Below the pieces are notes generated by a model. The model was not told the DNA's origin, ran no database searches, and was given only the letters and a program-made list of their open reading frames with translations. Positions 1-64,000 of a DNA stretch of 64,000 nucleotides are shown one piece after another. The position numbers and the translations under genes were made by a program. The stretch comes from Sulfurisphaera ohwakuensis. GTDB taxonomy: Archaea > Thermoproteota > Thermoprotei_A > Sulfolobales > Sulfolobaceae. The DNA is taken from the NCBI RefSeq assembly GCF_009729055.1, contig NZ_CP045484.1:620001-684000 (forward strand), read 5' to 3'. Positions within the stretch are counted from its first letter, which is position 1. Each line of letters starts with the position of its first letter.

Positions 1-353
1 TAATCAAAGTTTTCCTTCCTTAAAAAATTCTCATAAAAATTATAAAATTCTTGAATTTTCTTGAATTCTGTAAAAGCTTTATAAAAGTTAATACCACTAG
101 AAAACATCTTTACAATCTTTAAACTTCCATCTTTAATTTTAATTTCTTTGTAAAAATTTTTGGGTTCCTTTCCAAAAGCTATTTGAACCAGTAAACCATC
201 TTCATCGATTTTGGCTAATTGTGAGGTCCAATTCATCATATCTCTATCAATAAAAAGTATTTTCTTTCCTTTTTCGGCTAAAGCCTTAGCTAACATTAAA
301 GACAACGTTGACTTTCCAACGCCGCCTTTATACGCATGAAAAGCAATTCTCAT
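1..353 (-). CDS. ParA/MinD-type ATPase, 3' part outside window
   Basis: The reading frame starts at an ATG at 353 and runs off the left edge, so only about 117 N-terminal residues are present. It opens with MRIAFHAYKGGVGKSTLSL, a deviant Walker A (KGGVGKST) typical of ParA/Soj/MinD ATPases, followed by LFIDRD where the Walker A' strand is expected. ParA proteins dimerise on ATP and move plasmids, chromosomes or large complexes; which cargo applies here cannot be told. Upstream on the same strand an A/T-rich TATA-like stretch lies near 380-388, in range for a leaderless start. A TnpB-only element lies directly behind the promoter. Confidence 0.85.
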   Translation of the reverse strand, partial: MRIAFHAYKGGVGKSTLSLMLAKALAEKGKKILFIDRDMMNWTSQLAKIDEDGLLVQIAFGKEPKNFYKEIKIKDGSLKIVKMFSSGINFYKAFTEFKKIQEFYNFYENFLRKENFD

Positions 354-426
354 TGGTTACACATATGAGTATATTATTATTTATATCTTTTATCTCGCTA
401 GTTAATCGTTATAAAGTTTAGGGGTT

Positions 427-479
427 CAAAGGGGGCGAAAAACCTCGCCTTTTAAGGCGGGGATGGATAGCCCCCTTTG
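427..479 (+). repeat. Left-end hairpin of TnpB element
   Basis: CAAAGGGGGC at 427-436 pairs perfectly with GCCCCCTTTG at 470-479. Nested inside is a second stem, CCTCGCCTT against AAGGCGGGG with one G-T pair. IS200/IS605 transposases recognise such subterminal hairpins. The same structure, with a few changed bases, occurs at 62107-62158. Confidence 0.8.
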
Positions 480-517
480 TAGAAATATTTTTTAATCCAC
501 TCTCGAACATTTTATTA

Positions 518-1750
518 ATGCCCAACGTAGGGTTCCGCTTTCGTGCATATGCTGACGATCAAACAATTAGGGCGTTAAAAGCCCAGTTGAGGTTAGCATG
601 TGAGATGTACAACACCCTACGCTGGGCAGATATCTATTTCTACCAAAGGGACGGAAAGGGTCTTACACAAACGGAGTTAAGACAGCTCGCTCTAGATCTA
701 AGAAAGCAAGATAAGGAGTACCAACAACTCTACTCACAAGTAGTACAGCAAATTGCCGATCGTTATTACGATGCTAGGGATAGGTTCTTCAAAGGTCTAG
801 CACACTTTCCTAAGGAGAAGAAACCCCATAAGTACTACTCTCTTGTTTACCCACAAAGTGGGTGGAAAATACTTGAGAGCAGGGAAATAAGGACTAAGAG
901 TAGGAAGAATAAGAAGAAGCTGGTGTTATTGAGGTTATCAAATCTCGGCGTGTTTAAGGTCATTGTTCATAGGGACTTCCCGCTTGACAAAGTAAAGAGG
1001 GTGGTAGTTAAACTAACACGTTCAGAGAGAGTATATGTCTCCTTCATAGTTGAAGGTGTTGGATTCCCTCAACTCCCAAAGACTGGTAAGGTAGTTGCAA
1101 TAGATGTTGGGATAGAGAAACTCTTAACCACGAGTGATGGGTTCTATTTCCCTAACTTGAGACCTTATGAGAGGGCACTTGAGAAGATAAGGAAACTCCA
1201 CAAGGTTCTCTCGAGGAAAGAGTTCTTGTCGAAAAATTGGTTTAAAGCAAAAGTGAAGTTAGCTAGGGGTTATGAACACTTGAAGAACTTGAGACAAGAT
1301 CTCTATATGAAGTTGGGTAAGTGGTTTGCACAACATTATGACGTTGTAGTAATGGAGGATATAGATGTTAAACAACTGGTGGAGGAGTCAGAAAGGAAGT
1401 TGAGGGTGAGGTTACATGATGTTGCGTTCCATGAGTTGAAGAGAATACTAGAATATCAGTTGGAAAAATATGGAAAGAAACTGTTGTTAATAAATCCAGC
1501 ATATACTTCAAAGATGTGTGTCAAATGCGGGTACGTAAAGAAGGAGTTAACTTTGACTGACCGTGTGTTCAGCTGTCCTAAGTGTGGTTGGGTTACTGAT
1601 CGTGATTATAACGCTTGCTTAAACATATTGAAGAGATCGGGGTGGGAGCCATCCTTAGTGCCTGTGGAGCTCCACCCTCTACCCGTAGCGAAAAGTTATG
1701 GGCAAGGTGGGGCTATGAAGCAGGAAGCTCCGCCCTTCAGGGCGGGGTAG
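518..1750 (+). CDS. tnpB: TnpB, RNA-guided nuclease (IS605 OrfB)
   Basis: A full-length 410-residue OrfB/TnpB. The RuvC-like core is visible as [15 protein letters not shown] (first Asp), [10 protein letters not shown] (Glu) and the late [12 protein letters not shown] (last Asp). A zinc ribbon, CVKCGY...CPKCGW, lies in the C-terminal quarter. TnpB enzymes are RNA-guided DNA nucleases that help IS200/IS605 elements persist, using a guide RNA made from the element's right end. The ATG at 518 lies about 27 nt after a T/A-rich TATA-like stretch near 487-495, consistent with a leaderless transcript. The last codons read through the right-end hairpin (APPFRAG then stop), so coding and guide-RNA scaffold would overlap. 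Confidence 0.92.
1730..1745 (+). other. Right-end hairpin, possible omega-RNA scaffold
   Basis: CCGCCCT (1730-1736) and AGGGCGG (1739-1745) form a 7-bp stem with a 2-nt loop at the 3' end of tnpB. In characterised IS200/IS605 elements the omega (reRNA) guide derives from this end, with the guide immediately beyond the element. Guide function here is inference from the family. Confidence 0.5.
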
Positions 1751-1861
1751 CTCACATCTCGTTAGTGTATCATTAATAAAATAGTTAATTCTATATTTAG
1801 GAATAAAATAAAACAAACGGAAAATCAAAAAGCTTTTCTTTTCATAGTCAATATTATATAT

Positions 1862-2626
1862 ATGAGAGCAAAAGTCTCAGATTATATGAATACAGCTGTT
1901 GTGACTGTATCCCTAAATTCTACAATGGAAGAGATATTAAGCATATTATCTAGAGAAAGTAGTGGAAGAGTCATAGTGCTTGATAATGAAAAACCTATTA
2001 GTATAATTACTACTAGAAGTATTATTGCGGCTTTTTCTGAATACAGTTTGGATCTATTTAGCTTAAAAGCAAAGGATCTAATGTCAGAGGACTTAATAAG
2101 CGTAACACCAGATACCCCAGTTATTGATGCTATTAAAATCATGATAAATAATAATATAGGTGGATTACCAGTAGTGGAGAATCAAGTAATTAGGGGATTG
2201 TTTACAGAAAGAGAAGTAATAAATGTAATAGCTAATCTTAAGTTTTCTGGTATAGTAGACTCAATAATGAGTACCAAGATAGAAACTATTCCACAAAATT
2301 CTACGATTTTAGAAGCAGCTAAAATTATGACCATGAGAGGTATTAGAAGATTACCAATAGTAAACGAATATAGAATGGTTGGAATAATAACTGCTGCAGA
2401 CATTGTAAAGTATCTTGAAAAACATAAGAATATAGGTAATGTATTAGACGCAGGAACAAAAAATCCTTGGACAATTAATAGATATACAAGTATAATTGAT
2501 GCAGCTAAAATTATGAAAGAGAAAAAGATAGGTACTTTGCCCGTTGTTGATAATTCTAAATTAGTTGGTATTGTAACTGAGAGGGATTTAATGTATTCAT
2601 TATTAACTGTAGAACTCAACAGCTAA
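1862..2626 (+). CDS. Four-CBS-domain protein
   Basis: The 254 residues carry four CBS repeats in tandem, each with a pattern like VSDYMNTAVVTVSLNSTMEEI, AKDLMSEDLISVTPDTPVID, VDSIMSTKIETIPQNSTILE and a last, divergent one. Repeats 1-3 end in the usual LPIVNEYRMVGIITAADIV or RGLFTEREVI type strands. CBS pairs (Bateman modules) bind adenosine ligands such as AMP or ATP and act as energy sensors. No catalytic domain is attached, so it probably acts on a partner that is not evident here. It converges on the LigB-like gene with a 24-nt tail overlap. A similar four-CBS protein is at 49355-50179 and a two-CBS one at 35889-36272. Confidence 0.88.
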   Translation: MRAKVSDYMNTAVVTVSLNSTMEEILSILSRESSGRVIVLDNEKPISIITTRSIIAAFSEYSLDLFSLKAKDLMSEDLISVTPDTPVIDAIKIMINNNIGGLPVVENQVIRGLFTEREVINVIANLKFSGIVDSIMSTKIETIPQNSTILEAAKIMTMRGIRRLPIVNEYRMVGIITAADIVKYLEKHKNIGNVLDAGTKNPWTINRYTSIIDAAKIMKEKKIGTLPVVDNSKLVGIVTERDLMYSLLTVELNS

Positions 2627-3358
2627 CATACTTACACCACCATAAGGCACTTCGTAACCTATAATTTCAGCTTTTTTTGGTTTAACTGCCCCTAATACTA
2701 CAAATAGAGGTCTAAGCATTCCTTCTGGTGAAGCTACTTCCCATTCTTTTGTTCCTTCTAATTTAAAGAGTGAAGCTAAATCCCCTTCTTTTAATTTCTG
2801 AATTAATATTTGATCAAATTTGGTCTGCCTAGGTTTTGCATTTAAATACATTAATTCAAGCCTATGAGTTGGAGATCCTGTCCCCATAATTAATACGTTT
2901 CTATCTCCTACAACTCTCCCGATAACTTCTCCAAGTTTATAGTGAATTTCTGCTGATAAGTCAGTTATTGAAATTGTAACAGCTTTTACACCTTCTGGAT
3001 ACATATACATTAACGGAATCCATGCTCCATGATCTAATCCCCATTTATTATCTTGCTTTATTGGTAATCCTTCTTTTTGTCCCTCCTCTACAATTTTATT
3101 TGCTAAATCGACATCATTATCAGCTGAATAGCAGAATTTATATAATTCATCTGGAAAACCATAATAATCTTGAATACACTCAAGCTTTGACTGAGTCTCT
3201 ACTAGGAAAGTTCCAGACCAGCTGAAGAAGTGTGGGCTAATTATTATTACACTATCGAATTTCCCAAGTTTCTTCCCCCACTCTCTAAGTAAATCTTTCC
3301 AAGGGTCGTTCTCTACCAGGATCATTGGAGAGCCGTGAGATACAAATATTCCTTTCAT
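2603..3358 (-). CDS. LigB/DODA-type extradiol dioxygenase-like protein
   Basis: The protein opens MKGIFVSHGSPMILVENDPW, the SHGSP metal-binding start of the class III extradiol dioxygenase/DODA (LigB) family. It continues with IISPHFFSWSG (second His), GLDHGAWIPLMYMYP and GTGSPTHRL, all family hallmarks. These enzymes use a non-haem metal to open catechol-type rings; the substrate here is unknown. I chose the ATG at 3358 because homologues start at this strand; an in-frame ATG at 3385 would add nine residues lacking family character. It is transcribed alone and its tail overlaps the CBS gene on the other strand. Confidence 0.85.
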   Translation of the reverse strand: MKGIFVSHGSPMILVENDPWKDLLREWGKKLGKFDSVIIISPHFFSWSGTFLVETQSKLECIQDYYGFPDELYKFCYSADNDVDLANKIVEEGQKEGLPIKQDNKWGLDHGAWIPLMYMYPEGVKAVTISITDLSAEIHYKLGEVIGRVVGDRNVLIMGTGSPTHRLELMYLNAKPRQTKFDQILIQKLKEGDLASLFKLEGTKEWEVASPEGMLRPLFVVLGAVKPKKAEIIGYEVPYGGVSMLAVEFYS

Positions 3359-3574
3359 TAGGTTATATTCTACATTTTCTTCCATTTATAAATTAAGTTT
3401 CCAGTAGGAAATTTACCATAAGATTTCAGCTTCTATTTAAAGTCAATCTTTACAAAAAAATAAAAAAATTAATTTTTTTATTTATTAAATTTTTAAAAAA
3501 GTGTTAAGAGTATTTATTAACATAAAATTATAAAAATCTCTGATTTCAATTTACTAGTGATGAAAGGAGAAAAG

Positions 3575-3904
3575 ATGATTATACTTAGAGGGCTAATTCC
3601 AGTTTTTATAGCTTATATAATTTATAAAAGAGGGAAAAAAGCCTATGCTAATGAAATTAAAGTTGATATAGAGAAATTATTAAAGAAACCTGTACCACGG
3701 AGCCTAATTTACGGTACGTTACAGAGAATGGAAAGATATGGCATAATTGATAAGTGTGAAGAGGGAAAGAAGAAAGCTTATAAATTAAATGAAAAAGGAG
3801 TCGTTTTTTTGATAAAGCACGTAGAAATTCTCAGATATTTATCGCCAGTTATAACTACAATTATAGAAGATATGGATAAAGAGTTATCAGACAAAGGAAG
3901 TTAG
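3575..3904 (+). CDS. PadR-like winged-helix regulator
   Basis: About 110 residues: LRGLIPVFIAYIIYKRGKKAY, then SLIYGTLQRMERYGIIDKC and KKAYKLNEKGVVFL. This matches the PadR winged helix, with the recognition helix in SLIYGTLQRME and the wing in KKKAYKLNEKG. These are usually small-molecule-responsive repressors. The ATG at 3575 has a GGAG five nt upstream. A TATA-like AAATTATAAA near 3525-3535 would start the transcript around 3557, so ATG 3560 or GTG 3557 are alternatives. The gene converges on the GH1 glycosidase with an 18-nt overlap. Its target is unknown. Confidence 0.8.
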   Translation: MIILRGLIPVFIAYIIYKRGKKAYANEIKVDIEKLLKKPVPRSLIYGTLQRMERYGIIDKCEEGKKKAYKLNEKGVVFLIKHVEILRYLSPVITTIIEDMDKELSDKGS

Positions 3905-5041
3905 TTCTTTGAAGATATAAGCACTAGGCCTTGCTTTCAAGTCGAGCGTATAAATCCCGAACTTCATTTGATAGCCAAAATTCCATTCAAAATTATCAAT
4001 TAAACTCCAGTATAGATAAGCTTCAACACTAACTTTACTTTCCTTTATGGCTTCTATATGGGATATTAAGAAACTTGGTCTAAGGAAATCTTTAGAATCG
4101 GCAATGCCATTCTCAGTTACTATAATTGGTTTATCGAATTTCTTCACGTCTCGTAAGACATATTTTAGCCCCTCTGGGTAAACTTCCCAACCGTAATCGG
4201 AACAAGGATTATTATCTAATGAAAAAGAATTCGGTTTACAAAACATACCATAGCCATCTAGTGGTTGTCCTTTCTCATTAACAACTATCCTTGTATAATA
4301 ATTGACACCAATCCAATCGAAGCTTATATCTTTCAAAATTGTAAAAAGTTCCTCTTTTGCTTTCTGGTTACCCTGGATATAGGGAAAATTGAAAATGATT
4401 CCTACTTTCTCTCCACGGAATAGGTTATAAGCCTCTTGATGCGCAGATAATACATTTCTTAAGGCTTTTTGATATGCTCTTTTACTCGTTATTCCAGGTG
4501 GGAAGATACCAGACAGATAACCAAAAAGTATCATTATATTAGGTTCGTTAAAAGTACACCAAAGATCTACATATTCGGAAAAATTATCTTTCACAAATGA
4601 TGAAAAAGATAGGAAGTAACTAATCGTATCCTCTGAATACCAACCTAAAGGTCCTTCAGTTAAGAGAGAATCTCTAGCAATGATTGGATCATGAACCCAT
4701 TTAGGAAGATCAAAGTGATTAAGGCATAATATGACCTTAAACCCTTTATCTTTCAAGTCCTTTAGTAATTTTTTGTATGTGCTAACAGCTTCTTCTGATA
4801 TTTTATCTTTTTGTTTAAATAGTCTTCCCCAACTTAAATTCAACCTCCAGTACGATGCATTAAGCTTTGAAGCTATTTCATGAACTTGAGAAAACTTTGA
4901 GAGATAAAAATTCTTTTCGGGCAATTCACCAATTACTCGTTTACTGGTAATGTTAACTTCATCTGTTAACCACAAATACCAATCCGAATTCCCATTCAAT
5001 TCTTCATACTGGAATGCTGAAATCGAGAAACCTAATTTCAT
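3887..5041 (-). CDS. Family GH1 beta-glycosidase, short form
   Basis: A retaining beta-glycosidase of family GH1. The acid/base Glu is E166 in TFNEP and the nucleophile is E310 in VTENG. NHFDLPKWV, YWRLNLSWGRL and LIDNFEWNFGY also match conserved GH1 strands of the barrel. At 384 residues it is about 100 shorter than the Sulfolobus LacS-type enzyme (about 490), mostly through missing loops, so its substrate is probably not that of LacS. It has no signal peptide. It overlaps the upstream SRPBCC gene by 4 nt, which in turn overlaps the methyltransferase gene, so these three genes form one operon. Confidence 0.9.
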   Translation of the reverse strand: MKLGFSISAFQYEELNGNSDWYLWLTDEVNITSKRVIGELPEKNFYLSKFSQVHEIASKLNASYWRLNLSWGRLFKQKDKISEEAVSTYKKLLKDLKDKGFKVILCLNHFDLPKWVHDPIIARDSLLTEGPLGWYSEDTISYFLSFSSFVKDNFSEYVDLWCTFNEPNIMILFGYLSGIFPPGITSKRAYQKALRNVLSAHQEAYNLFRGEKVGIIFNFPYIQGNQKAKEELFTILKDISFDWIGVNYYTRIVVNEKGQPLDGYGMFCKPNSFSLDNNPCSDYGWEVYPEGLKYVLRDVKKFDKPIIVTENGIADSKDFLRPSFLISHIEAIKESKVSVEAYLYWSLIDNFEWNFGYQMKFGIYTLDLKARPSAYIFKELTSFV

Positions 5042-5433
5042 TTTTCACTCACTATCCTCTCTAAAGCATGAATAGTACCGCTTCTAAAATGTTCTTCAGT
5101 CCATTTTTCTCTAAATCTAAATAGTAAAGAAAGTTCTACATTCCAATTAGAACAGATTTTCTTATCCTTTATTTCGATTTCATGCTTTCCTTTCACTGGA
5201 CCAGATAAGTAACTTATTGTTATTCTTCTTGAATTATCATCAACTTCTATCTTAACTTTTCCTTTTGCTGGAAAAGCGAATCTTACTTCTCCTTCATAAA
5301 TATTCTTACTAACTTCCCTTATATTCAATTCTCTTGTTCCTTTCCAATAGTTAGGGATCTTATACGGATCTCTAATAATTTCCCATATCTTATCTTCATC
5401 TTCAACATCTTTACATATAGTAAATCTAATCAT
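5038..5433 (-). CDS. SRPBCC-fold (polyketide cyclase-like) protein
   Basis: The 131 residues start MIRFTICKDVEDEDKIWEII, then IPNYWKGTRELNI, GEVRFAFPAKGKVKIEV and a C-terminal helix LERIVSEK. This order (strand, helix pair, long antiparallel sheet, final helix) fits the START/SRPBCC hydrophobic-pocket fold. The motif PxKIPNYWKGTRE is common to archaeal members of that fold. It probably binds a small hydrophobic ligand; the reaction is unknown. It is the middle gene of a three-gene operon with 4-nt overlaps on both sides. Confidence 0.65.
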   Translation of the reverse strand: MIRFTICKDVEDEDKIWEIIRDPYKIPNYWKGTRELNIREVSKNIYEGEVRFAFPAKGKVKIEVDDNSRRITISYLSGPVKGKHEIEIKDKKICSNWNVELSLLFRFREKWTEEHFRSGTIHALERIVSEK

Positions 5434-5951
5434 TTTTTTATAAACACCAAACCATATTGATATTCACTAGGTTTAAACTTATTTACAAGCTTAAAATCCT
5501 TAAAATATTCTATGTATTCCTCTTCACTCATCCTTATCCATTCTGGAGGACCAAAGGAAGTTCTCTTTTTCTCCCAATCGATTACTATTACTCTTCCATC
5601 TTTTTTCAATATTCTTTTTACCTCATTAACTACTTCAACCTTATTCTCCATATCATGGAAAGAATTTGCGAACAAAACTACGTCTACGCTGTCAGAGGGT
5701 ATCGAAGTTTTTGAGGCATTCTCACATAAAAATATTGCTGATGGTGCTCTCTTTTTAGCTTCCTCTAATGCTGGGCAAAAAGCATCTACACAATAAAGTT
5801 TTGATGCGTAGTCCTTAAGATATTTACAGTAGAAACCAGTACCGCAGCCTAGTTCAGCAATTACTTCTCCACCCTTTAATAGGGAATTCAAAAATGTTTC
5901 TGGATTTTCAAAGTTCTTTCTAAAATCATCCGTGAATCCATGACCATGCAT
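5430..5951 (-). CDS. Class I SAM-dependent methyltransferase
   Basis: Motif I VIAELGCGTGFYCKYL (SAM-binding glycine loop) is followed by LYCVDAF (acidic residue after strand 2), SVDVVLFANSFHDM (motif around strand 4) and EVKRILKKDGRVIVIDW (strand 5). That is the order of the Methyltransf_11 group. At 173 residues it is a minimal domain without an obvious substrate-recognition extension. It is the first gene of the operon with the SRPBCC protein and the GH1 glycosidase. The three might modify one glycosylated small molecule, which is inference from the operon only. Confidence 0.82.
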   Translation of the reverse strand: MHGHGFTDDFRKNFENPETFLNSLLKGGEVIAELGCGTGFYCKYLKDYASKLYCVDAFCPALEEAKKRAPSAIFLCENASKTSIPSDSVDVVLFANSFHDMENKVEVVNEVKRILKKDGRVIVIDWEKKRTSFGPPEWIRMSEEEYIEYFKDFKLVNKFKPSEYQYGLVFIKK

Positions 5952-5978
5952 GTATATACTATTACTTAGAGAGATATA

Positions 5979-6643
<665 letters not shown>

Positions 6644-6647
<4 letters not shown>

Positions 6648-7120
6648 TTTAAGATCTCTCTAAGTTTCTTTACAAGTCTTTTTAATTGTTCTTCCCTATA
6701 CTCAAATTCTTTTTCACCTTGAGGTCTTGGATGGAATTCTCCATGTAATCTCTCTGCATTAGTAAACATTATAACTACTTCTCCATCATTATATTTAAAT
6801 GCTAAATAATCAACAAGAGAAAAATAATCTTGGTAATTTTGTATATCAAATCCTAGTCTCAATGCTACTGCCTTCATTAAATATGATAATCCTCTCCAAT
6901 ACATTTCTCCAGCATCAACCAAATCCCCTTTATTTTTTAATTCATCACCAACCATTAAGTACTCTTCAGATATCTTAGCCATGTAATTAATTCTCTCCTT
7001 TATATCCATATTATTAAGAATAAGCTCTACTACAATATCGGAGGGAGTAAGCCTTCTAGTAATTCCTTGATTTTCTAAATACTCATAAAGTTTATCTGGG
7101 ATTACTATTTCTTTCATCAT
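6644..7120 (-). CDS. PaREP1-like helical protein
   Basis: A 158-residue, mostly helical protein. The central block ISEEYLMVGDELKNKGDLVDAGEMYWRGLSYLMKAVALRLG matches the PaREP1 pattern (paired helices with an A-E-x-x-W/Y core) common in Thermoprotei; its function is not known. Distant relatives in this window are at 60335 and 63366. It overlaps the kinase gene upstream by 29 nt and the DUF72 gene downstream by 4 nt, so the three share an operon. The first 45 residues look like a separate short helical domain. Confidence 0.6.
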
Positions 7121-9197
7121 TATTTAATATCTCTTTAAGTTTATTATATACTTCGCTAGCTGTGGGTCTATTCTCTGGATTTACAAGTTCTTTAACTAAA
7201 TCTTTAAGCCGTTGATCTACATCTGGAATTTCGAGCTTCATATAGTACTCCTTATATACTTCTTTTGCCTTCTGCAATATAGGTTTAGGATCTCCACCAT
7301 TTGAATAAACTATGGACGCTTCATTAAACAACCTAATCAATTCCGGTGGATTAAAATCCTTTCTTGTTAACATTTTATATATAGTGGCTCCCAAAGAATA
7401 GATATCCATCGATGGCTCTGCTCCTTTTCCTTCAACTATTGCCTCTACTTGATCCACTGAACAGTATTCTGGCGTATATTGAGAGAACTTTTCACCTATT
7501 TTTCTTGCAGATCCTAAATCACTAACTTTTATTTTTATTTTTTTATGTGTTAGATTATCTAGGACTTCTTTGCCTGTTTTTCCAGGTAAAGAGGAGAAGA
7601 GTATATTTGAAGGCTTAATATCTAAATGAACAAACCCGGCCTTGTGAATATCTTCTAAGGCTTTCACTACTTCTAAAGCTGATAGTAAAACAATTTTCTC
7701 CCATTCATCAGAGTAGTATACGTTATCGTTCTGTATAAGCTCTTTTACACTCTTCCCTTCCATAAATTCCATGACCAAAATTGGTGGTTCATTTAAATAA
7801 GCTAAAACATCTCCATCTTTAATCCTCTTTATTGCAGAAACATCAACGATAGCATCAACAAATCTTACAATACTATCAGAACTCAGTGAGAGCTCTCTAA
7901 GCTGTGAATATTCGTTTATAAAATCGTAGTAGCTCTCTACTACGTTGGACAAGGGTATTAATATGGGGATTTTTATAGCATACTTTTTATTATCCTTCTC
8001 GCCAATTAGAACGTATGCGGAACCTCCTTTACCCAGATAATCAATAATTCTGTAACCATGAATTATCCTATTAACCCAAACTTTTGGATCCCAATTATAT
8101 TTTAGTGATTCTATTCTGAGAACTTCTATCTCTTCCATTAATTTCATCAGCTTAGGTGACGGGGAAATACTTAGTGCTAATCTTCCAATCCTTTCAGCTA
8201 ATTCAATATCTTTCTCCTTTGCTATGCTAAGAAATGATATTATATCTCTTGAAGGTACTTTTTTAAGCTTCTCATAACAATCAGCAATCTTATGTAAATC
8301 ACAAAGGGAGTAATTAATCTTATACGGTATAATTTCTGAGATTTTAACAAGAGCTTCGCAATTTCCTTTATATACTAGTTTTTGACAAAATGAAGTTATA
8401 TCTCCCCTATATAAAAATAATAAGTTCTTTATCTTTTTTTCATCGTTTAAATTCTCTAAAATAGACTCTTCTATCTCACTATCTGATAATAAGGATGAAG
8501 ACACAATTGCTGATGAGGAGGAGTACATTAACGAAAAAGGCGGATTAACATATAGAAAGAGAACTGAAATACCAAGAGATACTATAATTACTAACGTGGT
8601 TATTATGCTGTATAAAGACTCTCTCTTTAAGTAAGAAACCAATATAACGATAATATCAGCTGGGAGCATAAATTTTGACATACTTGCCATTTCATTTAAT
8701 ACGAATAATGAAACACCTACTTTTATTAGAGAAATTGAGTATAAGAAAAAGATTTGAACTAAGAAGAAAGGTATTGCAACGGTGTAGATTAAACTAGGGA
8801 CTATCTTCTTTTTAATTATAAGTAAAATAGAACCTAAGACTATAAACGAGAAAAAGTAGGATGAAATAGGATGGAGAAAAAAATAGAAAATTAAGGAAAG
8901 TGGAAATGGAACAAATTTTAGATAATCAAATTTAATTGAGAATATAGAAAGTGAAGTTATTACTAAAGCGAAAACTAAGAGTTGTATACTTATCTCTTTT
9001 AAAAAGAATAATGGTAATAATGCACTACCTACAATTAGTGATAAGCCCAGAATAAACGGAGAAGAGGAAATAGACGTGCCCACTGCAAAAGATAATAAGG
9101 GAAGAAATGAAGCTTCTATCCCGTTTTCTAGTATGAAATATGATATTACAGCTAAATTGCCTAAGGACAATAATCTGTTAAGCTTATAGTAATCCAC
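7092..9197 (-). CDS. Membrane-anchored Ser/Thr protein kinase
   Basis: Residues 1-225 contain about six to eight hydrophobic segments, then a helical linker (about 235-375). A Hanks-type kinase domain follows from about 381: glycine loop LGKGGSAYVLIG, Lys409 in KYAIKIP, catalytic loop HLDIKPSN at about 524-531, and DLG instead of DFG in KVSDLGSARK. The active-site Asp and Lys are all present, so it should be active. It would sense something at the membrane and phosphorylate cytosolic targets; candidates in the window are the FHA/VWA proteins at 32-35 kb. It heads an operon with the PaREP1-like and DUF72 genes. Confidence 0.88.
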   Translation of the reverse strand: MDYYKLNRLLSLGNLAVISYFILENGIEASFLPLLSFAVGTSISSSPFILGLSLIVGSALLPLFFLKEISIQLLVFALVITSLSIFSIKFDYLKFVPFPLSLIFYFFLHPISSYFFSFIVLGSILLIIKKKIVPSLIYTVAIPFFLVQIFFLYSISLIKVGVSLFVLNEMASMSKFMLPADIIVILVSYLKRESLYSIITTLVIIVSLGISVLFLYVNPPFSLMYSSSSAIVSSSLLSDSEIEESILENLNDEKKIKNLLFLYRGDITSFCQKLVYKGNCEALVKISEIIPYKINYSLCDLHKIADCYEKLKKVPSRDIISFLSIAKEKDIELAERIGRLALSISPSPKLMKLMEEIEVLRIESLKYNWDPKVWVNRIIHGYRIIDYLGKGGSAYVLIGEKDNKKYAIKIPILIPLSNVVESYYDFINEYSQLRELSLSSDSIVRFVDAIVDVSAIKRIKDGDVLAYLNEPPILVMEFMEGKSVKELIQNDNVYYSDEWEKIVLLSALEVVKALEDIHKAGFVHLDIKPSNILFSSLPGKTGKEVLDNLTHKKIKIKVSDLGSARKIGEKFSQYTPEYCSVDQVEAIVEGKGAEPSMDIYSLGATIYKMLTRKDFNPPELIRLFNEASIVYSNGGDPKPILQKAKEVYKEYYMKLEIPDVDQRLKDLVKELVNPENRPTASEVYNKLKEILNNDERNSNPR

Positions 9198-9232
9198 ATA
9201 TAAAATAAATTTGAATTTTTATTTAAAGCTTA

Positions 9233-10984
9233 TTAAGACTTCAGATATTTATCAAACCACCCCAATTTTCTCTTTAACCTATCTATCATATTCTTCGGAT
9301 TCCCTTTTCTAGCGTGTTCATGACCATCACCTTGATATCTGACAAGCTCAGTAGGAATATTATTCATTTTTAGTGCAATAAAGAACTGTTCAACTTGCTC
9401 AATAGGGCATCTATAATCAACCTCACCGTGGATTAGCATCGTAGGGGTCTTTACATTTTTTACATAATAGATAGGTGACATCTTCATTAATTTCTCTATT
9501 CCATCTTTACTCCATGGGTCATCAATACCCGCTTCAATTGCGTTAAACCAAAAACCTATATCACTAGTACCGCACATACTTACTAGATTTGATATACTTC
9601 TTTCGCTAATTGCTGCCGAGAAAATATCAGTTTGAGTAATTATCCAATTAGTCATGTATCCACCATACGAACCTCCAGTAACGCCAAATTTACCAGTCAA
9701 ATTGAACTTCTTTTTAACCTCATTAACAAAGTTTATCAGCTCTTTCATATCCCTTCCGCCCCAATCACCAACACAAGCCTTAGCAAACTCTTCTCCATAT
9801 CCTTGACTACCACTGGGGTTAGCATAAATTATATTATAACCATTACTGGCAAAGAACTGGAATTCTATGAAATATGCATAACCATAAGCCATATGAGGAC
9901 CTCCATGAATAAAGAGAATTGTTGGATTAGAGGGATTTGTAATTAATGCCCAACCCTCGATCTCACCCTTTACTTCAATAGGCGATAATCCCTTTACATT
10001 TGGATTAGGATCATACGCCTCACCGTTGTAGAATAGAATTACGGGCTTTTCTGGTGTTGAATAAAAATAAGCCAATTTACCATCCTTGAAGTCAAAGCCT
10101 CTAACAGCCAATTTTCCTTCTGTTAGTTTGGTAACCTTATCGGAGACAGAGTAAATGTGACTTTCTCCACCTACTTGGCCTAATGTTATTACTTGATCAC
10201 CTTCATACACAATTTTCTCTTTAACGCCATCAAACAGATCACTTAAAACTGTATTACCACATGTATTTCCGCATAGGAAACTTTTCCCTTCTTCTGGAAA
10301 AATTATTTCTCTGACAGCCCATGGAGTTTTGCCCTTTCTATGACCCAAATAAGCTATCTTTCCGTCTCTATTCATAGCTATTGCAGTAATATTACCTTCT
10401 CCTTGTGTAATCCGCGTTAGCTCTCCAGTATTAATATCAACTTCATAAATGTCAGCTAAGCCATAATCATCATTCTCTCTTGTTGCTGAAATAATAATCC
10501 TATTACCGTTTGTTGCAATATCAGTAACATCAAAATTTCCAGAAATAATTTTTCTCAATTCTTTGTTGTATAGGAAGAGGGATTGTCTAGTCCAGAATAA
10601 ACCTTTACCATCAAATCTGTACTTAAGCTTATCACTCACGAAATACGTACTGGGTTTTACTTTCTCTTCTCCAATAATTAAAATTCCATTCTTATGGAAG
10701 ACATACTTGTGAATTTTACCTAAAGAGAGTATTTCTTCCGGTTCTCCATAAGGTCTCTGTCTTATTAATTTAGCTTCTCTTCTACTCCCCTTTACGTAAT
10801 ACAAAAAGCCATCATAATAATAGGGCGAAGATTCATTCCCGCCAAAAGTTATTCTTTGTTTATTTAAGTAGATAGCTGATTTGTATTTCTCGTTCTCAAT
10901 CCACGTTTCTACGTGAAATAAACCAATCTCGTTCAATTTAACATCTGATATTAACCTTATCGAATATGCCTCTTCCGGCGTCAT
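9233..10984 (-). CDS. S9-family acylaminoacyl-peptidase-like protease
   Basis: A beta-propeller N-terminal part (to about residue 330) precedes an alpha/beta-hydrolase domain. Catalytic residues are Ser439 in GGSYGG, Asp523 in HGEVDYRCP and His555 in GDGHEHA. The oxyanion strand is seen in FIHGGPHMAYGY. The family (prolyl oligopeptidase, subfamily S9C) removes blocked amino acids or short peptides from peptides up to about 30 residues, in the cytosol. The length of 583 is usual. The start ATG at 10984 faces the MFS gene across 30 bases, so the two are divergently transcribed. Confidence 0.9.
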   Translation of the reverse strand: MTPEEAYSIRLISDVKLNEIGLFHVETWIENEKYKSAIYLNKQRITFGGNESSPYYYDGFLYYVKGSRREAKLIRQRPYGEPEEILSLGKIHKYVFHKNGILIIGEEKVKPSTYFVSDKLKYRFDGKGLFWTRQSLFLYNKELRKIISGNFDVTDIATNGNRIIISATRENDDYGLADIYEVDINTGELTRITQGEGNITAIAMNRDGKIAYLGHRKGKTPWAVREIIFPEEGKSFLCGNTCGNTVLSDLFDGVKEKIVYEGDQVITLGQVGGESHIYSVSDKVTKLTEGKLAVRGFDFKDGKLAYFYSTPEKPVILFYNGEAYDPNPNVKGLSPIEVKGEIEGWALITNPSNPTILFIHGGPHMAYGYAYFIEFQFFASNGYNIIYANPSGSQGYGEEFAKACVGDWGGRDMKELINFVNEVKKKFNLTGKFGVTGGSYGGYMTNWIITQTDIFSAAISERSISNLVSMCGTSDIGFWFNAIEAGIDDPWSKDGIEKLMKMSPIYYVKNVKTPTMLIHGEVDYRCPIEQVEQFFIALKMNNIPTELVRYQGDGHEHARKGNPKNMIDRLKRKLGWFDKYLKS

Positions 10985-11014
10985 GCTTTTATATAGTTTT
11001 TCGTTTTTTTAAAT

Positions 11015-12130
11015 ATGACTATTAAAAGGAGAAGCGAAGTATTAAAAATTTCATTTTCAGCTTTCTTTGCAGATTTAGGATATCAAGCTGCTGTAGCATC
11101 TTTTCCTATAATCTTCGTCTTCTACTTTCACGCCCCAATTTTCCTATACGGTATTGCTGAAGCCCTGAATTACGGTGGTGGAAGTCTAATGTCGATTCTT
11201 GGAGGTTATTTGGCAGATAAATACGGAAGGAAACTTATAGCTGTGATTGGAAATGCGTTAATTATTATTCTGTCTTTTACGGGTCTAGCAGTGAATTACA
11301 TAGAAGCTTTATTTTTATTTATGTTTGGTTGGTGGTTTAGGAATTTTAGAACTCCAGCCAGAAGGGCTATGCTTTCTGAAGTTACTGAAGAGAGCGAAAG
11401 AAAAGAGGCTTATGGTATTCTACATGCTTTAGATATTGCTGGAGCAACGTTGGCTGTCGCATACTTAACTATTGCATTATACTTCGGGGTTAAAGCTACA
11501 GAGATTCTGATTTTTACCTCAATTCCCCTAATAATTTCTACGTTATTTTTAGTGTTTGTTAAAGCTGGCGGAAAAGGTATTCCGAAAAAGCCTGGTAAAG
11601 TTGCTTTAACTATTGTAATTTCTACAATGTTCTTTGCTTTTACTCAATATAGTTTTGGATTTCCGATAATCACAACAGAAGAATTTACAAGAAGGTTTTA
11701 CCTCGCAACATTAACGTACGGAGTATTCCTTGCTTCATCTTCTTTATTCGGGTACGTATTTGGAAAAATAAAGCTTGAAGAAGTTAAAGGATTAGCATTC
11801 TTAGGATATTTATTAGCTGGGCTTACCTCATTTGGATTTGCTTTTCTCTCTCCTCTAGGAGTTATATCAATATATCCATTATCTGTAATTATGGGAATTG
11901 CAGTAGCATCCACAGAAACCTTTGAACCAACAATAATTTCGAAATTATCTAGAAGCGAAACTGGTACAGCAATGGGTGCCTTATCCTTTGGAAGAAGTAT
12001 TGGAGTCTTGATAGGGAATACTATAATGGGATTCCTTTATCAGTACAGTTACTCATATTCTTATATTTTTGCTGGAATAATGGGTATTATAGCATTCTTA
12101 ATAGTTTTTACAGTCCTACTCAGAGGATGA
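11015..12130 (+). CDS. Major facilitator superfamily transporter
   Basis: A 371-residue protein with about 11-12 hydrophobic segments. The MFS signature between helices 2 and 3 is GGYLADKYGRKLIAVIGN. The short length suggests one reduced terminal helix. The substrate cannot be told. It is transcribed divergently from the S9 peptidase and stands alone. Peptide or amino-acid export is possible from the neighbour but is not shown by sequence. Confidence 0.85.
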   Translation: MTIKRRSEVLKISFSAFFADLGYQAAVASFPIIFVFYFHAPIFLYGIAEALNYGGGSLMSILGGYLADKYGRKLIAVIGNALIIILSFTGLAVNYIEALFLFMFGWWFRNFRTPARRAMLSEVTEESERKEAYGILHALDIAGATLAVAYLTIALYFGVKATEILIFTSIPLIISTLFLVFVKAGGKGIPKKPGKVALTIVISTMFFAFTQYSFGFPIITTEEFTRRFYLATLTYGVFLASSSLFGYVFGKIKLEEVKGLAFLGYLLAGLTSFGFAFLSPLGVISIYPLSVIMGIAVASTETFEPTIISKLSRSETGTAMGALSFGRSIGVLIGNTIMGFLYQYSYSYSYIFAGIMGIIAFLIVFTVLLRG

Positions 12131-12409
12131 GAATAGATGATCATTGCTTCCTGGGAAGAATTAACGCATCGGTAAATCATACTTTGTCAAGTACTTTAAT
12201 TTTCTCAGATATTAACTTCATCAATGTTTGTTAAATTCAAAATCGAGTGTTAATTTAAAAGTAAAACCTAGCATTAGTTTTGTTAAAAATTCAAACAATC
12301 CGTAAAGCACTATGTGAAATAATAAGCTTAAGTCTGAAGAAGTATACTCTCTAAAAAAGATTAAACAGAGAAGTAAAGATTATATATTTTGTTACAAAGT
12401 GATAATGTG

Positions 12410-12661
12410 ATGTCTGAAACTATTAGAGTATCAAAAGAGGTTAAAAGAGAGCTGTTAAAGATAATGGGAGAGCTTCAAATAGAAAGGGGTGAAAAAGTGG
12501 ACTTTAACGACGTCATAGAATACTTACTTTCGTTATATAGGAGGAAAAATCCTGAAATTTTAAGGAAAATGGTTGGCTTAGTACCCAATATATCATATGA
12601 AGATTTAAGGAAAGAGAGGAGAAAAGAACTTGAGTACGAAAAAGAGAAGTATGGTATTTGA
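12410..12661 (+). CDS. vapB: VapB-type antitoxin
   Basis: Opens with MSETIRVSKEVKRELLKIMGE, a short N-terminal strand followed by a helix, like ribbon-helix-helix/CopG-type antitoxins of Sulfolobus VapBC pairs. The C-terminal half is charged (RKERRKELEYEKEKYG) and would wrap the toxin. I chose ATG 12410 because the TATA-like ATTATATATTT near 12378-12388 would start the transcript about there (leaderless). Its end overlaps the vapC start by 11 nt. Confidence 0.82.
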   Translation: MSETIRVSKEVKRELLKIMGELQIERGEKVDFNDVIEYLLSLYRRKNPEILRKMVGLVPNISYEDLRKERRKELEYEKEKYGI

Positions 12662-13046
12662 TTCGGGAGTCGTTATAGATATCCTTTTGGGTAGCAATGA
12701 AGGAAAGAAAATAGAGAAATTTGTAGAGGAAAACTTAGATGAGATAGTTATAAACGAATTAAATCTAGAGGAAATTAAATATATAATATGCAGAAAGAAT
12801 AACATAGAAAAAGTTGAAGAAGTAGAAGTATTTCTAAAATCAAGTGGTTATTTTAATGTATTTCCTTTTACTAACGTAAGGGGAGAAATATACAGATTAA
12901 AATGTAAGTATCCGATATCTTTAGCTGATGCAAGTAGTATTGCTACCGCTAAAATTCTAGGAATACCAGTAATGTTTAAAAGAGAAAAAGAAATTGAGCC
13001 ATTTAAAAATGAGCTCAATGTAATTTTTACAGATGAACTAGTTTAG
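12651..13046 (+). CDS. vapC: VapC-type PIN-domain toxin
   Basis: Starts MVFDSGVVIDILLGSNEGK, with the first catalytic Asp of the PIN fold in VFDSGV. A conserved Glu lies in NELNLEEIKYII and the third acidic site in ISLADASSIATAK. VapC toxins are Mg-dependent RNases that cut tRNA or rRNA. A longer reading from TTG 12630 would add seven residues before the usual first strand, so ATG 12651 is preferred. It overlaps vapB, as is normal for such pairs. Confidence 0.87.
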   Translation: MVFDSGVVIDILLGSNEGKKIEKFVEENLDEIVINELNLEEIKYIICRKNNIEKVEEVEVFLKSSGYFNVFPFTNVRGEIYRLKCKYPISLADASSIATAKILGIPVMFKREKEIEPFKNELNVIFTDELV

Positions 13047-13223
13047 AAGTGCTTTTTTACTAAAGATGTATTAATAATCAAAACTAATTTTATCAATTAC
13101 AAAATTAAACAGAGATTAAATTCCAAATAGTAGGCTAGATAATTAAATTAGTATAAAAGCACTATTATTTACTATTAAGTCGTAAATTCTGAGAAACATA
13201 GGAAAATAAAGGATCTTAGAAAA

Positions 13224-15203
13224 TCATTGGCTTAATGATTTCTTAAACTCTTCTACTGCTTTCTTAATCTCATCCATTGATGCCTCGTCTTCAAGAGTGG
13301 TTATATCACCAGCACTTTGTCCCATCATAACTGCTTTAATTACTCTTCTCATAATTTTACCAGATCTAGTCTTAGGTAATTTATCTACAAAATGTACCTC
13401 TGGAGTTACTATTGCTCCCATGTATTTCCTTACATGCTCTTGTATCTCTCTAGCTAGCTGAGGTGAGGGTTTGTAACCAACTTTTAGTACTACAAATAGA
13501 TGAACAGCTTCCCCTTTAACAGGATCTGGAATTCCTACAGCTGCAGCTTCAGCTACTGCTGGATGAGATGTTACTATTGATTCAACCTCTCCAGCACCAA
13601 TTCTATGAGCAGCAACTTTAATTGTTTCATCAGCTCTACCCATTACCCATATGTAGCCATCTTCATCAACCATTGCATAATCTCCTGGATAATAAATTCC
13701 CGGGAATTTACTGAAGTATGTTTTCTTTAACCTCTCGTTATCTGGGTCATTCCACATACCTATCATCATCATTGGTGGGAATGGAGGTAGCATAACTAAA
13801 TAACCTCTTTCTCTAGGCTTAGTTTCTTTTCCTTCCTCATTAACCACAGTTACTTTATTACCGGGCAATGCAAAACCTACAGCTGGTCCAGATTTCATTG
13901 GTAAGTAAACTACGCCGGGAATATAACCAATATTAGGACCTCCGGTCTCAGTTTGCCACCACTGATGCGACATAAATACTTTTCCTCCTCCAACTACTTC
14001 TAATCCCCACTTCCATGGAGCATAATTCAATGGTTCACCATTAGTTACAATTATCCTTAATGATGACAAGTCGTGTTGCTTTACGTAATCTTCACCGTAT
14101 TTCATTAATGTTCTTATTGCTGTAGCTGAAGTACCAAATGTTGTTGCCCTATATTTCTCTATCATTTCTGCCCATTTATCTGGATAAGGATAATCTGGGG
14201 CACTCTCATAGATTACGATACTTCTACCCATTACTAACGGTGAATAAGTAATGTAAGAGTGTCCAACAATCCATCCGATGTCTGAAGTATTGAACAGTAC
14301 ATCATTCTCTTGGCTTAAACCATAACTCCACAGTAACATAACTGCTGTTCCCACTAAGTAACCTCCAGTACTATGAACTATTCCCTTAGGCTTACCAGTT
14401 GTTCCAGAAGTGTATAGAATGAATAATGGTTCCGTGGCTTCAACCGGTACTGGCTCAATGTACTTATACTTTCCTACTTCATCAAAGTAAACATCTCTAC
14501 CCTCTTTGAAGGGTATTTCAGTACCAGTTCTCTTATAAACTAAAACTTTTTGTACCGGGCTTTTATCACCGAGAATATTTAATGCTTCATCTACAGTTTT
14601 CTTTAATTCCACGAGCTTTCCTCGTCTATAGTATGCATCCGCAGTAATTACAACTTTAGCTCCAGCATCTGCAATTCTGTCAGCTAACGCTTGTGCACCA
14701 AATCCGGCAAACACAACTGAATGTATTGCTCCTAACCTTGCAACAGCTAGTTTAGCTATTACTCCTTCCGGTGTTAAAGGCATGTAAATTGTTACTCTAT
14801 CGCCCTTCTTTACTCCAAGTTCCCTTAATGCGTTAGCCCATTTATTAACCTCATAAAATAGGTCTTGATACGTGACTACCTTCTTTTCTCCCCTTTCACT
14901 CTCCCAGAATATTGCAGCCTTATATTTCCTAGGAGAATTTAAATGTCTATCTATAGCGTTATAGGAAGCATTAAGTTTTCCACCGACAAACCATTTTGTA
15001 AGTAAACCTTCTTCTTGGACAAAAGCTTGTTTCCATGGTTCGTACCATGTAATTAACTCTTCAGCTAACTCTCCCCAGAATTTATCAGGCTCTTCAACGC
15101 TCTTTTTATATAAATACTTGTAGTATCTCATATTATAGTCTGCCTTCTCCTCTAAGTTTTGTTCACCCAATTGTTGTAATTGTTCTGAGAGTTTTTCAGT
15201 CAT
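13224..15203 (-). CDS. acs: Acetyl-CoA synthetase (AMP-forming)
   Basis: ANL-superfamily adenylate-forming enzyme of the usual Acs length (about 659 residues). The AMP-binding signature YTSGTTGKPKGIVHS, the acetate-pocket block SHQWWQTETG and the hinge GRADETIKVAAHRIG are all present. The C-terminal catalytic/acetylation Lys lies in PKTRSGKIMRR. It converts acetate, ATP and CoA to acetyl-CoA, AMP and pyrophosphate. ATG 15203 is chosen since a TATA-like GTTTAAATTA near 15221-15230 gives a nearly leaderless transcript there; an upstream in-frame start at 15230 falls inside that TATA box. Confidence 0.94.
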   Translation of the reverse strand: MTEKLSEQLQQLGEQNLEEKADYNMRYYKYLYKKSVEEPDKFWGELAEELITWYEPWKQAFVQEEGLLTKWFVGGKLNASYNAIDRHLNSPRKYKAAIFWESERGEKKVVTYQDLFYEVNKWANALRELGVKKGDRVTIYMPLTPEGVIAKLAVARLGAIHSVVFAGFGAQALADRIADAGAKVVITADAYYRRGKLVELKKTVDEALNILGDKSPVQKVLVYKRTGTEIPFKEGRDVYFDEVGKYKYIEPVPVEATEPLFILYTSGTTGKPKGIVHSTGGYLVGTAVMLLWSYGLSQENDVLFNTSDIGWIVGHSYITYSPLVMGRSIVIYESAPDYPYPDKWAEMIEKYRATTFGTSATAIRTLMKYGEDYVKQHDLSSLRIIVTNGEPLNYAPWKWGLEVVGGGKVFMSHQWWQTETGGPNIGYIPGVVYLPMKSGPAVGFALPGNKVTVVNEEGKETKPRERGYLVMLPPFPPMMMIGMWNDPDNERLKKTYFSKFPGIYYPGDYAMVDEDGYIWVMGRADETIKVAAHRIGAGEVESIVTSHPAVAEAAAVGIPDPVKGEAVHLFVVLKVGYKPSPQLAREIQEHVRKYMGAIVTPEVHFVDKLPKTRSGKIMRRVIKAVMMGQSAGDITTLEDEASMDEIKKAVEEFKKSLSQ

Positions 15204-15320
15204 ATCTATCAGTATAAGTAATTTAAACAAGCATAAAAATCTTTTACCCTAACTGTTAAGGTTATTATAAATAGAAAAAAATAAAAATAATCTTAAAAGG
15301 AAAGAAAAAATTTTTCATGC

Positions 15321-16328
15321 ATGAATAGTGAAGCTAAGCTGGCAAGTAGTTGGTTTATTTGGGGACTTTCATATTACCTTTATTATCCCTTTGTTTCACT
15401 ATTTGCTGTAAAATTTGTGAAAGACGTCACAATCCTCTATTTAATTTCTACTCTATTTGCAATTCCCATGCCACTTATCGGGAGTAAGTTAGCTAGAAAA
15501 ATTGGTCTTGTGAAAACAATGATGTTAGGTGGTATATTTTCCGGCTTAGGGCTTATTCTGTTTTCTTTTTCAACATCCTTATCTTTTCTGATTATATCTT
15601 ACGTAATTGCCTCAATGTTCTTCATATCTTTACCCAGTTATTATTCCTACATGAATAACTTAGGTAAGGGAACCATTTCGAAAATATGGGCAATTTCCAT
15701 TATACCTTCTCTTTTTACTCCTTTTATTGGCGGAATAATTGCCTCAGTTCTTGGATTAAGGGCTGTTTTCCTTATAGGCGGAATCCTTATGGCTTTGACT
15801 GCACTTCCTCTAATAAGCCTTAATGAAATTCAAATTATAAAAGACTCTCTAGTCTTTGATGTAAAACTATTAATTCCTATAGTGGTTATTCTACCTATCG
15901 CATTAGCTTTTCCATTCATATACTTAGTCCTTAAACAAAATTATTTGATGAGTTACGAAAATATTGGTCTTATAGCTACTTTGGCTGAAATGATAGGTGC
16001 ATTCTTTACTTTTTTATATTCTAAGTTTGCAAGAAGATTCTTTCTATCTCTTTACCTAGTTCTTTTCTCTCTGATATACCTTATTTACTTTAATCCAATG
16101 TTTGCACTCTTTTTCGGACTTTGGGAGGCTATAATTCCTAGTGCTTTAGAGGAGAGCAAAGAGAGAAGTCCAGAAGCATTTGGGATAATAAACTCATTTC
16201 AACAAGTAGGTTGGTTTATGGGTTATCTTTTCAGTTACCTTGAGTTTTCTGTTAAAACTTCTATTCTGATTTCCTCAATAATTTCAGTTATTTTAGGTCT
16301 TATATTTCTCGTGATAAATAAACGTTAA
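15321..16328 (+). CDS. MFS-type transporter
   Basis: A 335-residue, very hydrophobic protein with about ten membrane segments. Helix pairs and the short loop GSKLARKIGLVKTMMLGG resemble the MFS helix 2-3 loop. The second half starts near FDVKLLIPIVVILPIA. It stands between acs on the other strand and a field of dead insertion sequences. Divergent transcription with acs (about 117 bases apart) makes acetate or another carboxylate a possible substrate, but this is only a guess. Confidence 0.72.
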   Translation: MNSEAKLASSWFIWGLSYYLYYPFVSLFAVKFVKDVTILYLISTLFAIPMPLIGSKLARKIGLVKTMMLGGIFSGLGLILFSFSTSLSFLIISYVIASMFFISLPSYYSYMNNLGKGTISKIWAISIIPSLFTPFIGGIIASVLGLRAVFLIGGILMALTALPLISLNEIQIIKDSLVFDVKLLIPIVVILPIALAFPFIYLVLKQNYLMSYENIGLIATLAEMIGAFFTFLYSKFARRFFLSLYLVLFSLIYLIYFNPMFALFFGLWEAIIPSALEESKERSPEAFGIINSFQQVGWFMGYLFSYLEFSVKTSILISSIISVILGLIFLVINKR

Positions 16329-16515
16329 AACATTTGGTTATCGTTTAAATAAACTTTATACAATTAACGAGTAAGTTTTTTCATGAAGTCTTTCATCTTA
16401 TACTTCCCTGTTAATAAAAATCTCTTGCGCAGAATTCTCGCAAATCAGGTGAATGAAAAAAACCAAGTATCACAAGAGAAAAAACAAATAAATAGGTAAG
16501 GAGCGAAACAACATA

Positions 16516-16529
16516 AGCCCATATGGGCT
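16516..16529. repeat. 14-bp perfect palindrome
   Basis: AGCCCATATGGGCT is a perfect palindrome in a non-coding stretch just before the decayed DDE element. It is G+C-richer than its surroundings and could be an insertion-sequence end or a protein-binding site. Confidence 0.5.
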
Positions 16530-16634
16530 GAATCATTTTTCACGTTACCTTAGACCCCAAATTCATTTTACAAAAATAATTACAAGGAATAATTATCTAT
16601 TATCTCGAAAATTTGTAATTAGAGAAAAAGTTAA

Positions 16635-17240
16635 GGTAGATGTAGCCTGTATTACTTTAGGGGAGAAACACTTGAAAATATAGACTACATCTACCCTAAA
16701 ATACGTGTACAAATCAAGGAAATTTTCATCATAAAGGGAAGAAAGGCAGAAGAAGTCAAGAAAACACTTGTAACAGCAGCACTAGCAAAAGATTCCGTAG
16801 AAAACAAGGCAAAAGAGTTTAACATATCATCACAAACAATAAGAAACTACGTGGAAGAACAAGTAATAGAACAAATACTAAACGCGATCAAAACAACCTC
16901 AATCAAAGAACTAAACGAAAGAAAACGCGTAAAAATATCAATAGACCGGACATCAATAAAATACAAGGGAAAACCAGTAGAAGGACTAAGCGGCTCAGAA
17001 AAAGGCTACGCATAGAACTACACAACAACAAGAGTAAAGAGAAAAACACTAGCATTCACACGCACAGAAAAAGGATAACTAGACTAGAAATAGTTCAAAA
17101 TCTAATACAGCAGATACTAGCATTAGGTCTAGAAATAGAACTAGTAGCACTAGATGCCGGTTTCTATTCAGTAGACGTAATCAACTACTTGTCAACTTCG
17201 TCATTGGGGCATTCAGCAATAAATCTTTCGGTCATATTTT
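16635..17240 (+). pseudogene. Decayed DDE transposase
   Basis: Reading along the + strand gives transposase-like stretches broken by several stops: EVKKTLVTAALAKDSVENKA, KEFNISSQTIRNYVEEQ, RVKISIDRTSIKYKGKP, and further on LVALDAGFYSVDVINYL. IDRT and LDAGFYS look like the first and second Asp regions of an IS4-like DDE transposase. In-frame stops near 17012, 17076 and 17085 make it inactive, and the C-terminal part is missing where the IS110 remnant begins. An 11-bp inverted repeat (GGTAGATGTAG 16635-16645 / CTACATCTACC 16685-16695) lies at its front. Family assignment is tentative. Confidence 0.6.
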
Positions 17241-17263
17241 AAGCATAGTGTCAACTAACATTG

Positions 17264-17290
17264 CCACGTGAGTCCTTTCAACTCACATGG
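17264..17290. repeat. Hairpin between two IS remnants
   Basis: GTGAGT (17268-17273) and ACTCAC (17281-17286) form a stem with a 7-nt loop, extended by CCA/TGG outside one mismatch. It sits downstream of the IS110 remnant gene and probably belongs to its right end. Confidence 0.45.
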
Positions 17291-17338
17291 CTATTAAGGG
17301 GAAGGCCTCTTCTTTGGCTCATAAGGCCTATTATTATA

Positions 17339-18264
17339 TCAAACACTCCACACAATCCTTGCCAACTTCCTTGCTAAAGCAGTATACAACTTCTTACCTT
17401 GAAGCCTATCCTTATGAGACTCATAAAACTTCAACAAAGTAGGGTTCCTAGAATAATTCATCTTTGCCAAGAAGTAGAATAAACTACGCAAATACTTATT
17501 ACCCTTCTTAGAAATCCCCCTACTCACCACAACCTTGCCACTCCTCTCCACAACTGGGTCAAGACCACAAAAGACAACAAATAATTCCGGTTTAGGAAAA
17601 CGCTTAATATCACTAGCAATACCAATAATTATACTAGCTGCAAGCCTACCAATTTCCGGGATTGCTAACAAAACGCGATCCTCGGGAACTTGTTCCTCAA
17701 TCATCTTCCTAACCTCTTTTAACCTCTCTTGCGTTTTCTAGGAGTGTTTTTGCTAGGACTTTGATCTCTTCGAGTACCAAGGGGATGTATTGTAGGTTGT
17801 AGAGCTCTTCTTGTGTAAAATCTCCCTTTGCGAGTTTTTCCTAACCTTTCCTTACTTATCTTATCACTTACTAGGAATAGCGTCTCTTTAGTCTGTTTTT
17901 GTATTTCGTCTCTATGTGCTTGAGGAATAGGTAGAGTGTTATTAGTTCTCTTAAGGGGTTATACTCATACTCCTTAGCCTTATCAACCATGTTTTCTAAT
18001 TTTTCCGCGTCACAAAAATCTGTTTTTTCTTTCCCCTAAACTCCTTTTCTCTTGATAGTTTGGCTTACTTGTAGTACTCTTATCCCTCTCTCTTTGAAGT
18101 ATTGGCTAGGTCTTATTGCGTATACTCCAGTGGACTCTAAAACTATTGCGCAAGGTTTCATCTCAAGGATTTCTTCATAACCCTTCAAGTTGTTCTCGTA
18201 TTTTCTTTCCCTCCCCTACTTGTAATTAGGTGATCTTTTGATATGTCTATTCCTATTACCTCTT
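17339..18264 (-). pseudogene. Decayed IS110-family DEDD transposase
   Basis: The N-terminal part reads EVIGIDISKDHLITSRGG, the start of the RuvC-like DEDD domain. After a frameshift it continues as CAIVLESTGVYAIRPSQYFK and KTDFCDAEKLENMV (the Glu and Asp regions). The C-terminal Transposase_20 domain is still open at 17339-17704: VLLAIPEIGRLAASIIIG, PELFVVFCGLDPVVERSGK and RGISKKGNKYLRSL, including the serine-bearing region. Several frameshifts and a stop near 17990-18060 disable it. IS110 elements move by an RNA-guided recombinase, so this one is dead as a protein but may keep a recognisable RNA region upstream. Confidence 0.8.
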
Positions 18265-18475
18265 TATATATCGGTGGATTTTTTCCACAATGTTCAGTCC
18301 GACGGTAGGGGTTTGTCACGCCCTCATTCGAAGACTTTGCTTCAGTTAAGGGGTCGACCATGTTTCGCCAGCCAAGGAGTATTATTCTCCCCGGCTAATA
18401 TAACCTATATAGGTTTCTTGGGTATGCCTTCAACTTGGTTTTTCTAGTTTTAGGCGTTGAGTTTTTTGTATTTTT
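18265..18475 (-). other. Non-coding left end of IS110 remnant (possible bridge-RNA region)
   Basis: About 210 bases with no convincing gene lie just upstream of the IS110 transposase start, up to the ISC1217-like element. The stretch is richer in G+C than flanking DNA and contains short self-complementary pieces. In IS110-type elements the bridge RNA is encoded in the non-coding end upstream of the recombinase. Assignment here rests on position only; no RNA fold was computed. Confidence 0.35.
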
Positions 18476-18492
18476 AGCAGTTATTCTACTTT
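18476..18492 (+). repeat. Left terminal inverted repeat of ISC1217-like element
   Basis: AGCAGTTATTCTACTTT, an exact inverted match to 19652-19668. Its outer bases TAGCA(G)TT are also the outer bases of the 173-bp repeats at 26.2 and 63.0 kb. Confidence 0.93.
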
Positions 18493-18562
18493 TCCTTGGT
18501 AATACAAAACTTTCAGTACTACCGATAAAGTTTTTAATTTACCACATAATTGATTAAAAAGT

Positions 18563-19612
18563 ATGAAGAACGAGAAGGAACTAGAAGTTGCAAGGAGCGA
18601 ATTCATCAAGGCATTCAACCACCTAGTTGGAATACTGAGAATGAAGGGACTCAAAAGAAAAGTAGCACTAGGCCTAACACTCATGACACTAATAGGAGGA
18701 AGAGCAAGCATAAGAAACACAGCAATAACATTCGGACTAAACTACACAAACCTATTAGAAGCACTAGAACGCCTTGAAGAAGCATGGAAACACTACCTTG
18801 ATACACTAAGCAAAACAATAGTAGGACCCGTAGTGATTATAATAGACGACACATTCGACCACAAACCATACTCAAGAATAGAAGAAATAGCAAGCAGATA
18901 CGGGAACTACATCTTCTACTGCTCCACACACAAGAAATTCGAACCGGGAATACAAGTCCTCACAATAGCACTACACGACTTGGCCACGGGAAAAAACTAC
19001 TTGGTCGGCGCTTTCCCATACGCAACAAGAAAAATGTGGGAAAGCGGGATGGTGAGCGAATTCAAGACAAAGATAGAGATGGCTGCAGAAATAATTGAGA
19101 TACTCAAGAGTAAATTCACCATAGCTAGGGTTGTGTTTGATTCTTGGTATTGGTCTGAGAAGTTGGTGAGGGGTTGTGTTGTTTCTGAGTTGAGGTCTAA
19201 TAGGAGGCTCTTAAGGGTTAGGTGTTTGGAGGGAGGGGGGACGTTGGATGTGGAGGGGCACATCCACGTCCGAGATCTTCCTCCAAGCTCTTACTTGGCT
19301 GACCTAACCCTTGAGAGTCGAGTTATTACTATAAAGTTGTTAGTACTGGAATATAAAGATAATAGGCTTAGCTTGTACTCCACTGATCTTAGCTTGAGTG
19401 ATGAGGAGATAGAGGCTACTTGGAGGATTAGGTGGGAGATAGAGAAGTTTCACAAGGATATTAAGGCTCTTGGTATGCAAGATTCCTCTTTCTTAAAGAG
19501 GAAGAGGTTTCAAGGTTACTTGCTTCTCTTCGTGATGGTTGTTAACACGGTTAGAGATTTGATTAGCTCCCTTAACTTGAGGAGTTTCTCAGGTTCGTTG
19601 AAATTCGTTTAG
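18563..19612 (+). CDS. ISC1217-like DDE transposase
   Basis: A 349-residue transposase. VVIIIDDTFDHKPYSR holds the first catalytic Asp, ARVVFDSWYWSEKLV the second, and WRIRWEIEKFHKDIKALG gives the Y/W-(2)-R-(3)-E-(6)-K like signature with the catalytic Glu. That order fits the archaeal ISC1217 (DDE_Tnp_2) group. The N-terminal third (VALGLTLMTLIGGRASIRNT) would be the DNA-binding part. No stops or frameshifts interrupt it, so the element should be active. Codon use changes from A-rich to G-rich past the middle, near 19140. Confidence 0.88.
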   Translation: MKNEKELEVARSEFIKAFNHLVGILRMKGLKRKVALGLTLMTLIGGRASIRNTAITFGLNYTNLLEALERLEEAWKHYLDTLSKTIVGPVVIIIDDTFDHKPYSRIEEIASRYGNYIFYCSTHKKFEPGIQVLTIALHDLATGKNYLVGAFPYATRKMWESGMVSEFKTKIEMAAEIIEILKSKFTIARVVFDSWYWSEKLVRGCVVSELRSNRRLLRVRCLEGGGTLDVEGHIHVRDLPPSSYLADLTLESRVITIKLLVLEYKDNRLSLYSTDLSLSDEEIEATWRIRWEIEKFHKDIKALGMQDSSFLKRKRFQGYLLLFVMVVNTVRDLISSLNLRSFSGSLKFV

Positions 19613-19644
19613 GTGATGCTCTAGGTTTGATGAAAACTTTTAAG

Positions 19645-20154
19645 TTACGTTAAAGTAGAATAACTGCTATTATTATCTTTATAAGAAGTAGCCTCTGTAA
19701 ATGTTAGGACTACTTCATCTGAATAGTCCTTAAAAAAGGACAGCTTTTTAAGTTGCTCTTTCGAAAAGAACTTGTAACTTGTAGGGAGAATATTAACTCT
19801 CTCTTTCAGTTCTTCGACTTTTCCGAAAAGCGATGTATCGTCATCAAAGAAGGTTAATGAACCATAGAATCTTTCTAAAAACTCTCCAATAGCACCCATA
19901 AGGCTTTCTTCTCTTGTTTCTCCCTTACCGCCCGCAGGGACAAGATTTTGCAAATATTTTAAAAGGGGTATAAATTCTGGGGGAAATGCGAGAAATTTAG
20001 GTTTAATGTATTTTATTGCTAAAAATGATTCGAGTAAATCATAGTTTACATAGTTTAACAGCTTAGTTATCACTACATTATCATACTTTTCTATATCGTA
20101 GCCAAAAGCAGATCCTAGAAATTCATTGATTATAACTTCTTGCATTTTAGGCAC
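19645..20154 (-). pseudogene. YcaO-domain cyclodehydratase, truncated by insertion sequence
   Basis: The N-terminal 160 or so residues of a YcaO protein. GGKGETREESLMGAIGEFLERF matches the YcaO ATP/Mg-binding block (GKG followed by A-x-x-E-x-x-E-R). YcaO enzymes use ATP to activate a peptide backbone amide and form azolines, thioamides or amidines. A typical member has about 400 residues; here the reading frame runs into the end of the ISC1217-like element and stops inside its inverted repeat. The second half, with the other ATP ligands and the C-terminal tail, is absent in the window. The frame is otherwise clean. It overlaps the C-protein gene by 25 nt, so the two were translated together. 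Confidence 0.78.
19652..19668 (-). repeat. Right terminal inverted repeat of ISC1217-like element
   Basis: AAAGTAGAATAACTGCT, the perfect complement of the left repeat at 18476-18492. It lies inside the last codons of the cut YcaO frame. Confidence 0.93.
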
Positions 20155-20798
20155 CCAGGGATTTTTAAGGGGGTATTTACTACAAGCTCTCCTTCCAATA
20201 GGTCTACGTAAATTAGCTTACCATCATATTTACTGCTATTTAAGAGCAGTTTAGAAAGACCTAATAATAAGAACTCCGCGAATTCATTTAATTTAAGAGA
20301 TGCTTCAACTATAACTTTTCCGTCAACTTTTATCTCTAAAATTAATCTTGAATTTTTTAACCAAAGATAAATCTCATAAATACAAGGATTGTTTTTCTTC
20401 ATCACATAAATAAAGAACCTATAAGGATCCATAGCATATGATACGAGAACCTTTTCGAACTTTAATAGCTCGTCATTGATTGAAAGTAGCGAATTTATAT
20501 TCGTTGAAATTATTAACGTATTTTCATATTTAGGTAAGTCATTAATTGACACGTAGAGGTTAACTAGGTGTTGAGCTGTCAGTATTATATTAATAGCAAA
20601 GACGTTAATTTTCTCTTCCTTTTCTGGTATTAGCATTCTAATATCCATTAACTCGTCCGAATTTATTGAGAATAGATTATTAAATTCTATTTCATTTAGC
20701 TCTATTAAACCAGAAGATTCAGCGAATACTATATATTTTTCACCATTTTTATAAATAGTGAAAAAAGGAGATATTCTCTTTTTTAATTTTTCTTTCAC
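20130..20798 (-). CDS. Putative RiPP cyclodehydratase partner (C-protein / leader-binding type)
   Basis: A 222-residue protein I could not place by overall similarity. Its tail, NTPLKIPGCLKCKKL, resembles the 'hPxCxxC' zinc-type motif that joins the ThiF-like C protein to YcaO in azole-forming (TOMM) systems. The N-terminal part (PFFTIYKNGEKYIVFAESSG, LIELNEIEFNNLFSI) resembles the winged leader-peptide-binding region of such proteins. In TOMM systems this protein holds the leader and activates YcaO. It starts with GTG 20798, five bases after a 32-codon mini-gene, and overlaps YcaO at its end. The function is inferred mainly from the YcaO neighbour and the Cys motif; the gene itself is intact. 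Confidence 0.6.
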   Translation of the reverse strand: MKEKLKKRISPFFTIYKNGEKYIVFAESSGLIELNEIEFNNLFSINSDELMDIRMLIPEKEEKINVFAINIILTAQHLVNLYVSINDLPKYENTLIISTNINSLLSINDELLKFEKVLVSYAMDPYRFFIYVMKKNNPCIYEIYLWLKNSRLILEIKVDGKVIVEASLKLNEFAEFLLLGLSKLLLNSSKYDGKLIYVDLLEGELVVNTPLKIPGCLKCKKL

Positions 20799-20803
20799 TT
20801 ACA

Positions 20804-20902
20804 TCACTTGTATCCTACAATCCAACGGAAAATCCAGCTAAAAACTGCTCTATTTTCTTTACTTATTTCCGATGCTTTCTTATTTGCATGTTCGATTCCC
20901 AT
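20804..20902 (-). CDS. Mini-gene, candidate RiPP precursor 1 (32 aa)
   Basis: ATG at 20902, stop TGA 20804-20806, then five bases to the C-protein gene. A TATA box (TTTATATA, 20932-20925) is centred 26.5 nt upstream of this ATG, exactly where a leaderless Sulfolobus transcript would begin, so the ORF looks like the first gene of the operon. Residues 7-17 are NKKASEISKEN (charged, helical, leader-like). Residues 18-32 are RAVFSWIFRWIVGYK (hydrophobic, aromatic, cationic, core-like). It has no Cys and one Ser in the core, so azoles would be few; a membrane-active peptide is possible. Residues 7-17 align without gaps with mini-gene 2 at 23506-23601. Confidence 0.6.
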   Translation of the reverse strand: MGIEHANKKASEISKENRAVFSWIFRWIVGYK

Positions 20903-20907
20903 ATATG

Positions 20908-20925
20908 ATTATCGAGTTCGATAAT
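20908..20925. promoter_or_regulatory. Perfect 18-bp inverted repeat, likely operator
   Basis: ATTATCGAGTTCGATAAT: two 8-bp perfect arms around GT. It fills the space between the TATA box and the transcript start of the mini-gene 1/C-protein/YcaO operon. A dimeric repressor bound here would block RNA polymerase. The winged-helix protein at 25817 is one candidate. Confidence 0.7.
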
Positions 20926-20932
20926 ATATAAA
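20925..20932 (-). promoter_or_regulatory. TATA box for mini-gene 1 operon
   Basis: TTTATATA on the minus strand, centred 26-27 nt before the ATG at 20902. The spacing predicts a leaderless mRNA starting at that ATG. Confidence 0.7.
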
Positions 20933-21059
20933 TAAACAATAAAGTTAGAAAGTTTTAACTATAATTAGTACTTTAATAATTTTGCCTAGATTGGTTAAAA
21001 AAATTTAACTAGATCTAACCCTTTTTAAAACGCTCTCCTAGATAATGAGAGGAGATAAA

Positions 21060-22724
21060 ATGGAGTACAAATGGATCGTCCTCCTAAATACAACTCTTGC
21101 CCTTTTTATTGCCTCGGTAGACGGTACAATAGTGCTTATCTCTCTACCTGCAATTTTCAGAGGGATTCAAATAAACCCGGTCGAACCTTCAACATTTCAG
21201 TACTTACTGTGGTTTTTAATGGGATATGGAATTATAGGTGCATCATTCTTAGTCAATTTCGGCAGGCTTTCTGACATATACGGAAGGGTCAAACTCTACA
21301 ATTTAGGATTTGTAATATTCACAATAGGTGCTGTCCTACTAACGTTAACCCCTAACACTGGTACTATAGGGGCGCTAGAGCTAGTCATATTTAGGATTAT
21401 AGAAGCCATAGGAGCTACTTTCCTCTTCGCAAATACTACAGCTTTATTAACAGATGCCTTTCCCCCAAACGAAAGAGGAAAAGCAATGGGTATGAACCAG
21501 ATGTCCACAATAGTTGGTACAATACTGGGACTAATCTTAGGGGGGATCTTAGCTCCAATAAACTGGAGGTTAGTATTCTTTGTGAGCGTCCCGATAGGAA
21601 TTTTAGGCACAATATGGAGCTATCGAACATTAAAAGAGACGGGTCCCTTAGCTAAGGGAGAGAAAATAGACTGGGTAGGTAATATAATATTTGCTGGGGG
21701 TTTAATACTCATACTTTTGGGTATAACATACGGTCTTATGCCTTACGGAATTTCACAGACTGGTTGGAATAACCCATATGTAATAGCCTCGTTAATATCT
21801 GGAGCAGTACTCCTAGCCATATTCCCGTTCATAGAAAGGAGAGTAAAATACCCAATGTTCAACTTAGGCCTATTCAAGATAAGATCGTTTATGCTAGGAA
21901 ATTTAGCCCAATTACTCTTCGCATTTTCCTTCGGAGGACTAACCCTAGTACTTATAATACTCCTCCAAGGTATATGGTTGCCTTTACACGGAATACCATA
22001 CTCACAGACTCCTTTCTGGGCTGGGATTTACCTAATACCTATGAGCTTAGGAGCCCCTATAATGGGACCTATAGCTGGAGTATTGTCAGATAAGTACGGA
22101 CCGAGAATCTTTTCCAGCTTAGGCTTAGCGATACTGGGTGTAGGCTTCCTAGCGTTAAGCACATTGTCCTATAACTTCAATTTATGGGAATTCCTAGCGA
22201 TAACTTTCATAATGGGGATGGGTATGGGAATGTTTGTAGCCCCTAGTACTTCATCAATTATGGGTGGTGTTCCAGGTAGGGATAGAGGAGCAGCAGCAGG
22301 AATGAGGAATACTCTCTGGTCTGGTGCACAAACTGCAAGTTTCGCTATATTCTTTACTATAATAATAAGTGTACTGTCCTTAACGTTACCTAACGCACTT
22401 TATAATGCATTTATACACGCTGGTGCACCCCAATTAGCTCCTATAGCTTCTAAAATACCAGTGAGTGCTGCACTGTTTTCAGCTTTCCTCGGCTATGACC
22501 CTGTTAAGACTCTATTATCTGCATTACCTCCTCAAATAATTTCATCATTAAGCAAGTCGGTAATCGATACTATAACCAGCAGACAATGGTTCCCACAAGC
22601 TATTGCACCACCATTTATGCATGCACTCAGGGTCTCGTTCTATATCTCATCGGCCTTAGATTTCATAGCTGCAGCACTTTCGCTATTTTTAAGACGCATA
22701 GAGACCACACAAAAGTGGGCTTAA
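21060..22724 (+). CDS. DHA2-type (EmrB/QacA-like) 14-helix MFS exporter
   Basis: About 554 residues with 13-14 hydrophobic helices. ASVDGTIVLISLPAIFRGI at the N-terminus and GRLSDIYGRVKLYNLGF in loop 2-3 match the drug:proton antiporter-2 group. NWRLVFFVSVPIGILGTIW is the helix 5-6 'motif C' region, and LSDKYGPRIFSSLGL the second-half copy of loop 2-3. ATG 21060 is chosen since GGAG lies 7 nt upstream; an in-frame ATG 15 nt earlier has no SD. It diverges from the YcaO operon with the operator region between, which makes it a candidate self-protection exporter of the peptide product (inference). Confidence 0.85.
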   Translation: MEYKWIVLLNTTLALFIASVDGTIVLISLPAIFRGIQINPVEPSTFQYLLWFLMGYGIIGASFLVNFGRLSDIYGRVKLYNLGFVIFTIGAVLLTLTPNTGTIGALELVIFRIIEAIGATFLFANTTALLTDAFPPNERGKAMGMNQMSTIVGTILGLILGGILAPINWRLVFFVSVPIGILGTIWSYRTLKETGPLAKGEKIDWVGNIIFAGGLILILLGITYGLMPYGISQTGWNNPYVIASLISGAVLLAIFPFIERRVKYPMFNLGLFKIRSFMLGNLAQLLFAFSFGGLTLVLIILLQGIWLPLHGIPYSQTPFWAGIYLIPMSLGAPIMGPIAGVLSDKYGPRIFSSLGLAILGVGFLALSTLSYNFNLWEFLAITFIMGMGMGMFVAPSTSSIMGGVPGRDRGAAAGMRNTLWSGAQTASFAIFFTIIISVLSLTLPNALYNAFIHAGAPQLAPIASKIPVSAALFSAFLGYDPVKTLLSALPPQIISSLSKSVIDTITSRQWFPQAIAPPFMHALRVSFYISSALDFIAAALSLFLRRIETTQKWA

Positions 22725-22853
22725 TTAATTAAAGCCACAATAAATTTTTATGCTAAAGGGAAAAATTTTCTTCGATTGATAAAAGCCCATGATGTAGTTA
22801 AAACTTTTTAACTTTATCCACTATTAAAAATTACCTTGTAATATAGATAATTT

Positions 22854-23504
22854 ATGAAGAGCCTTTTTATCTACTTCCTCAAGCAATTAATATTAAGTGA
22901 GCCTGCCATTTATAATATGCTGTTCGGCTTTATTATTTCTTTAGTTATCTCTAGAATAACAAACCTTATTGTAAGCTTAAATGTTTCTGAAAATCTAATA
23001 CTTAGCATACTTTCAGTTGGAGTGAGTTTTATACTCCTTTATAACTTTTCTTCTCTTCCCTTCTTTATTAAGTTCGGAAGATTAAGGTTTGGATTATACT
23101 TAATATTACTTTACCTTTCTGGGGAAATAGTAGCGCTATTTTACACGCTGTTGCTTATTATCTTATACCGCTTCCTTTTTAGTAATCTTGCGACTTTTAG
23201 TATCCCATACTTTCTCATTATGACCCTTTTAGTCTTTCTATTTATAGTATCCATTTCCACGTTTTTATCGTTTATACTGACTAATGGAAGGCTGGACAGC
23301 CCTGTAATTATGACAATTTACCCTATAATAGTTGTACCAACATTTATATTCTCTTTTTACAAGAGTGAGGTAAATCCTCTTTGGATATTTGGGATGATGA
23401 GTGAAAATATTCCAATTCCTCTTACTGTGGGTATTATTTTCTTGGTATCTCCAATAATTTTCATATATTTGCTAATATTTTTGATAAAAAAGTTTCTAAG
23501 CTAG
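22854..23504 (+). CDS. ABC-2-like membrane subunit 1
   Basis: A 216-residue protein with six likely membrane helices and short loops, for example NMLFGFIISLVISRITNLIV and FLIMTLLVFLFIVSISTFLSF. The loop FSSLPFFIKFGRLRFGLYL recalls the coupling region of ABC-2 exporter permeases, and the next permease has the similar ALAYYIRFSRLKMSNYI. A TATA-like TTAAAAATT near 22824-22832 predicts a leaderless start at 22854. It precedes a second permease and an ATPase, with mini-gene 2 between them on the opposite strand. No sequence family was recognised beyond this architecture. Confidence 0.68.
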   Translation: MKSLFIYFLKQLILSEPAIYNMLFGFIISLVISRITNLIVSLNVSENLILSILSVGVSFILLYNFSSLPFFIKFGRLRFGLYLILLYLSGEIVALFYTLLLIILYRFLFSNLATFSIPYFLIMTLLVFLFIVSISTFLSFILTNGRLDSPVIMTIYPIIVVPTFIFSFYKSEVNPLWIFGMMSENIPIPLTVGIIFLVSPIIFIYLLIFLIKKFLS

Positions 23505-23505
23505 C

Positions 23506-23601
23506 TCATATTTTCTTACAGCAACCAAACCAGCAACCAAGCATTATCGGATTAATTTTGCTTAGATCTTTTGATTTTCTATTAGTACTTACTACCACCA
23601 A
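23506..23601 (-). CDS. Mini-gene, candidate Cys-rich RiPP precursor 2 (31 aa)
   Basis: A short ORF on the strand opposite the exporter genes, from TTG 23601 (or GTG 23598) to TGA 23506-23508. A GGTGAT ribosome site (23612-23607) lies five nt before the TTG, and a TATA-like element lies at about 23626-23641. From the TTG, residues 7-17 are NRKSKDLSKIN, which align position by position with NKKASEISKEN of mini-gene 1 (N7, K9, S14, K15, N17 identical; R/K8, D/E12, L/I13 similar). Residues 20-31, MLGCWFGCCKKI, hold three Cys and two Gly, the substrate type expected for a YcaO cyclodehydratase. It is too short for usual annotation. That it is made and modified is inference. Confidence 0.58.
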   Translation of the reverse strand: MVVVSTNRKSKDLSKINPIMLGCWFGCCKKI

Positions 23602-23606
23602 TTTTT

Positions 23607-23641
23607 ATCACCTTTTACTACGTTAGTAAATTATAATTAAA
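23607..23641 (-). promoter_or_regulatory. Promoter, inverted repeat and ribosome site of mini-gene 2
   Basis: On the minus strand, in order: an A/T-rich TATA region (TTTAATTATAATTTAC, 23641-23626); an inverted repeat TTACTA-CGT-TAGTAA (23615-23629 on the plus strand); and GGTGAT (23612-23607), a strong Sulfolobus-type Shine-Dalgarno site. The inverted repeat sits between TATA and start, as in mini-gene 1, though with a different sequence. Confidence 0.55.
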
Positions 23642-23710
23642 AAGAATTCATTTAGTTAATGAGTTTTAACTCTATTCATCATTTTTATTACTTTTTACGG
23701 GATTTAAATT

Positions 23711-24448
23711 ATGGAATTAGAGAAATCTATGATAAAAAGGTTTTCGTTCTCTCCAACTGCAATATCTTATTTACTCGGAATGATGTTACTGGACTCATTA
23801 GGACTTTATTTTGCACTAAATAGTATTAAAAACATAGATGCAGGAATAATATGGTACAGTGTTGCGATATTACTGTTGGTAGCTAGCTTATCAACAGGTT
23901 TTAGCATTACAGTAGTCTACCAATCCTCTGCATTAGCTTACTATATAAGATTTAGTAGACTTAAAATGTCTAACTACATCCTGAGTTTATTCATAGGTTC
24001 ACTAATCTCTGCGACTATTTACTCGGTAACTTTCGCAGCTCTCATTACACCATTAATAACTAAACTAACACTTGACCACTTTTACGAAATTATCAGGCTT
24101 GATAATATTATACCCTTCATAGCCTCAGCTCTGATCTCAAGTCTCTTCATCCTATCCTTAACCTTTACAATCATTGCAACATTACTAGTCAAGGTTGGGG
24201 CTAAAGCGTCGAACTATACTTACTACATCTTCTTTGTATTGTTAGCAATTTCAGAACTCTCGCCTTCAGCCTCATCATCACTTAACCCCTTCTACGAAGC
24301 TGAAAATATAATTTCTTACTCCCTCATCCACGATAGCATAAGTATTTACTCCATTGAAGTAGCATTACTGGCGATAGTCTTATTGTTATTAGGGAATTTG
24401 ATTTTGAAGAAGATTAAGGCACTAAGACTGGAAGAGGTAGTGTGGTAA
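23711..24448 (+). CDS. ABC-2-like membrane subunit 2
   Basis: A 245-residue protein with about six membrane helices. The loop SALAYYIRFSRLKMSNYILS matches the coupling-loop area of the first permease, and the final segment LLLLGNLILKKIKALRLEEV is typical of ABC-2 subunits. A TATA-like TTTTTATTA near 23682-23690 predicts a leaderless start at 23711. Its stop overlaps the ATPase start (TAATG), so the two are translated together. It would form the membrane channel with the subunit at 22854. Confidence 0.72.
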   Translation: MELEKSMIKRFSFSPTAISYLLGMMLLDSLGLYFALNSIKNIDAGIIWYSVAILLLVASLSTGFSITVVYQSSALAYYIRFSRLKMSNYILSLFIGSLISATIYSVTFAALITPLITKLTLDHFYEIIRLDNIIPFIASALISSLFILSLTFTIIATLLVKVGAKASNYTYYIFFVLLAISELSPSASSSLNPFYEAENIISYSLIHDSISIYSIEVALLAIVLLLLGNLILKKIKALRLEEVVW

Positions 24449-25083
24449 TGCTGGAGATTAAAGATTTATCTATCTATTTCGAGGGCTTTATAGTCCTAAA
24501 AAATATTAACTTAAAACTTGACAATCAATTGTGTGTAATACTAGGTCCTAATGGTTCCGGAAAAACTACCTTGCTAAGAGCTATCTCTGGAATAATTCCA
24601 TACGGGGGTTCGATAAAGATAAACGGTAAGGAGGTTAGGAGTGCTAAGAGGGTTTTAGAATACTCCACAAACCTTCAAGAGGTATACACTATAGGTAATT
24701 CCGCATGGGATACTGCGAAAATAATAGCGGAGATTAAAGGCGGAGATTTAAAAGAATTCACAAGCATCTTAAGCTATCTGGACGTAGATAGAAAGGTGAT
24801 ACACAAGCCTATGTATAAAATGTCTACTGGACAGAGGAGTTTAGTATCGTTAGCACTGGCGCTCTTTACGAGGCCTCAAATAGTTACTATCGACGAGCCG
24901 ATAGAGAATGTCGACGTCAATAGGAGGGATAGGGTGATATCGTTATTACGCGAAAGGGTTGATGAGGGTATAATCGTAACGCATCAGAAGGAGTTAATCA
25001 AGATGTTAAATGATAATAATAAGAAGGAAGTGATAGTTTATACGATAGTTAACGGTGAGCTTGTTGAAGGTAATAAAATGTAA
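24448..25083 (+). CDS. ABC transporter ATP-binding subunit
   Basis: Walker A is ILGPNGSGKTTLLRA, the signature loop is KMSTGQRSLVSLALAL (MSTGQ instead of LSGGQ), Walker B is PQIVTIDEP, and the switch His lies in GIIVTHQKEL. A stand-alone domain of 211 residues. ATG 24448 shares its A with the stop of the permease gene (TAATG), so that start is preferred over the upstream GTG 24442. With the two permeases it forms an exporter. Such exporters with YcaO genes usually carry the finished peptide out or give immunity (inference). Confidence 0.9.
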   Translation: MLEIKDLSIYFEGFIVLKNINLKLDNQLCVILGPNGSGKTTLLRAISGIIPYGGSIKINGKEVRSAKRVLEYSTNLQEVYTIGNSAWDTAKIIAEIKGGDLKEFTSILSYLDVDRKVIHKPMYKMSTGQRSLVSLALALFTRPQIVTIDEPIENVDVNRRDRVISLLRERVDEGIIVTHQKELIKMLNDNNKKEVIVYTIVNGELVEGNKM

Positions 25084-25154
25084 TAGAAAAGCGAGGGGAA
25101 AAAATGTATATATAGCATGCTGGGTTGGTTGTTGGTTCAGTTGTTGGACTTCGA

Positions 25155-25826
25155 GTGAAGTTAAAAAATCTTAACTATAATCTAAGTTTAAATCCATTGT
25201 TAGGGAAATTACTAAAGGGTGGAAGAATTATTAGTAAAGAAATAGATATTCAGAAATCCGTAGAAATAAGCGAGAATCTTTATCATCGTGTTATGCTTAA
25301 CGCAGCAAAGACAATATTAGATTTCATAGGGCTTGGAAGTCTTACTACTTTTTTATTAATAAGCCTTGTCTCAAACCCTATTACTTTTAACATTAGCATA
25401 CTAGTCTTTTCCACCATATACATGTTTATCTCTTGGAGGATGAGTAGGTTTGTATATCCATTTATTAAGGCATTTAACTCTCATAAATCTTCGTTAATTG
25501 TTAAGAAATTTCCCTTACTTGTTAAGCTAACCTACACGCTTTCGCTCTTAATACTTTACGTCCTATTTCTACTCTCATTTTACATTCACTTCCTATCTAA
25601 TTTACCAATTTTTCTTGTAGGTGCATACATATCTTTCATTGGGATTCAGTTAATTACTACCATAAGATTTCTAAAAGAGAACTCTATAGAATACGTTCTA
25701 GTTACATCATATATTCTTTCAGGAGTAGCTATCATAATATCTCCTTTCCATATAACAACCCTCCTAATCCCGCCATTCTTAGCCTTTTTGTACAAATTGA
25801 TAAGGAGGGCTGAGGAATGGAGCTAG
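25155..25826 (+). CDS. Membrane protein linked to a winged-helix regulator
   Basis: About 223 residues with a cytosolic N-terminal part (to about residue 55), then six likely membrane helices, for example SLLILYVLFLLSFYIHFL and LLIPPFLAFLYKLIRRAEE. I found no family match. A TATA box TATATATA at 25107-25114 would start the mRNA near 25137, so the TTG at 25125 is unlikely; GTG 25155 is the next in-frame start. The tail overlaps the regulator gene by 10 nt. A membrane protein fused by operon to a DNA-binding protein may sense or hold that regulator at the membrane. Confidence 0.6.
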   Translation: MKLKNLNYNLSLNPLLGKLLKGGRIISKEIDIQKSVEISENLYHRVMLNAAKTILDFIGLGSLTTFLLISLVSNPITFNISILVFSTIYMFISWRMSRFVYPFIKAFNSHKSSLIVKKFPLLVKLTYTLSLLILYVLFLLSFYIHFLSNLPIFLVGAYISFIGIQLITTIRFLKENSIEYVLVTSYILSGVAIIISPFHITTLLIPPFLAFLYKLIRRAEEWS

Positions 25827-26113
25827 AGAAATTAATAAAACTGCTGAAGGATAATAAGGAGTTAAATGTTGGAGTTAGGTTAGGGATTCTGCTAGGTCTT
25901 TATTATACTAGGTCTGCATGGTTTAAGGAATTGTTGGAAGCTACTGGGTTAAATAAGGCAGAACTATATCAGCACCTTAAGATCTTGCATAAGAGTGGAT
26001 ACGTGGAGATTAAATATATCCCTACAGTTGAAGGTAAGAGGTTGAAGGTTTTTATAACTAAAAAAGGGGATGAAGTAGTAAGGCAAGTCGTTGAACTGTT
26101 AAGGAAGAAGTAA
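25817..26113 (+). CDS. Winged-helix transcriptional regulator
   Basis: A 98-residue protein. NVGVRLGILLGLYYTRSAWF is helix 1, KELLEATGLNKAELYQHLKILHKSGYVEIK the helix-turn-helix with recognition helix, and GKRLKVFITKKGDEVVRQVV the wing and dimer helix. This is the ArsR/MarR-like HTH_34 shape common in Sulfolobus. It starts within the end of the membrane-protein gene after GAGG. It may bind the inverted repeats in front of the mini-genes; this is inference from position. Confidence 0.82.
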   Translation: MELEKLIKLLKDNKELNVGVRLGILLGLYYTRSAWFKELLEATGLNKAELYQHLKILHKSGYVEIKYIPTVEGKRLKVFITKKGDEVVRQVVELLRKK

Positions 26114-26246
26114 TCTTATCGCTTTAAGAAGTTTTAACCTTATGGGGGGTGTTCTCAAACAGTCATCTTATTCGACAATGAATAGTAAAATTATATTTGA
26201 CTAGAAATTTTATCGGATAATTATCTAGGTCTAGAGATAAATGGAA

Positions 26247-26419
26247 TAGCAGTTTACGTAAAATCCTAACGATAAGATAATTTTTAAATCATCAGCTTAA
26301 GTAATGAATATTGTTACTATGAAAACGATATAACTTATCCTATTCACTGAAATTAGATATAAGTATTAGAAAATTCTTTGTAAGAACTATCTTGTGCAAC
26401 GATTTTCCAATAAATGCTA
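26247..26419 (+). repeat. 173-bp MITE-like repeat, copy A
   Basis: Matches copy B at 63022-63194 over 173 positions with no gap and about seven substitutions by eye. The outer ends are TAGCAGTTTACGTAAAATC and, inverted, TAGCATTTATTGGAAAATC: an imperfect terminal repeat, 13 of 19 the same. It has no coding capacity. The ends share TAGCA with the ISC1217-like element at 18476. The right end cuts a tnpB remnant and supplies its TAG stop. Confidence 0.8.
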
Positions 26420-26823
26420 TTTGAGGTCCTTCAGATGGATGAGCTTCTCGCTTTCATCCAGCTCGTAACTGTCGTTCCTAATAATGATCATGAGTTTGTA
26501 TTTCCCGTTTTTGTCCTTCCAATAGCCTGGAGGTCTCGGTTCGAACCACTTTGGTAATTTCCCCTCCTTCTTTTCCTTAATTAATGAAAGGAAGCTTCTC
26601 CAGTCCTCGGTGTTCTTCCTAGCAACTTGTTGTGCGTTAACTTTTAGCATTTGTTTGTACTTTTCGTAAATCACCTTCTCAGTTTTTATCGAAATTCACT
26701 CTCTCCTCCTTCTTGAACTGTTGTATTCTTAACCAGTTGACCTCGTTCCAAAACTTGGCTTTTGTTATACCCAGTTCTTTTAGTTTCTCGTGGGTGTTCT
26801 TGTGTACGATGAGTTTATCTATG
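26417..26823 (-). pseudogene. tnpB: tnpB remnant of IS200/IS605 element
   Basis: An N-terminal TnpB stretch: VHKNTHEKLKELGITKAKFW, NEVNWLRIQQFKKEERVNF, then, after a frameshift in a run of A, KVIYEKYKQMLKVNAQQVAR and WFEPRPPGYWKDKNGKYKL. RuvC and zinc-ribbon parts are missing. The open frame 26417-26674 ends at a TAG given by the end of repeat copy A. Confidence 0.78.
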
Positions 26824-27226
26824 TTAGTCCTCTTTCATCCATTGTTCCTCGATGTATTTCTTTATTGTCTCGCTTGATAGGTTACCAGCTGTTGATACAA
26901 GGTAGTTTCTGGTACAGAGTTTTTCCTTCTGTATGTTTTCTTAGTTCTGGGAATTTCTTCAACACCAGCCTAGCTGACTTACCCTTGAAGTAGTTTGCTA
27001 GGTATGAGGGAGAATATCTGGGTGGGCAGTTTACGAAGAGGTGTATGTGGTCTGGCATTACTTCTAGGGCTATTATTTCGCAACCTAATTCTTCAGCAAT
27101 TGATTTTAAGACCTCTTTAGTATATTCAGCAACGTCTCCAATTAACACGTCTCTATGGTATTTTGGAATCCATACGAAATGGTAGTTGCATAGATATTTC
27201 GCATGCCTTGTTGATTTATATTCCAT
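26824..27226 (-). pseudogene. tnpA: TnpA (Y1 HUH transposase), frameshifted
   Basis: Starts STRHAKYLCNYHFVWIPKYH, with the HUH motif in MPDHIHLFVNC. The open frame stops after 114 residues at LPCINSW. In the next frame the sequence continues as LVSTAGNLSSETIKKYIEEQ, which holds the YIxxQ helix with the catalytic Tyr. So one frameshift near 26930-26945 removes the nucleophile and the gene is inactive unless the shift is bypassed. Confidence 0.85.
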
Positions 27227-27258
27227 AATACTTTAAAGTATTCAGATTTTAAAACTTT

Positions 27259-27283
27259 GCCCCGTCCCTAGAAGGGGTGAGGC
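27259..27283 (-). repeat. Left-end hairpin of IS200/IS605 element
   Basis: GCC, CCCT and AGGG, GGC arms form an interrupted stem around AGA, about 30 bases upstream of tnpA. This is the expected place for the transposase-binding hairpin. Confidence 0.6.
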
Positions 27284-27401
27284 TTGTCGTTCTTCTTGTC
27301 ATAATTAAGAGGAAAATATATATTAGAATCGTAGATCTTATTTAGCATTTAATAAGTGAAATTTGTAATGCATAAGAAAAAACAAGTTTTAATTTTCATG
27401 A

Positions 27402-28124
27402 TTAAGTAAAAGGAATAAATACCTTTTCTTTATTACTTTTCTCTATAATAAAACCATCTTCTCTGACAGAAATTTTGAACACGTCTCCTTTAGTTTCCTC
27501 ATAAATTTTAGATGCTTTCACTATTTTCATGAAAATTGAAATAGCTTCTGCTATTTTATCTAAACTCCATAAAGTCAAAGGAGCATTGAATCGTCTAAGT
27601 AAAAGTAAATCTTTGAATGTTTGACAGAAATTAAGTCCTAATAATTCACAATTTTTCTCTACTTCATCTGCAGATAATGGTATATCATAGTTTTCAATAC
27701 AACTTCTCCATTGTATTAAAGTCCTCAACGTTCTGTAAGAGTTTTCTAAACTACTTTTCTCGTCTCCTCTAAAAAATGCTAAAAGAGAAATTATGTAGAG
27801 AGCGATAACTGCTTTGCCTAATCTTTCACAACTCTTTTCTGTCTTCACAAACTTTACATTAGGTAGTTCCCCACATATTGGTTCCGATTTCATTATGTAT
27901 AAACATAAAGGATCCCCTTCTTTACATAAATTTTCTAACTGTTCTTTACTCAATACGACTGGTGAAAACCCTTCTGAAGCTAGTTCTAGTAGTAAAGTTT
28001 TATCCTCACTTATTGCTACGACGTTTATATCTGACAGTCCTTCCACATAATCTTTCTTTCCATAAGAGCCAAAATAACCTAAATATGAAGCTCTTGTGCA
28101 GAGTCCTTTTAAATTTTCACTCAC
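27402..28124 (-). CDS. Nucleotidyltransferase-fold protein, one catalytic Asp replaced
   Basis: The N-terminal block YFGSYGKKDYVEGLSDINVV fits the polymerase-beta-type nucleotidyltransferase motif (G-S ... D-x-D). The second acidic residue is Asn here (D32-I-N34), so metal binding may be weakened. The remaining residues (about 100-240) are helical, with RTLRTLIQWRSCIENYD and TLWSLDKIAEAISIFMKIV. Its partner and substrate are unknown. It diverges from aconitase with about 50 bases between starts. Confidence 0.65.
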   Translation of the reverse strand: MSENLKGLCTRASYLGYFGSYGKKDYVEGLSDINVVAISEDKTLLLELASEGFSPVVLSKEQLENLCKEGDPLCLYIMKSEPICGELPNVKFVKTEKSCERLGKAVIALYIISLLAFFRGDEKSSLENSYRTLRTLIQWRSCIENYDIPLSADEVEKNCELLGLNFCQTFKDLLLLRRFNAPLTLWSLDKIAEAISIFMKIVKASKIYEETKGDVFKISVREDGFIIEKSNKEKVFIPFT

Positions 28125-28173
28125 ACAAATATTTAATAACTGTACTTTTTAGCTTTAAGTGGTAGATTTATTC

Positions 28174-30726
28174 ATGCAATTTCAGATTTCTAAGTTGGAG
28201 GAAAATGTTCATTATTATCCGTTAAGTCAACTTGAACAATATGGTATAAATATTCGTAAATACCCCTATTCTATCAGAGTTCTAGTAGAAAATGTAATTA
28301 GAAATTTTGATGGAAAAAAGATTACTGAGGATGATTTAGAGGCCATATTAAAGTGGCAAGTAGGGAAGGAATTTTCATTTTTCCCTACTAGAGTTATCAT
28401 GCAAGATTACACTGGTGTACCATTACTTGTTGATCTAGCAGCAATGAGGGATGAAATGAAAAGAAAGGGTAAAGATCCAAAAATTGTTAACCCAGTTGTT
28501 CCAGCAGACTTAATAATTGATCATTCTATTCAAGTTGACTATTATGGCACTTCCTATGCCTTATCATGGAACATGAAGAAAGAATTTGAAAGAAATGAGG
28601 AAAGATACAAGTTTTTAAAATGGGCACAATTAAGCTTTAGGAATTTAAGGGTTATACCCCCTGGTAACGGAATAATTCATCAAATAAACTTAGAGTATTT
28701 AAGTAAAGTAATTGATATCAGAGAAGTAAAAGGAGTGCAGACAGCTTTCCCAGAAATAGTAATTGGGACAGATTCTCATACTACAATGGCTAATGGAATT
28801 AGTGTATTATCATGGGGTGTTGGAGGTTTAGAAGCTGAAGCTGTACTTTTAGGCGAACCTTATACAATGACAGTACCAGAAGTTATTGGAGTAAAATTAG
28901 TTGGTGAAATTAATGAGGGTGTAACTCCAACTGATATAGTTCTTTATATCACTGATATTTTGAGGAAAAAAGGAGTTGTAGGTAAATTTGTTGAATTCTT
29001 TGGTCCTTCATTATCAAAACTCTCTGTACCAGATAGGGCTACTATAGCTAACATGGCTCCGGAGTATGGTGCCACTGTGGGTTACTTCCCGATAGATTCA
29101 CAGACTTTAAAATACTTAGCTGGTACCGGAAGAGATTATAGAATAGTTGAAACATACGCAAAATCTCAGGGATTATTCTATGATGAAGTTCCTAATTATA
29201 CAGAAGTCGTTGAGATAGATCTAAGTAAAATTGAACCTTCTGTTGCTGGTCCTAGAAATCCAGATGAGAGAGTTCCGTTAAGGGAGATGAAAAAGAGAAA
29301 TGAGAAGAAGGAGAAAAAGAGAGGAAGTATAGTAAGTGATAATGATGTTGTATTAACTGCAATAACCAGTTGTACAAATACATCAAATCCAACAGTTATG
29401 ATTGGTGCTGGATTATTAGCTAAGAAGGCTGTAGAACATGGTTTAAGAGTTAAACCCTATGTAAAGACTAGTACTGCACCAGGATCACCAGTTGTTGTAG
29501 AATATCTTAAGGAATCTGGTTTACTCCCATATCTTGAGGCATTAGGTTTTCATATTGTCGGATTTGGCTGTACAACATGTATTGGTAATGCAGGACCTTT
29601 ACCTAAAGTAGTAGAGGAAGATGTAAAGAAATATGGGCTAGAAGTTTATGGTGTAATTAGTGGTAATAGAAATTTTGAAGGAAGAGTAAATCCTCTTCTT
29701 AAAGGAGTTTATTTAGCTTCACCAATCCTAGTTGTTGCTTATGCACTAGCCGGGAGAATTGATATTGATTTTGATAACGAACCAATTGGTTACGATCCTA
29801 ACGGTATACCAGTTTACTTAAAAGATATTTGGCCTTCTCTTCATGAAATTAGTGAGTATATTAATCTTTCTCTTAATCCAGAACTTTATAAGAAAAGGTA
29901 TGAGAAAATATTTGAAGGAGATGAGAATTGGAAATCACTAAAGGTTAGTGAGAGTGAGACTTACAGTTGGGATTCTAGCTCAACATATATAAAAGAACCC
30001 CCATGGTTTATTTTACCAACCTCTAAACTTGATGATATATTGAACGCAAGAATTTTACTTTTACTTGGCGATAAAGTAACTACTGATCATATTTCTCCAG
30101 CTGGTCCAATACTAGAAGATTCAATTGCTGGGAAATATTTAAGACAATTGGGAGTTAAGGAGTTAAATACTTATGGTGCTAGGAGAGGAAACCATGAAGT
30201 AATGATAAGAGGAGGATTTGCAAATCCCAAGCTTAAGAATCTCCTAGTTGATAGGGAGGGTGGATATACTAAGCATTTCCCAGATGGCAAAGTAATGAGT
30301 GTTTACGAAGCTTCTGAGTTATATAAGAGTGAAGGAGTACCTCTAGTAGTTGTTGCTGGTAAGCAATATGGCTCTGGGAGTTCAAGAGATTGGGCTGCTA
30401 AAGTCACGGCATTATTAGGTATTAAAGCTGTATTAGCTGAGAGTTTCGAAAGGATTCACAGAAGTAACTTGGTAGCTATGGGAGTTTTACCAATCCAAAT
30501 ACCAGACTGGAGATCATTAGGTATAAAAGGTGATGAGGTTGTAAATATTTACGGTTTGAAGGAGTTAACGCCAAAGAAAAAGGTTAAGATTGAATTTAAA
30601 TCTTCAAGTGGTGAAGTGAAAGTCATAGAAGGCTTAGTAAGAGTTGATACTAATGTTGAATTAGAATACGTACGTGAAGGTGGGGTTTTAAAGTATGTCA
30701 TGAATAAATTATTATATGAAAGTTAG
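28174..30726 (+). CDS. acnA: Aconitate hydratase (AcnA type)
   Basis: An 850-residue AcnA/IRP-type aconitase. The three cluster cysteines are in [16 protein letters not shown] and [24 protein letters not shown] and the C-terminal [17 protein letters not shown] swivel-domain motif are present. It isomerises citrate to isocitrate in the oxidative citric-acid cycle. ATG 28174 ([12 protein letters not shown]) is preferred; a GTG at 28159 would add five residues. It overlaps the FAU-1 gene by 11 nt at its end. Confidence 0.95.
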
Positions 30727-31954
30727 AATTAGAGGCATTTACGCTACAGCCCTAACAAAATTATTTTTAGATAATGGTTTTGAAATTGTTCAAGCCACTC
30801 CACAAATCTCTGAGCGTTTTTCTCTTCCTATTAAAGACGAACCCTCAGATGTTACAGTTAAAGACGGAAATGATAAGGGAGAATTAATTAGTATTGGAGA
30901 GGATATTTATTCATTTTTACGTAAAACTTTTCAGACTTCTTTTGTATGGAAATCACCAGTTAAACTCTATTCAGTAATTGAAACTAATAACTGTAAGTTT
31001 ATGGACTATCAAGTTGAGCCTTGTTTAGATAAGGGATTAGTGGTTAAACCACCAACTGAGGGAAGAGTTATTTTATCATCTCCTAAAGCAGTCGGTAAAT
31101 ATTCTATGGTTTGGAGAGGAGATGGTAAAACATTCTTTTCAGAACATATAAGAGATAGAGAGGAAAAAACAAGACTTCTGTCTATAAGTATTCCATTTAA
31201 TAAGAAAGGGTATAATGTAAAATGGAGGAGTAATGCTCCTTTTGCAAACAATATTGTTCTTAAAGAAGAATTGGAAAAATTAGCAATGAGGTTTGATAAT
31301 GACGATTTTAGGCAACAAGGTGAAGATTTCATAAAAGTTACGGTGTCTTTAGAAGATAAAATTATGTTAGATGAAATCAGAAAAAAGGTATTACCCAATA
31401 CTATTAAATTTCATCATATGTTAAAAATGTCTTTTTCGAATGAAGTTGATGAAATTGAGCAAACCTCTATGAATAATGAAGAATTGTTAGATAAACTCAT
31501 TACTGAATATATGAAGATTGAACATATTAAACCAGATGGTAGAAAGTTTGAGCTAAAAGAAGGTAAGGTTATATATAAAGAGGTTAACTCAGACTATTAT
31601 ATCGTTAGATTAATGAGAGTCTTTTCAAGAGAAGGAATTTATGACGGGCTAAATGTTAAGAAAGAGGAAGGAGATTACGATATTGTTGAGTTTGATTCAA
31701 GAAAATGGTATCAGATCCACAGATATTATAATAAGGATGGTAAGTTGAAGGGGATTTATGTTAACATTTCCACACCGCCAGAATTACTCAGAGGTAAATT
31801 AAGGTATCTTGATTTAGAGGTTGATGTTGTTAAAGTAGGAGACGAAGTTAGGATCATTGATTTAGAGGAATTAGAAAAGAACAAAGATATCATAGGAGAG
31901 ACAATGTATAAAAAAATATTTACCATAATAGAAGAAGTTAAAAAGATTCTTTAA
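30716..31954 (+). CDS. FAU-1-type ribonuclease / RNA-binding protein
   Basis: The N-terminal S1-like start [17 protein letters not shown] is followed by a long RNase E/G-like part ([20 protein letters not shown]) and a C-terminal DUF402 domain with [20 protein letters not shown] and [12 protein letters not shown]. This is the archaeal FAU-1 family, known to bind A/U-rich RNA and linked to rRNA processing. The 412-residue length is usual. It overlaps acnA by 11 nt, so it is co-transcribed. Its stop overlaps, by three bases, the convergent AbrB-type gene. Confidence 0.85.
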
Positions 31955-32124
31955 AGTTTTTCTAATTCTTCTCTACTGATAGGAATAATTTTAACAACAT
32001 TCTCATTCTCGTCATATATCACTCTAACTAAATCTCCTTCTCTTACTTTAACTTTTTGTCTTATTCTAGCTGGTATTGTAACCTGGAAATTTCTTGAGAC
32101 CTTTACAATATCTTCAACTGGCAT
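31951..32124 (-). CDS. AbrB/SpoVT-type DNA-binding protein (57 aa)
   Basis: A small protein: [20 protein letters not shown], then [20 protein letters not shown] and a charged tail [22 protein letters not shown] is the AbrB swapped-hairpin signature. It acts as a dimeric DNA-binding protein, either as a transcription factor or as an antitoxin; no toxin gene lies next to it. It converges on the FAU-1 gene with a 4-base tail overlap. Confidence 0.85.
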
Positions 32125-32210
32125 ATTTACTTCCAGATAAATTATTATCTATTGGTTAAAAAACTTTTATATAATAATTATTCTGAAACTTTGCTCCTTC
32201 TATTTTTTAC

Positions 32211-33347
32211 TTACGATCTTAACTTCTTTGTTGCCTCACTGGTAATAATCTTTTTAGTCTGTTCAACATTACCTAATCTTCTCGTTGTTTCAATACTTTG
32301 CTGAAGTCTTCTTGTAGTTTCCATTAGTTCAATTCTTCTAGTCTGTTCAGCTAATTGACTCATTTGCTGCAAAGTTCTAGTTGCTTCAGCTAAGTTATTT
32401 GAATTTACTTGAGTAACTAACTTATTCATTAATTCATAATATTGGTATTCATTAAGAATATCGTTGTTAATACCACTTAAAAATACTTGAGAATTAGAGG
32501 CTGGCGTTACTTGACTAACTGCTATAATGTTTTCTGTTCTATTGGTAGCTGGATCTTCATAAGTTACTCTTACATTTAATATATTTCCATTAAAGTTTGG
32601 TGGAATAGAGGTTTCACCAAATATTCTAACAACCCCTTCTATAGCTCCTAATTTAACTGGTGGTCCAGAATAGTTTAGTAATTTAATTGGTGATGGTGAG
32701 TTTATTTCTACTATAACATTTTTAGCACCTACTTGAGTAACAGCGGCTTGAGGCAAAGAATTAGCTATTTCCATTGGATCTTGAATATGGTTAAGAATAC
32801 CGCCAGTTTTATCTGCTAAAATCTTAAGTAACTGCTCATTATAATCATCACCAATACCAAATGAGATTACTTTAAACCCATCTGGGAATTGAAGTTTTTC
32901 GTATGCGTCAGTATTTGTTAAATCGGTTGGATTACCGTCTGTTAATAAAATAATATAACCCGGCATCTCATGCTTTTTAGCTATTTGAATAGCGGTTGAC
33001 AAGGCAGTATATAATACGGTGTTACCTTGAGCAGTTACACTAGAAATTGTCTCACCTACAGACCCTGAGGTATCTGCGAATTCAATTAAAGTATTTACTG
33101 TAGAAGAAAATGTAATAAATGTAATTTTATTTCCTGGAGGAATTTTATTTAATAACTGTAAGGCACCTTGTTTTGCCGTCTCTATCTTAATTCCAGCCAT
33201 GGATCCAGAGGTATCTAATAAGATTATATAATGAAATCCAGTTGCAACAGATACTCGTTCTGGAACTAAAATTAATCTAAAAACTCCCCTAACTGGTGAT
33301 GTAAAAGAATACTTATGACTAAACTCTAATCTAGCTGATATTGTCAA
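32211..33347 (-). CDS. VWA-domain protein 1
   Basis: A von Willebrand A domain with intact MIDAS: ILLDTSGSMAGIK (DxSxS), a Thr in QGNTVLYTA and IILLTDGNPTD. It continues with a beta-rich part, then a C-terminal Thr-rich helical tail with repeated ETTRRL / EQTRRIEL / EQTKKI units. These ETTRRL-like threonines may be phosphorylated and read by FHA domains (inference). Start TTG 33347 is chosen: GGTGA lies six nt upstream and the start MTISARLEFSHKYS matches MTISLKIKSSHSYV of the neighbour at 34096. Confidence 0.88.
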   Translation of the reverse strand: MTISARLEFSHKYSFTSPVRGVFRLILVPERVSVATGFHYIILLDTSGSMAGIKIETAKQGALQLLNKIPPGNKITFITFSSTVNTLIEFADTSGSVGETISSVTAQGNTVLYTALSTAIQIAKKHEMPGYIILLTDGNPTDLTNTDAYEKLQFPDGFKVISFGIGDDYNEQLLKILADKTGGILNHIQDPMEIANSLPQAAVTQVGAKNVIVEINSPSPIKLLNYSGPPVKLGAIEGVVRIFGETSIPPNFNGNILNVRVTYEDPATNRTENIIAVSQVTPASNSQVFLSGINNDILNEYQYYELMNKLVTQVNSNNLAEATRTLQQMSQLAEQTRRIELMETTRRLQQSIETTRRLGNVEQTKKIITSEATKKLRS

Positions 33348-33363
33348 AAAAATCACCCAACTT

Positions 33364-34035
33364 TTATTCAGCCACAACTTTTACAATAGTCTGATTTCCA
33401 AGTTTTATTATCGTATTGGGACTAATTTTTTGTTTTCCTTTAACTGGTTGAAACAGTTTCCCATCATAAATATAAGTTCCATTTGTACTATTAAGATCCT
33501 CAATATAAAGTTCTCCTCCTTCAAGTGAAATTACTGCATGCCTTCTTGATACTTCCGGATCAGGAACTATAATAACATTCTCCGGACTTCTTCCAACTGA
33601 AATAGATGGAAATATATCAAAGCTTAGGGGTATCTTTTGATTAATTAATCCAGCATAAGGTGTTTGGATGAAGAGTAGATAATATTTTTGCGTTACTTGT
33701 TGAGCAGGAGGTACTATTTGGCCTGGTGGAGTTGTTGGTGGTGGAGGTGTAACAACTTGTTGTTGAATAGCTGGCGTTGAAACAGGTTGTTGTGGAGAAG
33801 GCGGCACTTGACCTACATCTGTCGGTGGTGGAGGTGTAACAACTTGTTGTTGGGCTTCAACTTGTGGGGATGGATTTTGTTGTAGTGATTGTTCATGTGG
33901 TGGTGGAGGTGGTGTTTGAGTTATTTGTTGTGGCGGAGTAGTTTGAGTTTCTGCAGGCTTTTGAGCACCACATTTAATACAAAAACTTGCATCATCAGCA
34001 TTCTCATATCCACAAACGGGACATTTCCATGGCAT
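33364..34035 (-). CDS. Zinc-ribbon and FHA-domain protein
   Basis: It opens with a zinc ribbon, MPWKCPVCGYENADDASFC then IKCG. A Pro/Gln-rich linker follows with repeats QQVVTPPPPT (about residues 35-115). A C-terminal FHA domain holds ISVGRSPENVIIVPDPEVSR and RRHAVISLEGGELYIEDLNS then TNGTYIYDG. FHA domains bind phosphothreonine, so the protein likely links kinases to the Thr-rich tails of the neighbouring VWA proteins. ATG 34035 begins at the zinc ribbon; an upstream GTG at 34077 would add 14 residues. It is in one operon with VWA protein 1. Confidence 0.9.
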   Translation of the reverse strand: MPWKCPVCGYENADDASFCIKCGAQKPAETQTTPPQQITQTPPPPPHEQSLQQNPSPQVEAQQQVVTPPPPTDVGQVPPSPQQPVSTPAIQQQVVTPPPPTTPPGQIVPPAQQVTQKYYLLFIQTPYAGLINQKIPLSFDIFPSISVGRSPENVIIVPDPEVSRRHAVISLEGGELYIEDLNSTNGTYIYDGKLFQPVKGKQKISPNTIIKLGNQTIVKVVAE

Positions 34036-34095
34036 ACATAAAGTATTTTGTATAAAAGTATTTATAGTTTTACTCACGTAATATTCATAGTAGAA

Positions 34096-35178
34096 ATGAC
34101 TATAAGTCTAAAAATTAAATCCTCACACAGCTATGTTAGTATTGAAAAACCTACTCAAATTAGCCTTATAATTAGGATTGTTCCTGAGACTTTTGTTCAA
34201 TTTACTGGTATTCACTATGTAATTCTTATTGATAATAGTCCTTCTATGCGTAAAGACAATAAGTTAGATGTTGCTATAGCTGCTGCAAATAAACTTTCTT
34301 ATGAGATTCCACCCGGAAACTATATTTCAATTTATCTTTTCTCTAATGATTTAGAGAAAATTTATGAAGGTCCATCAGGTAATCCTATAGCTTTGCAAAA
34401 TGTTAAGAAAGGATATACTACGAATTTACATAAAGCCCTAAGTAAAATTTTACAACAGTTAGCTTATGTTCAATTACCAGTTAAATTGATTATATTATCT
34501 GATGGTAAACCGACTGATAAGAGAAATGTAAAGGAGTATGAGGGACTTCAAGTACCCCCAAACGTTCAGATTATTTCGATCGGAATCGGAAGAGATTATA
34601 ATGAAGTCATATTAAAAAGAATGGCCGACAAAGGTTCTGGAGTATATTATCATATAGAAGACCCCACTCAACTACCATCAGTATTTGCTCAACAAAAGGT
34701 TAGTGAAGTTGCTGGCTATAATTTTGTCTTAAATGTTCCACCAGGTTTTGAGGTTATTAACTATGAGGTTCCAGTAAATATTCCAATAATTGATAGGACT
34801 ATATCGATTTATGCAATTGGAACAATACCTCCTGGAACTCAGCCAGTTCAACTATTATTTACTGGAAGTTATTACGATCCAGCTAAAAGGATTAACGTTA
34901 CTATTAATGAGCAACTAATTATACCAAGAGGTAATGAGGTTCAAGTTACACAAGGTGTAAATCAAGGTATTTTATCTGAGGTCAGATACTATAGCCTGCT
35001 TAAACAATATAGTAACGCTATAGCTAGTGGGAGTAAAGATGCTACTGTGATAGCACAAGAGCTTAAAGTAGCAGCAGAGCAAACAAGAAGGGAAGATTTA
35101 ATAGAAGAAACTAGAAGGCTTACTGGTGATTCAAAGACAGATTTATCTGAAGTTACGAGAACTATGAGAAAAAGTTAA
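34096..35178 (+). CDS. VWA-domain protein 2
   Basis: A paralogue of the VWA gene at 32211. The MIDAS is ILIDNSPSMRKDNK (DxSxS), with Thr in KGYTTNLHKA and LIILSDGKPTD. The tail has EQTRREDLIEETRRLTG and SEVTRTMRKS, again Thr-flanked by basic residues. ATG 34096 gives MTISLKIKSSHSYV, equal in position to its paralogue. It is transcribed divergently from the FHA gene across about 60 bases, so the three probably share regulation. Confidence 0.9.
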   Translation: MTISLKIKSSHSYVSIEKPTQISLIIRIVPETFVQFTGIHYVILIDNSPSMRKDNKLDVAIAAANKLSYEIPPGNYISIYLFSNDLEKIYEGPSGNPIALQNVKKGYTTNLHKALSKILQQLAYVQLPVKLIILSDGKPTDKRNVKEYEGLQVPPNVQIISIGIGRDYNEVILKRMADKGSGVYYHIEDPTQLPSVFAQQKVSEVAGYNFVLNVPPGFEVINYEVPVNIPIIDRTISIYAIGTIPPGTQPVQLLFTGSYYDPAKRINVTINEQLIIPRGNEVQVTQGVNQGILSEVRYYSLLKQYSNAIASGSKDATVIAQELKVAAEQTRREDLIEETRRLTGDSKTDLSEVTRTMRKS

Positions 35179-35206
35179 AAGGAAATATGATTGATTTTTG
35201 TGTGGT

Positions 35207-35878
35207 ATGATCAAATTAACGTTCTTTCATGATGTGATTTGTCCTTTCTGTTTCGTTATGTCTAAAAGACTTAAAAATGTAGTAAGAGAATTTAAGGGAG
35301 AAGTTATTGTTAAGCATAAGGCATTCTCTATCATTTCATCACTAGAGGACTTGAAGGAAATAGCTCCTACAATAGAAGATGCTAGAAAAGTATTTCTTAA
35401 TGAATTTCAAATAGTGAAAAAATATTTTCCAGACTACGATCCAGAGAAAGTTATTAGTAAGGGTAAAATAGGTTATGTGTGGTCAATTCCACCTTTGATG
35501 GCATGTAAGGCTGCAGAATTTCAAAAGGGCGATGAAGGTCATTGGGAATACTTTGATAAAGCTCAAGATAAGTTCTTCCTAGAGGGAGAAGATGTTACAC
35601 AAGATGAGGTTCTTATTAAAATCGCAGAAGAAGTTGGATTAGATGTGGAACAGTTTAAGAGGGACTTTAAATCTAAAAAAGCAAAGTTAGCTGTAATAGA
35701 AGATGAAGAAGAAGCTAAAGCTATGGGTATTCACGGTGTTCCAGCTATTTTAATTAATGACGTCTGGCTTGTGAGAGGTGTTCAATCAGAAGATTTCTTA
35801 AGACAAACAATTGAAGACATATTAGAGCACGGCGAACCGAAAAATGTAAAGCTAAAAGCTTTTTGGGAGAGAGAATAA
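35207..35878 (+). CDS. DsbA-family (FrnE-like) thiol oxidoreductase
   Basis: Starts MIKLTFFHDVICPFCFVMSK, with the redox motif CPFC at the first helix, and later MGIHGVPAILIND (cis-Pro loop of the thioredoxin fold). The helical insert holds KYFPDYDPEKVISKGKIGYV. It has no signal peptide, so it works in the cytosol. FrnE-type members catalyse dithiol/disulfide exchange. TTG 35198 is also open but lacks support; ATG 35207 is preferred. Confidence 0.85.
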   Translation: MIKLTFFHDVICPFCFVMSKRLKNVVREFKGEVIVKHKAFSIISSLEDLKEIAPTIEDARKVFLNEFQIVKKYFPDYDPEKVISKGKIGYVWSIPPLMACKAAEFQKGDEGHWEYFDKAQDKFFLEGEDVTQDEVLIKIAEEVGLDVEQFKRDFKSKKAKLAVIEDEEEAKAMGIHGVPAILINDVWLVRGVQSEDFLRQTIEDILEHGEPKNVKLKAFWERE

Positions 35879-35888
35879 AGTATTACAC

Positions 35889-36272
35889 ATGAAAGCTGTA
35901 AAAAACTACATGTCAAGTCCAGTATTTCAAGTTGAAGCAAATACGTCTATACAAGAAGTATGTAGGCTAATGATGGAAAGAGGAGTAGGTTCAGTAATAG
36001 TCACTGAAAATGGTGAACCTAAGGGTATTTTTACAGATAGAGATGCTGTAAGAGCGTTTTCAATGGGTTTAAACCCCACGGATGAAGTTAGGTTAGCCTC
36101 TACAATGAGTAATTTAATAACTGTAGATGAAGATACCGATGTTTTTGTAGCAATAGATATAATGACTAAAAATAAGATCAGGCATTTACCAGTAAAAGAC
36201 AAGGAAGGGAAAATTATAGGGATGTTTGCAATAACAGATATCTCTAAAGCACTTCATGATGTATTCCCATAA
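35889..36272 (+). CDS. Two-CBS-domain protein
   Basis: Two CBS repeats: VKNYMSSPVFQVEANTSIQE with VTENGEPKGIFTDRDAVRAF, and LASTMSNLITVDEDTDVFVA with VKDKEGKIIGMFAITDISKA. This single Bateman module of 127 residues is a probable adenine-nucleotide sensor. It follows the DsbA-like gene after 10 bases, so it may be in the same operon. Confidence 0.88.
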   Translation: MKAVKNYMSSPVFQVEANTSIQEVCRLMMERGVGSVIVTENGEPKGIFTDRDAVRAFSMGLNPTDEVRLASTMSNLITVDEDTDVFVAIDIMTKNKIRHLPVKDKEGKIIGMFAITDISKALHDVFP

Positions 36273-36320
36273 GAAATATATAGGGATATAAATATATAGG
36301 AGTAGAACTATTTTTTCAAT

Positions 36321-36929
36321 GTGAAATACTTGGAGCTATTGCCTAGTGATGCAAAAACACTAAAACAAAGCCTTAGTGCAATATATCATAATGATGGAAA
36401 AAAAGAGGAAATAGACCTAAGTTATAGCAAAATCTCCCAAATAACAAGTGATAATTATGATTTCATTTTTTCCCATAAATTACTTAATGGTGAGGCTTTA
36501 ATTTTAAAGAACATAACTAGCTTTCTGATTATTGATACAGGGTTTTTTAGATACATAAGAAGTAAAAAATTGAACTTGAACTTAAAGGGAAAAACTCTTC
36601 AGATAGGTTCTCCGTTAATAAATGCCACGGTCACAGTTAGTAATGATTCAGCATATTTTTACGTTGATAACCTAGTGAATTCTGTTTACCCTCTTCCCTT
36701 TAGAGATAACTCTTTCGATAACGTGATTATTTCTGAGATCTTAGATTATGATATTATTAGAGAAGCATCAAGGGTCTTAAAGAATAATGGCAAGGGCTAT
36801 TTAATTATTAATGCCTTTGATGGAGTTAGACCAGTAGAAGGTATAAGAGTCCTTTCAATCAGGTTTAATATTAAATTTGTAAGAGAGTTGGAAGGATTTT
36901 GGATAATTGAAGGCACAAAAAAGAATTAA
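36321..36929 (+). CDS. Methyltransferase-like protein, degenerate
   Basis: The C-terminal half reads VYPLPFRDNSFDNVIISEIL, then REASRVLKNNGKGYLIINAF, the strand 4-5 blocks of a class I methyltransferase. A glycine-rich motif I is missing: KTLQIGSPLINATVTV stands in its place. SAM binding is therefore doubtful, and the protein may be a non-catalytic subunit. The N-terminal half is unknown. Confidence 0.5.
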   Translation: MKYLELLPSDAKTLKQSLSAIYHNDGKKEEIDLSYSKISQITSDNYDFIFSHKLLNGEALILKNITSFLIIDTGFFRYIRSKKLNLNLKGKTLQIGSPLINATVTVSNDSAYFYVDNLVNSVYPLPFRDNSFDNVIISEILDYDIIREASRVLKNNGKGYLIINAFDGVRPVEGIRVLSIRFNIKFVRELEGFWIIEGTKKN

Positions 36930-36952
36930 TACGAAAATAACTATATCAACTT

Positions 36953-37711
36953 ATGAGTAAACTAATAAGCCTTGAAGAAGGCATAAAGCTAATTAAAGAA
37001 GGAGAAACAATTACCATAAGCGGTATGTCATTTCATAGGAATCCTATGGGGTTTATATACGAATTGGTGAAAAGTGGTGTTAAAAATTTAGGTTTCGTTG
37101 ATAGAGAACCAGGTTTCGGTCTTGAAATACTTCTTAAATATGGAGTAGTAAGGAGAGTTAGGGCCCCAATGGTTACTTTAGAATGGTTTGGAATACCCCC
37201 GTATTTTAGAAGGAAAGTCGAACAAGGAGAGATTGAATATTTGGAAGATACTTGTGGAGCCTTTATAGCCGGAATAAGAGCAGGCGCTTTTGGAGTCCCT
37301 TTTATGCCAGTTAAAGGAATAATAGGTTCGGATTTAGTAAAATTACATGAAAAAGTTGGTAGTTGGAAAGTAATTGAAGACCCATTTACTAATGAGAAAA
37401 TCGTCCTAGTTAAAGCAATAATTCCAGATGTTGCCATAATTCATGTTCATAAGGCTGATGAAGAAGGAAATGCTGAGATTTTAGGCCCATTATATGAGGA
37501 CGAATACAAGGCTAAAGCCGCAAAGAAAGTAATAATAACTGCTGAAGAGATAGTACCTAAATCTTATTTTTATGGAAAAAGACCAACAATAAACGCTGAA
37601 TATGTTACAGCAGTAATTCATTTACCTAGAGGTGCGGAACCAACAAGTATGTTTGGATTATATGATGTTAATTGGGAAAAGATAATTGAGGAACTACAGC
37701 CAATTGGTTAA
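36953..37711 (+). CDS. CoA-transferase, subunit A
   Basis: The start LISLEEGIKLIKEGETITIS then GMSFHRNPMGFIYELVKSGV matches family I CoA-transferase alpha subunits (glutaconate or 3-oxoacid type). GAFGVPFMPVKGIIGSDL, AIIPDVAIIHVHKADEEGNA and ITAEEIVP are further blocks. The enzyme moves CoA between carboxylic acids. Its beta-like partner lies at 37743-38465, on the opposite strand and converging, an unusual layout since the two are normally in one operon. Confidence 0.87.
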   Translation: MSKLISLEEGIKLIKEGETITISGMSFHRNPMGFIYELVKSGVKNLGFVDREPGFGLEILLKYGVVRRVRAPMVTLEWFGIPPYFRRKVEQGEIEYLEDTCGAFIAGIRAGAFGVPFMPVKGIIGSDLVKLHEKVGSWKVIEDPFTNEKIVLVKAIIPDVAIIHVHKADEEGNAEILGPLYEDEYKAKAAKKVIITAEEIVPKSYFYGKRPTINAEYVTAVIHLPRGAEPTSMFGLYDVNWEKIIEELQPIG

Positions 37712-37742
37712 GAGAGCGGAAAGGCTTTAACTCTATAAGAAC

Positions 37743-38465
37743 TCATAATCCTTCTAAAGCCGACCTAAGATTATAGGGATCAACTTTATTTATAAAATTC
37801 AAATCTTCCTGAGTAACTTCTACTTTTCCTACATTTTCACATATAATATCGAAATCCGTATTATCTTTTATTACATTACAATTACTCCACGGATATACAT
37901 GAGTTACAATCCATCTTTTAAACCCTCTATCATATTTCATTATACCTAAGTTAGTTACTAGAAAAACATTATTATTCGAATATTTAGCGGTACCTGTGAT
38001 AAAATCAACTTTCTTTACTAGTGAACGTTTTGAATGTTTTAGATTCCAAAGTATCACTTTTTTTGCTAAAGGCATTAGATATGCTGTTGCTGCACCTCCT
38101 GTAAGTCTAACTTTTGGTTTTTCATAACTTCCAATAACTGAAAGATTTACGTTTGTTTCTTCATCTATTTGTACTGGTCCTAGAAACATTACGTCTAATA
38201 AACCTTTTTGAAATAAATCAAACGAATCAGCAGTTATCATTACTGGGGCTTCTTCAGAATAAAATGGATTACCAGTAGAAGGGGAAATGGAAACGCTTTT
38301 TGGGTTATCAGCTTCTGCAACTCCCAAAATCCTTATTTTCTTATTGTAAACATCTCGAGCTAGAAAAGCACCAAGAATTGCTGGAATAGAATTTAATCCT
38401 ATGTATACTTTTTCTCCATCCTCTAAAAGTAACGAAATAGCTTTACTTACATGTTCAATTATCAT
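37743..38465 (-). CDS. CoA-transferase, subunit B
   Basis: Blocks LLEDGEKVYIGLNSIPAILG, PFYSEEAPVMITADSFDLFQ, FLGPVQIDEETNVNLSVIGS and RLTGGAATAYLMPLAKKVIL are those of CoA-transferase beta subunits (glutaconate type). NPFYSEEAP may hold the catalytic Glu, but I could not fix it with certainty. It converges on subunit A with about 30 bases between the stops. It should form a heteromer with it if both are expressed at similar levels. Confidence 0.82.
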   Translation of the reverse strand: MIIEHVSKAISLLLEDGEKVYIGLNSIPAILGAFLARDVYNKKIRILGVAEADNPKSVSISPSTGNPFYSEEAPVMITADSFDLFQKGLLDVMFLGPVQIDEETNVNLSVIGSYEKPKVRLTGGAATAYLMPLAKKVILWNLKHSKRSLVKKVDFITGTAKYSNNNVFLVTNLGIMKYDRGFKRWIVTHVYPWSNCNVIKDNTDFDIICENVGKVEVTQEDLNFINKVDPYNLRSALEGL

Positions 38466-38612
38466 GGGAAAATATAAACCTACACTAGTTTTAATTTTTT
38501 ATTACCTTGCGAAAGTGTTCAAGGGATATTCTTACGGTTAGGTTTGTTAAAGGCTTAACATATATTGTATCTTAAACACTAGGTTTTTATTTTCAACATC
38601 TAACTATATCAT

Positions 38613-38927
38613 ATGAAGGTTTATAAATATGGGGACTATTATTTCGGTGGAGTAAGCCACGTTGTACCAGGTTATTTTCAAGATGTAGTATTTGTGTATA
38701 AAAATGGAAATAATTGGACTTCAATTAGTGCAGAAAGATTTAAAACAAATGATTCAAATTTAAATTTAATAAAAGAAAAAATTAAATATGCTACGCATGA
38801 GGATGATCTAATAAAGGCTGTTAATGAATTAAGAAAAATAGGTATTACGATTGAGGAGGTAAATAAACCACCTTTCCCAGAAAAATTACTTGAGGGAAAG
38901 AAAAAGATACAAGCAGAATTCGATTAA
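38613..38927 (+). CDS. Conserved-looking hypothetical protein (104 aa)
   Basis: Not recognised. MKVYKYGDYYFGGVSHVVPG and FVYKNGNNWTSISAERFKTN look like an antiparallel sheet; the second half KIKYATHEDDLIKAVNELRK is helical. It has no membrane segment and no Cys. It begins with a plausible ATG after a T/A-rich stretch. It stands alone before the thermosome gene. Confidence 0.6.
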   Translation: MKVYKYGDYYFGGVSHVVPGYFQDVVFVYKNGNNWTSISAERFKTNDSNLNLIKEKIKYATHEDDLIKAVNELRKIGITIEEVNKPPFPEKLLEGKKKIQAEFD

Positions 38928-39008
38928 TCAGCCCCTGGTTCGTCATCAATATTCAGCCCCGCAGAGTTTCCTCATTATTTAAATATAACCGATTCTACTT
39001 TTAAATTC

Positions 39009-40637
39009 ATGTATAGTTTATTTAGGCAAGGTACACAAAAAGAAAGTGGAGAAGATGTATTAAGATCTAATATATTAGCTGTAAGAACCCTATCAGAAAT
39101 GCTAAAAAGTAGCTTAGGTCCTAGAGGACTAGATAAAATGCTTATAAGCTCAACAAACGATGTAACAGTAACAAATGATGGAGTTACAATAGTTAAAGAA
39201 ATGGATGTACAGCACCCAGCAGCAAAATTAGTTGTTGAAGCAGCAAAAGCTCAAGATACTCAAGTAGGAGACGGAACAACATCTGCTGTAGTATTAACTG
39301 GTTTCTTACTCGAACAGGCTGAGAAACTTTTAGATCAAAAAGTCCATCCAACAATTATTATTGAAGGATATAAAAGAGCTTCAGATATAATTCTTAATCA
39401 TAGTAAAGAAGTTGCAATAAAAATAAACACTTCAGATAAAGATTATTTAAGAAAAGTTACTTATACTTCATTATCAAGTAAATTCTTCTCTGGTGAATCT
39501 ACACTTAACAAAATCATAGATATTTCAATAGACGCTGTAGTTTCTATAGCTAAAAAACAAGACTCGTCTTATAACATAGATCTTTCTGATATAAAATTTG
39601 TAAAGAAAAGAGGAGAGAGCGTAGATGAAACAGAACTTATAAGAGGTTTTGTCCTAGACAAAGAAGTCGCTCATGAAGGTATGCCAAAAAGAATAGAAAA
39701 AGCTAAGATAGCTATAATTGATTTTCCACTAGAAGTTGAAAAACCAGAAATATCTGCAAAAATGAGCTTTACATCACCAGATCAGATAAGAGAGGCATTA
39801 GAAGAGCAATCAAAATATGTTAAGTCCTTAGTAGATGCTTTAGTGAATGCTGGGGCAAACGTTATTGTTTCTCAAAAAGGTATGGATGATATAGCCTCTT
39901 ACTTTATGGCTAAAAAGAGAATTATAGGGATTAAGAATGTGAGCAGAAGTGATTTAGAGAAACTAGCAAAATCTGTTGGGGCAAAAATAATTACAACAAT
40001 AAAAGATGTTTCACCCGACGATTTAGGATATGCTGAGGTGGTTGAAGAGAGAAAAATAGGAAATTCAAAGGCAGTATTCTTTGAAGGTGCAAAGCAGGGA
40101 GATGCTGTAACAATATTAATTAGAGGGTCTAGTGATATTGTTATGGATGAGCTAGAGAGAAGTTTTCAAGATTCATTGAATACTGTAAAGAATGTTCTAC
40201 AATATCCTTACGTGGTGGCTGGTGGAGGAGCGTTTGAGATGGAGATGGCATTAAAGTTGAGAGAAGAGGCGAGAAAAATTGGAGGTAAAGAACAACTAGC
40301 CGTTGAGGCTTATGCTGATGCATTAGAGGAATTTGCTATAACATTAGCTGAGACAGCTGGTTTAGATAGTGTAGATGCTTTAGTTCAACTGAGGAATTTA
40401 CATAGTAAAGGTTTAAGAAATGCTGGAATTAATGTAGAGAGTGGTAAAGTTGAGGAGGATATGGCTAAAATTGGTGTTCTTGATCCATTAATAGTAAAAG
40501 AGCAAGTTATAAAGAGTTCAACTGAAGCAGCAACTGCTATCTTAAAAATTGATGATTATATTGCAGCTGCTCCAGCAAAACCACAACCACAGCAAGGCGG
40601 AGAAGGCGGTGGAATGATGCCTGGAATGATGGGTTAA
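39009..40637 (+). CDS. Thermosome subunit (gamma-like, group II chaperonin)
   Basis: A group II chaperonin: [12 protein letters not shown] and [14 protein letters not shown] (nucleotide loop), [11 protein letters not shown] (catalytic Asp), [20 protein letters not shown], and [14 protein letters not shown]. Compared with the alpha and beta subunits it has a short N-terminus and a Gly/Met tail ([10 protein letters not shown]) that would fill the cavity. [20 protein letters not shown] and GDGTTSAVV differ from the usual GDGTKTAV. This fits the third, gamma subunit of Sulfolobales, which joins the 9-mer ring mainly in non-heat-shock conditions. A TATA-like TTTAAATA near 38978-38985 predicts a leaderless start at 39009. 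Confidence 0.92.
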
Positions 40638-41236
40638 AAGATAGGATTTCTTTTCCATCCTTTATGAGAATATCCTTCTCCTTTAAATCTCTCTTCTTCC
40701 CAAACGTTTCCTCTCTCATGATAACCTCTTTCTTCCCAAAATCCATCCACATAATCTTTTACAAATTCTATTTCAGTTAACCATTTAGCACTTTTCCAAC
40801 CATATAAATGAGGAATAAATGGTCTTGCCGGAAATCCGGCTTTAATATCTAATGGTTTTCCATTCATTTTTAAAGCTATTATAGTATCTTCATGTAATGC
40901 ATCTTCAATAGGAATTGTAGCAGTATATCCATCTAATGAATAGAAAATTACCCATTTTGCCTCATTTTTAACTTTGGCCATTTCAGCTAATCTCTTTAGT
41001 TTAATTCCTTCCCATTCAACATCAGCAACACTCCAACCAGTTACACAGTGGAAATCTTTAGTATACTTAGTGTCAATCATGTTAAGTAGCTGCTCATATG
41101 TAAATTCTATCGGATTCTCAACTAGCCCAGAGATTTTAAGCCTATATTTCTGAATATCAACATGAGGAACTCCCAGGGCTGCGTAATAAATAAACTTTTT
41201 CACATAATGTTGATTTGGAGGGGACTGTCTTTGCAT
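40634..41236 (-). CDS. Molybdopterin-dependent oxidoreductase (sulfite oxidase/MsrP-like)
   Basis: FGLVENP-like start ([20 protein letters not shown]), then [20 protein letters not shown], where the Cys is the molybdenum ligand. [20 protein letters not shown] is the typical late block of the Oxidored_molyb domain. The C-terminal dimer domain of plant or animal sulfite oxidases is missing, as in MsrP-type enzymes. No Tat signal is seen, so it would stay in the cytosol. The 3' end overlaps the thermosome gene by four bases. Confidence 0.88.
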
Positions 41237-41280
41237 AAGATTAGTTATCTTTAACAGTATTTAAAGAAATATTAGAAAAA

Positions 41281-42999
41281 TTAGAACGATGCTGAAGCCC
41301 TATATTTAGCCATAGTCTGTGCTTTACTATAACAATTTATTAAATATTTTGCAGTAGCACTCCATCTAAAATTCTCCTCAACCCTTCTAATTCCGTTTTG
41401 TCTAGCTTTATTCCATAAGTCTATATCGTCTGTCTTTAAAATAAGGTCATCCATATATAAATAATTCTTATTTTTAGTCTCACTACTCATAGATAGAGCT
41501 AATGATGTAAGTATACCCCTATACAATTCCCAGATGTTTTCTGGTTCTATAATAAATCCTGTTCCATTATTTATATCGCTCCTTAAATCTATAATAGACT
41601 CTCTAAGGCCGCCAACGGCATAGGCAACAACTGGAGTGCCAACAGCCATAGCTTCAAGAGCTACTATTCCAAAAGGTTCCCATCTTGAGGGGACTACAAA
41701 TACTGATGCCGCATAGTAAAATAATTTGTAGATATCCCTGGGCATGGAATAAGACGCGATGATCCTAACGTTACCACCAATTTCGGAAGCCTTATTTATC
41801 AAATCATAGAGTAAGCCATAATCACCTGAAGGTAGACCTAAAATTACTAATCTAGCATTTGGTATTTTATTAACTACCTCTCTAAAAGCTCTTATAAGTA
41901 AGTCAACTCCTTTCTGATACACAAGTCTTCCAGCAAATAAGACAAGAGGACCATCATCTAATCTTGTGTATGTCCAATCATCCTTTATTCCAATCCTAAA
42001 CCTATTATTCCATAAAATGTTTCCAGTAGTATAATCCTCTGGAATTAATCTTAAATTCTCTAGCATATTATATAATCTTCTCCTTACTTCAACTCTGTCC
42101 TCTGTACTGAAAATCTTTCTTGCGTAATTTTTAACTTCATTAATACTCCAATCAGTTCCGTTATAAGTTACACAACTTTTATTCTCTATCCAGTTTCCTA
42201 TAAAATTATAAACGTCGTATGTAAGATAACTTTTACTTACTGTAGTTACTACATCAGCTTCCCATGCTCCAAATTTCTCTATCAATCCTTGTGACAACTC
42301 ATCCCATACCTGTCTTGTGGTATATAATTTATGGGAAACAACTTGCCAGATATAATGGGGGCAATTGCTTAATCCAGCCCAATCTTCTGAAGCGTAATGC
42401 CAAGGAGCTCCAACTTTGTTAAGTAAATGTATAGTAAACACTAATGGAACTACAATTTTCCTAGTCTCAAAAGTTTGTTTTGCCATTACTCCAGCTAGTA
42501 CAGCATGCCAATCATGAGCATGAATTACCGAAGGTATATTACCCGGAATAGAAAAGACAGAATATGCTTCAACTCCCCTAGCTAATAATGCTGATTTTTC
42601 CATTATATTATCATAAACGTTCCAACTGTCAATTAACACTCCAGTATTATAATCAAGTCCTTTAACTAAAATCACATTAAATCCGTCTAATCTCCCTTCT
42701 TCAAAACCTAAAGCGTAAGGATATCTCTTTCCGTCCATTCCAATTCTATCTCCATATGCTGTTAAAGAAAGTTCTCTTAGCTTTAACGCTGACCTATATT
42801 GGTCATTTAAGTGTCGACCATGACTAGGCATTATTACGGTTACGTTTATTCCTTGTTCAGCCAATCCTTTAGCCATATTGTAAACGGCATTCCCCAATCC
42901 ACCAACACTAGCAACATTTGATAATTCTACTGTTATCATCCAAATACTCTTTATTTCTTCTGGAAACCAAATTGCTTCTATTCTTTTCATTTCAGCCAC
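41281..42999 (-). CDS. glgA: Glycogen synthase (GT5)
   Basis: The N-terminal GT-B half starts IWMITVELSNVASVGGLGNA then VYNMAKGLAEQGINVTVIMP, the (K/x)VGGLG donor-binding loop of GT5. The C-terminal half has LVLFAGRLVYQKGVDLLIRA and VPSRWEPFGIVALEAMAVGT, the E-x7-E motif. It adds glucose from ADP- or UDP-glucose to alpha-1,4-glucan. The 572 residues are usual for Sulfolobus. It overlaps the upstream GH57 gene by 13 nt and is transcribed with it. Confidence 0.92.
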   Translation of the reverse strand: MAEMKRIEAIWFPEEIKSIWMITVELSNVASVGGLGNAVYNMAKGLAEQGINVTVIMPSHGRHLNDQYRSALKLRELSLTAYGDRIGMDGKRYPYALGFEEGRLDGFNVILVKGLDYNTGVLIDSWNVYDNIMEKSALLARGVEAYSVFSIPGNIPSVIHAHDWHAVLAGVMAKQTFETRKIVVPLVFTIHLLNKVGAPWHYASEDWAGLSNCPHYIWQVVSHKLYTTRQVWDELSQGLIEKFGAWEADVVTTVSKSYLTYDVYNFIGNWIENKSCVTYNGTDWSINEVKNYARKIFSTEDRVEVRRRLYNMLENLRLIPEDYTTGNILWNNRFRIGIKDDWTYTRLDDGPLVLFAGRLVYQKGVDLLIRAFREVVNKIPNARLVILGLPSGDYGLLYDLINKASEIGGNVRIIASYSMPRDIYKLFYYAASVFVVPSRWEPFGIVALEAMAVGTPVVAYAVGGLRESIIDLRSDINNGTGFIIEPENIWELYRGILTSLALSMSSETKNKNYLYMDDLILKTDDIDLWNKARQNGIRRVEENFRWSATAKYLINCYSKAQTMAKYRASASF

Positions 43000-44318
43000 T
43001 CTTTTAAATATTTTTCATAACCTTTAAACTCATGAGCCCTATTTATAATTTCCTTAAACTGATTTTCATTCCATGCTTCACTACTTCTTTTACCATTTTT
43101 ATAAAATATGAACGGTTCATTGTTAATGTTTAAAAGTTTAAGAAGCTCATCTTGAAACATTGTAATTGCGTAAAATTCGTTAATGAATGCATCTATTGGA
43201 GAATTAAAAGAACTAAAATAAGAATGAACTTCAGCTGGACCACCACTTCCTAAAAACATGTAATAATAATGATCACTAGTTGTAAAATACCTCCATGCTT
43301 TGAGATACTCCCCGCCAGCTTCTTTTGCTAACATTTCAGTTCTTCTTACCATTTCATCATAAGCCCATTGCATTATATTTCCTAACCAACTACTTTCATC
43401 TTTATTAATGTCTGCCCAAGAAACTGTGGAATCAATCACTATCTCATCATAATATTCCTTATAAACTTCTCTTGGTAATTTAAATTCTACACCTCTCCTA
43501 TGAAGTTCTCTCGGTAACCATCTTAAGAAGTCAAGGATACCACTTTCTGGCCAATGATGTTCACCAAAGGTTTCGTAATCAACGAAGATTAATCCTATTT
43601 CTCCTTCAGACCATGATACCCAGTCAGCGAATTTTGAAGCAGTTAAGGGGTATTGGTCCCATTTTGGATTAGAAAATCTAAAGGCTATATCATCGCTTAA
43701 TCTATAATTCCTTAAAAGTAAAGAAAGTTTTGTGTCTCTTATTCTATATACTCTATTTGGACTCTTTCCCTTTAATAGACTCTCTTTACCTTCAGTTATT
43801 ACAGCTTTAAATCCTAACTTTTCAATTTCCTTCACTATCCTAGGAGTTAGAAGTAATTCTGTGTTTTCAAAGGTAACAGGCTCTTGCCCAAAATAATCCC
43901 TAATTAAATTTTTATGCATTTCAACTTGTTCTTTCCATTCAGTTAGATCTTCCCAAAGAGATGTGATAGAGTGATAATATGTTTGGGATAAAAATTCAAC
44001 TTTATGTGTGTAAGATAATTGCTGAAATAACTCTAAGACGTCTTTACCCCACTTCTCAGCTTGTTCTATGAAAGTTCCAGATAAGGAAAAAAAGAATTTG
44101 AAATCGTAACCTTCACTTTCCCCATTTTCAATCTCTTCAAGAAGAATTCTAGTTGCTGGAATATAGCATTTGTTTTTAACCCTCTCAAAAATCTCCCTAT
44201 TTAAGTTATCATCAAAATACTTTATTAACGGACCTCCTCTAATAACCGGATCCCAAAAGTAGTTTCTTCGTATCCTAAATGGTTGATGAACTTCAAATCC
44301 TATAATCAGTCTTCTCAT
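42987..44318 (-). CDS. GH57 family alpha-amylase-like glycosidase
   Basis: The five GH57 motifs appear in order: GFEVHQPFRI (1), FFSLSGTFIEQ (2), VTFENTELLL (3, nucleophile region), FVDYETFGEHHWPESG (4, Asp acid/base region) and FTTSDHYYYM (5). The 443-residue length fits the smaller amylases of the family. It would cut or re-form alpha-1,4 bonds in glycogen or maltodextrins inside the cell. First gene of the glgA operon; its start faces the nucleotidyltransferase gene over 40 bases. Confidence 0.9.
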   Translation of the reverse strand: MRRLIIGFEVHQPFRIRRNYFWDPVIRGGPLIKYFDDNLNREIFERVKNKCYIPATRILLEEIENGESEGYDFKFFFSLSGTFIEQAEKWGKDVLELFQQLSYTHKVEFLSQTYYHSITSLWEDLTEWKEQVEMHKNLIRDYFGQEPVTFENTELLLTPRIVKEIEKLGFKAVITEGKESLLKGKSPNRVYRIRDTKLSLLLRNYRLSDDIAFRFSNPKWDQYPLTASKFADWVSWSEGEIGLIFVDYETFGEHHWPESGILDFLRWLPRELHRRGVEFKLPREVYKEYYDEIVIDSTVSWADINKDESSWLGNIMQWAYDEMVRRTEMLAKEAGGEYLKAWRYFTTSDHYYYMFLGSGGPAEVHSYFSSFNSPIDAFINEFYAITMFQDELLKLLNINNEPFIFYKNGKRSSEAWNENQFKEIINRAHEFKGYEKYLKEWLK

Positions 44319-44358
44319 ACTATATTCTTTATAAGTAATGAATTATTAAATTTACATA

Positions 44359-45618
44359 ATGGCATGGAAACTAGAAGATATAAAAGTTATAATCCCTATA
44401 GGCGGTGAAGCAACAAGATTGAGACCATTAACTGTAGAAACATCAAAAGCTGCGGTAAGGCTTTTGAATAGACCGTTAATAGAATACACTATTTTAGAAT
44501 TAGCAAGACAAGGGATAAAGGAGTTTATTTTTGGAGTAAAAGGATATGTTAATTATAGGTCTTTATTTGATCTATATAAAGAAGGTATAGGATTTTCAGC
44601 AAGGTATCATATAAAGCCGAGAGTTCACTTCAAATATATTCCAAGAGCTGAGACTGTTGGAAATGCGCATGCTGTTAAAATTGCTGTAGAATATTATGAT
44701 GTAAAGGAACCGTTTCTTGTAGTTCAAGGGGATAATCTCTTTAGACTTGATGTTAAGAAAGTTCTTGAGTATCATGAGGAAAAGAAGGCTTTTATGACTA
44801 TAGTTTTAAAGAAAGTTGAGAATGTCGAAGAGTTTGGTGTAGCAGAGTTAGATAATGATATGAAAATAAAGAGGTTTGTTGAGAAACCAAAAAGAAAAGA
44901 AGAAGCACCTTCAGATTTGGCAAATACGGGAATTTACGTAATTAGCCCAGAGATACGTGATGTATTTAAGAGTGAAGAAGTAGAGGAAATGTTAAAATTA
45001 GGTAAGATGGATTTCGGCAAGGATATAATACCCTACCTTATTAAGAAGGGGTATCCAGTTTATGGATACATCACAGAGAATTTATGGTTTGATGTTGGTA
45101 CACCAGATAGATATTTGGAAGCAATGCTAACATTACTAAAGACTCTCTCTGACGAGGATATGCAAGGGCTGAGGATTGATGCTAATAGAAGGATTTTCGT
45201 TCAAGGAACCAGTCCGGACTCAAGAAAGAGAAGGATAATCATAAAGAGAATGTACAGAAAAGGGGATTTAAAACTAGAGGGCGATATACTTATTGGAAGG
45301 CATTGTCAAATTGGTAGTGGGACTTATATTGAGGAATCTGCAATAGATAACTTTACAATAATAGGGAAAGGTGTTAAAATTGTGAGAAGTTCTATAATGG
45401 ATAGAGTATATATAGGAGATAATGCGATAATTGAAAATTCTATAATTGGTAGACATGTTGAGATAAGATCCACTTCTTCAAAACCTACTAAGATAATTAA
45501 TAGTGTCATTGCTGATGATGCTGTAATAGGAGAGGGCAGTGAAATTACTAATTCAAAAATCTATCCTCATAAACTTATAAATTCTGAGAGTAAGATATAC
45601 GATACGATATTAACATGA
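44359..45618 (+). CDS. Sugar-phosphate nucleotidyltransferase (GlgC/RmlA-like)
   Basis: The NTP-binding signature is [20 protein letters not shown]; ordinary members have G-G-x-G-T-R-L, here [20 protein letters not shown] (metal-binding Asp) and [20 protein letters not shown] are further blocks. The C-terminal third is a left-handed beta-helix with hexads such as [18 protein letters not shown]. It most likely makes NDP-glucose from glucose-1-phosphate for GlgA in the opposite operon. It overlaps the glucoamylase gene by four bases. Confidence 0.88.
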
Positions 45619-47480
45619 GATATCTCAATATAGGAAATGGCAGAATATTAGTCAATATTGATGAATTTGGCAGATTAACAGATCTTTATTTTCCATATGT
45701 TGGAATGGAAAATCAAAGTGCCGGTAAACCGATTAGATATTATTTCTTTGATGGAAAAAACATATATGAGGATACTAAGTGGAAAGTTACCGTAAACTAT
45801 ATGCAAGACGTAAATATAGCCGAGATAAGAGCTGATATAAATGAGACTATTTCTTTAGTGTTTTATGATTTTACAGATCTTCATGATCCGCTTTATTACA
45901 GAATCATTAAGATTTTGAATAAAGGGAATGAAGAAATAAAGGGGAAACTCATATTTCTTATAGATCTAGATTTATATTCAAGTTCGTTTGGTGATACTGC
46001 ATTTTTTGATCCTCAAACTTCTTCAATAATACACTATAAATCTAAAAGATATGTAGGTGCGAAGCTTTTTGGAATAATGAAGGAACTAAGTGAGTACACG
46101 ATAGGAAAAGACGAGGTTTATTATGATGTACAGGATGGAAGACTTAGTATGAAACCAATTGATAATGGAAATGTACAATTCGCAATGGCTGTAGATTTAG
46201 ATTTGCTTCCAAAAGGTACAGATAAAGCTTACTTCGTCTTAGCCTTTGAAAGGAAATTATCTGATTTGAGAAAACTTCTTTCAAGGATTTCTCCTACATC
46301 GGTTGAGACAACTTTTACAAGCAATTATATGTTTTGGCAAAATTGGATAAGGAGGGCTAAGAAGATTGATGATAAGAAAGTAGAAAAATTGTATAAGATA
46401 AGTTTACTCGTTATAAAAAATCATATGGATTTCAATGGTTCGATTATAGCTTCTTCTGACTATAGTTTTGTTGGACTATATGGCGACTCATATAATTATT
46501 GTTGGCCTAGAGATAGTGCAATTTCAGCTCACGCATTAGATATTTCAGGTTACGGTGATATTGCAATGAAGCATTATCAATTTATTTCAGAAGTCGTCAC
46601 AGAAGAGGGTTTTTTGTATCATAAATACAATCCAGATAAGACGTTAGCTAGCTCATGGCATCCATGGATTTTTAGAGGTAAGCAAATTTATCCAATTCAA
46701 GAAGATGAAACAGCATTACAAGTATGGGCTATTGCCAATCACTATCAAATATACAAAGACATTGATGAACTTATAGATATTTTTAGAAATTTTTTAAGAC
46801 CAGCGATAAGGTTCCTCATGAGATATGTAGAAGATGGCTTACCCAAACCGAGTTTTGATTTATGGGAAGAAAGATATGGAATTCACATTTATACAGTATC
46901 AACTGTTTATGGAGCTCTAGTCTCGGCTTCTGAATTAGTAAGGGATATTGGAGATGAAGTGTTAGCATCTGACATGTTAGATGTTGCTGAATATATGAAG
47001 GAAGAAGCGTTAAGAAGAATGGTGCATAATGGTAGATTTATAAGAAGAATTGATGAGAACGGAAACAAAGATCTTGTTATAGATGCTAGTATGTATTCTC
47101 CTTACTTTTTCGGAATGGTTGACGTAAGGGATCCTATTATGATTAACACAATAAGAGCTATTGAAAATTCAATAAAGGTAAGTGGCGGTATCGCAAGGTA
47201 CGAGAATGATATGTACAAAAGAGTAAAGAGTCAGCCTAATCCCTGGATAATTACTACATTATGGTTAGCTGAGTATTATTTAGACCTAGGACAAAGAGAA
47301 AAAGCATTAGAGTACATTAATTGGGTTATGAGCAGAGCTTTACCTAGTGGATTATTACCAGAACAAGTTGATCCAGAAAATTTTACATCTACTTCTGTCG
47401 TTCCTCTAGTGTGGTCGCATGCAGAATTTATAATTGCAGTAGATAAGTTAATATCCAGACAAGTAGAAATGAATACCTAA
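45615..47480 (+). CDS. GH15 glucoamylase (glucodextranase-like)
   Basis: The N-terminal beta-sandwich (to about 250) precedes an (alpha/alpha)6 barrel. [36 protein letters not shown] (catalytic acid Glu region) and [20 protein letters not shown] (catalytic base Glu) are the GH15 landmarks. It releases glucose from non-reducing ends of glycogen. The 621 residues match archaeal glucoamylases. It overlaps genes on both sides (4 nt and 1 nt), so three genes are co-translated. Confidence 0.92.
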
Positions 47481-49306
47481 TGATTGATCCCGAGGAATGC
47501 GAGTACCACGAATGGATACTGCCTTTTAAAACTGGAGGGTATGCATCATCTACAATTTGCGGGATAAATAGTAGAACTTATCATGGATTTCTAATAGTTC
47601 CATTAAATCAGCCTCACAAGAGATATTTAGTTCTTTCGAAATTTGAGGACTTTGTAACAATTGATAATGAGGAATATCCGATAAATACTAATAGATACTT
47701 TGACGTATATTACCCAGAAGGATATAAGTATTTGGAAAACTTTAAGTGGGAGAAAAATTATGTTAAATGGGTTTATGAATATGGTAAAGTTACCCTTGAA
47801 AAGGTTCTAGTAGCTCATGAGTATGAGAATGCTGTTACAATAAAATATAAAGCTGATAAAGGAGAATTAAAGATTTGCCCATTAATAACATTTAGAAGTC
47901 ATCATTTAGTCACGGAAAAAGGAATGTACTTTGATTCAGTTATAGAGGGAAACAAAATAGAGATATTAAAGGATAATATGCCAATATTACATTTTTACAT
48001 AGAATCAACTAAGACTAGAATAGAACTAACAGGGTATTGGTACTATAATTTCTTTTATAGACTTGATTATGAAAGAGGTTCTAACTACAAGGAAGATTTA
48101 TTTAATCCTTTCTGTATTTATACTGGTAATGAAGCTACGATTACCGTGTATTATGATAAATCTACAAATGTAAATATTGAAAATTCCCCAGGTGATTTAT
48201 TGAGACTCTTATCAATATCATCAACGGACTTTGTAGTAAAGGGAAAGACTGGATGGAGTATAATTGCTGGCTATCATTGGTTTGACGAATGGGGTAGAGA
48301 TACTTTCATTTCAATGGAGGGTTTACTTTTACTTAACAGACTATTTAATCAAGCTAAAGATATTATTTTACGTTATTTAGACTATGAGAATAAGGGACTT
48401 TTACCTAATCATATTACGGCTAATGGAGAACCTATTTACGTTGGTGTTGACGTAAGCTTATGGGCTATAAATTCCATCTATTCATATTATCTATATAGTA
48501 AAGATAAGGAATTTATTAGAAAAATATATCCCAAATTACAAGATATTGTTGAAAATTACGCAAAAGGGAATGGAGTAGTATACATTAAAGAGGGTTTGCT
48601 ATTTCATCGCGGAGCACCGAGAACCTGGATGGATGCATCTTATGATAGTCATGTTGTCACTCCTAGAGAAGGTGCAGCTGTTGAAATAAACGCTTTATGG
48701 TATAATGCATTAATGATTATGGATTTCTTCGCTAACATTGTAGATGATAAGAATAGTATGTATAAAGAGCTAGCTGAGAAGACAAAGGCTAGCTTCAATG
48801 AAAAATTCATCTCTAGTTGGGGTGCGTATGATTATTTAGATCCATATTTAATTCCAGATAAATCAATAAGACCTAATCAGCTATTTGCCTTATCTTTGCC
48901 ATTCAATATAATGACTGAGGACATAGGAAAAATTATGTTAATAACTATAGAGAATGAGCTATTGAGACCTTTTGGGTTAAGTACCTTATCCAGAAGAGAT
49001 CCCAAATATAAGCCCACATATAGAGGAGATAGGAAGAGCCGGGATGAGGCCTATCATAATGGCCCTATATGGCCTTGGTTAATTGGTGCATACGTAGATG
49101 CCAAATTAAAAGTTGAAAGTGACGTAATTAAGAATAAGCTCATTTTAGATGTAATTAAACCTCTGTTAGAGTATGCAAAAAAGAACAGAGGATTCATTCC
49201 AGAATTATATGAGGATGTTCCTCCATATTTACCAGCTGGATGCATAGCACAAGCATGGAGTGTTGCTGAAGTATATAGAGCAATAAATAAGCTTCTCTCT
49301 CTTTAA
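47480..49306 (+). CDS. Glycogen debranching enzyme (amylo-alpha-1,6-glucosidase)
   Basis: The N-terminal GDE_N domain has STICGINSRTYHGFLIVPLN. The C-terminal (alpha/alpha)6 domain shows GYHWFDEWGRDTFISMEGLL, HRGAPRTWMDASYD, YRGDRKSRDEAYHNGPIWPW and GFIPELYEDVPPYLPAGCIA. These match archaeal amylo-alpha-1,6-glucosidases of about 610 residues. It removes branch points of glycogen; with GH15 and GH57 it completes breakdown. It starts in the stop of the glucoamylase gene. Confidence 0.92.
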   Translation: MIDPEECEYHEWILPFKTGGYASSTICGINSRTYHGFLIVPLNQPHKRYLVLSKFEDFVTIDNEEYPINTNRYFDVYYPEGYKYLENFKWEKNYVKWVYEYGKVTLEKVLVAHEYENAVTIKYKADKGELKICPLITFRSHHLVTEKGMYFDSVIEGNKIEILKDNMPILHFYIESTKTRIELTGYWYYNFFYRLDYERGSNYKEDLFNPFCIYTGNEATITVYYDKSTNVNIENSPGDLLRLLSISSTDFVVKGKTGWSIIAGYHWFDEWGRDTFISMEGLLLLNRLFNQAKDIILRYLDYENKGLLPNHITANGEPIYVGVDVSLWAINSIYSYYLYSKDKEFIRKIYPKLQDIVENYAKGNGVVYIKEGLLFHRGAPRTWMDASYDSHVVTPREGAAVEINALWYNALMIMDFFANIVDDKNSMYKELAEKTKASFNEKFISSWGAYDYLDPYLIPDKSIRPNQLFALSLPFNIMTEDIGKIMLITIENELLRPFGLSTLSRRDPKYKPTYRGDRKSRDEAYHNGPIWPWLIGAYVDAKLKVESDVIKNKLILDVIKPLLEYAKKNRGFIPELYEDVPPYLPAGCIAQAWSVAEVYRAINKLLSL

Positions 49307-49354
49307 AGAATAAGCATTTCTAAAGATTTATATTGTTTAAACTACACTTTAGAA

Positions 49355-50179
49355 ATGATGCTAGTAAAAACCCTCATGATTACAAATCCCCCTACAGTTT
49401 CTGTTAGTAGTAAATTATTAGAAGCATTTAAGAAAGTTAATGAAAAAGGAATAGGAAGAGTTATTGTTGAGGATAATGAAATTAGGGGTATAATTTCAAC
49501 TAGGGATTTACTAAACTATGTGGTAGAAAGATGCGAAAAAGGGTGTGATAGAGGAGATATTTTTGCTTTGGTTGATAAGGATGTTAAATATGTCATGACA
49601 CCTAATCCAGTATATGTTTATGAAAATGACGATGTATTAGACGCTCTAACACTTATGGTTGCAAGGAATTTTGGATCTTTACCTGTAGTAAACGAAATGA
49701 AAAAAGTAACTGGAATAGTTACAGAAAGGGAAATGCTTTTAATTTTCCAGGATTTGGATCAGCTTTTTTCAGTAAAGAAATTTATGACTAAAAGAGTAAC
49801 GAGTGTATACGAGGATGTTTCCGTATTTGATGCAACTAAGTTAATGATTAAAAGAGGATTTAGAAGATTGCCAGTAATTAACGAGAGTGGTGAAGTTGTT
49901 GGAATAATAACTGCTGCAGATTCACTAAAACTACTAACAAAAACTATATTGAAGAATGAACCAGAAATGTTCTTTAATAAAAAAGTTAAAGAAGTAGCTA
50001 CAAATGAGATATATAGTATTGATCCAGAAAAATCTATTAACGAGGCAGCAGCTACTATGCTTATGAAAAAGATTGGTTCATTACTAATCCTAGATTCAAA
50101 AAACAGACCACTTGGAATTATTACTGAGAGAGATTTAATTATTGCTTTACATTATCAGCTTCATTTAAAAACAAGTTAA
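49355..50179 (+). CDS. Four-CBS-domain protein
   Basis: Four CBS units: TLMITNPPTVSVSSKLLEAF, VKYVMTPNPVYVYENDDVLD, VKKFMTKRVTSVYEDVSVFD and VKEVATNEIYSIDPEKSINE. Insert VERCEKGCDRGDIFALVDKD in the first unit contains two Cys. It is a paralogue of the 1862-2626 gene with the same order. The location next to the glycogen genes suits a cellular energy sensor, but no direct link is shown. Confidence 0.88.
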   Translation: MMLVKTLMITNPPTVSVSSKLLEAFKKVNEKGIGRVIVEDNEIRGIISTRDLLNYVVERCEKGCDRGDIFALVDKDVKYVMTPNPVYVYENDDVLDALTLMVARNFGSLPVVNEMKKVTGIVTEREMLLIFQDLDQLFSVKKFMTKRVTSVYEDVSVFDATKLMIKRGFRRLPVINESGEVVGIITAADSLKLLTKTILKNEPEMFFNKKVKEVATNEIYSIDPEKSINEAAATMLMKKIGSLLILDSKNRPLGIITERDLIIALHYQLHLKTS

Positions 50180-50209
50180 CTATATATTCTATCATATTTA
50201 AAATTATAA

Positions 50210-50620
50210 ATGATGAGAGTAGAAAAAGAAATTAAAACAAATCAAGATATAGACGTGGTCATGACTATATTTTCTGATCCGACTTTTACTATCCCACAAA
50301 TTTTCCCGGGAGTTTCTTCAGTCAGATGTGCTGAACCAGAAATCTTTGAAGCAGAGGGAAAATTCCTAGCATTTTCATATAAGGTAAAAGGAAGAGTTTA
50401 TAAAGGTGTTGATGAGGTTAGAATAATTTATGATAGTGATAGAGGGAATGGTATTCTTTATATAAGAAAGAAAGATAACAATATATTACAGATAATTTTA
50501 GAACATGATAATAACCTTACAGCATTTTTAGGAAAGCGTTATGTTTCCTCAAACTTAGACAGATTAGCTGAGAATATAGATGAAATTATCAGATTAGAGA
50601 GGATTAAACGTAAAATTTAG
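50210..50620 (+). CDS. SRPBCC-like Sulfolobales protein (DUF3211-like)
   Basis: 136 residues: [40 protein letters not shown], then [20 protein letters not shown] and a C-terminal helix [16 protein letters not shown]. Shape and start resemble START/SRPBCC proteins. I believe it corresponds to the small Sulfolobus DUF3211 family. It has no known role. It lies 31 bases after the CBS gene. Confidence 0.6.
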
Positions 50621-50637
50621 TTTTACTAATTTCTCAT

Positions 50638-51015
50638 ATGGAGACTGTATTTACAGAGAAAGCCCCAAAACCTGTTGGACCCTATTCTCAAGCTATTAAG
50701 GTAGGAAATGCACTCTATGTATCCGGTCAAATACCTATAGATCCTAAAACTAACGAAGTTGTAAAAGGAGACATAAAAGTACAGACAAAACAAGTACTTG
50801 ATAATATTAAAGAAATTGTTAAAGCTGCGGGCTTCTCATTATCAGACGTGGTTATGGCTTTTGTATTTTTGAAAGATATGAACATGTTTAATGATTTTAA
50901 TTCTGTTTATGCTGAATATTTTAAAGATAAGCCTCCAGCAAGAGTTACAGTAGAAGTTTCAAGGTTACCAAAAGACGTTTTAATAGAAATTGCGGTTATA
51001 TGCTCGAAAGGTTAA
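50638..51015 (+). CDS. ridA: RidA-family enamine/imine deaminase
   Basis: [20 protein letters not shown] then [20 protein letters not shown] is the RidA (YjgF/UK114) opening, and [20 protein letters not shown] carries the catalytic Arg region. It hydrolyses reactive 2-aminoacrylate-type enamines. Length and motifs are complete at 125 residues. It follows the DUF3211-like gene by 18 bases and its end overlaps a small gene on the other strand. Confidence 0.95.
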
Positions 51016-51200
51016 GAAAAAATCTTTTTTAATAGTTTTTCTGTATGGGGACATTCATGTGGATCTTTATGACTACCGTGCTCAATGCAAGCCGCCGAAA
51101 TTGGTATTCCTTCAAATAACAAGATCGCTGCATCTTCGTCTTCAACTATCTTGTAAAACGCCCCATCAAAACTTATTCTAAATTGCTGTATCTCTGCCAT
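51012..51200 (-). CDS. Small His/Cys protein (62 aa)
   Basis: Not recognised. [20 protein letters not shown] is a likely strand pair. The second half has [20 protein letters not shown], with two Cys and four His that could bind a metal. GGGTGA lies about five nt before the ATG at 51200, which supports it being a real gene. It converges on ridA with a 4-base overlap. Confidence 0.65.
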
Positions 51201-51266
51201 ATTTTCACCCTCACTCTCTGTTATTTATTTAATAAAATAGAAGATCTTCTCTTATAAACTTTTCCC

Positions 51267-53252
51267 TTATATTTTTATCTCCTCTTTATCAGAAATAGGT
51301 AAGTTATAATTGTATTTGTTAATCATTCTCAGTTCCCTACTCAGCTCCTCTAAAGTTATTTCTCCCCTAAGACCTCTCTCTATAAGATCCCTAAACTCCT
51401 CCGGTATCTGGTCAAGCCTCGGTTCTGCTAAATAGAAGTCTTTTAATGCTATTTCTCTCTTAGATGGATCAGTAACTGCCTCTTCTAATTCTCTCTCTAA
51501 CCATTCCGAGAAGGGAAAGTTATTTGTTAGCGATACATAAAGTGATACTGTGAAAGAGTAAACGTCGAAGTTATATTCCGCTCTCCCTCCAAATCTTTGC
51601 AGGGGATGTGCATAGTAAGGAGTATAATGAATGACCGGAACACCAACTTTAACAGCTGATCCTAAATCAGAGAGTTTTGGAACTACTTCTTCATTAAGTA
51701 AAGCTTCTAATGCTTCTTCCCCATATTTAGGTAACTTTCTGTTAAATAATATATTAGACGGTTTAATGTCACAGTGTACATAACCGTTTTTATGAATGTG
51801 AATTATTGCATCAGCTAATTTACTATATATTACTGAAACAATTTGAGGCCATTTACTTGAATGACGTAATGTCGAATATTCTTGATTAACAAGAATCTCT
51901 CTTAAATCACCACCCTCCATATACTCCATTACTACCGCAGGAGGTGAAGAATAGTAGTCCGAGAAGTTTTCATCTACAAAACTAGCCATGATTTTGACCA
52001 AATATTTTGATCCCTTAGAAATCTCTTGCATCTTTGCTATTTCGTAAAGTAATTCATCATATCTAAACTCTTTTTTAATAACTTTCATAGCGAATTTTTT
52101 CATGTTCTTCTCTACTAATAATACGAACCCCATTCCACCAGTTCCTATAACCTTTTCCACCTTATACCCATAAAGCACATAACCAACCCATGAATTCGGA
52201 TCAAAATCTTCAGTTGGTGTATACAATTCATAAGGTTTAACTTTATTACATGCCTCTACTACTCCCTCCCTACATGCAAACAAGAACTCTTTTTGTGCAT
52301 TAGATGGTGCATTTAGTTTCTCTAAAGCCAAACCCTTAAGATATGCACTCTGAGCGTTTCTCCTTATTTTTTCTGCTTCTTCAATTAGGTCAAGTGCTTT
52401 CTTATGCTCACCGGCTAAAATGTAAGCATGAGCTAATGTTAACATATTGCTAAAATCTCTCCTTCTCTTTAATGCCTCTTCAAAATACTTTACAGCCTCC
52501 TTATAGTTCTTTTTGCCCAAGAAGTACCAGCCAAGTTTTAGTGCTGGTGCATCATATGTTGGGAGAACTGATAAGGCTTCAAACAATAATTTTACATTCC
52601 CTTGAATTTCGAATTCGTCAATCAGTTTGTTAGCCTTATCCCTTAATTTTTTCTCTAATTCTCTATATTTTATCTCAGAAAAGAATGAATAAATTTTTAG
52701 TGCCTCAAGTTCTTCACCAATTTTTTCGAAACATTCAGCTACAGCTAAAGATTCTTCGGGATATCTTTGGTCTAGCTGTTTGTAATGGCTAATTGCTTCT
52801 TCACATTTACCTAGTCTCGCAAGACTTATAATCGCCCTTCTCTTTACTTCCTCATTATCATGATAATTCTTTAACATATACTGGATTAAATCATAACTTA
52901 TATCCATTAAATCCATCAAAGACCTAATATCGTTCTTTAAAACCGGGATTCCTTGAACTAGTAAATACTCCCCATTGACAATCTCTTTATTTATTTTATC
53001 AAAGTGTATTACAAGAAAGTCTCTTGCATCAAAGAGATATCCGTCTAATACTTTACCTACTAATACAGCATCTTTTAAACCAGATAGTTTTTTGCTATCA
53101 TAAACTAGAGTAGAAGTTGTTTTTATTTTTCCATTATCGTACTTTACTACACACCCTATGTTATCCTTAAGTTTAAGCTTCATCTCGACCTCTTTAATAA
53201 CACCATCAAGATATAGGTAAGTCTTATCATCTTTTGTGAACACAAAGTACAT
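51267..53252 (-). CDS. TPR-linked Ser/Thr protein kinase
   Basis: An N-terminal beta-rich part (1-110) leads into TPR-like helices (about 120-330), such as LGWYFLGKKNYKEAVKYFEE and LTLAHAYILAGEHKKALDLI. From about 350 a Hanks-type kinase: VIGTGGMGFVLLVEKN, KKFAMKVIKK, HCDIKPSNILF, KLSDLGSAVK. As in the membrane kinase at 7092, DFG is DLG, and the linker motif WVGYVLYGYKVEKV is similar (WVNRIIHGYRIIDY), so the two are paralogues. No membrane segment is seen. It is likely a cytosolic kinase with protein-binding repeats. Confidence 0.9.
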   Translation of the reverse strand: MYFVFTKDDKTYLYLDGVIKEVEMKLKLKDNIGCVVKYDNGKIKTTSTLVYDSKKLSGLKDAVLVGKVLDGYLFDARDFLVIHFDKINKEIVNGEYLLVQGIPVLKNDIRSLMDLMDISYDLIQYMLKNYHDNEEVKRRAIISLARLGKCEEAISHYKQLDQRYPEESLAVAECFEKIGEELEALKIYSFFSEIKYRELEKKLRDKANKLIDEFEIQGNVKLLFEALSVLPTYDAPALKLGWYFLGKKNYKEAVKYFEEALKRRRDFSNMLTLAHAYILAGEHKKALDLIEEAEKIRRNAQSAYLKGLALEKLNAPSNAQKEFLFACREGVVEACNKVKPYELYTPTEDFDPNSWVGYVLYGYKVEKVIGTGGMGFVLLVEKNMKKFAMKVIKKEFRYDELLYEIAKMQEISKGSKYLVKIMASFVDENFSDYYSSPPAVVMEYMEGGDLREILVNQEYSTLRHSSKWPQIVSVIYSKLADAIIHIHKNGYVHCDIKPSNILFNRKLPKYGEEALEALLNEEVVPKLSDLGSAVKVGVPVIHYTPYYAHPLQRFGGRAEYNFDVYSFTVSLYVSLTNNFPFSEWLERELEEAVTDPSKREIALKDFYLAEPRLDQIPEEFRDLIERGLRGEITLEELSRELRMINKYNYNLPISDKEEIKI

Positions 53253-53308
53253 AATTAAATGCTTATGTATTACCTTATTTAATCATCCAGTCAATAATAC
53301 TATTTAAA

Positions 53309-54514
53309 TTACTTAGTCAAAGAGATGTCGATATTATTAATCCCAAGCTTTTTAAACTTATTAATAATCCACTCAACAAACTCTTCTCTTCTCTCCATAG
53401 CAAACTCAAAAGCTAAGTCTTTATAGTTTATATTAGCAATACTCCCAGATAGTAGTTCATCAACTATAGGAGAAAGTTTTTCCGATGAAAAGCCCGTATC
53501 ATCAATTACTAAAATATTCTCGCTACTTAATTCGCTAACAACTTGCTCATCTATCTTAGTCCTACTTATAACAACACCTTTATCTGGATTATATATGGAC
53601 TTATAAAGATCGATTATCTTATATTCCTTTATCCTTTTACCTTTGTCTTGAGCAAATTCTGGCATATTATCCTTAAGTGTAGCCCCTAATACTTCTGCTA
53701 ATCCCTCATATAATCCTTTAATCCACCTAGCTCTCCACTCATTTCCAGACAAAGGTTTATATCCTTTTAAATATCTCCACCTCTTCCACCAATCATCTAA
53801 CTCCTTAAACTCAATAATGTAATTTGGTCTCCTTATAGGAATATTTCCCGATAAATCAACAATATCCATATAAAAACCTTTATAAATTAACATATCTGGT
53901 CTTAGCGTAGAATACAATTTCCATACTTTTTGCAAATCATTACCATCTTCCCAAGCAATAGGGCGTGGAGCCTCAATAAAGAAGCTGTAACTCCTCCCAA
54001 AAATATCACTTACAACTGCATTAGGAGGAATTGTACCGCTTTTCTGTTTACCAGTCCTATCAAAGCTAAGATAGCCATGCTCTGGATAAGAAAGTTTAAA
54101 ATCTTTTTCCGCTAAGCCGAGGAGAATAGAAGAAAAACCCCATATTTGATAAATACTCCTCATATTAGAACCAAAAGAACTATTAACAGCTTGTCTACCT
54201 TTAGTAAAAAACTCCTCTGCAGTTATTCTTCCCCTAACTAGATCGTGGAAGTATAAGAAAAGTTTCTTTACTAAATGCTTTTTAGGATTTTCAACAAAAC
54301 TCTTCATCTCTCTGCTAAACAGCCAACCCTTAATGCTAAGTTTTTCTTTCAGTTCCTCTAGGACTACGTATAGGTTACTAATCCAATCATAAGCTTCTTT
54401 AATTTTACTTCCTATAATATAGTCAACAAATTCTTCCTTTAATTTCTCTACTTCTTCTGGTATGTTAGTTCCAGTCTTGTCTATTCCCTCAACTTCTTTT
54501 AACTTTTCTAACAC
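53309..54514 (-). CDS. Uncharacterised protein with PD-(D/E)XK-like motif
   Basis: A 401-residue protein I do not recognise. RPDMLIYKGFYMDIVDL (D207) followed by RRPNYIIEFKELDDWWKRW (E235, K237) matches the spacing of the PD-(D/E)XK nuclease core, with an aromatic/basic helix after it. The N-terminal 130 residues are helical. The C-terminal part has NILVIDDTGFSSEKLSPIVD. It lies between the TPR-kinase and the ModE-like gene. Nuclease activity is inference from the motif only. Confidence 0.55.
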   Translation of the reverse strand: MLEKLKEVEGIDKTGTNIPEEVEKLKEEFVDYIIGSKIKEAYDWISNLYVVLEELKEKLSIKGWLFSREMKSFVENPKKHLVKKLFLYFHDLVRGRITAEEFFTKGRQAVNSSFGSNMRSIYQIWGFSSILLGLAEKDFKLSYPEHGYLSFDRTGKQKSGTIPPNAVVSDIFGRSYSFFIEAPRPIAWEDGNDLQKVWKLYSTLRPDMLIYKGFYMDIVDLSGNIPIRRPNYIIEFKELDDWWKRWRYLKGYKPLSGNEWRARWIKGLYEGLAEVLGATLKDNMPEFAQDKGKRIKEYKIIDLYKSIYNPDKGVVISRTKIDEQVVSELSSENILVIDDTGFSSEKLSPIVDELLSGSIANINYKDLAFEFAMERREEFVEWIINKFKKLGINNIDISLTK

Positions 54515-54560
54515 AAAAAATATGTGAGATTAAAAGCTTATAAGGTAATACCGTTATTCA

Positions 54561-54899
54561 TTATTTCTTTAAAATCTCCTCTATTTTTTTGTTATACTTC
54601 TCAAGAACCTCATTTATTTCCTTCTCAGCCTCTTCATAAACCTTTATCAATTCAGTTACTTTTTCTGACACGATTGTTCCTCCAGCGCCTTTCCCTCCTT
54701 TATGCATCTCTATTCCTCCTAAAATGTCATTAACTTTTCTAACATACTCCCAAGCAAATTTATAGGAAACATGCATCTTTTTTGCTGCGGTAGATATTGA
54801 TCCCGTTTCTATGATGTTCTTCATTAGAGAAATTCCACCTTTACCAATAACAGGTTTTCCGTCATCAGTTTCTAACCATATTTTAAACTTAAACTTCAT
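54561..54899 (-). CDS. ModE-like winged-helix regulator
   Basis: The sequence [40 protein letters not shown] then [20 protein letters not shown] is the ModE N-terminal DNA-binding domain. No molybdate-binding (TOBE) domain is attached, as in many archaeal members. A long C-terminal helix ([20 protein letters not shown]) probably dimerises. Its start overlaps the purK stop by 4 nt, so it is co-transcribed with purK-purE. A target may be the molybdopterin oxidoreductase at 40634 (guess). Confidence 0.85.
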
Positions 54900-55990
54900 A
54901 AATCTAAACCTTGAGGATAAATTAGTTTCATAATAATATCAATTTTTTGCTTAACATCTTCTAAGTTACTTCCAACGACATTGACATGTCCCAACTTTCT
55001 CCTCTTTCTAACTTCTTTCTTCCCATACCAATACACTTTACCATATTTAAGAACTTCAAGAGGAACATTATCTGTACCTAAAATATTCACCATACCACCA
55101 TATGAGAGTAGATCTGTAGAACCTATTTCCAGGCCAGTTATTGCTCGTAAATGTTGTTCAAACTGAGAAACAAATGCTGCATCTAGAGTATAGTGACCAG
55201 TATTATGCACCCTTGGAGCAAACTCATTTATTAGAATTTCTCCATCCCTTACAAAAAACTCAATACCAATTGTACCTACATAGTCTAAAGAATCCATTAA
55301 CCTCTTTGCAATCTCAGCAAATCTACTATCGTTAAGGGGACCGTAGTTGTATACCAGGATTCCTTTTTCGTTATAGTTAAATGTTGGCGGATATGCCTTA
55401 AAATTTCCATTTCGATCTCTAACAGCAATTATAGAAGCTTCATAATTAAAATTAACAAATTCTTCAACTACAAATTTACACTTCATATCCTTAATGAATC
55501 CGTATTTTTCTACATCTCCCTTTATAAAATACTGTCCTTTACCGTCATATCCTCCCCTACTCTGTTTCAAAACACCAACGTTATTAAACTCGTCCTTAAG
55601 AATTCTTAATGCCTCTTCTCCGTCGTTAGCAACGTAAAATCTAGGAGTTGGCAAATTATGTTCCTTATAATATGTTTTTTCCTTCCATCTTTCCCTTTTT
55701 AATTCAACAGTATTTAACCTGGGCAAAAGTATCCCTTGATCTTCGGCATACTGTAATGCCTCTTCTTTGACATGTTCGAACTCAAAAGTTACTACGTCAA
55801 CTTCATCTATCATTTTCTTATAGTCATCTGGCGTAAAACATTTATCCGCAATTTTACATGCAGGAGCTTCTGGTTCGTCCATTACGTAAAAAGCGAAGGG
55901 ATACTTTCTCCCTTCTAAAATCATCATCCAGCCTAATTGTCCTCCTCCTAAAATTCCGATTTTAATCGAGTTTTGTGTTAAGGACTTCAT
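54896..55990 (-). CDS. purK: N5-carboxyaminoimidazole ribonucleotide synthase
   Basis: An ATP-grasp enzyme. [20 protein letters not shown] is the N-terminal nucleotide fold of Pur[19 protein letters not shown] is the ATP-grasp loop; [20 protein letters not shown] is the C-terminal metal/ADP site. It carboxylates AIR with bicarbonate and ATP in purine synthesis. It overlaps purE by 29 nt. The start ATG 55990 lies inside purE, as usual for this pair. Confidence 0.94.
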
Positions 55991-56435
55991 TTTTCACATC
56001 CTCCATAAACTTTTTAACTTTTTCAGCTATGTCTGGGTATTTTAGTCCTAAAATTCTTAATGCCAAAAGTGCAGCATTTTTAGCCCCACCAATAGCAACT
56101 GTGGCGACTGGTACACCATAAGGCATTTGAACAATAGAGAGGAGAGAATCTAAGCCATTCAAATTCTTTGAAGGAATCGGAACACCAATTACTGGCAAAT
56201 GAGTTAATGATGCTGTCATACCCGGTAAATGAGCCGCACCACCTGCACCAGCTATAATAACTTCTATTCCCTTCTCTGATGCGGTTTTAGCAAATTCCAT
56301 CATAAATTCTGGTGTTCTGTGGGCTGAAACTACTCTAGCCTCAACTTCAACACCAAATTGTTTTAAAAGTTCTACTGCTTCTTTCATATATTCCCAGTCT
56401 GATTTACTACCCATAATAACAGCTACTTTAGGCAT
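55962..56435 (-). CDS. purE: N5-carboxyaminoimidazole ribonucleotide mutase
   Basis: [20 protein letters not shown] and [20 protein letters not shown] are the substrate-binding blocks of class I PurE, with the catalytic His in [26 protein letters not shown] completes the site. It moves the carboxyl group from N5 to C4 of the ring. First gene of purE-purK-ModE. Confidence 0.95.
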
Positions 56436-56496
56436 ATGAGAATAAGAGAGAAGAAGAATATAAAGTATAGTTTTATTAGCTTACAAGTGCCTACTT

Positions 56497-56799
56497 TTGC
56501 ATGAGAAAATTTATTCTACAGTTATCAAATATTCCTATATGATAGGTCAGATATTAATCAGAAATACTGATGAAAAAGGAAGGATAGTAATTTCTGAGTT
56601 TAAGAAGAAAGAGGTTTATCTCGTAGATCTGGGATCAGGTTACTTTATCACTGATAAAAAAGATTTAGCTGAAAAAGTAGCTGAAAAAGCGTCTAACGCA
56701 TTCGAAGAAGAATTTTTAAAAACTGTAGAAGAGATGAGTATAGTTCCAGAGGAGATAGATCAAATTGTAAATAAGGAAATAAGTAGGAAAGTTACATGA
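56497..56799 (+). CDS. Putative antitoxin-like protein
   Basis: From TTG 56497, or more likely from ATG 56539 (MIGQILIRNTDEKGRIVISE). It continues with VYLVDLGSGYFITDKKDLAE and a helical acidic tail. RIVISEFKKKEVYLVDLGSG resembles an AbrB-type beta domain, but the match is loose. Its stop shares bases with the ATG of the PIN-like remnant (ATGA overlap), the classical antitoxin-toxin arrangement. The start is uncertain since a TATA-like stretch near 56471-56478 points to about 56500. Confidence 0.55.
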   Translation: MHEKIYSTVIKYSYMIGQILIRNTDEKGRIVISEFKKKEVYLVDLGSGYFITDKKDLAEKVAEKASNAFEEEFLKTVEEMSIVPEEIDQIVNKEISRKVT

Positions 56800-57040
56800 G
56801 TAGTGTGAAATATTTAATAGATACTGATATTTTATTTTCTAAAAAATTCTTAAATTATAGAGGAGAAGGAGTAGTAACTTCTACTACAGTTCACAATTTT
56901 TGACTGTAGTTAGAGATAAATATCTCTATTTTTATCAGAAGCGAGAAGACAGGGCAGAAGGTTATTTAAAGTTCTTTAACTTAGTACTTAGAGAGATTAG
57001 GAGAGAGTTTGAAGATCTAGTTAAAGTAATTAAAGTTTGA
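56796..57040 (+). pseudogene. PIN-like toxin remnant with frameshift
   Basis: From ATG 56796 the reading is MSSVKYLIDTDILFSKKFLN, which has the PIN first strand and Asp (LIDTDILF), then VVTSTTVHNF and a TGA at 56901-56903. In the next frame it goes on as LTVVRDKYLYFYQKREDRAE with 45 more residues to a TGA at 57038-57040. The break lies in a run of five T. The product would be about 82 residues, shorter than the usual 130, and the later Asp cluster is not visible. Decay is most likely; a slip in the T run is possible. Confidence 0.6.
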
Positions 57041-57476
57041 CTATTTTAAGTCGTAAATTATTCTATCAGTTTTTTACGTAGATCATTAAAATTTTTCATA
57101 AATGAGGAGAATTTTTCAAAATATATTCATTATAAAGGGAGACTATTAATAAGCTAGCTTCTTGGTATATTAATTTATCTTGCTATCATTTATATATAGA
57201 AAGAAGAATCTCTAACAGAATAAATAGAGGTACCAAGATGACATTTTTTATTTGAACTATTATGTTCTATGGATTATTTATTTTTATTAAAGAGTTAGAA
57301 TTCACTCTTAAATCAGCACTTTTTAAATTTAAACATTGATAAGCTTAACATGTGAGAAAATTTAATAGTTCACAGTATATTGGCAATAGAAAAATTTTGT
57401 TGATCGAAAACATTGTATAATTCGTGAAGTATTACAAACGAAAAATTAAAATAGACATTCAAAGATATTATGATTT
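57041..57476. other. 436-base gap without a recognisable gene
   Basis: Very A+T-rich with stops in all frames. I see only short ORFs without ribosome sites. A small stretch, ATTTATATATAG near 57186-57200, is TATA-like but leads to nothing clear. It may be the eroded remainder of the toxin locus. Confidence 0.5.
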
Positions 57477-58058
57477 ATGGAGATTACGATTCTTCGATAT
57501 CCAGAGGAATTATTACTAGCATTAGCAAAGGAAGAATTGTTTTCTAATAGTAGGCTTAGAATTATTGATGATAAATTTGTCTTAAGATTCTTAGGATTTA
57601 ATATTGAAGGTACTTTTTCAAAGAGGATTGAAACAAACTTTGCTATATATTTATTTAACTCAAAACTAGGTGGTGCAAAAGTAAATATTACTATAGTTAA
57701 TGTTGATGACTACTCATCTAGAATTAGATTGGAAATTCACGATTGGGGGATTATAGGAAGAATTTTGAAATCTACTATACAAGATTTATTTCTAGATTTT
57801 ATAATAAATATTGAATTTAAGAAGTCTATATCATTAAAGAAAAAATTAAGTGTTAAACTTTGGACAAATTATAAAGGGATGGAAGAACTATTAAGTAAAC
57901 TTACATTTGATAATTCCTCTTACTATTTCTTAATAATTAATAAACAATATGTAGTGGAAATTATTAACGGGATTGAATTAATAGGAGAAGATGTAAAGAA
58001 GCTTTGTAAAGATCTCTGTTACGTCGAATTATATGAGCTTAAGCCAAATAGTATTTAA
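57477..58058 (+). CDS. Hypothetical protein (193 aa)
   Basis: Not recognised. It has a regular alpha/beta pattern: MEITILRYPEELLLALAKEE, NFAIYLFNSKLGGAKVNITI, YSSRIRLEIHDWGIIGRILK. The last 40 residues include two Cys (KKLCKDLCYVELYEL). The early part resembles an SRPBCC/lipid-binding shape but too weakly to assign. It begins with ATG 57477 and precedes the FAD oxidase gene by about 25 bases, so they may share a transcript. Confidence 0.6.
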   Translation: MEITILRYPEELLLALAKEELFSNSRLRIIDDKFVLRFLGFNIEGTFSKRIETNFAIYLFNSKLGGAKVNITIVNVDDYSSRIRLEIHDWGIIGRILKSTIQDLFLDFIINIEFKKSISLKKKLSVKLWTNYKGMEELLSKLTFDNSSYYFLIINKQYVVEIINGIELIGEDVKKLCKDLCYVELYELKPNSI

Positions 58059-58084
58059 ACATTATTAGATTAAGAGTTTTATTG

Positions 58085-58954
58085 ATGGACGTTTATTCTG
58101 AAGAAGAATTATTCAAGGTTATAAGAGACGCATACACAAATTCAAAAAAGATCCAAATATTAGGTAAAGGAAAACATGCTAAAAAAGGAGACGCTGAGGA
58201 ATTCATTTATACTAGAAAAATGGACTGGTTCGAAATTAAAGGAGATAAAGTCCAGGCATTAGCTGGTGCAGATGTTGTTAAAATTAGAAAAGAAGCTAGT
58301 GAGAATAATTTGCTTTTACCAACACTCTATGATGGCACTATTGGAGGTTTGTTAGCAACAAACGAACCTTCACCATTATCAACAACTTATGGGAGACCAA
58401 GGGATTTCACTTCATGGGTAACAGTCTTAACACCTTATGGCGGGATTAGGTGGAATTTCCTAATAGGTTCTAGAGGAATTTTGGGTGCTATATCTAGGGC
58501 TGAAATGAAATTATTTCCTAAACCAGCAAAAGTAATAACGTATGAAAAAAAGAGCGTAGAAGATAACGAGATCTCAAAACTAGTTGAATTATCACCATTA
58601 GTCTTATTAGTCGATTACGATAGAGAAAAGTTCAATATTCACGTTTCATTCGAAGAAGAGAAAAATGTAGGACCCGGGTATTTAAAAGATGAAGGAGTTC
58701 CTGTTGTCGAAATAATAGACGAAAGTAGGGAGATAATTATAGAAGGTGATTCTTTCTCAGCATTCGTAAGAGTCGTAAATATAGGTAAACCGGTCTATGC
58801 ATATTGGGTTTATAAAAGTGGCATATTTAAATTATACGATGCAGATACAGAGGAATTAAGCAAAGCTGGAGTAAAGTTTTATACGAGAGATAATCCCAAA
58901 GAAGTATACTTAAAGCTTAAGAGACTACTTGATTTTAAGAATATATTTGTATGA
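58085..58954 (+). CDS. FAD-binding oxidase (glycolate oxidase/FAD_binding_4 type)
   Basis: [20 protein letters not shown] is the first FAD loop; [20 protein letters not shown] followed by [20 protein letters not shown] and [20 protein letters not shown] are the FAD_binding_4 (PCMH) blocks. The C-terminal cap is short; the whole protein has 289 residues, so it may be the FAD subunit of a larger enzyme (GlcE-like). ATG 58085 is preferred to the adjacent TTG. It overlaps the nucleoside hydrolase by 4 nt. Confidence 0.82.
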
Positions 58955-59877
58955 GGCATTTCATAATAGATTGTGATACAGCTGAAGATGACATAATGAG
59001 CCTTTTTATGTTACTCAGAAACAATATAGATGTCCAAGGAATAACTATTGTTGAAGGAAACATATCTTATGAGCAAGAAATAAATAACGCATTATGGAGC
59101 TTAGAGTTTGTAGGAAAAGATATCCCAGTTTATCCTGGTAGTGATAGACCGCTAGTTAAACAATTCAGAAGTGTCCCAGAGGTTCACGGCAAGGGAGGAA
59201 TTGGAGATGAGGTAGTAAAACCCAGTAGACTTAAACCACAAAATAAGAAAGCTGTAGATGCTATTGTCGATATTGCCGATAGATATGCTGGTGAATTAGA
59301 GTTCTTGGCAATATCCCCGTTAACAAATCTTGCCTTAGCTTACTTAAAAGATAAGTCAGTAGCTGAAAAGATAAAAAAGGTTTGGATAATGGGAGGAACA
59401 GTATGGGGAAGAGGAAACATAACCCCAGTTGCCGAATACAATATTTGGGTAGATCCGGATTCGGCAAAAATTGTTTTTAACGCCGGTTTCGATATTACCA
59501 TGGTACCGTGGGATGTTATTGTTAACTATCCAATCACCGATGAAGAATGGGAACAAATAAAGACGATGAAGACTAAGATGGCTCAATTTTACGTTAAGAT
59601 TTACACTCATTATAGAAAATATTCTATGGAAAAAGAGAAAATAAAGGGGACTCCTCACCCTGACCTAATTACAACTTCTGTGGCTCTCAATAGAAATGTA
59701 GTATTAAAATCGGAAAGGCAATATGTGGATATTGAAAATTGTGATTGCTTAACCAGAGGAATGACTGTTATTGACTATTTAGGAATTTGGGGTAAAGAAC
59801 CCAATGCTGAAATAATTTATGAGATAAACAAGAAAGAGTTCTATTCAATGTTAATCGACTTACTCAATTGGTTCTAG
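58951..59877 (+). CDS. Inosine-uridine preferring nucleoside hydrolase
   Basis: Opens with [20 protein letters not shown], equal to the DxDxxxDD calcium site of nucleoside hydrolases. [48 protein letters not shown] then [17 protein letters not shown] are family blocks. It cuts the N-glycosidic bond of nucleosides for base salvage. Length 308 is normal. It is co-transcribed with the FAD oxidase. Confidence 0.92.
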
Positions 59878-59889
59878 TATTTAATAGGA

Positions 59890-60171
59890 TCAGCAGTCAA
59901 ACCTAGTGCATACGGAGATCTCCATCTCTTTTATCAAATCCCTCAAAAACATATAATACTTATAAAGCTCTTGAATACCTTCTTCTGTAATTCCAAATAT
60001 AACGTCTCCCTCTCCAAGATAAGTCTTTCTTTCTACTAATCCCTTCTTTTCTAACGACCTTATACTTTTTATAATTCTCTTTTTATCAATACCTAAATAC
60101 TCTCTTAACTCATTTACACTCCTTTCATCTTCAGATAGGATTGTTAGTATTGCTAATTGTAGTACATTCAC
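59890..60171 (-). CDS. Winged-helix regulator (93 aa)
   Basis: NVLQLAILTILSEDERSVNE then LREYLGIDKKRIIKSIRSLE and KKGLVERKTYLGEGDVIFGI form a classical winged helix. The C-terminal end ISVCTRFDC has two Cys and may bind metal or sense redox. It converges on the nucleoside hydrolase gene with 12 bases between the stops. It could regulate it or itself. Confidence 0.8.
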   Translation of the reverse strand: MNVLQLAILTILSEDERSVNELREYLGIDKKRIIKSIRSLEKKGLVERKTYLGEGDVIFGITEEGIQELYKYYMFLRDLIKEMEISVCTRFDC

Positions 60172-60334
60172 AAGTATAATCTACTTGCGTGGTATAAAAA
60201 TGCTCATTTTATATTTCCTTTCATTATAGTAAGGAAGATCTTACGGCTAACGAATCAACTTTTCATTAACTTATTTTCCAAGCTTTACGCTGAGAGAAAA
60301 AAGGTTAAATTAACTCTAGCCTTACTTTTATATC

Positions 60335-60817
60335 ATGGAAGTAGTGAAGCCATGGGTTGACGCAAAGAAATATCAAGGTGATAGGTTCAAAGAGGCATTA
60401 TACGAAGCTGAACTCGCTGAGAGATTTCTCAACGACGGTCTTTTAAGGAATTCAGCCGGAAAAGCTTATCAGGCGTTGAAAGCTTACGTTGCCGGATTGG
60501 CTATTGATTACAGAGATTTGCTTTTGCAATACTATCCAGGGAAAAGGACGATATCGGCTAATAAGGTTGTGGAAAGGGTTGATTGGATAATTGCGATTAT
60601 GCCGAGTAGTAAGCTAAGAGAGGTTGTAGCGATCATTAATGACAATGAATTGAGGTTGGCGACGGAAATTGCTCTGAATTTACATGAGTTTCAATATAAT
60701 GGCTATGATAAGGACTCAGAAATCTCTAGGTATAGTCGAGAGGAATTCGTAAAAAAGGACATAATGTTCGTAGTAGATTTTATAAGGAGAAGATTATCAA
60801 ATATAAAGGAATCTTGA
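60335..60817 (+). CDS. PaREP1-family protein
   Basis: A 160-residue helical protein: RFKEALYEAELAERFLNDGL, LRNSAGKAYQALKAYVAGLA, and ALNLHEFQYNGYDKDSEISR. These blocks also occur in the gene at 63366 (YTRNSAGKAFSAVKALMSAL; ALDLHDYQYNGFEPDFSRYT), so they are paralogues. PaREP1 proteins are multi-copy in Thermoprotei with unknown role, and HEPN-like by shape. It starts with ATG 60335 after a good T/A-rich promoter region. Confidence 0.8.
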   Translation: MEVVKPWVDAKKYQGDRFKEALYEAELAERFLNDGLLRNSAGKAYQALKAYVAGLAIDYRDLLLQYYPGKRTISANKVVERVDWIIAIMPSSKLREVVAIINDNELRLATEIALNLHEFQYNGYDKDSEISRYSREEFVKKDIMFVVDFIRRRLSNIKES

Positions 60818-60949
60818 TGTGAAATAATTTTAAAGATTAGTTTTGATCAAACTCTTAACTTCCCTGACTTTCTCACCGCCCTAGAAGGGCGATGGTTCCC
60901 TTAGGGCGGATCATCGTTCCCACCATCGATTCGGGATTACATCTCTCAT

Positions 60950-62068
60950 TTAGTGGGCAGACGAGAGGGTCAGAGACCCCCTCCTGTTCAGATTAACTAC
61001 AGCAATAACATCCCTATCATTCTCATAACCACATGAACACTTAAACCAACGATGAGAGACCTCCCTCATCCTTTTACCACACTTAGGACAAGAGACGGAA
61101 GAATATTTGGGATTAACGTATTGAACTAGAATACCATGCTTCCTAGCCTGCCACTCAACCCAATACTGAATCCTACGATACTGCATTAGATAAAGTTTAT
61201 CGCGAAACTCTTTAGGTAGTTTATCTACGTCCTTGATGAGGTTCTCAAGGTTCTCCAACTTAATAACATTAGCACCAAAATCTATAACAATCTCAACAAC
61301 CCACTTCCCAACCTTCCTAGCGAAATCCTCCATAATACGCCTAGCCTTTTGATGAAAAGAACGAATCCTATACAGAATCCTCTTATTCTCCCTCCACCTC
61401 TTTGAGTATTTCTTCTGCAATCTCTCGGCTAAAGACTTCCAGTGGTGAACCTCGTGCAAACGAGTTGGAATCCTAACGTAATGAGTATCATCCTTGCCAA
61501 CAACAATCTCGCTCATGTTAACATCAACAGCAATACTTTCCCCTGGTTTAGCCTTCTCCAACGGTTTCTCAAAAACAACCTTAAGAAAAGCCTTATCACC
61601 CTTAACCACTAACCTAGCCTCCTTCATCCTCCAGCTTAAGTACTCCTTGAGGTTTCTAGGATAACCTAGAATTTGAAATTCACCAACACTTGCTATCCTA
61701 ACAGTCATATTATCTAAGTCAACATTATAACTTGCTTTAGGAGTTAGCCAAACTGTTGGCTTATATACTCTTGGGAAACGACCCCTTCTCAGATTATTAT
61801 ACCAGCCCTTGTATACTGAGAGAGCTTCACGATAACAGTCTTGGGCAACCTTTGATGGTAGATTATATTCTTCTTTTAACCTCTCATACAGTCCTTCATG
61901 GACTTTTTCTAAAACTTCCTTCTCATTAGGATTCGGGACATTTTCCTTCAACCAAAATAGGGCGAAACGGAGGGCTTTTACGTAGTTATTCACAAGGGCT
62001 AGGAGGGGTTCAGATAGGGCGATCTTCATAGAAACAGTAGCTCTGATCGCTTTAACCCTCCTAGCCAT
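60950..62068 (-). CDS. tnpB: TnpB, RNA-guided nuclease (IS605 OrfB)
   Basis: RuvC motifs: [15 protein letters not shown] (first Asp), [15 protein letters not shown] (Glu) and [15 protein letters not shown] (last Asp). Zinc ribbon: [20 protein letters not shown] then CGYEND. All catalytic residues are present. Start ATG 62068 ([20 protein letters not shown]) is chosen since TTTAAATA near 62091-62098 lies about 26 nt upstream, for a leaderless mRNA; the longer frame to 62122 reads through the left-end hairpin. Confidence 0.9.
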
Positions 62069-62106
62069 TAAAAGAATTTCGAAAAAAGAAGTATTTAAAC
62101 TTTCTA

Positions 62107-62158
62107 TAAGGGGGCTATCCATCCCCGCCTCAGAGAGGCGAGGCTTTTCGCCCCCTTA
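62107..62158 (-). repeat. Left-end hairpin of second TnpB element
   Basis: TAAGGGGGC (62107-62115) pairs with GCCCCCTTA (62150-62158). Inside lies a CCTCGCCTC / GAGGCGGGG-type stem. It corresponds base by base, with few changes, to 427-479. Confidence 0.8.
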
Positions 62159-62211
62159 ACCCCCAATTTTTTGTAAATCTTCTTCAGCACTTTGAACTCA
62201 TTTCCCAATTC

Positions 62212-62330
62212 TTAATCTCCTATATCCTCAAAGTAGTTTCTAACATAATCAATGATGAACTTTGTTACACTCATTATATCCTTTTCAACCTCATCCTATC
62301 CTTATAATTCACTAAATTTAGACTGTAACA
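62212..62330 (-). pseudogene. PaREP1 3' remnant
   Basis: On the minus strand the frame reads VEKDIMSVTKFIIDYVRNYF then EDIGD and a stop. This aligns with the end of the PaREP1 protein at 60335 (VKKDIMFVVDFIRRRLSNIK). Upstream bases give YKD-R in a shifted frame. Only the last 30-35 residues are left, so this is a third, broken PaREP1 copy. Confidence 0.5.
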
Positions 62331-62375
62331 TTTCTGCGTAACTTTTAAATATTTTTAAATAGTGTAGAGAGGTAT

Positions 62376-62981
62376 TTGACACCTAGTGAAGTTGCTGAAA
62401 TATTTGGGATAAGTAGGAGTGGTGTTATTAAGTGGATTAGGGAAGGGAAAATAAAGGCTATTGAAATTAACGGTAGGTGGAGGATACCTTATAGTGAGGT
62501 AGAAAGATTAATAAGTGGAAAAGAAAAAGTTAGGCAAGTAGCGATTTACGCTAGAGTTTCATCAAATACACAAAAGGACGACTTGGAGAGGCAATCAAAC
62601 GCGTTAAAGGAATGGGTTAAGAAAACCTTTGGTGATGTAATGATAATAGAAATTAAAGACATCGACTCTGGATTGAAAGAAGATAGAAGAGGATTAAAGA
62701 AACTCATAGAATTAGCCAAGAGGAGGCAGATTAACACAATAGTAGTAGCTTACAAGGATAGGCTAACACGTTTCGGTTTCGAATACCTCGTAGAGTTATT
62801 CAAGGCTTACGGAGTAGATATTATAGTATCATTTCAAGAAGAACCTAAGGATTACATGCAAGAGTTAGTTGAGGACTTTGTAGAAATCGTTAAATCGTTC
62901 GCCTCAAGAATTTACAGTCATAGATCTCACAAGTACGAGAAGGTGGTAAAATGTGTTGAAGACATTGAAAAGGACTGTTAA
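62376..62981 (+). CDS. tnpA: IS607-type serine recombinase (TnpA)
   Basis: The N-terminal MerR-like helix-turn-helix is LTPSEVAEIFGISRSGVIKW with WRIPYSEVERLI. The resolvase domain starts VAIYARVSSNTQKDDLERQS, where the Ser of ARVSS is the nucleophile, then IDSGLKEDRRGLKKLIELAK and VAYKDRLTRFGFEYL. The 201 residues are the usual length. It starts with TTG 62376. It should be followed by tnpB, of which only about 23 codons remain (62953-63021). Confidence 0.9.
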   Translation: MTPSEVAEIFGISRSGVIKWIREGKIKAIEINGRWRIPYSEVERLISGKEKVRQVAIYARVSSNTQKDDLERQSNALKEWVKKTFGDVMIIEIKDIDSGLKEDRRGLKKLIELAKRRQINTIVVAYKDRLTRFGFEYLVELFKAYGVDIIVSFQEEPKDYMQELVEDFVEIVKSFASRIYSHRSHKYEKVVKCVEDIEKDC

Positions 62982-63021
62982 GCTGGAGAGCAACCCTCTC
63001 AACTACTGGAAGTATCATGTG
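62953..63021 (+). pseudogene. tnpB: tnpB start, cut by 173-bp repeat
   Basis: From GTG 62953 the frame reads MLKTLKRTVKLESNPLNYWK then YHV, overlapping the end of tnpA as usual in IS607 elements. The next codon is TAG, the first three bases of repeat copy B. The rest of tnpB is missing. Confidence 0.6.
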
Positions 63022-63194
63022 TAGCAGTTTACGTAAAATCCTAACTATAAGATAATTTTTAAATCATCAGCTTAAGTAATGAATATTGTTACTATAAAAA
63101 CGATAGAACTTATCCTATTTACTGAAATTAGATATAAGTATTAGAAAATTCCTTGTAAGAATTATCTTGGGCAACGATTTTCCAATAAATGCTA
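63022..63194 (+). repeat. 173-bp MITE-like repeat, copy B
   Basis: Gap-free match to copy A at 26247-26419, about 96% the same. Ends TAGCAGTTTACG and TAAATGCTA. It abuts the cut tnpB start on its left. It is in the same orientation as copy A. Confidence 0.8.
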
Positions 63195-63365
63195 CTCAAA
63201 TTTTAACTTAAAGACGCTTTGTGGATTCTTGAATTTTTATCATATTTATGCTTAATTTTAAATTTAATAAAAATTTTATTAACCTAACACCTAAGAAAAT
63301 TGAAGTGTCCAACAAAACAGCTTAAAGAGTAATCATTATTAACTTTTTCTGAGAACTGAATACCT

Positions 63366-63890
63366 ATGGAGAAGGATCTTTATAAGGTTGGAGAAGAGTA
63401 CGTTGAGGCTAGGATCATTGAGTGTTTATCTGATCTTCTTCTCTCATTGACCTTATGGAAAGAGGGATACACTAGGAATTCTGCTGGAAAAGCATTTAGT
63501 GCTGTAAAAGCACTTATGAGTGCATTAGTGGTCGTTAATGAGGATAAACTAATTAGTATTGCTAAAGACAAGGAGGAAAAGGAGTGGATTAAGAAGAAAG
63601 CTCACATAGTCCCAACCCACAGTATGTATGCTTTAGCACAGATGTTAAGGAAGATAGGGATTGATATTCTGAACCTTGTGAGAATAGCATTAGACCTTCA
63701 CGATTATCAGTATAATGGTTTTGAGCCCGATTTCAGCAGATATACTAGGAAAGATGATGTATTTACTGACCTAATTACCGTCATAAAGGAGACTAAAAAC
63801 ATAATACACACATATTTCTCCAAATATGAGGTCAAGGAAATTTCTGAGAAAATTGACGGATTAATTAGAGAATTAATAGAAGGACATTGA
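63366..63890 (+). CDS. PaREP1-family protein
   Basis: A 174-residue helical protein. YVEARIIECLSDLLLSLTLW, YTRNSAGKAFSAVKALMSAL, KAHIVPTHSMYALAQMLRKI and ALDLHDYQYNGFEPDFSRYT are shared in order with the 60335 paralogue. The tail YEVKEISEKIDGLIRELIEG may be a coiled coil. The function is unknown. It has an A/T-rich 5' region but no clear ribosome site. Confidence 0.8.
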   Translation: MEKDLYKVGEEYVEARIIECLSDLLLSLTLWKEGYTRNSAGKAFSAVKALMSALVVVNEDKLISIAKDKEEKEWIKKKAHIVPTHSMYALAQMLRKIGIDILNLVRIALDLHDYQYNGFEPDFSRYTRKDDVFTDLITVIKETKNIIHTYFSKYEVKEISEKIDGLIRELIEGH

Positions 63891-64000
63891 GCGAGAATCT
63901 ATCTACAAACAGTTTTAGATCACAAAGATTTTTTAGGCTCTCAAATTTTTATATTATTTCATATTGATTTTACAATTATGTAACTCATAGGAAAATTGTT

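Follow-up and report, generated by a model that had tools for sequence, protein, structure and literature searches.

Thermoacidophisins, a predicted TOMM family, were named in 2015 from Sulfolobus acidocaldarius and S. islandicus (Cox, Doroghazi and Mitchell, PMC4603692). Their clusters are described there as comprising discrete C and D proteins together with a B protein, a regulator and ABC transporters; the precursors are characterized as rich in Tyr and Gly. No other paper in the literature searched used the term thermoacidophisin, and no experimental product of this archaeal azole-peptide family was described therein. Microcin B17 (McbA, McbBCD) is comparable to the locus studied here with respect to a Gly/Cys-type core, an E1-like partner (detected as a fold match to McbB), a YcaO protein and a flavin dehydrogenase, whereas core sequence and gene content differ and the fold alignment shows no more than 14% identity. 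Cytolysin (streptolysin S-type) clusters share the SagB, SagC-like, SagD and ABC transporter organisation; in contrast to these, the C-protein described below lacks a SagC match and the core consists of Trp/Gly/Cys repeats. Sulfolobicins represent peptide or protein antimicrobials of the Sulfolobales, for which no YcaO involvement is known.

The locus is located in a stretch of 64,000 nucleotides of the Sulfurisphaera ohwakuensis genome, which was analyzed as a whole and is referred to as the window. A mini-gene on its reverse strand is considered, with a probability of roughly 0.88, to be a degenerate precursor (A) gene in first position, belonging to a TOMM/LAP cluster of the thermoacidophisin type whose pathway is broken in this genome. 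This interpretation draws on homology, synteny, gene truncation, loss of Cys residues and operator conservation, as deduced from the sequences. The mini-gene comprises 32 codons from the ATG at 20902 to a TGA ending at 20804, and its 32-aa product MGIEHANKKASEISKENRAVFSWIFRWIVGYK is composed of a leader and the Cys-less core FSWIFRWIVGYK (type 1 peptide, eroded). Featuring one Ser and no Cys, this core lacks the heterocyclisable Cys/Ser/Thr content of a TOMM/LAP precursor. The TATA box TTTATATA is located at 20925-20932 on the same strand and its centre lies 26.5 nt from the A of the ATG, which agrees with the geometry given in the original prediction and corresponds to the spacing of approximately 26 nt known from leaderless archaeal genes. 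Within the window, considering both strands, the mini-gene is the sole ORF of at least 25 codons preceded by an exact TTTATATA at a distance of 25.5-27.5 nt from its start codon. The GTG start codon of the C-protein gene, at 20798, follows five bases past the mini-gene stop, also as described previously.

A search of 197 genomes of the order yielded two intact operons, designated G092 and G045. Both encode, in this order, a homologous mini-ORF, the C-protein, a full-length SagD-type YcaO and a SagB-type/B gene, the B counterpart in G045 being assigned only by its position and similar start sequence. The proposal that the mini-ORF represents the genuine first gene of the operon was borne out in both relatives, in which it is kept. 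Regarding the leaderless start, the distance between TATA centre and ATG amounts to 27.5 nt in G092 and 39.5 nt in G045; hence, the expected geometry was observed in two of the three loci including the window, with G045 departing from it. The mini-gene is therefore probably leaderless, and its transcript probably starts at the ATG.

The precursor peptides deduced for the relatives, MQIEQTYNKAIEIHSDSEVVFSWVGCWIGCWFAGSR in G092 and MRAYYTVRRANLIYQAYSEGRVLFSWFGCWFGCWFGGGGRVSG in G045, comprise 36-43 aa with an N-terminal leader and a C-terminal core, and both cores contain a tandem Trp-x-Gly-Cys motif (FSWVGCWIGCW and FSWFGCWFGCW, respectively) providing heterocyclisable residues. The published thermoacidophisin precursors are described in the text of that paper by their Tyr/Gly content rather than by such repeats (PMC4603692); the G045 precursor is likewise rich in Tyr and Gly and may be the same peptide as the published one. 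Alignment of the two intact precursors yielded a score of 100 (maximum of 54 in 5000 shuffles), and the window peptide aligned to that of G092 with a score of 65 (shuffle maximum of 47, n=5000). Similarity between the window and G045 peptides was weaker, 16 of 5000 shuffles reaching the observed score. A profile search with the precursor in 398 genomes of the phylum retrieved the same three loci and one weak match containing in-frame stops. The comparison is based on three orthologous loci, one of them, that of the window, being broken. In the plasmid collection, neither related DNA nor the C-protein was detected, and the YcaO relatives present there were only distant.

At the DNA level, gapping a single 12-nt GCWI unit brings the precursor genes of the window and G092 into register up to and including the stop codon, and a CGT in the window is then placed opposite a TGT. 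Absence of both Cys residues from the window peptide would most simply be explained by in-frame loss of 12 nt, i.e., one GCW repeat, combined with the TGT/CGT (Cys/Arg) difference, the 12-nt deletion representing one parsimonious alignment. Since both intact copies possess Cys, the exchange is read in the direction from Cys to Arg. The scarcity of Cys, Ser and Thr had been taken to suggest a modification other than azoles. This idea was rejected because the intact orthologs carry two Cys residues in the GCW repeat and are encoded together with SagD and SagB. Between the window and G092 genes, 22 codons differ, of which 19 change the residue, and the differences are distributed over the three codon positions as 11, 11 and 14. 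So little third-position bias fits an absence of constraint on the window copy.

The C-protein gene (20130-20798, reverse strand) encodes 222 aa and is assigned to the E1-like/ocin_ThiF-type YcaO partners. No Pfam match was obtained, nor did any sequence profile match, SagC included. The structure predicted for this protein, a model of moderate confidence (pLDDT 66) built from three sequences, showed its best PDB match to one of the chains of McbBCD, the microcin B17 synthetase (E 9e-6), followed by a LynD-type heterocyclase and then by ThiF/MoeB E1 folds. These matches are as expected for a YcaO partner and, on the basis of the model, point to the E1-like partner typical of TOMM/LAP clusters. 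The G092 ortholog shares 60% identity with the window C-protein and that of G045 47%; both are encoded beside a full-length YcaO gene. A fourth, marginal match (E 5e-5) originates from a genome in which no YcaO was found (G012). With G045 as reference, 29 residues are unique to the window C-protein and 15 to that of G092 (p 0.049). Pooling of five neighbouring genes gives 56 and 59 unique residues, respectively (p 0.075 for the C-protein contrast against them). Faster change of the window C-protein as compared to its neighbours is therefore only suggestive; its ORF is still intact, and decay extending beyond YcaO, SagB and the precursor is not proven.

Designation of the locus as a YcaO operon has to be corrected insofar as only a 5' part of the YcaO gene, interrupted by an insertion element, is present in the window. 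This fragment (19645-20154, reverse strand) encodes approximately 158 native residues, followed by eight residues derived from the element and a stop. Aligned to the intact relatives, it ends after about 158 of 430 residues. It covers positions 2-90 of the 325-position YcaO profile, or 2-92 in the whole-genome search. In contrast, the full-length YcaO proteins of G092 and G045 score above the SagD cut-off (TIGR03604) and end in PVPFP. Within the organism's own genome (2.80 Mb, single contig), the window fragment is the only YcaO match, and no SagB profile match was obtained, whereas the B protein of G092 exhibits a nitroreductase fold and exceeds the SagB cut-off (TIGR03605, E 1e-41). Neither the YcaO 3' remainder nor SagB was found elsewhere in the window. 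The ISC1217-type element (18475-19669, forward strand) contains a transposase gene at 18563-19612 and is bordered by perfect 18-bp terminal inverted repeats (18475-18492 and 19652-19669), and its end coincides exactly with the YcaO break. Four further copies, 95-97% identical, were detected in the same genome. No flanking target-site duplication of 4-12 bp was seen, and therefore a simple single insertion does not suffice to explain the missing YcaO 3' part. An adjoining deletion is likely to have removed it. Between an MFS gene and the insertion element, at 16383-18475, pieces resembling other transposase genes were observed, and this segment is a likely site of the deletion that took the YcaO 3' part together with SagB.

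A DHA2-like MFS exporter gene (21045-22724, forward strand, 85% to G092) is divergent from the mini-gene operon and is followed on the same strand by ABC-type membrane protein 1 (22854-23504), assigned by its position beside the ATPase, ABC-type membrane protein 2 (23711-24448), which was assigned because its gene overlaps that of the ATPase and whose G092 ortholog has no Pfam match, the ABC ATPase (24442-25083), whose G092 ortholog matches ABC_tran, a further membrane protein (25125-25826, its true start probably lying further in) and a winged-helix regulator (25817-26113). The MFS gene and all of these are common to the window and G092, with identities of 54-88%; ABC and regulator genes also occur in G045 in a different order.

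Furthermore, a palindromic 18-bp operator, AGTTA-N8-TAACT, was identified at 20943-20960, 10 nt upstream of the mini-gene TATA box, and the same 10-nt spacing was observed in G092 and G045. Additional copies are located before ABC membrane protein 1 (AGTTAAAACTTTTTAACT, 22796-22813), between a candidate peptide described below and ABC membrane protein 2 (23654-23671), and upstream of the membrane protein and regulator genes (25159-25176). Thus, the cluster features four strict copies within 4.3 kb; the divergent MFS gene is preceded by a fifth copy that deviates at two positions (20993-21010). Genome-wide, nine strict copies were counted, the four at the cluster included, as compared to six for a reversed control pattern. 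The G092 locus (L014) features five operators, a number reached in none of 200 shuffles, while the two copies in G045 are no more than expected by chance (32 of 200 shuffles), one of them showing the conserved TATA spacing. This operator would most plausibly be read by the winged-helix protein.

Preservation of the ORF, its promoter and operator, together with exporter and regulator genes that are likewise intact and show no excess of changes, would also suit a peptide that is still produced and used without azoles. Exported by the ABC or MFS proteins, such an amphipathic peptide could, e.g., act on membranes or as a signal in its unmodified form. We regard this as unlikely: with 19 of 22 changed codons altering the residue and nearly even codon positions, the mini-gene displays no sign of conservation, and both Cys residues defining the core are gone along with YcaO and SagB.

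Six-frame motif scans of the three clusters revealed additional Cys-Trp peptides, the candidates of types 2 and 3 having putative GTG or TTG starts. The type 2 candidate (25055-25174, forward strand, starting with GTG at 25055 or TTG at 25061 or 25064) overlaps the ATPase 3' end, a position at which it was found in all three clusters, and ends in KVIKCNRKARGKNVYIACWVGCWFSCWTSSEVKKS in the window. Its core ACWVGCWFSCWTS is identical in G092, although the window has lost YcaO and SagB; part of the conservation of this peptide is due to its overlap with the ATPase 3' end and the operator, the core itself lying outside the ATPase overlap. The type 3 candidate MVVVSTNRKSKDLSKINPIMLGCWFGCCKKI (23506-23601, reverse strand, TTG start) is convergent with ABC membrane protein 1 and was found in the window and G045. 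In G045, a duplicated ABC ATPase 3' end with a diverged type 2 peptide, IAYWACCWSRCW, was also noted approximately 4 kb beyond the regulator gene (L015:2732-2875, reverse strand). When the order was scanned with a permissive CWxxCWxxC DNA pattern, most matches were attributed to chance, many apparently being other frames of ordinary genes. One real extra match was recorded in G159, where a type 2 core fragment occurs alone in a long antisense frame and no YcaO was found. A similar Cys-Trp DNA pattern in viral contigs was unspecific. A multi-peptide system may tentatively be considered, in which precursors of types 1 to 3 belong to one operator-defined regulon and type 2, kept here with an unchanged core, may act without azole formation in immunity, signalling or self-regulation.

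As the mini-ORF is first in the operon and stops directly before the C-protein start, it could alternatively serve as a short upstream ORF or leader coupling or regulating C-protein translation. This is very improbable given that the repeated xGCW motif is common to the intact copies at the residue level (G092 versus G045, 0 of 5000 shuffles), as in a RiPP core, and that similar cores are also present at sites of the cluster distant from the C-protein gene. A chance ORF, for which its shortness (32 codons) and the AT-rich genome might speak, is refuted because two further genomes have retained its position, frame and sequence (no shuffle out of 5000 reached the window-G092 score), in agreement with the initial assessment that chance was unlikely.

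For the chemistry, regulator binding and order of losses in the degenerate precursor cluster, we infer the following scheme. In the intact state, the C-protein with its E1-like fold would present the precursor to the SagD-type YcaO, which would convert Gly-Cys to thiazolines in an ATP-dependent manner. Oxidation of the thiazolines to thiazoles would be the task of SagB, and the product, which is probably thiazole-containing as judged from the genes, would leave the cell via the ABC or MFS proteins. Control of the transcription units would be exerted by the winged-helix regulator via the operator just upstream of the TATA box. Decay in this genome comprises interruption of YcaO by the insertion element, disappearance of SagB and loss of the precursor Cys residues, most simply through loss of a repeat unit and the Cys/Arg change.

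Further TOMM loci were observed in the order. A member of the same genus (G002) possesses a separate TOMM cluster with SagB, a SagC-like protein (TIGR03603, below cut-off) and SagD (L016:7936-11270). Nearby, a 66-aa candidate precursor featuring the Cys/Ser/Thr-rich core ACSTTDILSSSSSCCSSG is encoded (L016:11382-11582), and a second YcaO locus lies approximately 13 kb from the first (L017:5576-9330), its neighbouring ORFs having no Pfam matches. In another family of the order (G184), a 48-aa ORF with ACCACCCWCHCHA represents a candidate precursor (L020:2272-2418), and the same contig carries a SagB-like ORF, ABC genes and YcaO.

Because the cluster fits the description by Cox and colleagues (PMC4603692), the intact relatives are filed as probable members of the thermoacidophisin family; the window copy, lacking three defining features, is classed as decayed. 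New in this study are the AGTTA-N8-TAACT operator, with further copies at the other transcription units of the cluster in the window and in a relative, and the two further Cys-Trp peptide ORFs. For the family, the comparison pins down a first-position precursor, a repeated Trp-x-Gly-Cys core, additional putative precursors as well as a probable operator, and G045 possesses each of these. The window copy provides a snapshot of cluster decay, in which enzyme genes are cut and core repeats lost while exporter and regulator are left.

Follow-up and report, generated by a model that had tools for sequence, protein, structure and literature searches.

The minus-strand reading frame at positions 23506-23601 of the window, by which we mean the whole 64,000-nt stretch of Sulfurisphaera ohwakuensis DNA analysed here, is probably (at about 75%, judging from sequence) A3, the third of several precursor genes in a Sulfolobaceae cluster for azole RiPPs that is no longer intact in this strain. 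The frame is very probably more than a product of chance, and by its gene content the window holds what we read as a partly dismantled azole-peptide cluster. The original prediction had proposed a RiPP precursor at this place, and several lines support this proposal: two other genomes hold relatives of the core, a positional counterpart lies beside the same permease gene and shares the operator-like palindrome, and the clusters of the relatives have an intact SagD-type YcaO and SagB-type dehydrogenase. The comparisons below involve the strain's own genome (G000) and the loci L010 (genome G011), L011 (G017, which we take to be S. acidocaldarius DSM 639), L070 (G002, presumably S. tokodaii-like, strain 7) and L051 (G029).

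The A3 reading frame and its surroundings

Read on the minus strand from 23601 to 23506, A3 consists of a TTG start, LVVVSTNRKSKDLSKINPIMLGCWFGCCKKI and a TGA stop, with 31 codons, and would give the peptide (M/L)VVVSTNRKSKDLSKINPIMLGCWFGCCKKI, in which the core is GCWFGCC. The TTG at 23601, the Shine-Dalgarno-like GGTGAT five nt 5' of it (23607-23612, minus strand) and the GCWFGCC end all lie where they had been predicted. GGTGA occurs at the ribosome-site position in 4 of the 522 small ORFs of the window (<1%), and a TTG start after a GGTGA-type site is common to A3 and to a second precursor gene, A2. The predicted TATA region corresponds to an A/T-rich, TATA-like stretch, TTTTTAATTATAA, 5' of A3. 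The inverted repeat that had been placed between this region and the ORF is also present, but further upstream, beyond the TATA-like stretch (about 23654-23671). It is an operator-like palindrome, AGTTAATGAGTTTTAACT, which A3 shares with the divergent permease 2 gene and which aligns with L010 and L070; it stands 53 nt from the A3 start here, against 48 nt in L011, and the A/T-rich, TATA-like stretch lies in between.

A3 occupies the 206-nt gap between two membrane protein genes, presumed ABC permease 1 (22854-23504, plus strand) and presumed ABC permease 2 (23711-24448, plus strand). Described earlier as hidden opposite the ABC exporter, the frame is on the opposite strand, but it is intergenic and not inside the exporter gene. 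It stands tail to tail with permease 1, its stop codon falling just beyond that of the permease, and it has its upstream region in common with permease 2. We rejected the idea that A3 merely continues the permease gene, since it is on the opposite strand and does not overlap that gene in the window.

Three proposed precursor types with a Cys-Trp core

A scan of small frames for Cys-Trp motifs yielded three precursor types, A1, A2 and A3, all of them short, with a Cys-rich core and near the enzyme genes, and the repeated core (G/A)CWxGC(W/C) is common to small ORFs of the two other Sulfolobaceae clusters. The classical precursor of the cluster is A1 (MGIEHANKKASEISKENRAVFSWIFRWIVGYK; 20804-20902, minus strand) and not A3: A1 is found directly 5' of the C gene, with counterparts in L010 (MQIEQTYNKAIEIHSDSEVVFSWVGCWIGCWFAGSR; 11590-11700, plus strand) and L011 (MRAYYTVRRANLIYQAYSEGRVLFSWFGCWFGCWFGGGGRVSG; 10210-10338, minus strand). 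Both core cysteines are gone from the A1 of the window, one through a substitution and the other through a 12-nt loss. A2 (LKVIKCNRKARGKNVYIACWVGCWFSCWTSSEVKKS; 25064-25174, plus strand), which has kept its core intact, lies 3' of the ABC ATPase gene and is readable from a TTG codon in the window, L010 and L011; the L010 peptide is that of the window with three changes, and the L011 peptide is LRVLKSNKKTKRSSERIEIACWAGCWFSCWTSHVRDDCETK. Additional A2-like sequences were observed elsewhere. A degenerate frame (LLKYNKKAKESLGRIEIAYWACCWSRCWSKSEVNDFLPQSE) at 2732-2875 of L011 has a tRNA-like sequence and an integrase-like gene nearby, the A2 copy of G029 has lost its leader, and both L051 (7607-9927, in G029) and L011 (12618-14906) carry an MFS gene and a fragment of a SPASM-domain protein near an A2 peptide.

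The positional counterpart of A3 in L011, MKVEIVHRKGILTKQVNSLACWFGCWCCCGIKRPDSNM (10460-10576, plus strand), overlaps the 3' end of permease 1 (10514-11173, minus strand) on the other strand. The A3 and permease 1 genes are convergent in the window and in L011, despite the inversion of the pair relative to permease 2. This counterpart has a longer core than A3; it is known from L011 only and is too divergent for a substitution test. No A3 was found in L010, where a 60-nt gap at the corresponding place leaves no room for it, nor in the S. tokodaii-like relic of the cluster.

A profile built from five outside peptides only, all from other genomes, was run against the 522 small ORFs of the window and ranked A2 (E 1.4e-16), A1 (E 0.0021) and A3 (E 0.0061) first, while the fourth-ranked ORF had an E of 1.2, about 200 times worse than A3. 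The A3 score (E 0.006) is weak and comes mostly from the core. A leader-only profile did not pick A3 among the small ORFs of the window, and the case for A3 therefore rests on its core, its place and its promoter. For the core (G/A)CWxGC(W/C), the corresponding DNA pattern has two matches in the strain's own 2.80-Mb genome, both inside the cluster and within 1.6 kb. Across 31 Sulfolobaceae genomes there are nine matches, seven of which are in the three clusters; of the other two, one is the A2 relic in G029 and one has a stop codon inside the motif. This amounts to a background of about one match per 73 Mb in the family, or about 1e-4 for the 6.5-kb cluster, and no match turned up in 20 Mb of random sequence generated from each of two Markov models of the window, one second-order and one third-order. 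Matches to the pattern in other families of the order, few of which were inspected, lie mostly in ORFs with no visible link to a YcaO cluster, and we read them as chance.

These figures bear on the idea that A3 is itself a chance ORF in the permease gap, in which the GCWFGC string is a coincidence. Such an origin would suit a frame with only 31 codons, a TTG start, a leader that the profile does not recognise and no counterpart in G011, but the low background of the core pattern, the positional counterpart in L011 and a ribosome site found at so few small ORFs make it very unlikely in our judgement.

The cluster in relatives and its decay in this strain

The C protein (20130-20798, minus strand; 222 aa), a presumed precursor-binding partner, matches no Pfam or NCBIfam family and no solved structure, and a structure model with a pLDDT of 40 was discarded. 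Clear homologues occur in two of 60 relatives searched, G011 (60% identity) and G017 (about 47-50%), both Sulfolobaceae of other genera; a search of 214 genomes of the order returned no further clear homologue, and the weak matches outside Sulfolobaceae (G087, G113 and G155, E 5e-4 to 8e-3) are borderline. Scans of genome contigs with YcaO and C-protein alignments, and one scan of viral contigs, found no relatives, and plasmids yielded only distant YcaO proteins from bacteria and haloarchaea. Behind the C gene, G011 and G017 both have an intact YcaO gene (430 and 437 aa, respectively) and a dehydrogenase gene. Both YcaO proteins exceed the TIGR03604 (SagD) cut-off of 219.25 bits (226.8 in L010, 273.8 in L011) and end in a PVPFP tail of the PxPxP type, and both B dehydrogenases exceed the TIGR03605 (SagB) cut-off of 78.4 bits (141.9 in L010, 175.2 in L011).

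What the window has of the YcaO cyclodehydratase is a 169-aa fragment (19645-20154, minus strand) that scores 40.7 bits against TIGR03604 and whose homology to the 430-aa relative stops at residue 161. It is cut by an ISC1217-type insertion sequence (about 18475-19676, plus strand, the borders being approximate; transposase 18563-19612), of which the genome holds four other near-complete copies with 95-97% identity. A short repeated element at 18300-18415, with several other genome copies at 86-88%, borders this ISC1217 copy. Searches of the strain's own genome recovered YcaO residues 4-161 of 430 only, with no intact or other YcaO and no match to a SagB-type dehydrogenase. The B dehydrogenase is dispensable in some azole-forming RiPP (TOMM/LAP) clusters. 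With YcaO cut and the dehydrogenase gone, no azoles would be formed by the known route, and a strain whose maturation enzymes are in this state is probably unable to produce the modified peptide itself.

The remaining genes of the cluster encode an EmrB/DHA2-like MFS efflux transporter (21045-22724, plus strand; 559 aa), an ABC transporter ATPase (24442-25083, plus strand; PF00005, E 2.6e-21), a hydrophobic protein to which we assign no role (25125-25826, plus strand) and a winged-helix regulator, HTH_34/ArsR-like (25817-26113, plus strand), that is 88% identical in L010. The gene of the hydrophobic protein probably begins later than listed, as the listed start overlaps A2.

The regulator is a candidate binder of the palindrome AGTTAA-N6-TTAACT, and we infer that it binds there. 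Besides the site shared by A3 and permease 2, operator-like palindromes lie 5' of permease 1 (22796-22813), 5' of the A1 and C genes (20943-20960, with one mismatch), 5' of the MFS gene (20993-21010) and over the last A2 codons and the A2 stop (25159-25176), an overlap that is seen in L010 too. Palindromes precede cluster units in all three genomes. Searched genome-wide as GTTAA-N6-TTAACT, with two-strand matches counted once, the sites inside the cluster make up 4 of 8 in the strain's own genome, 5 of 10 in G011 and 2 of 2 in G017. Because G011 has a palindrome near the A3 place without having A3, this particular site may serve only permease 2.

In clusters of this kind the C protein serves to bind the leader, YcaO to cyclise cysteines and SagB to oxidise the products to thiazoles, and transporters export them and protect the producer. 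The ORFs, the cluster, its break, the common core and the palindromes are read directly from the DNA; modification chemistry, transport, regulation and activity we infer. In an intact cluster, the C protein would bind a short leader-core peptide, the SagD-type YcaO would cyclise core cysteines preceded by Gly or Ala, and the SagB-type dehydrogenase would oxidise the cyclised cysteines to thiazoles; the MFS or ABC transporter would export the product and give self-protection, and the winged-helix regulator, acting on AGTTAA-N6-TTAACT, would control the units together. In the present genome, most of YcaO and the dehydrogenase would have gone with the ISC1217 insertion and an adjoining loss. The core cysteines of A1 are lost as well, and A3 would be a precursor gene that has been preserved while the enzymes for its maturation have not.

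Whether A3 is still more than an ancestral precursor gene that has been drifting neutrally, and has possibly been silent since the enzymes were lost, is a closer question, and we give this relic reading somewhat less than even odds; it is compatible with A3 being a third precursor gene. The truncated YcaO, the absent SagB, the loss of both A1 core cysteines, the A3 core that is shorter than in L011 and the more decayed remnant of the same cluster in G002 all favour drift. In that remnant (L070 6862-7372) the start of permease 2 is fused to a piece of the ATPase and the palindrome is kept. Against drift, A3 has kept an intact frame, start, ribosome site and promoter-like region, and A2 and the transporters are still conserved. 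Relative to G011, dN/dS is 0.07 for A2, 0.05 for the ATPase, 0.065 for the MFS transporter and 0.36 for A1. These values suggest purifying selection on A2 and the transporters, but they are rough, given the shortness of the peptides and a dS close to saturation in several genes, and they mostly reflect the time before the YcaO break. We read the cluster as having been lost stepwise, being intact in two genera, broken here and, in the S. tokodaii-like genome, down to a small remnant.

A peptide that persists in a genome with no functional YcaO or SagB, and that has a regulatory region in common with a transporter gene, could also be a real Cys/Trp-rich product that carries no azoles and is metal-binding, membrane-active, a signal or the inducer of the regulator. 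We consider this unlikely, as the core is the same as that of A1, which in L010 and L011 directly precedes the C and YcaO genes; an azole precursor remains our preferred reading of A3.

Relation to known azole-peptide systems

A thermoacidophisin class of TOMM clusters has been described in S. acidocaldarius and S. islandicus, for which the main text reports discrete C, D and B proteins, a C protein unlike others, ABC transporters, a regulator and Tyr/Gly-rich precursors (Cox et al., 2015; PMC4603692). As far as that text describes the class, the present cluster probably belongs to it: L010 and L011 have a C protein of a separate group, discrete D and B proteins, an ABC transporter and a regulator, and the L011 A1 is Tyr/Gly-rich, like the precursors of the published class. 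The window differs in having a truncated YcaO and no B protein, and the genes A2 and A3, with their CWxGCW cores, differ from the Tyr/Gly-rich precursors, which are the only ones named in the text of PMC4603692. We found no description of A2 or A3 in the literature searched, which included the main text of PMC4603692, and literature searches with presumed locus tags for the cluster in S. acidocaldarius returned nothing.

The YcaO and dehydrogenase of L010 and L011, which pass TIGR03604 and TIGR03605, also resemble those of streptolysin S and other SagBCD-type systems, but here the C protein has no recognisable family, the precursors are much shorter, their cores alternate Cys and Trp, and the host is an archaeon. 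Sulfolobicins, the antimicrobial products of Sulfolobus, are proteins encoded by other genes and are not known to involve YcaO. The literature searched yielded predictions of azole peptides from thermoacidophilic archaea and no report of a characterised one.

We tentatively suggest, while regarding it as rather doubtful at present, that the archaeal cluster, controlled by a single palindrome-binding regulator, makes three distinct Cys-Trp azole peptides whose genes are scattered, and that this strain, which keeps transporters, regulator and precursors without the enzymes, is an immune non-producer, or 'cheater', in hot-spring communities. The two further precursor types and the cluster-specific operator-like site provide concrete targets, and the peptides lend themselves to in vitro assays in which the two relatives supply the intact enzymes. 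With the cluster lost stepwise, retained immunity without production becomes a testable question.
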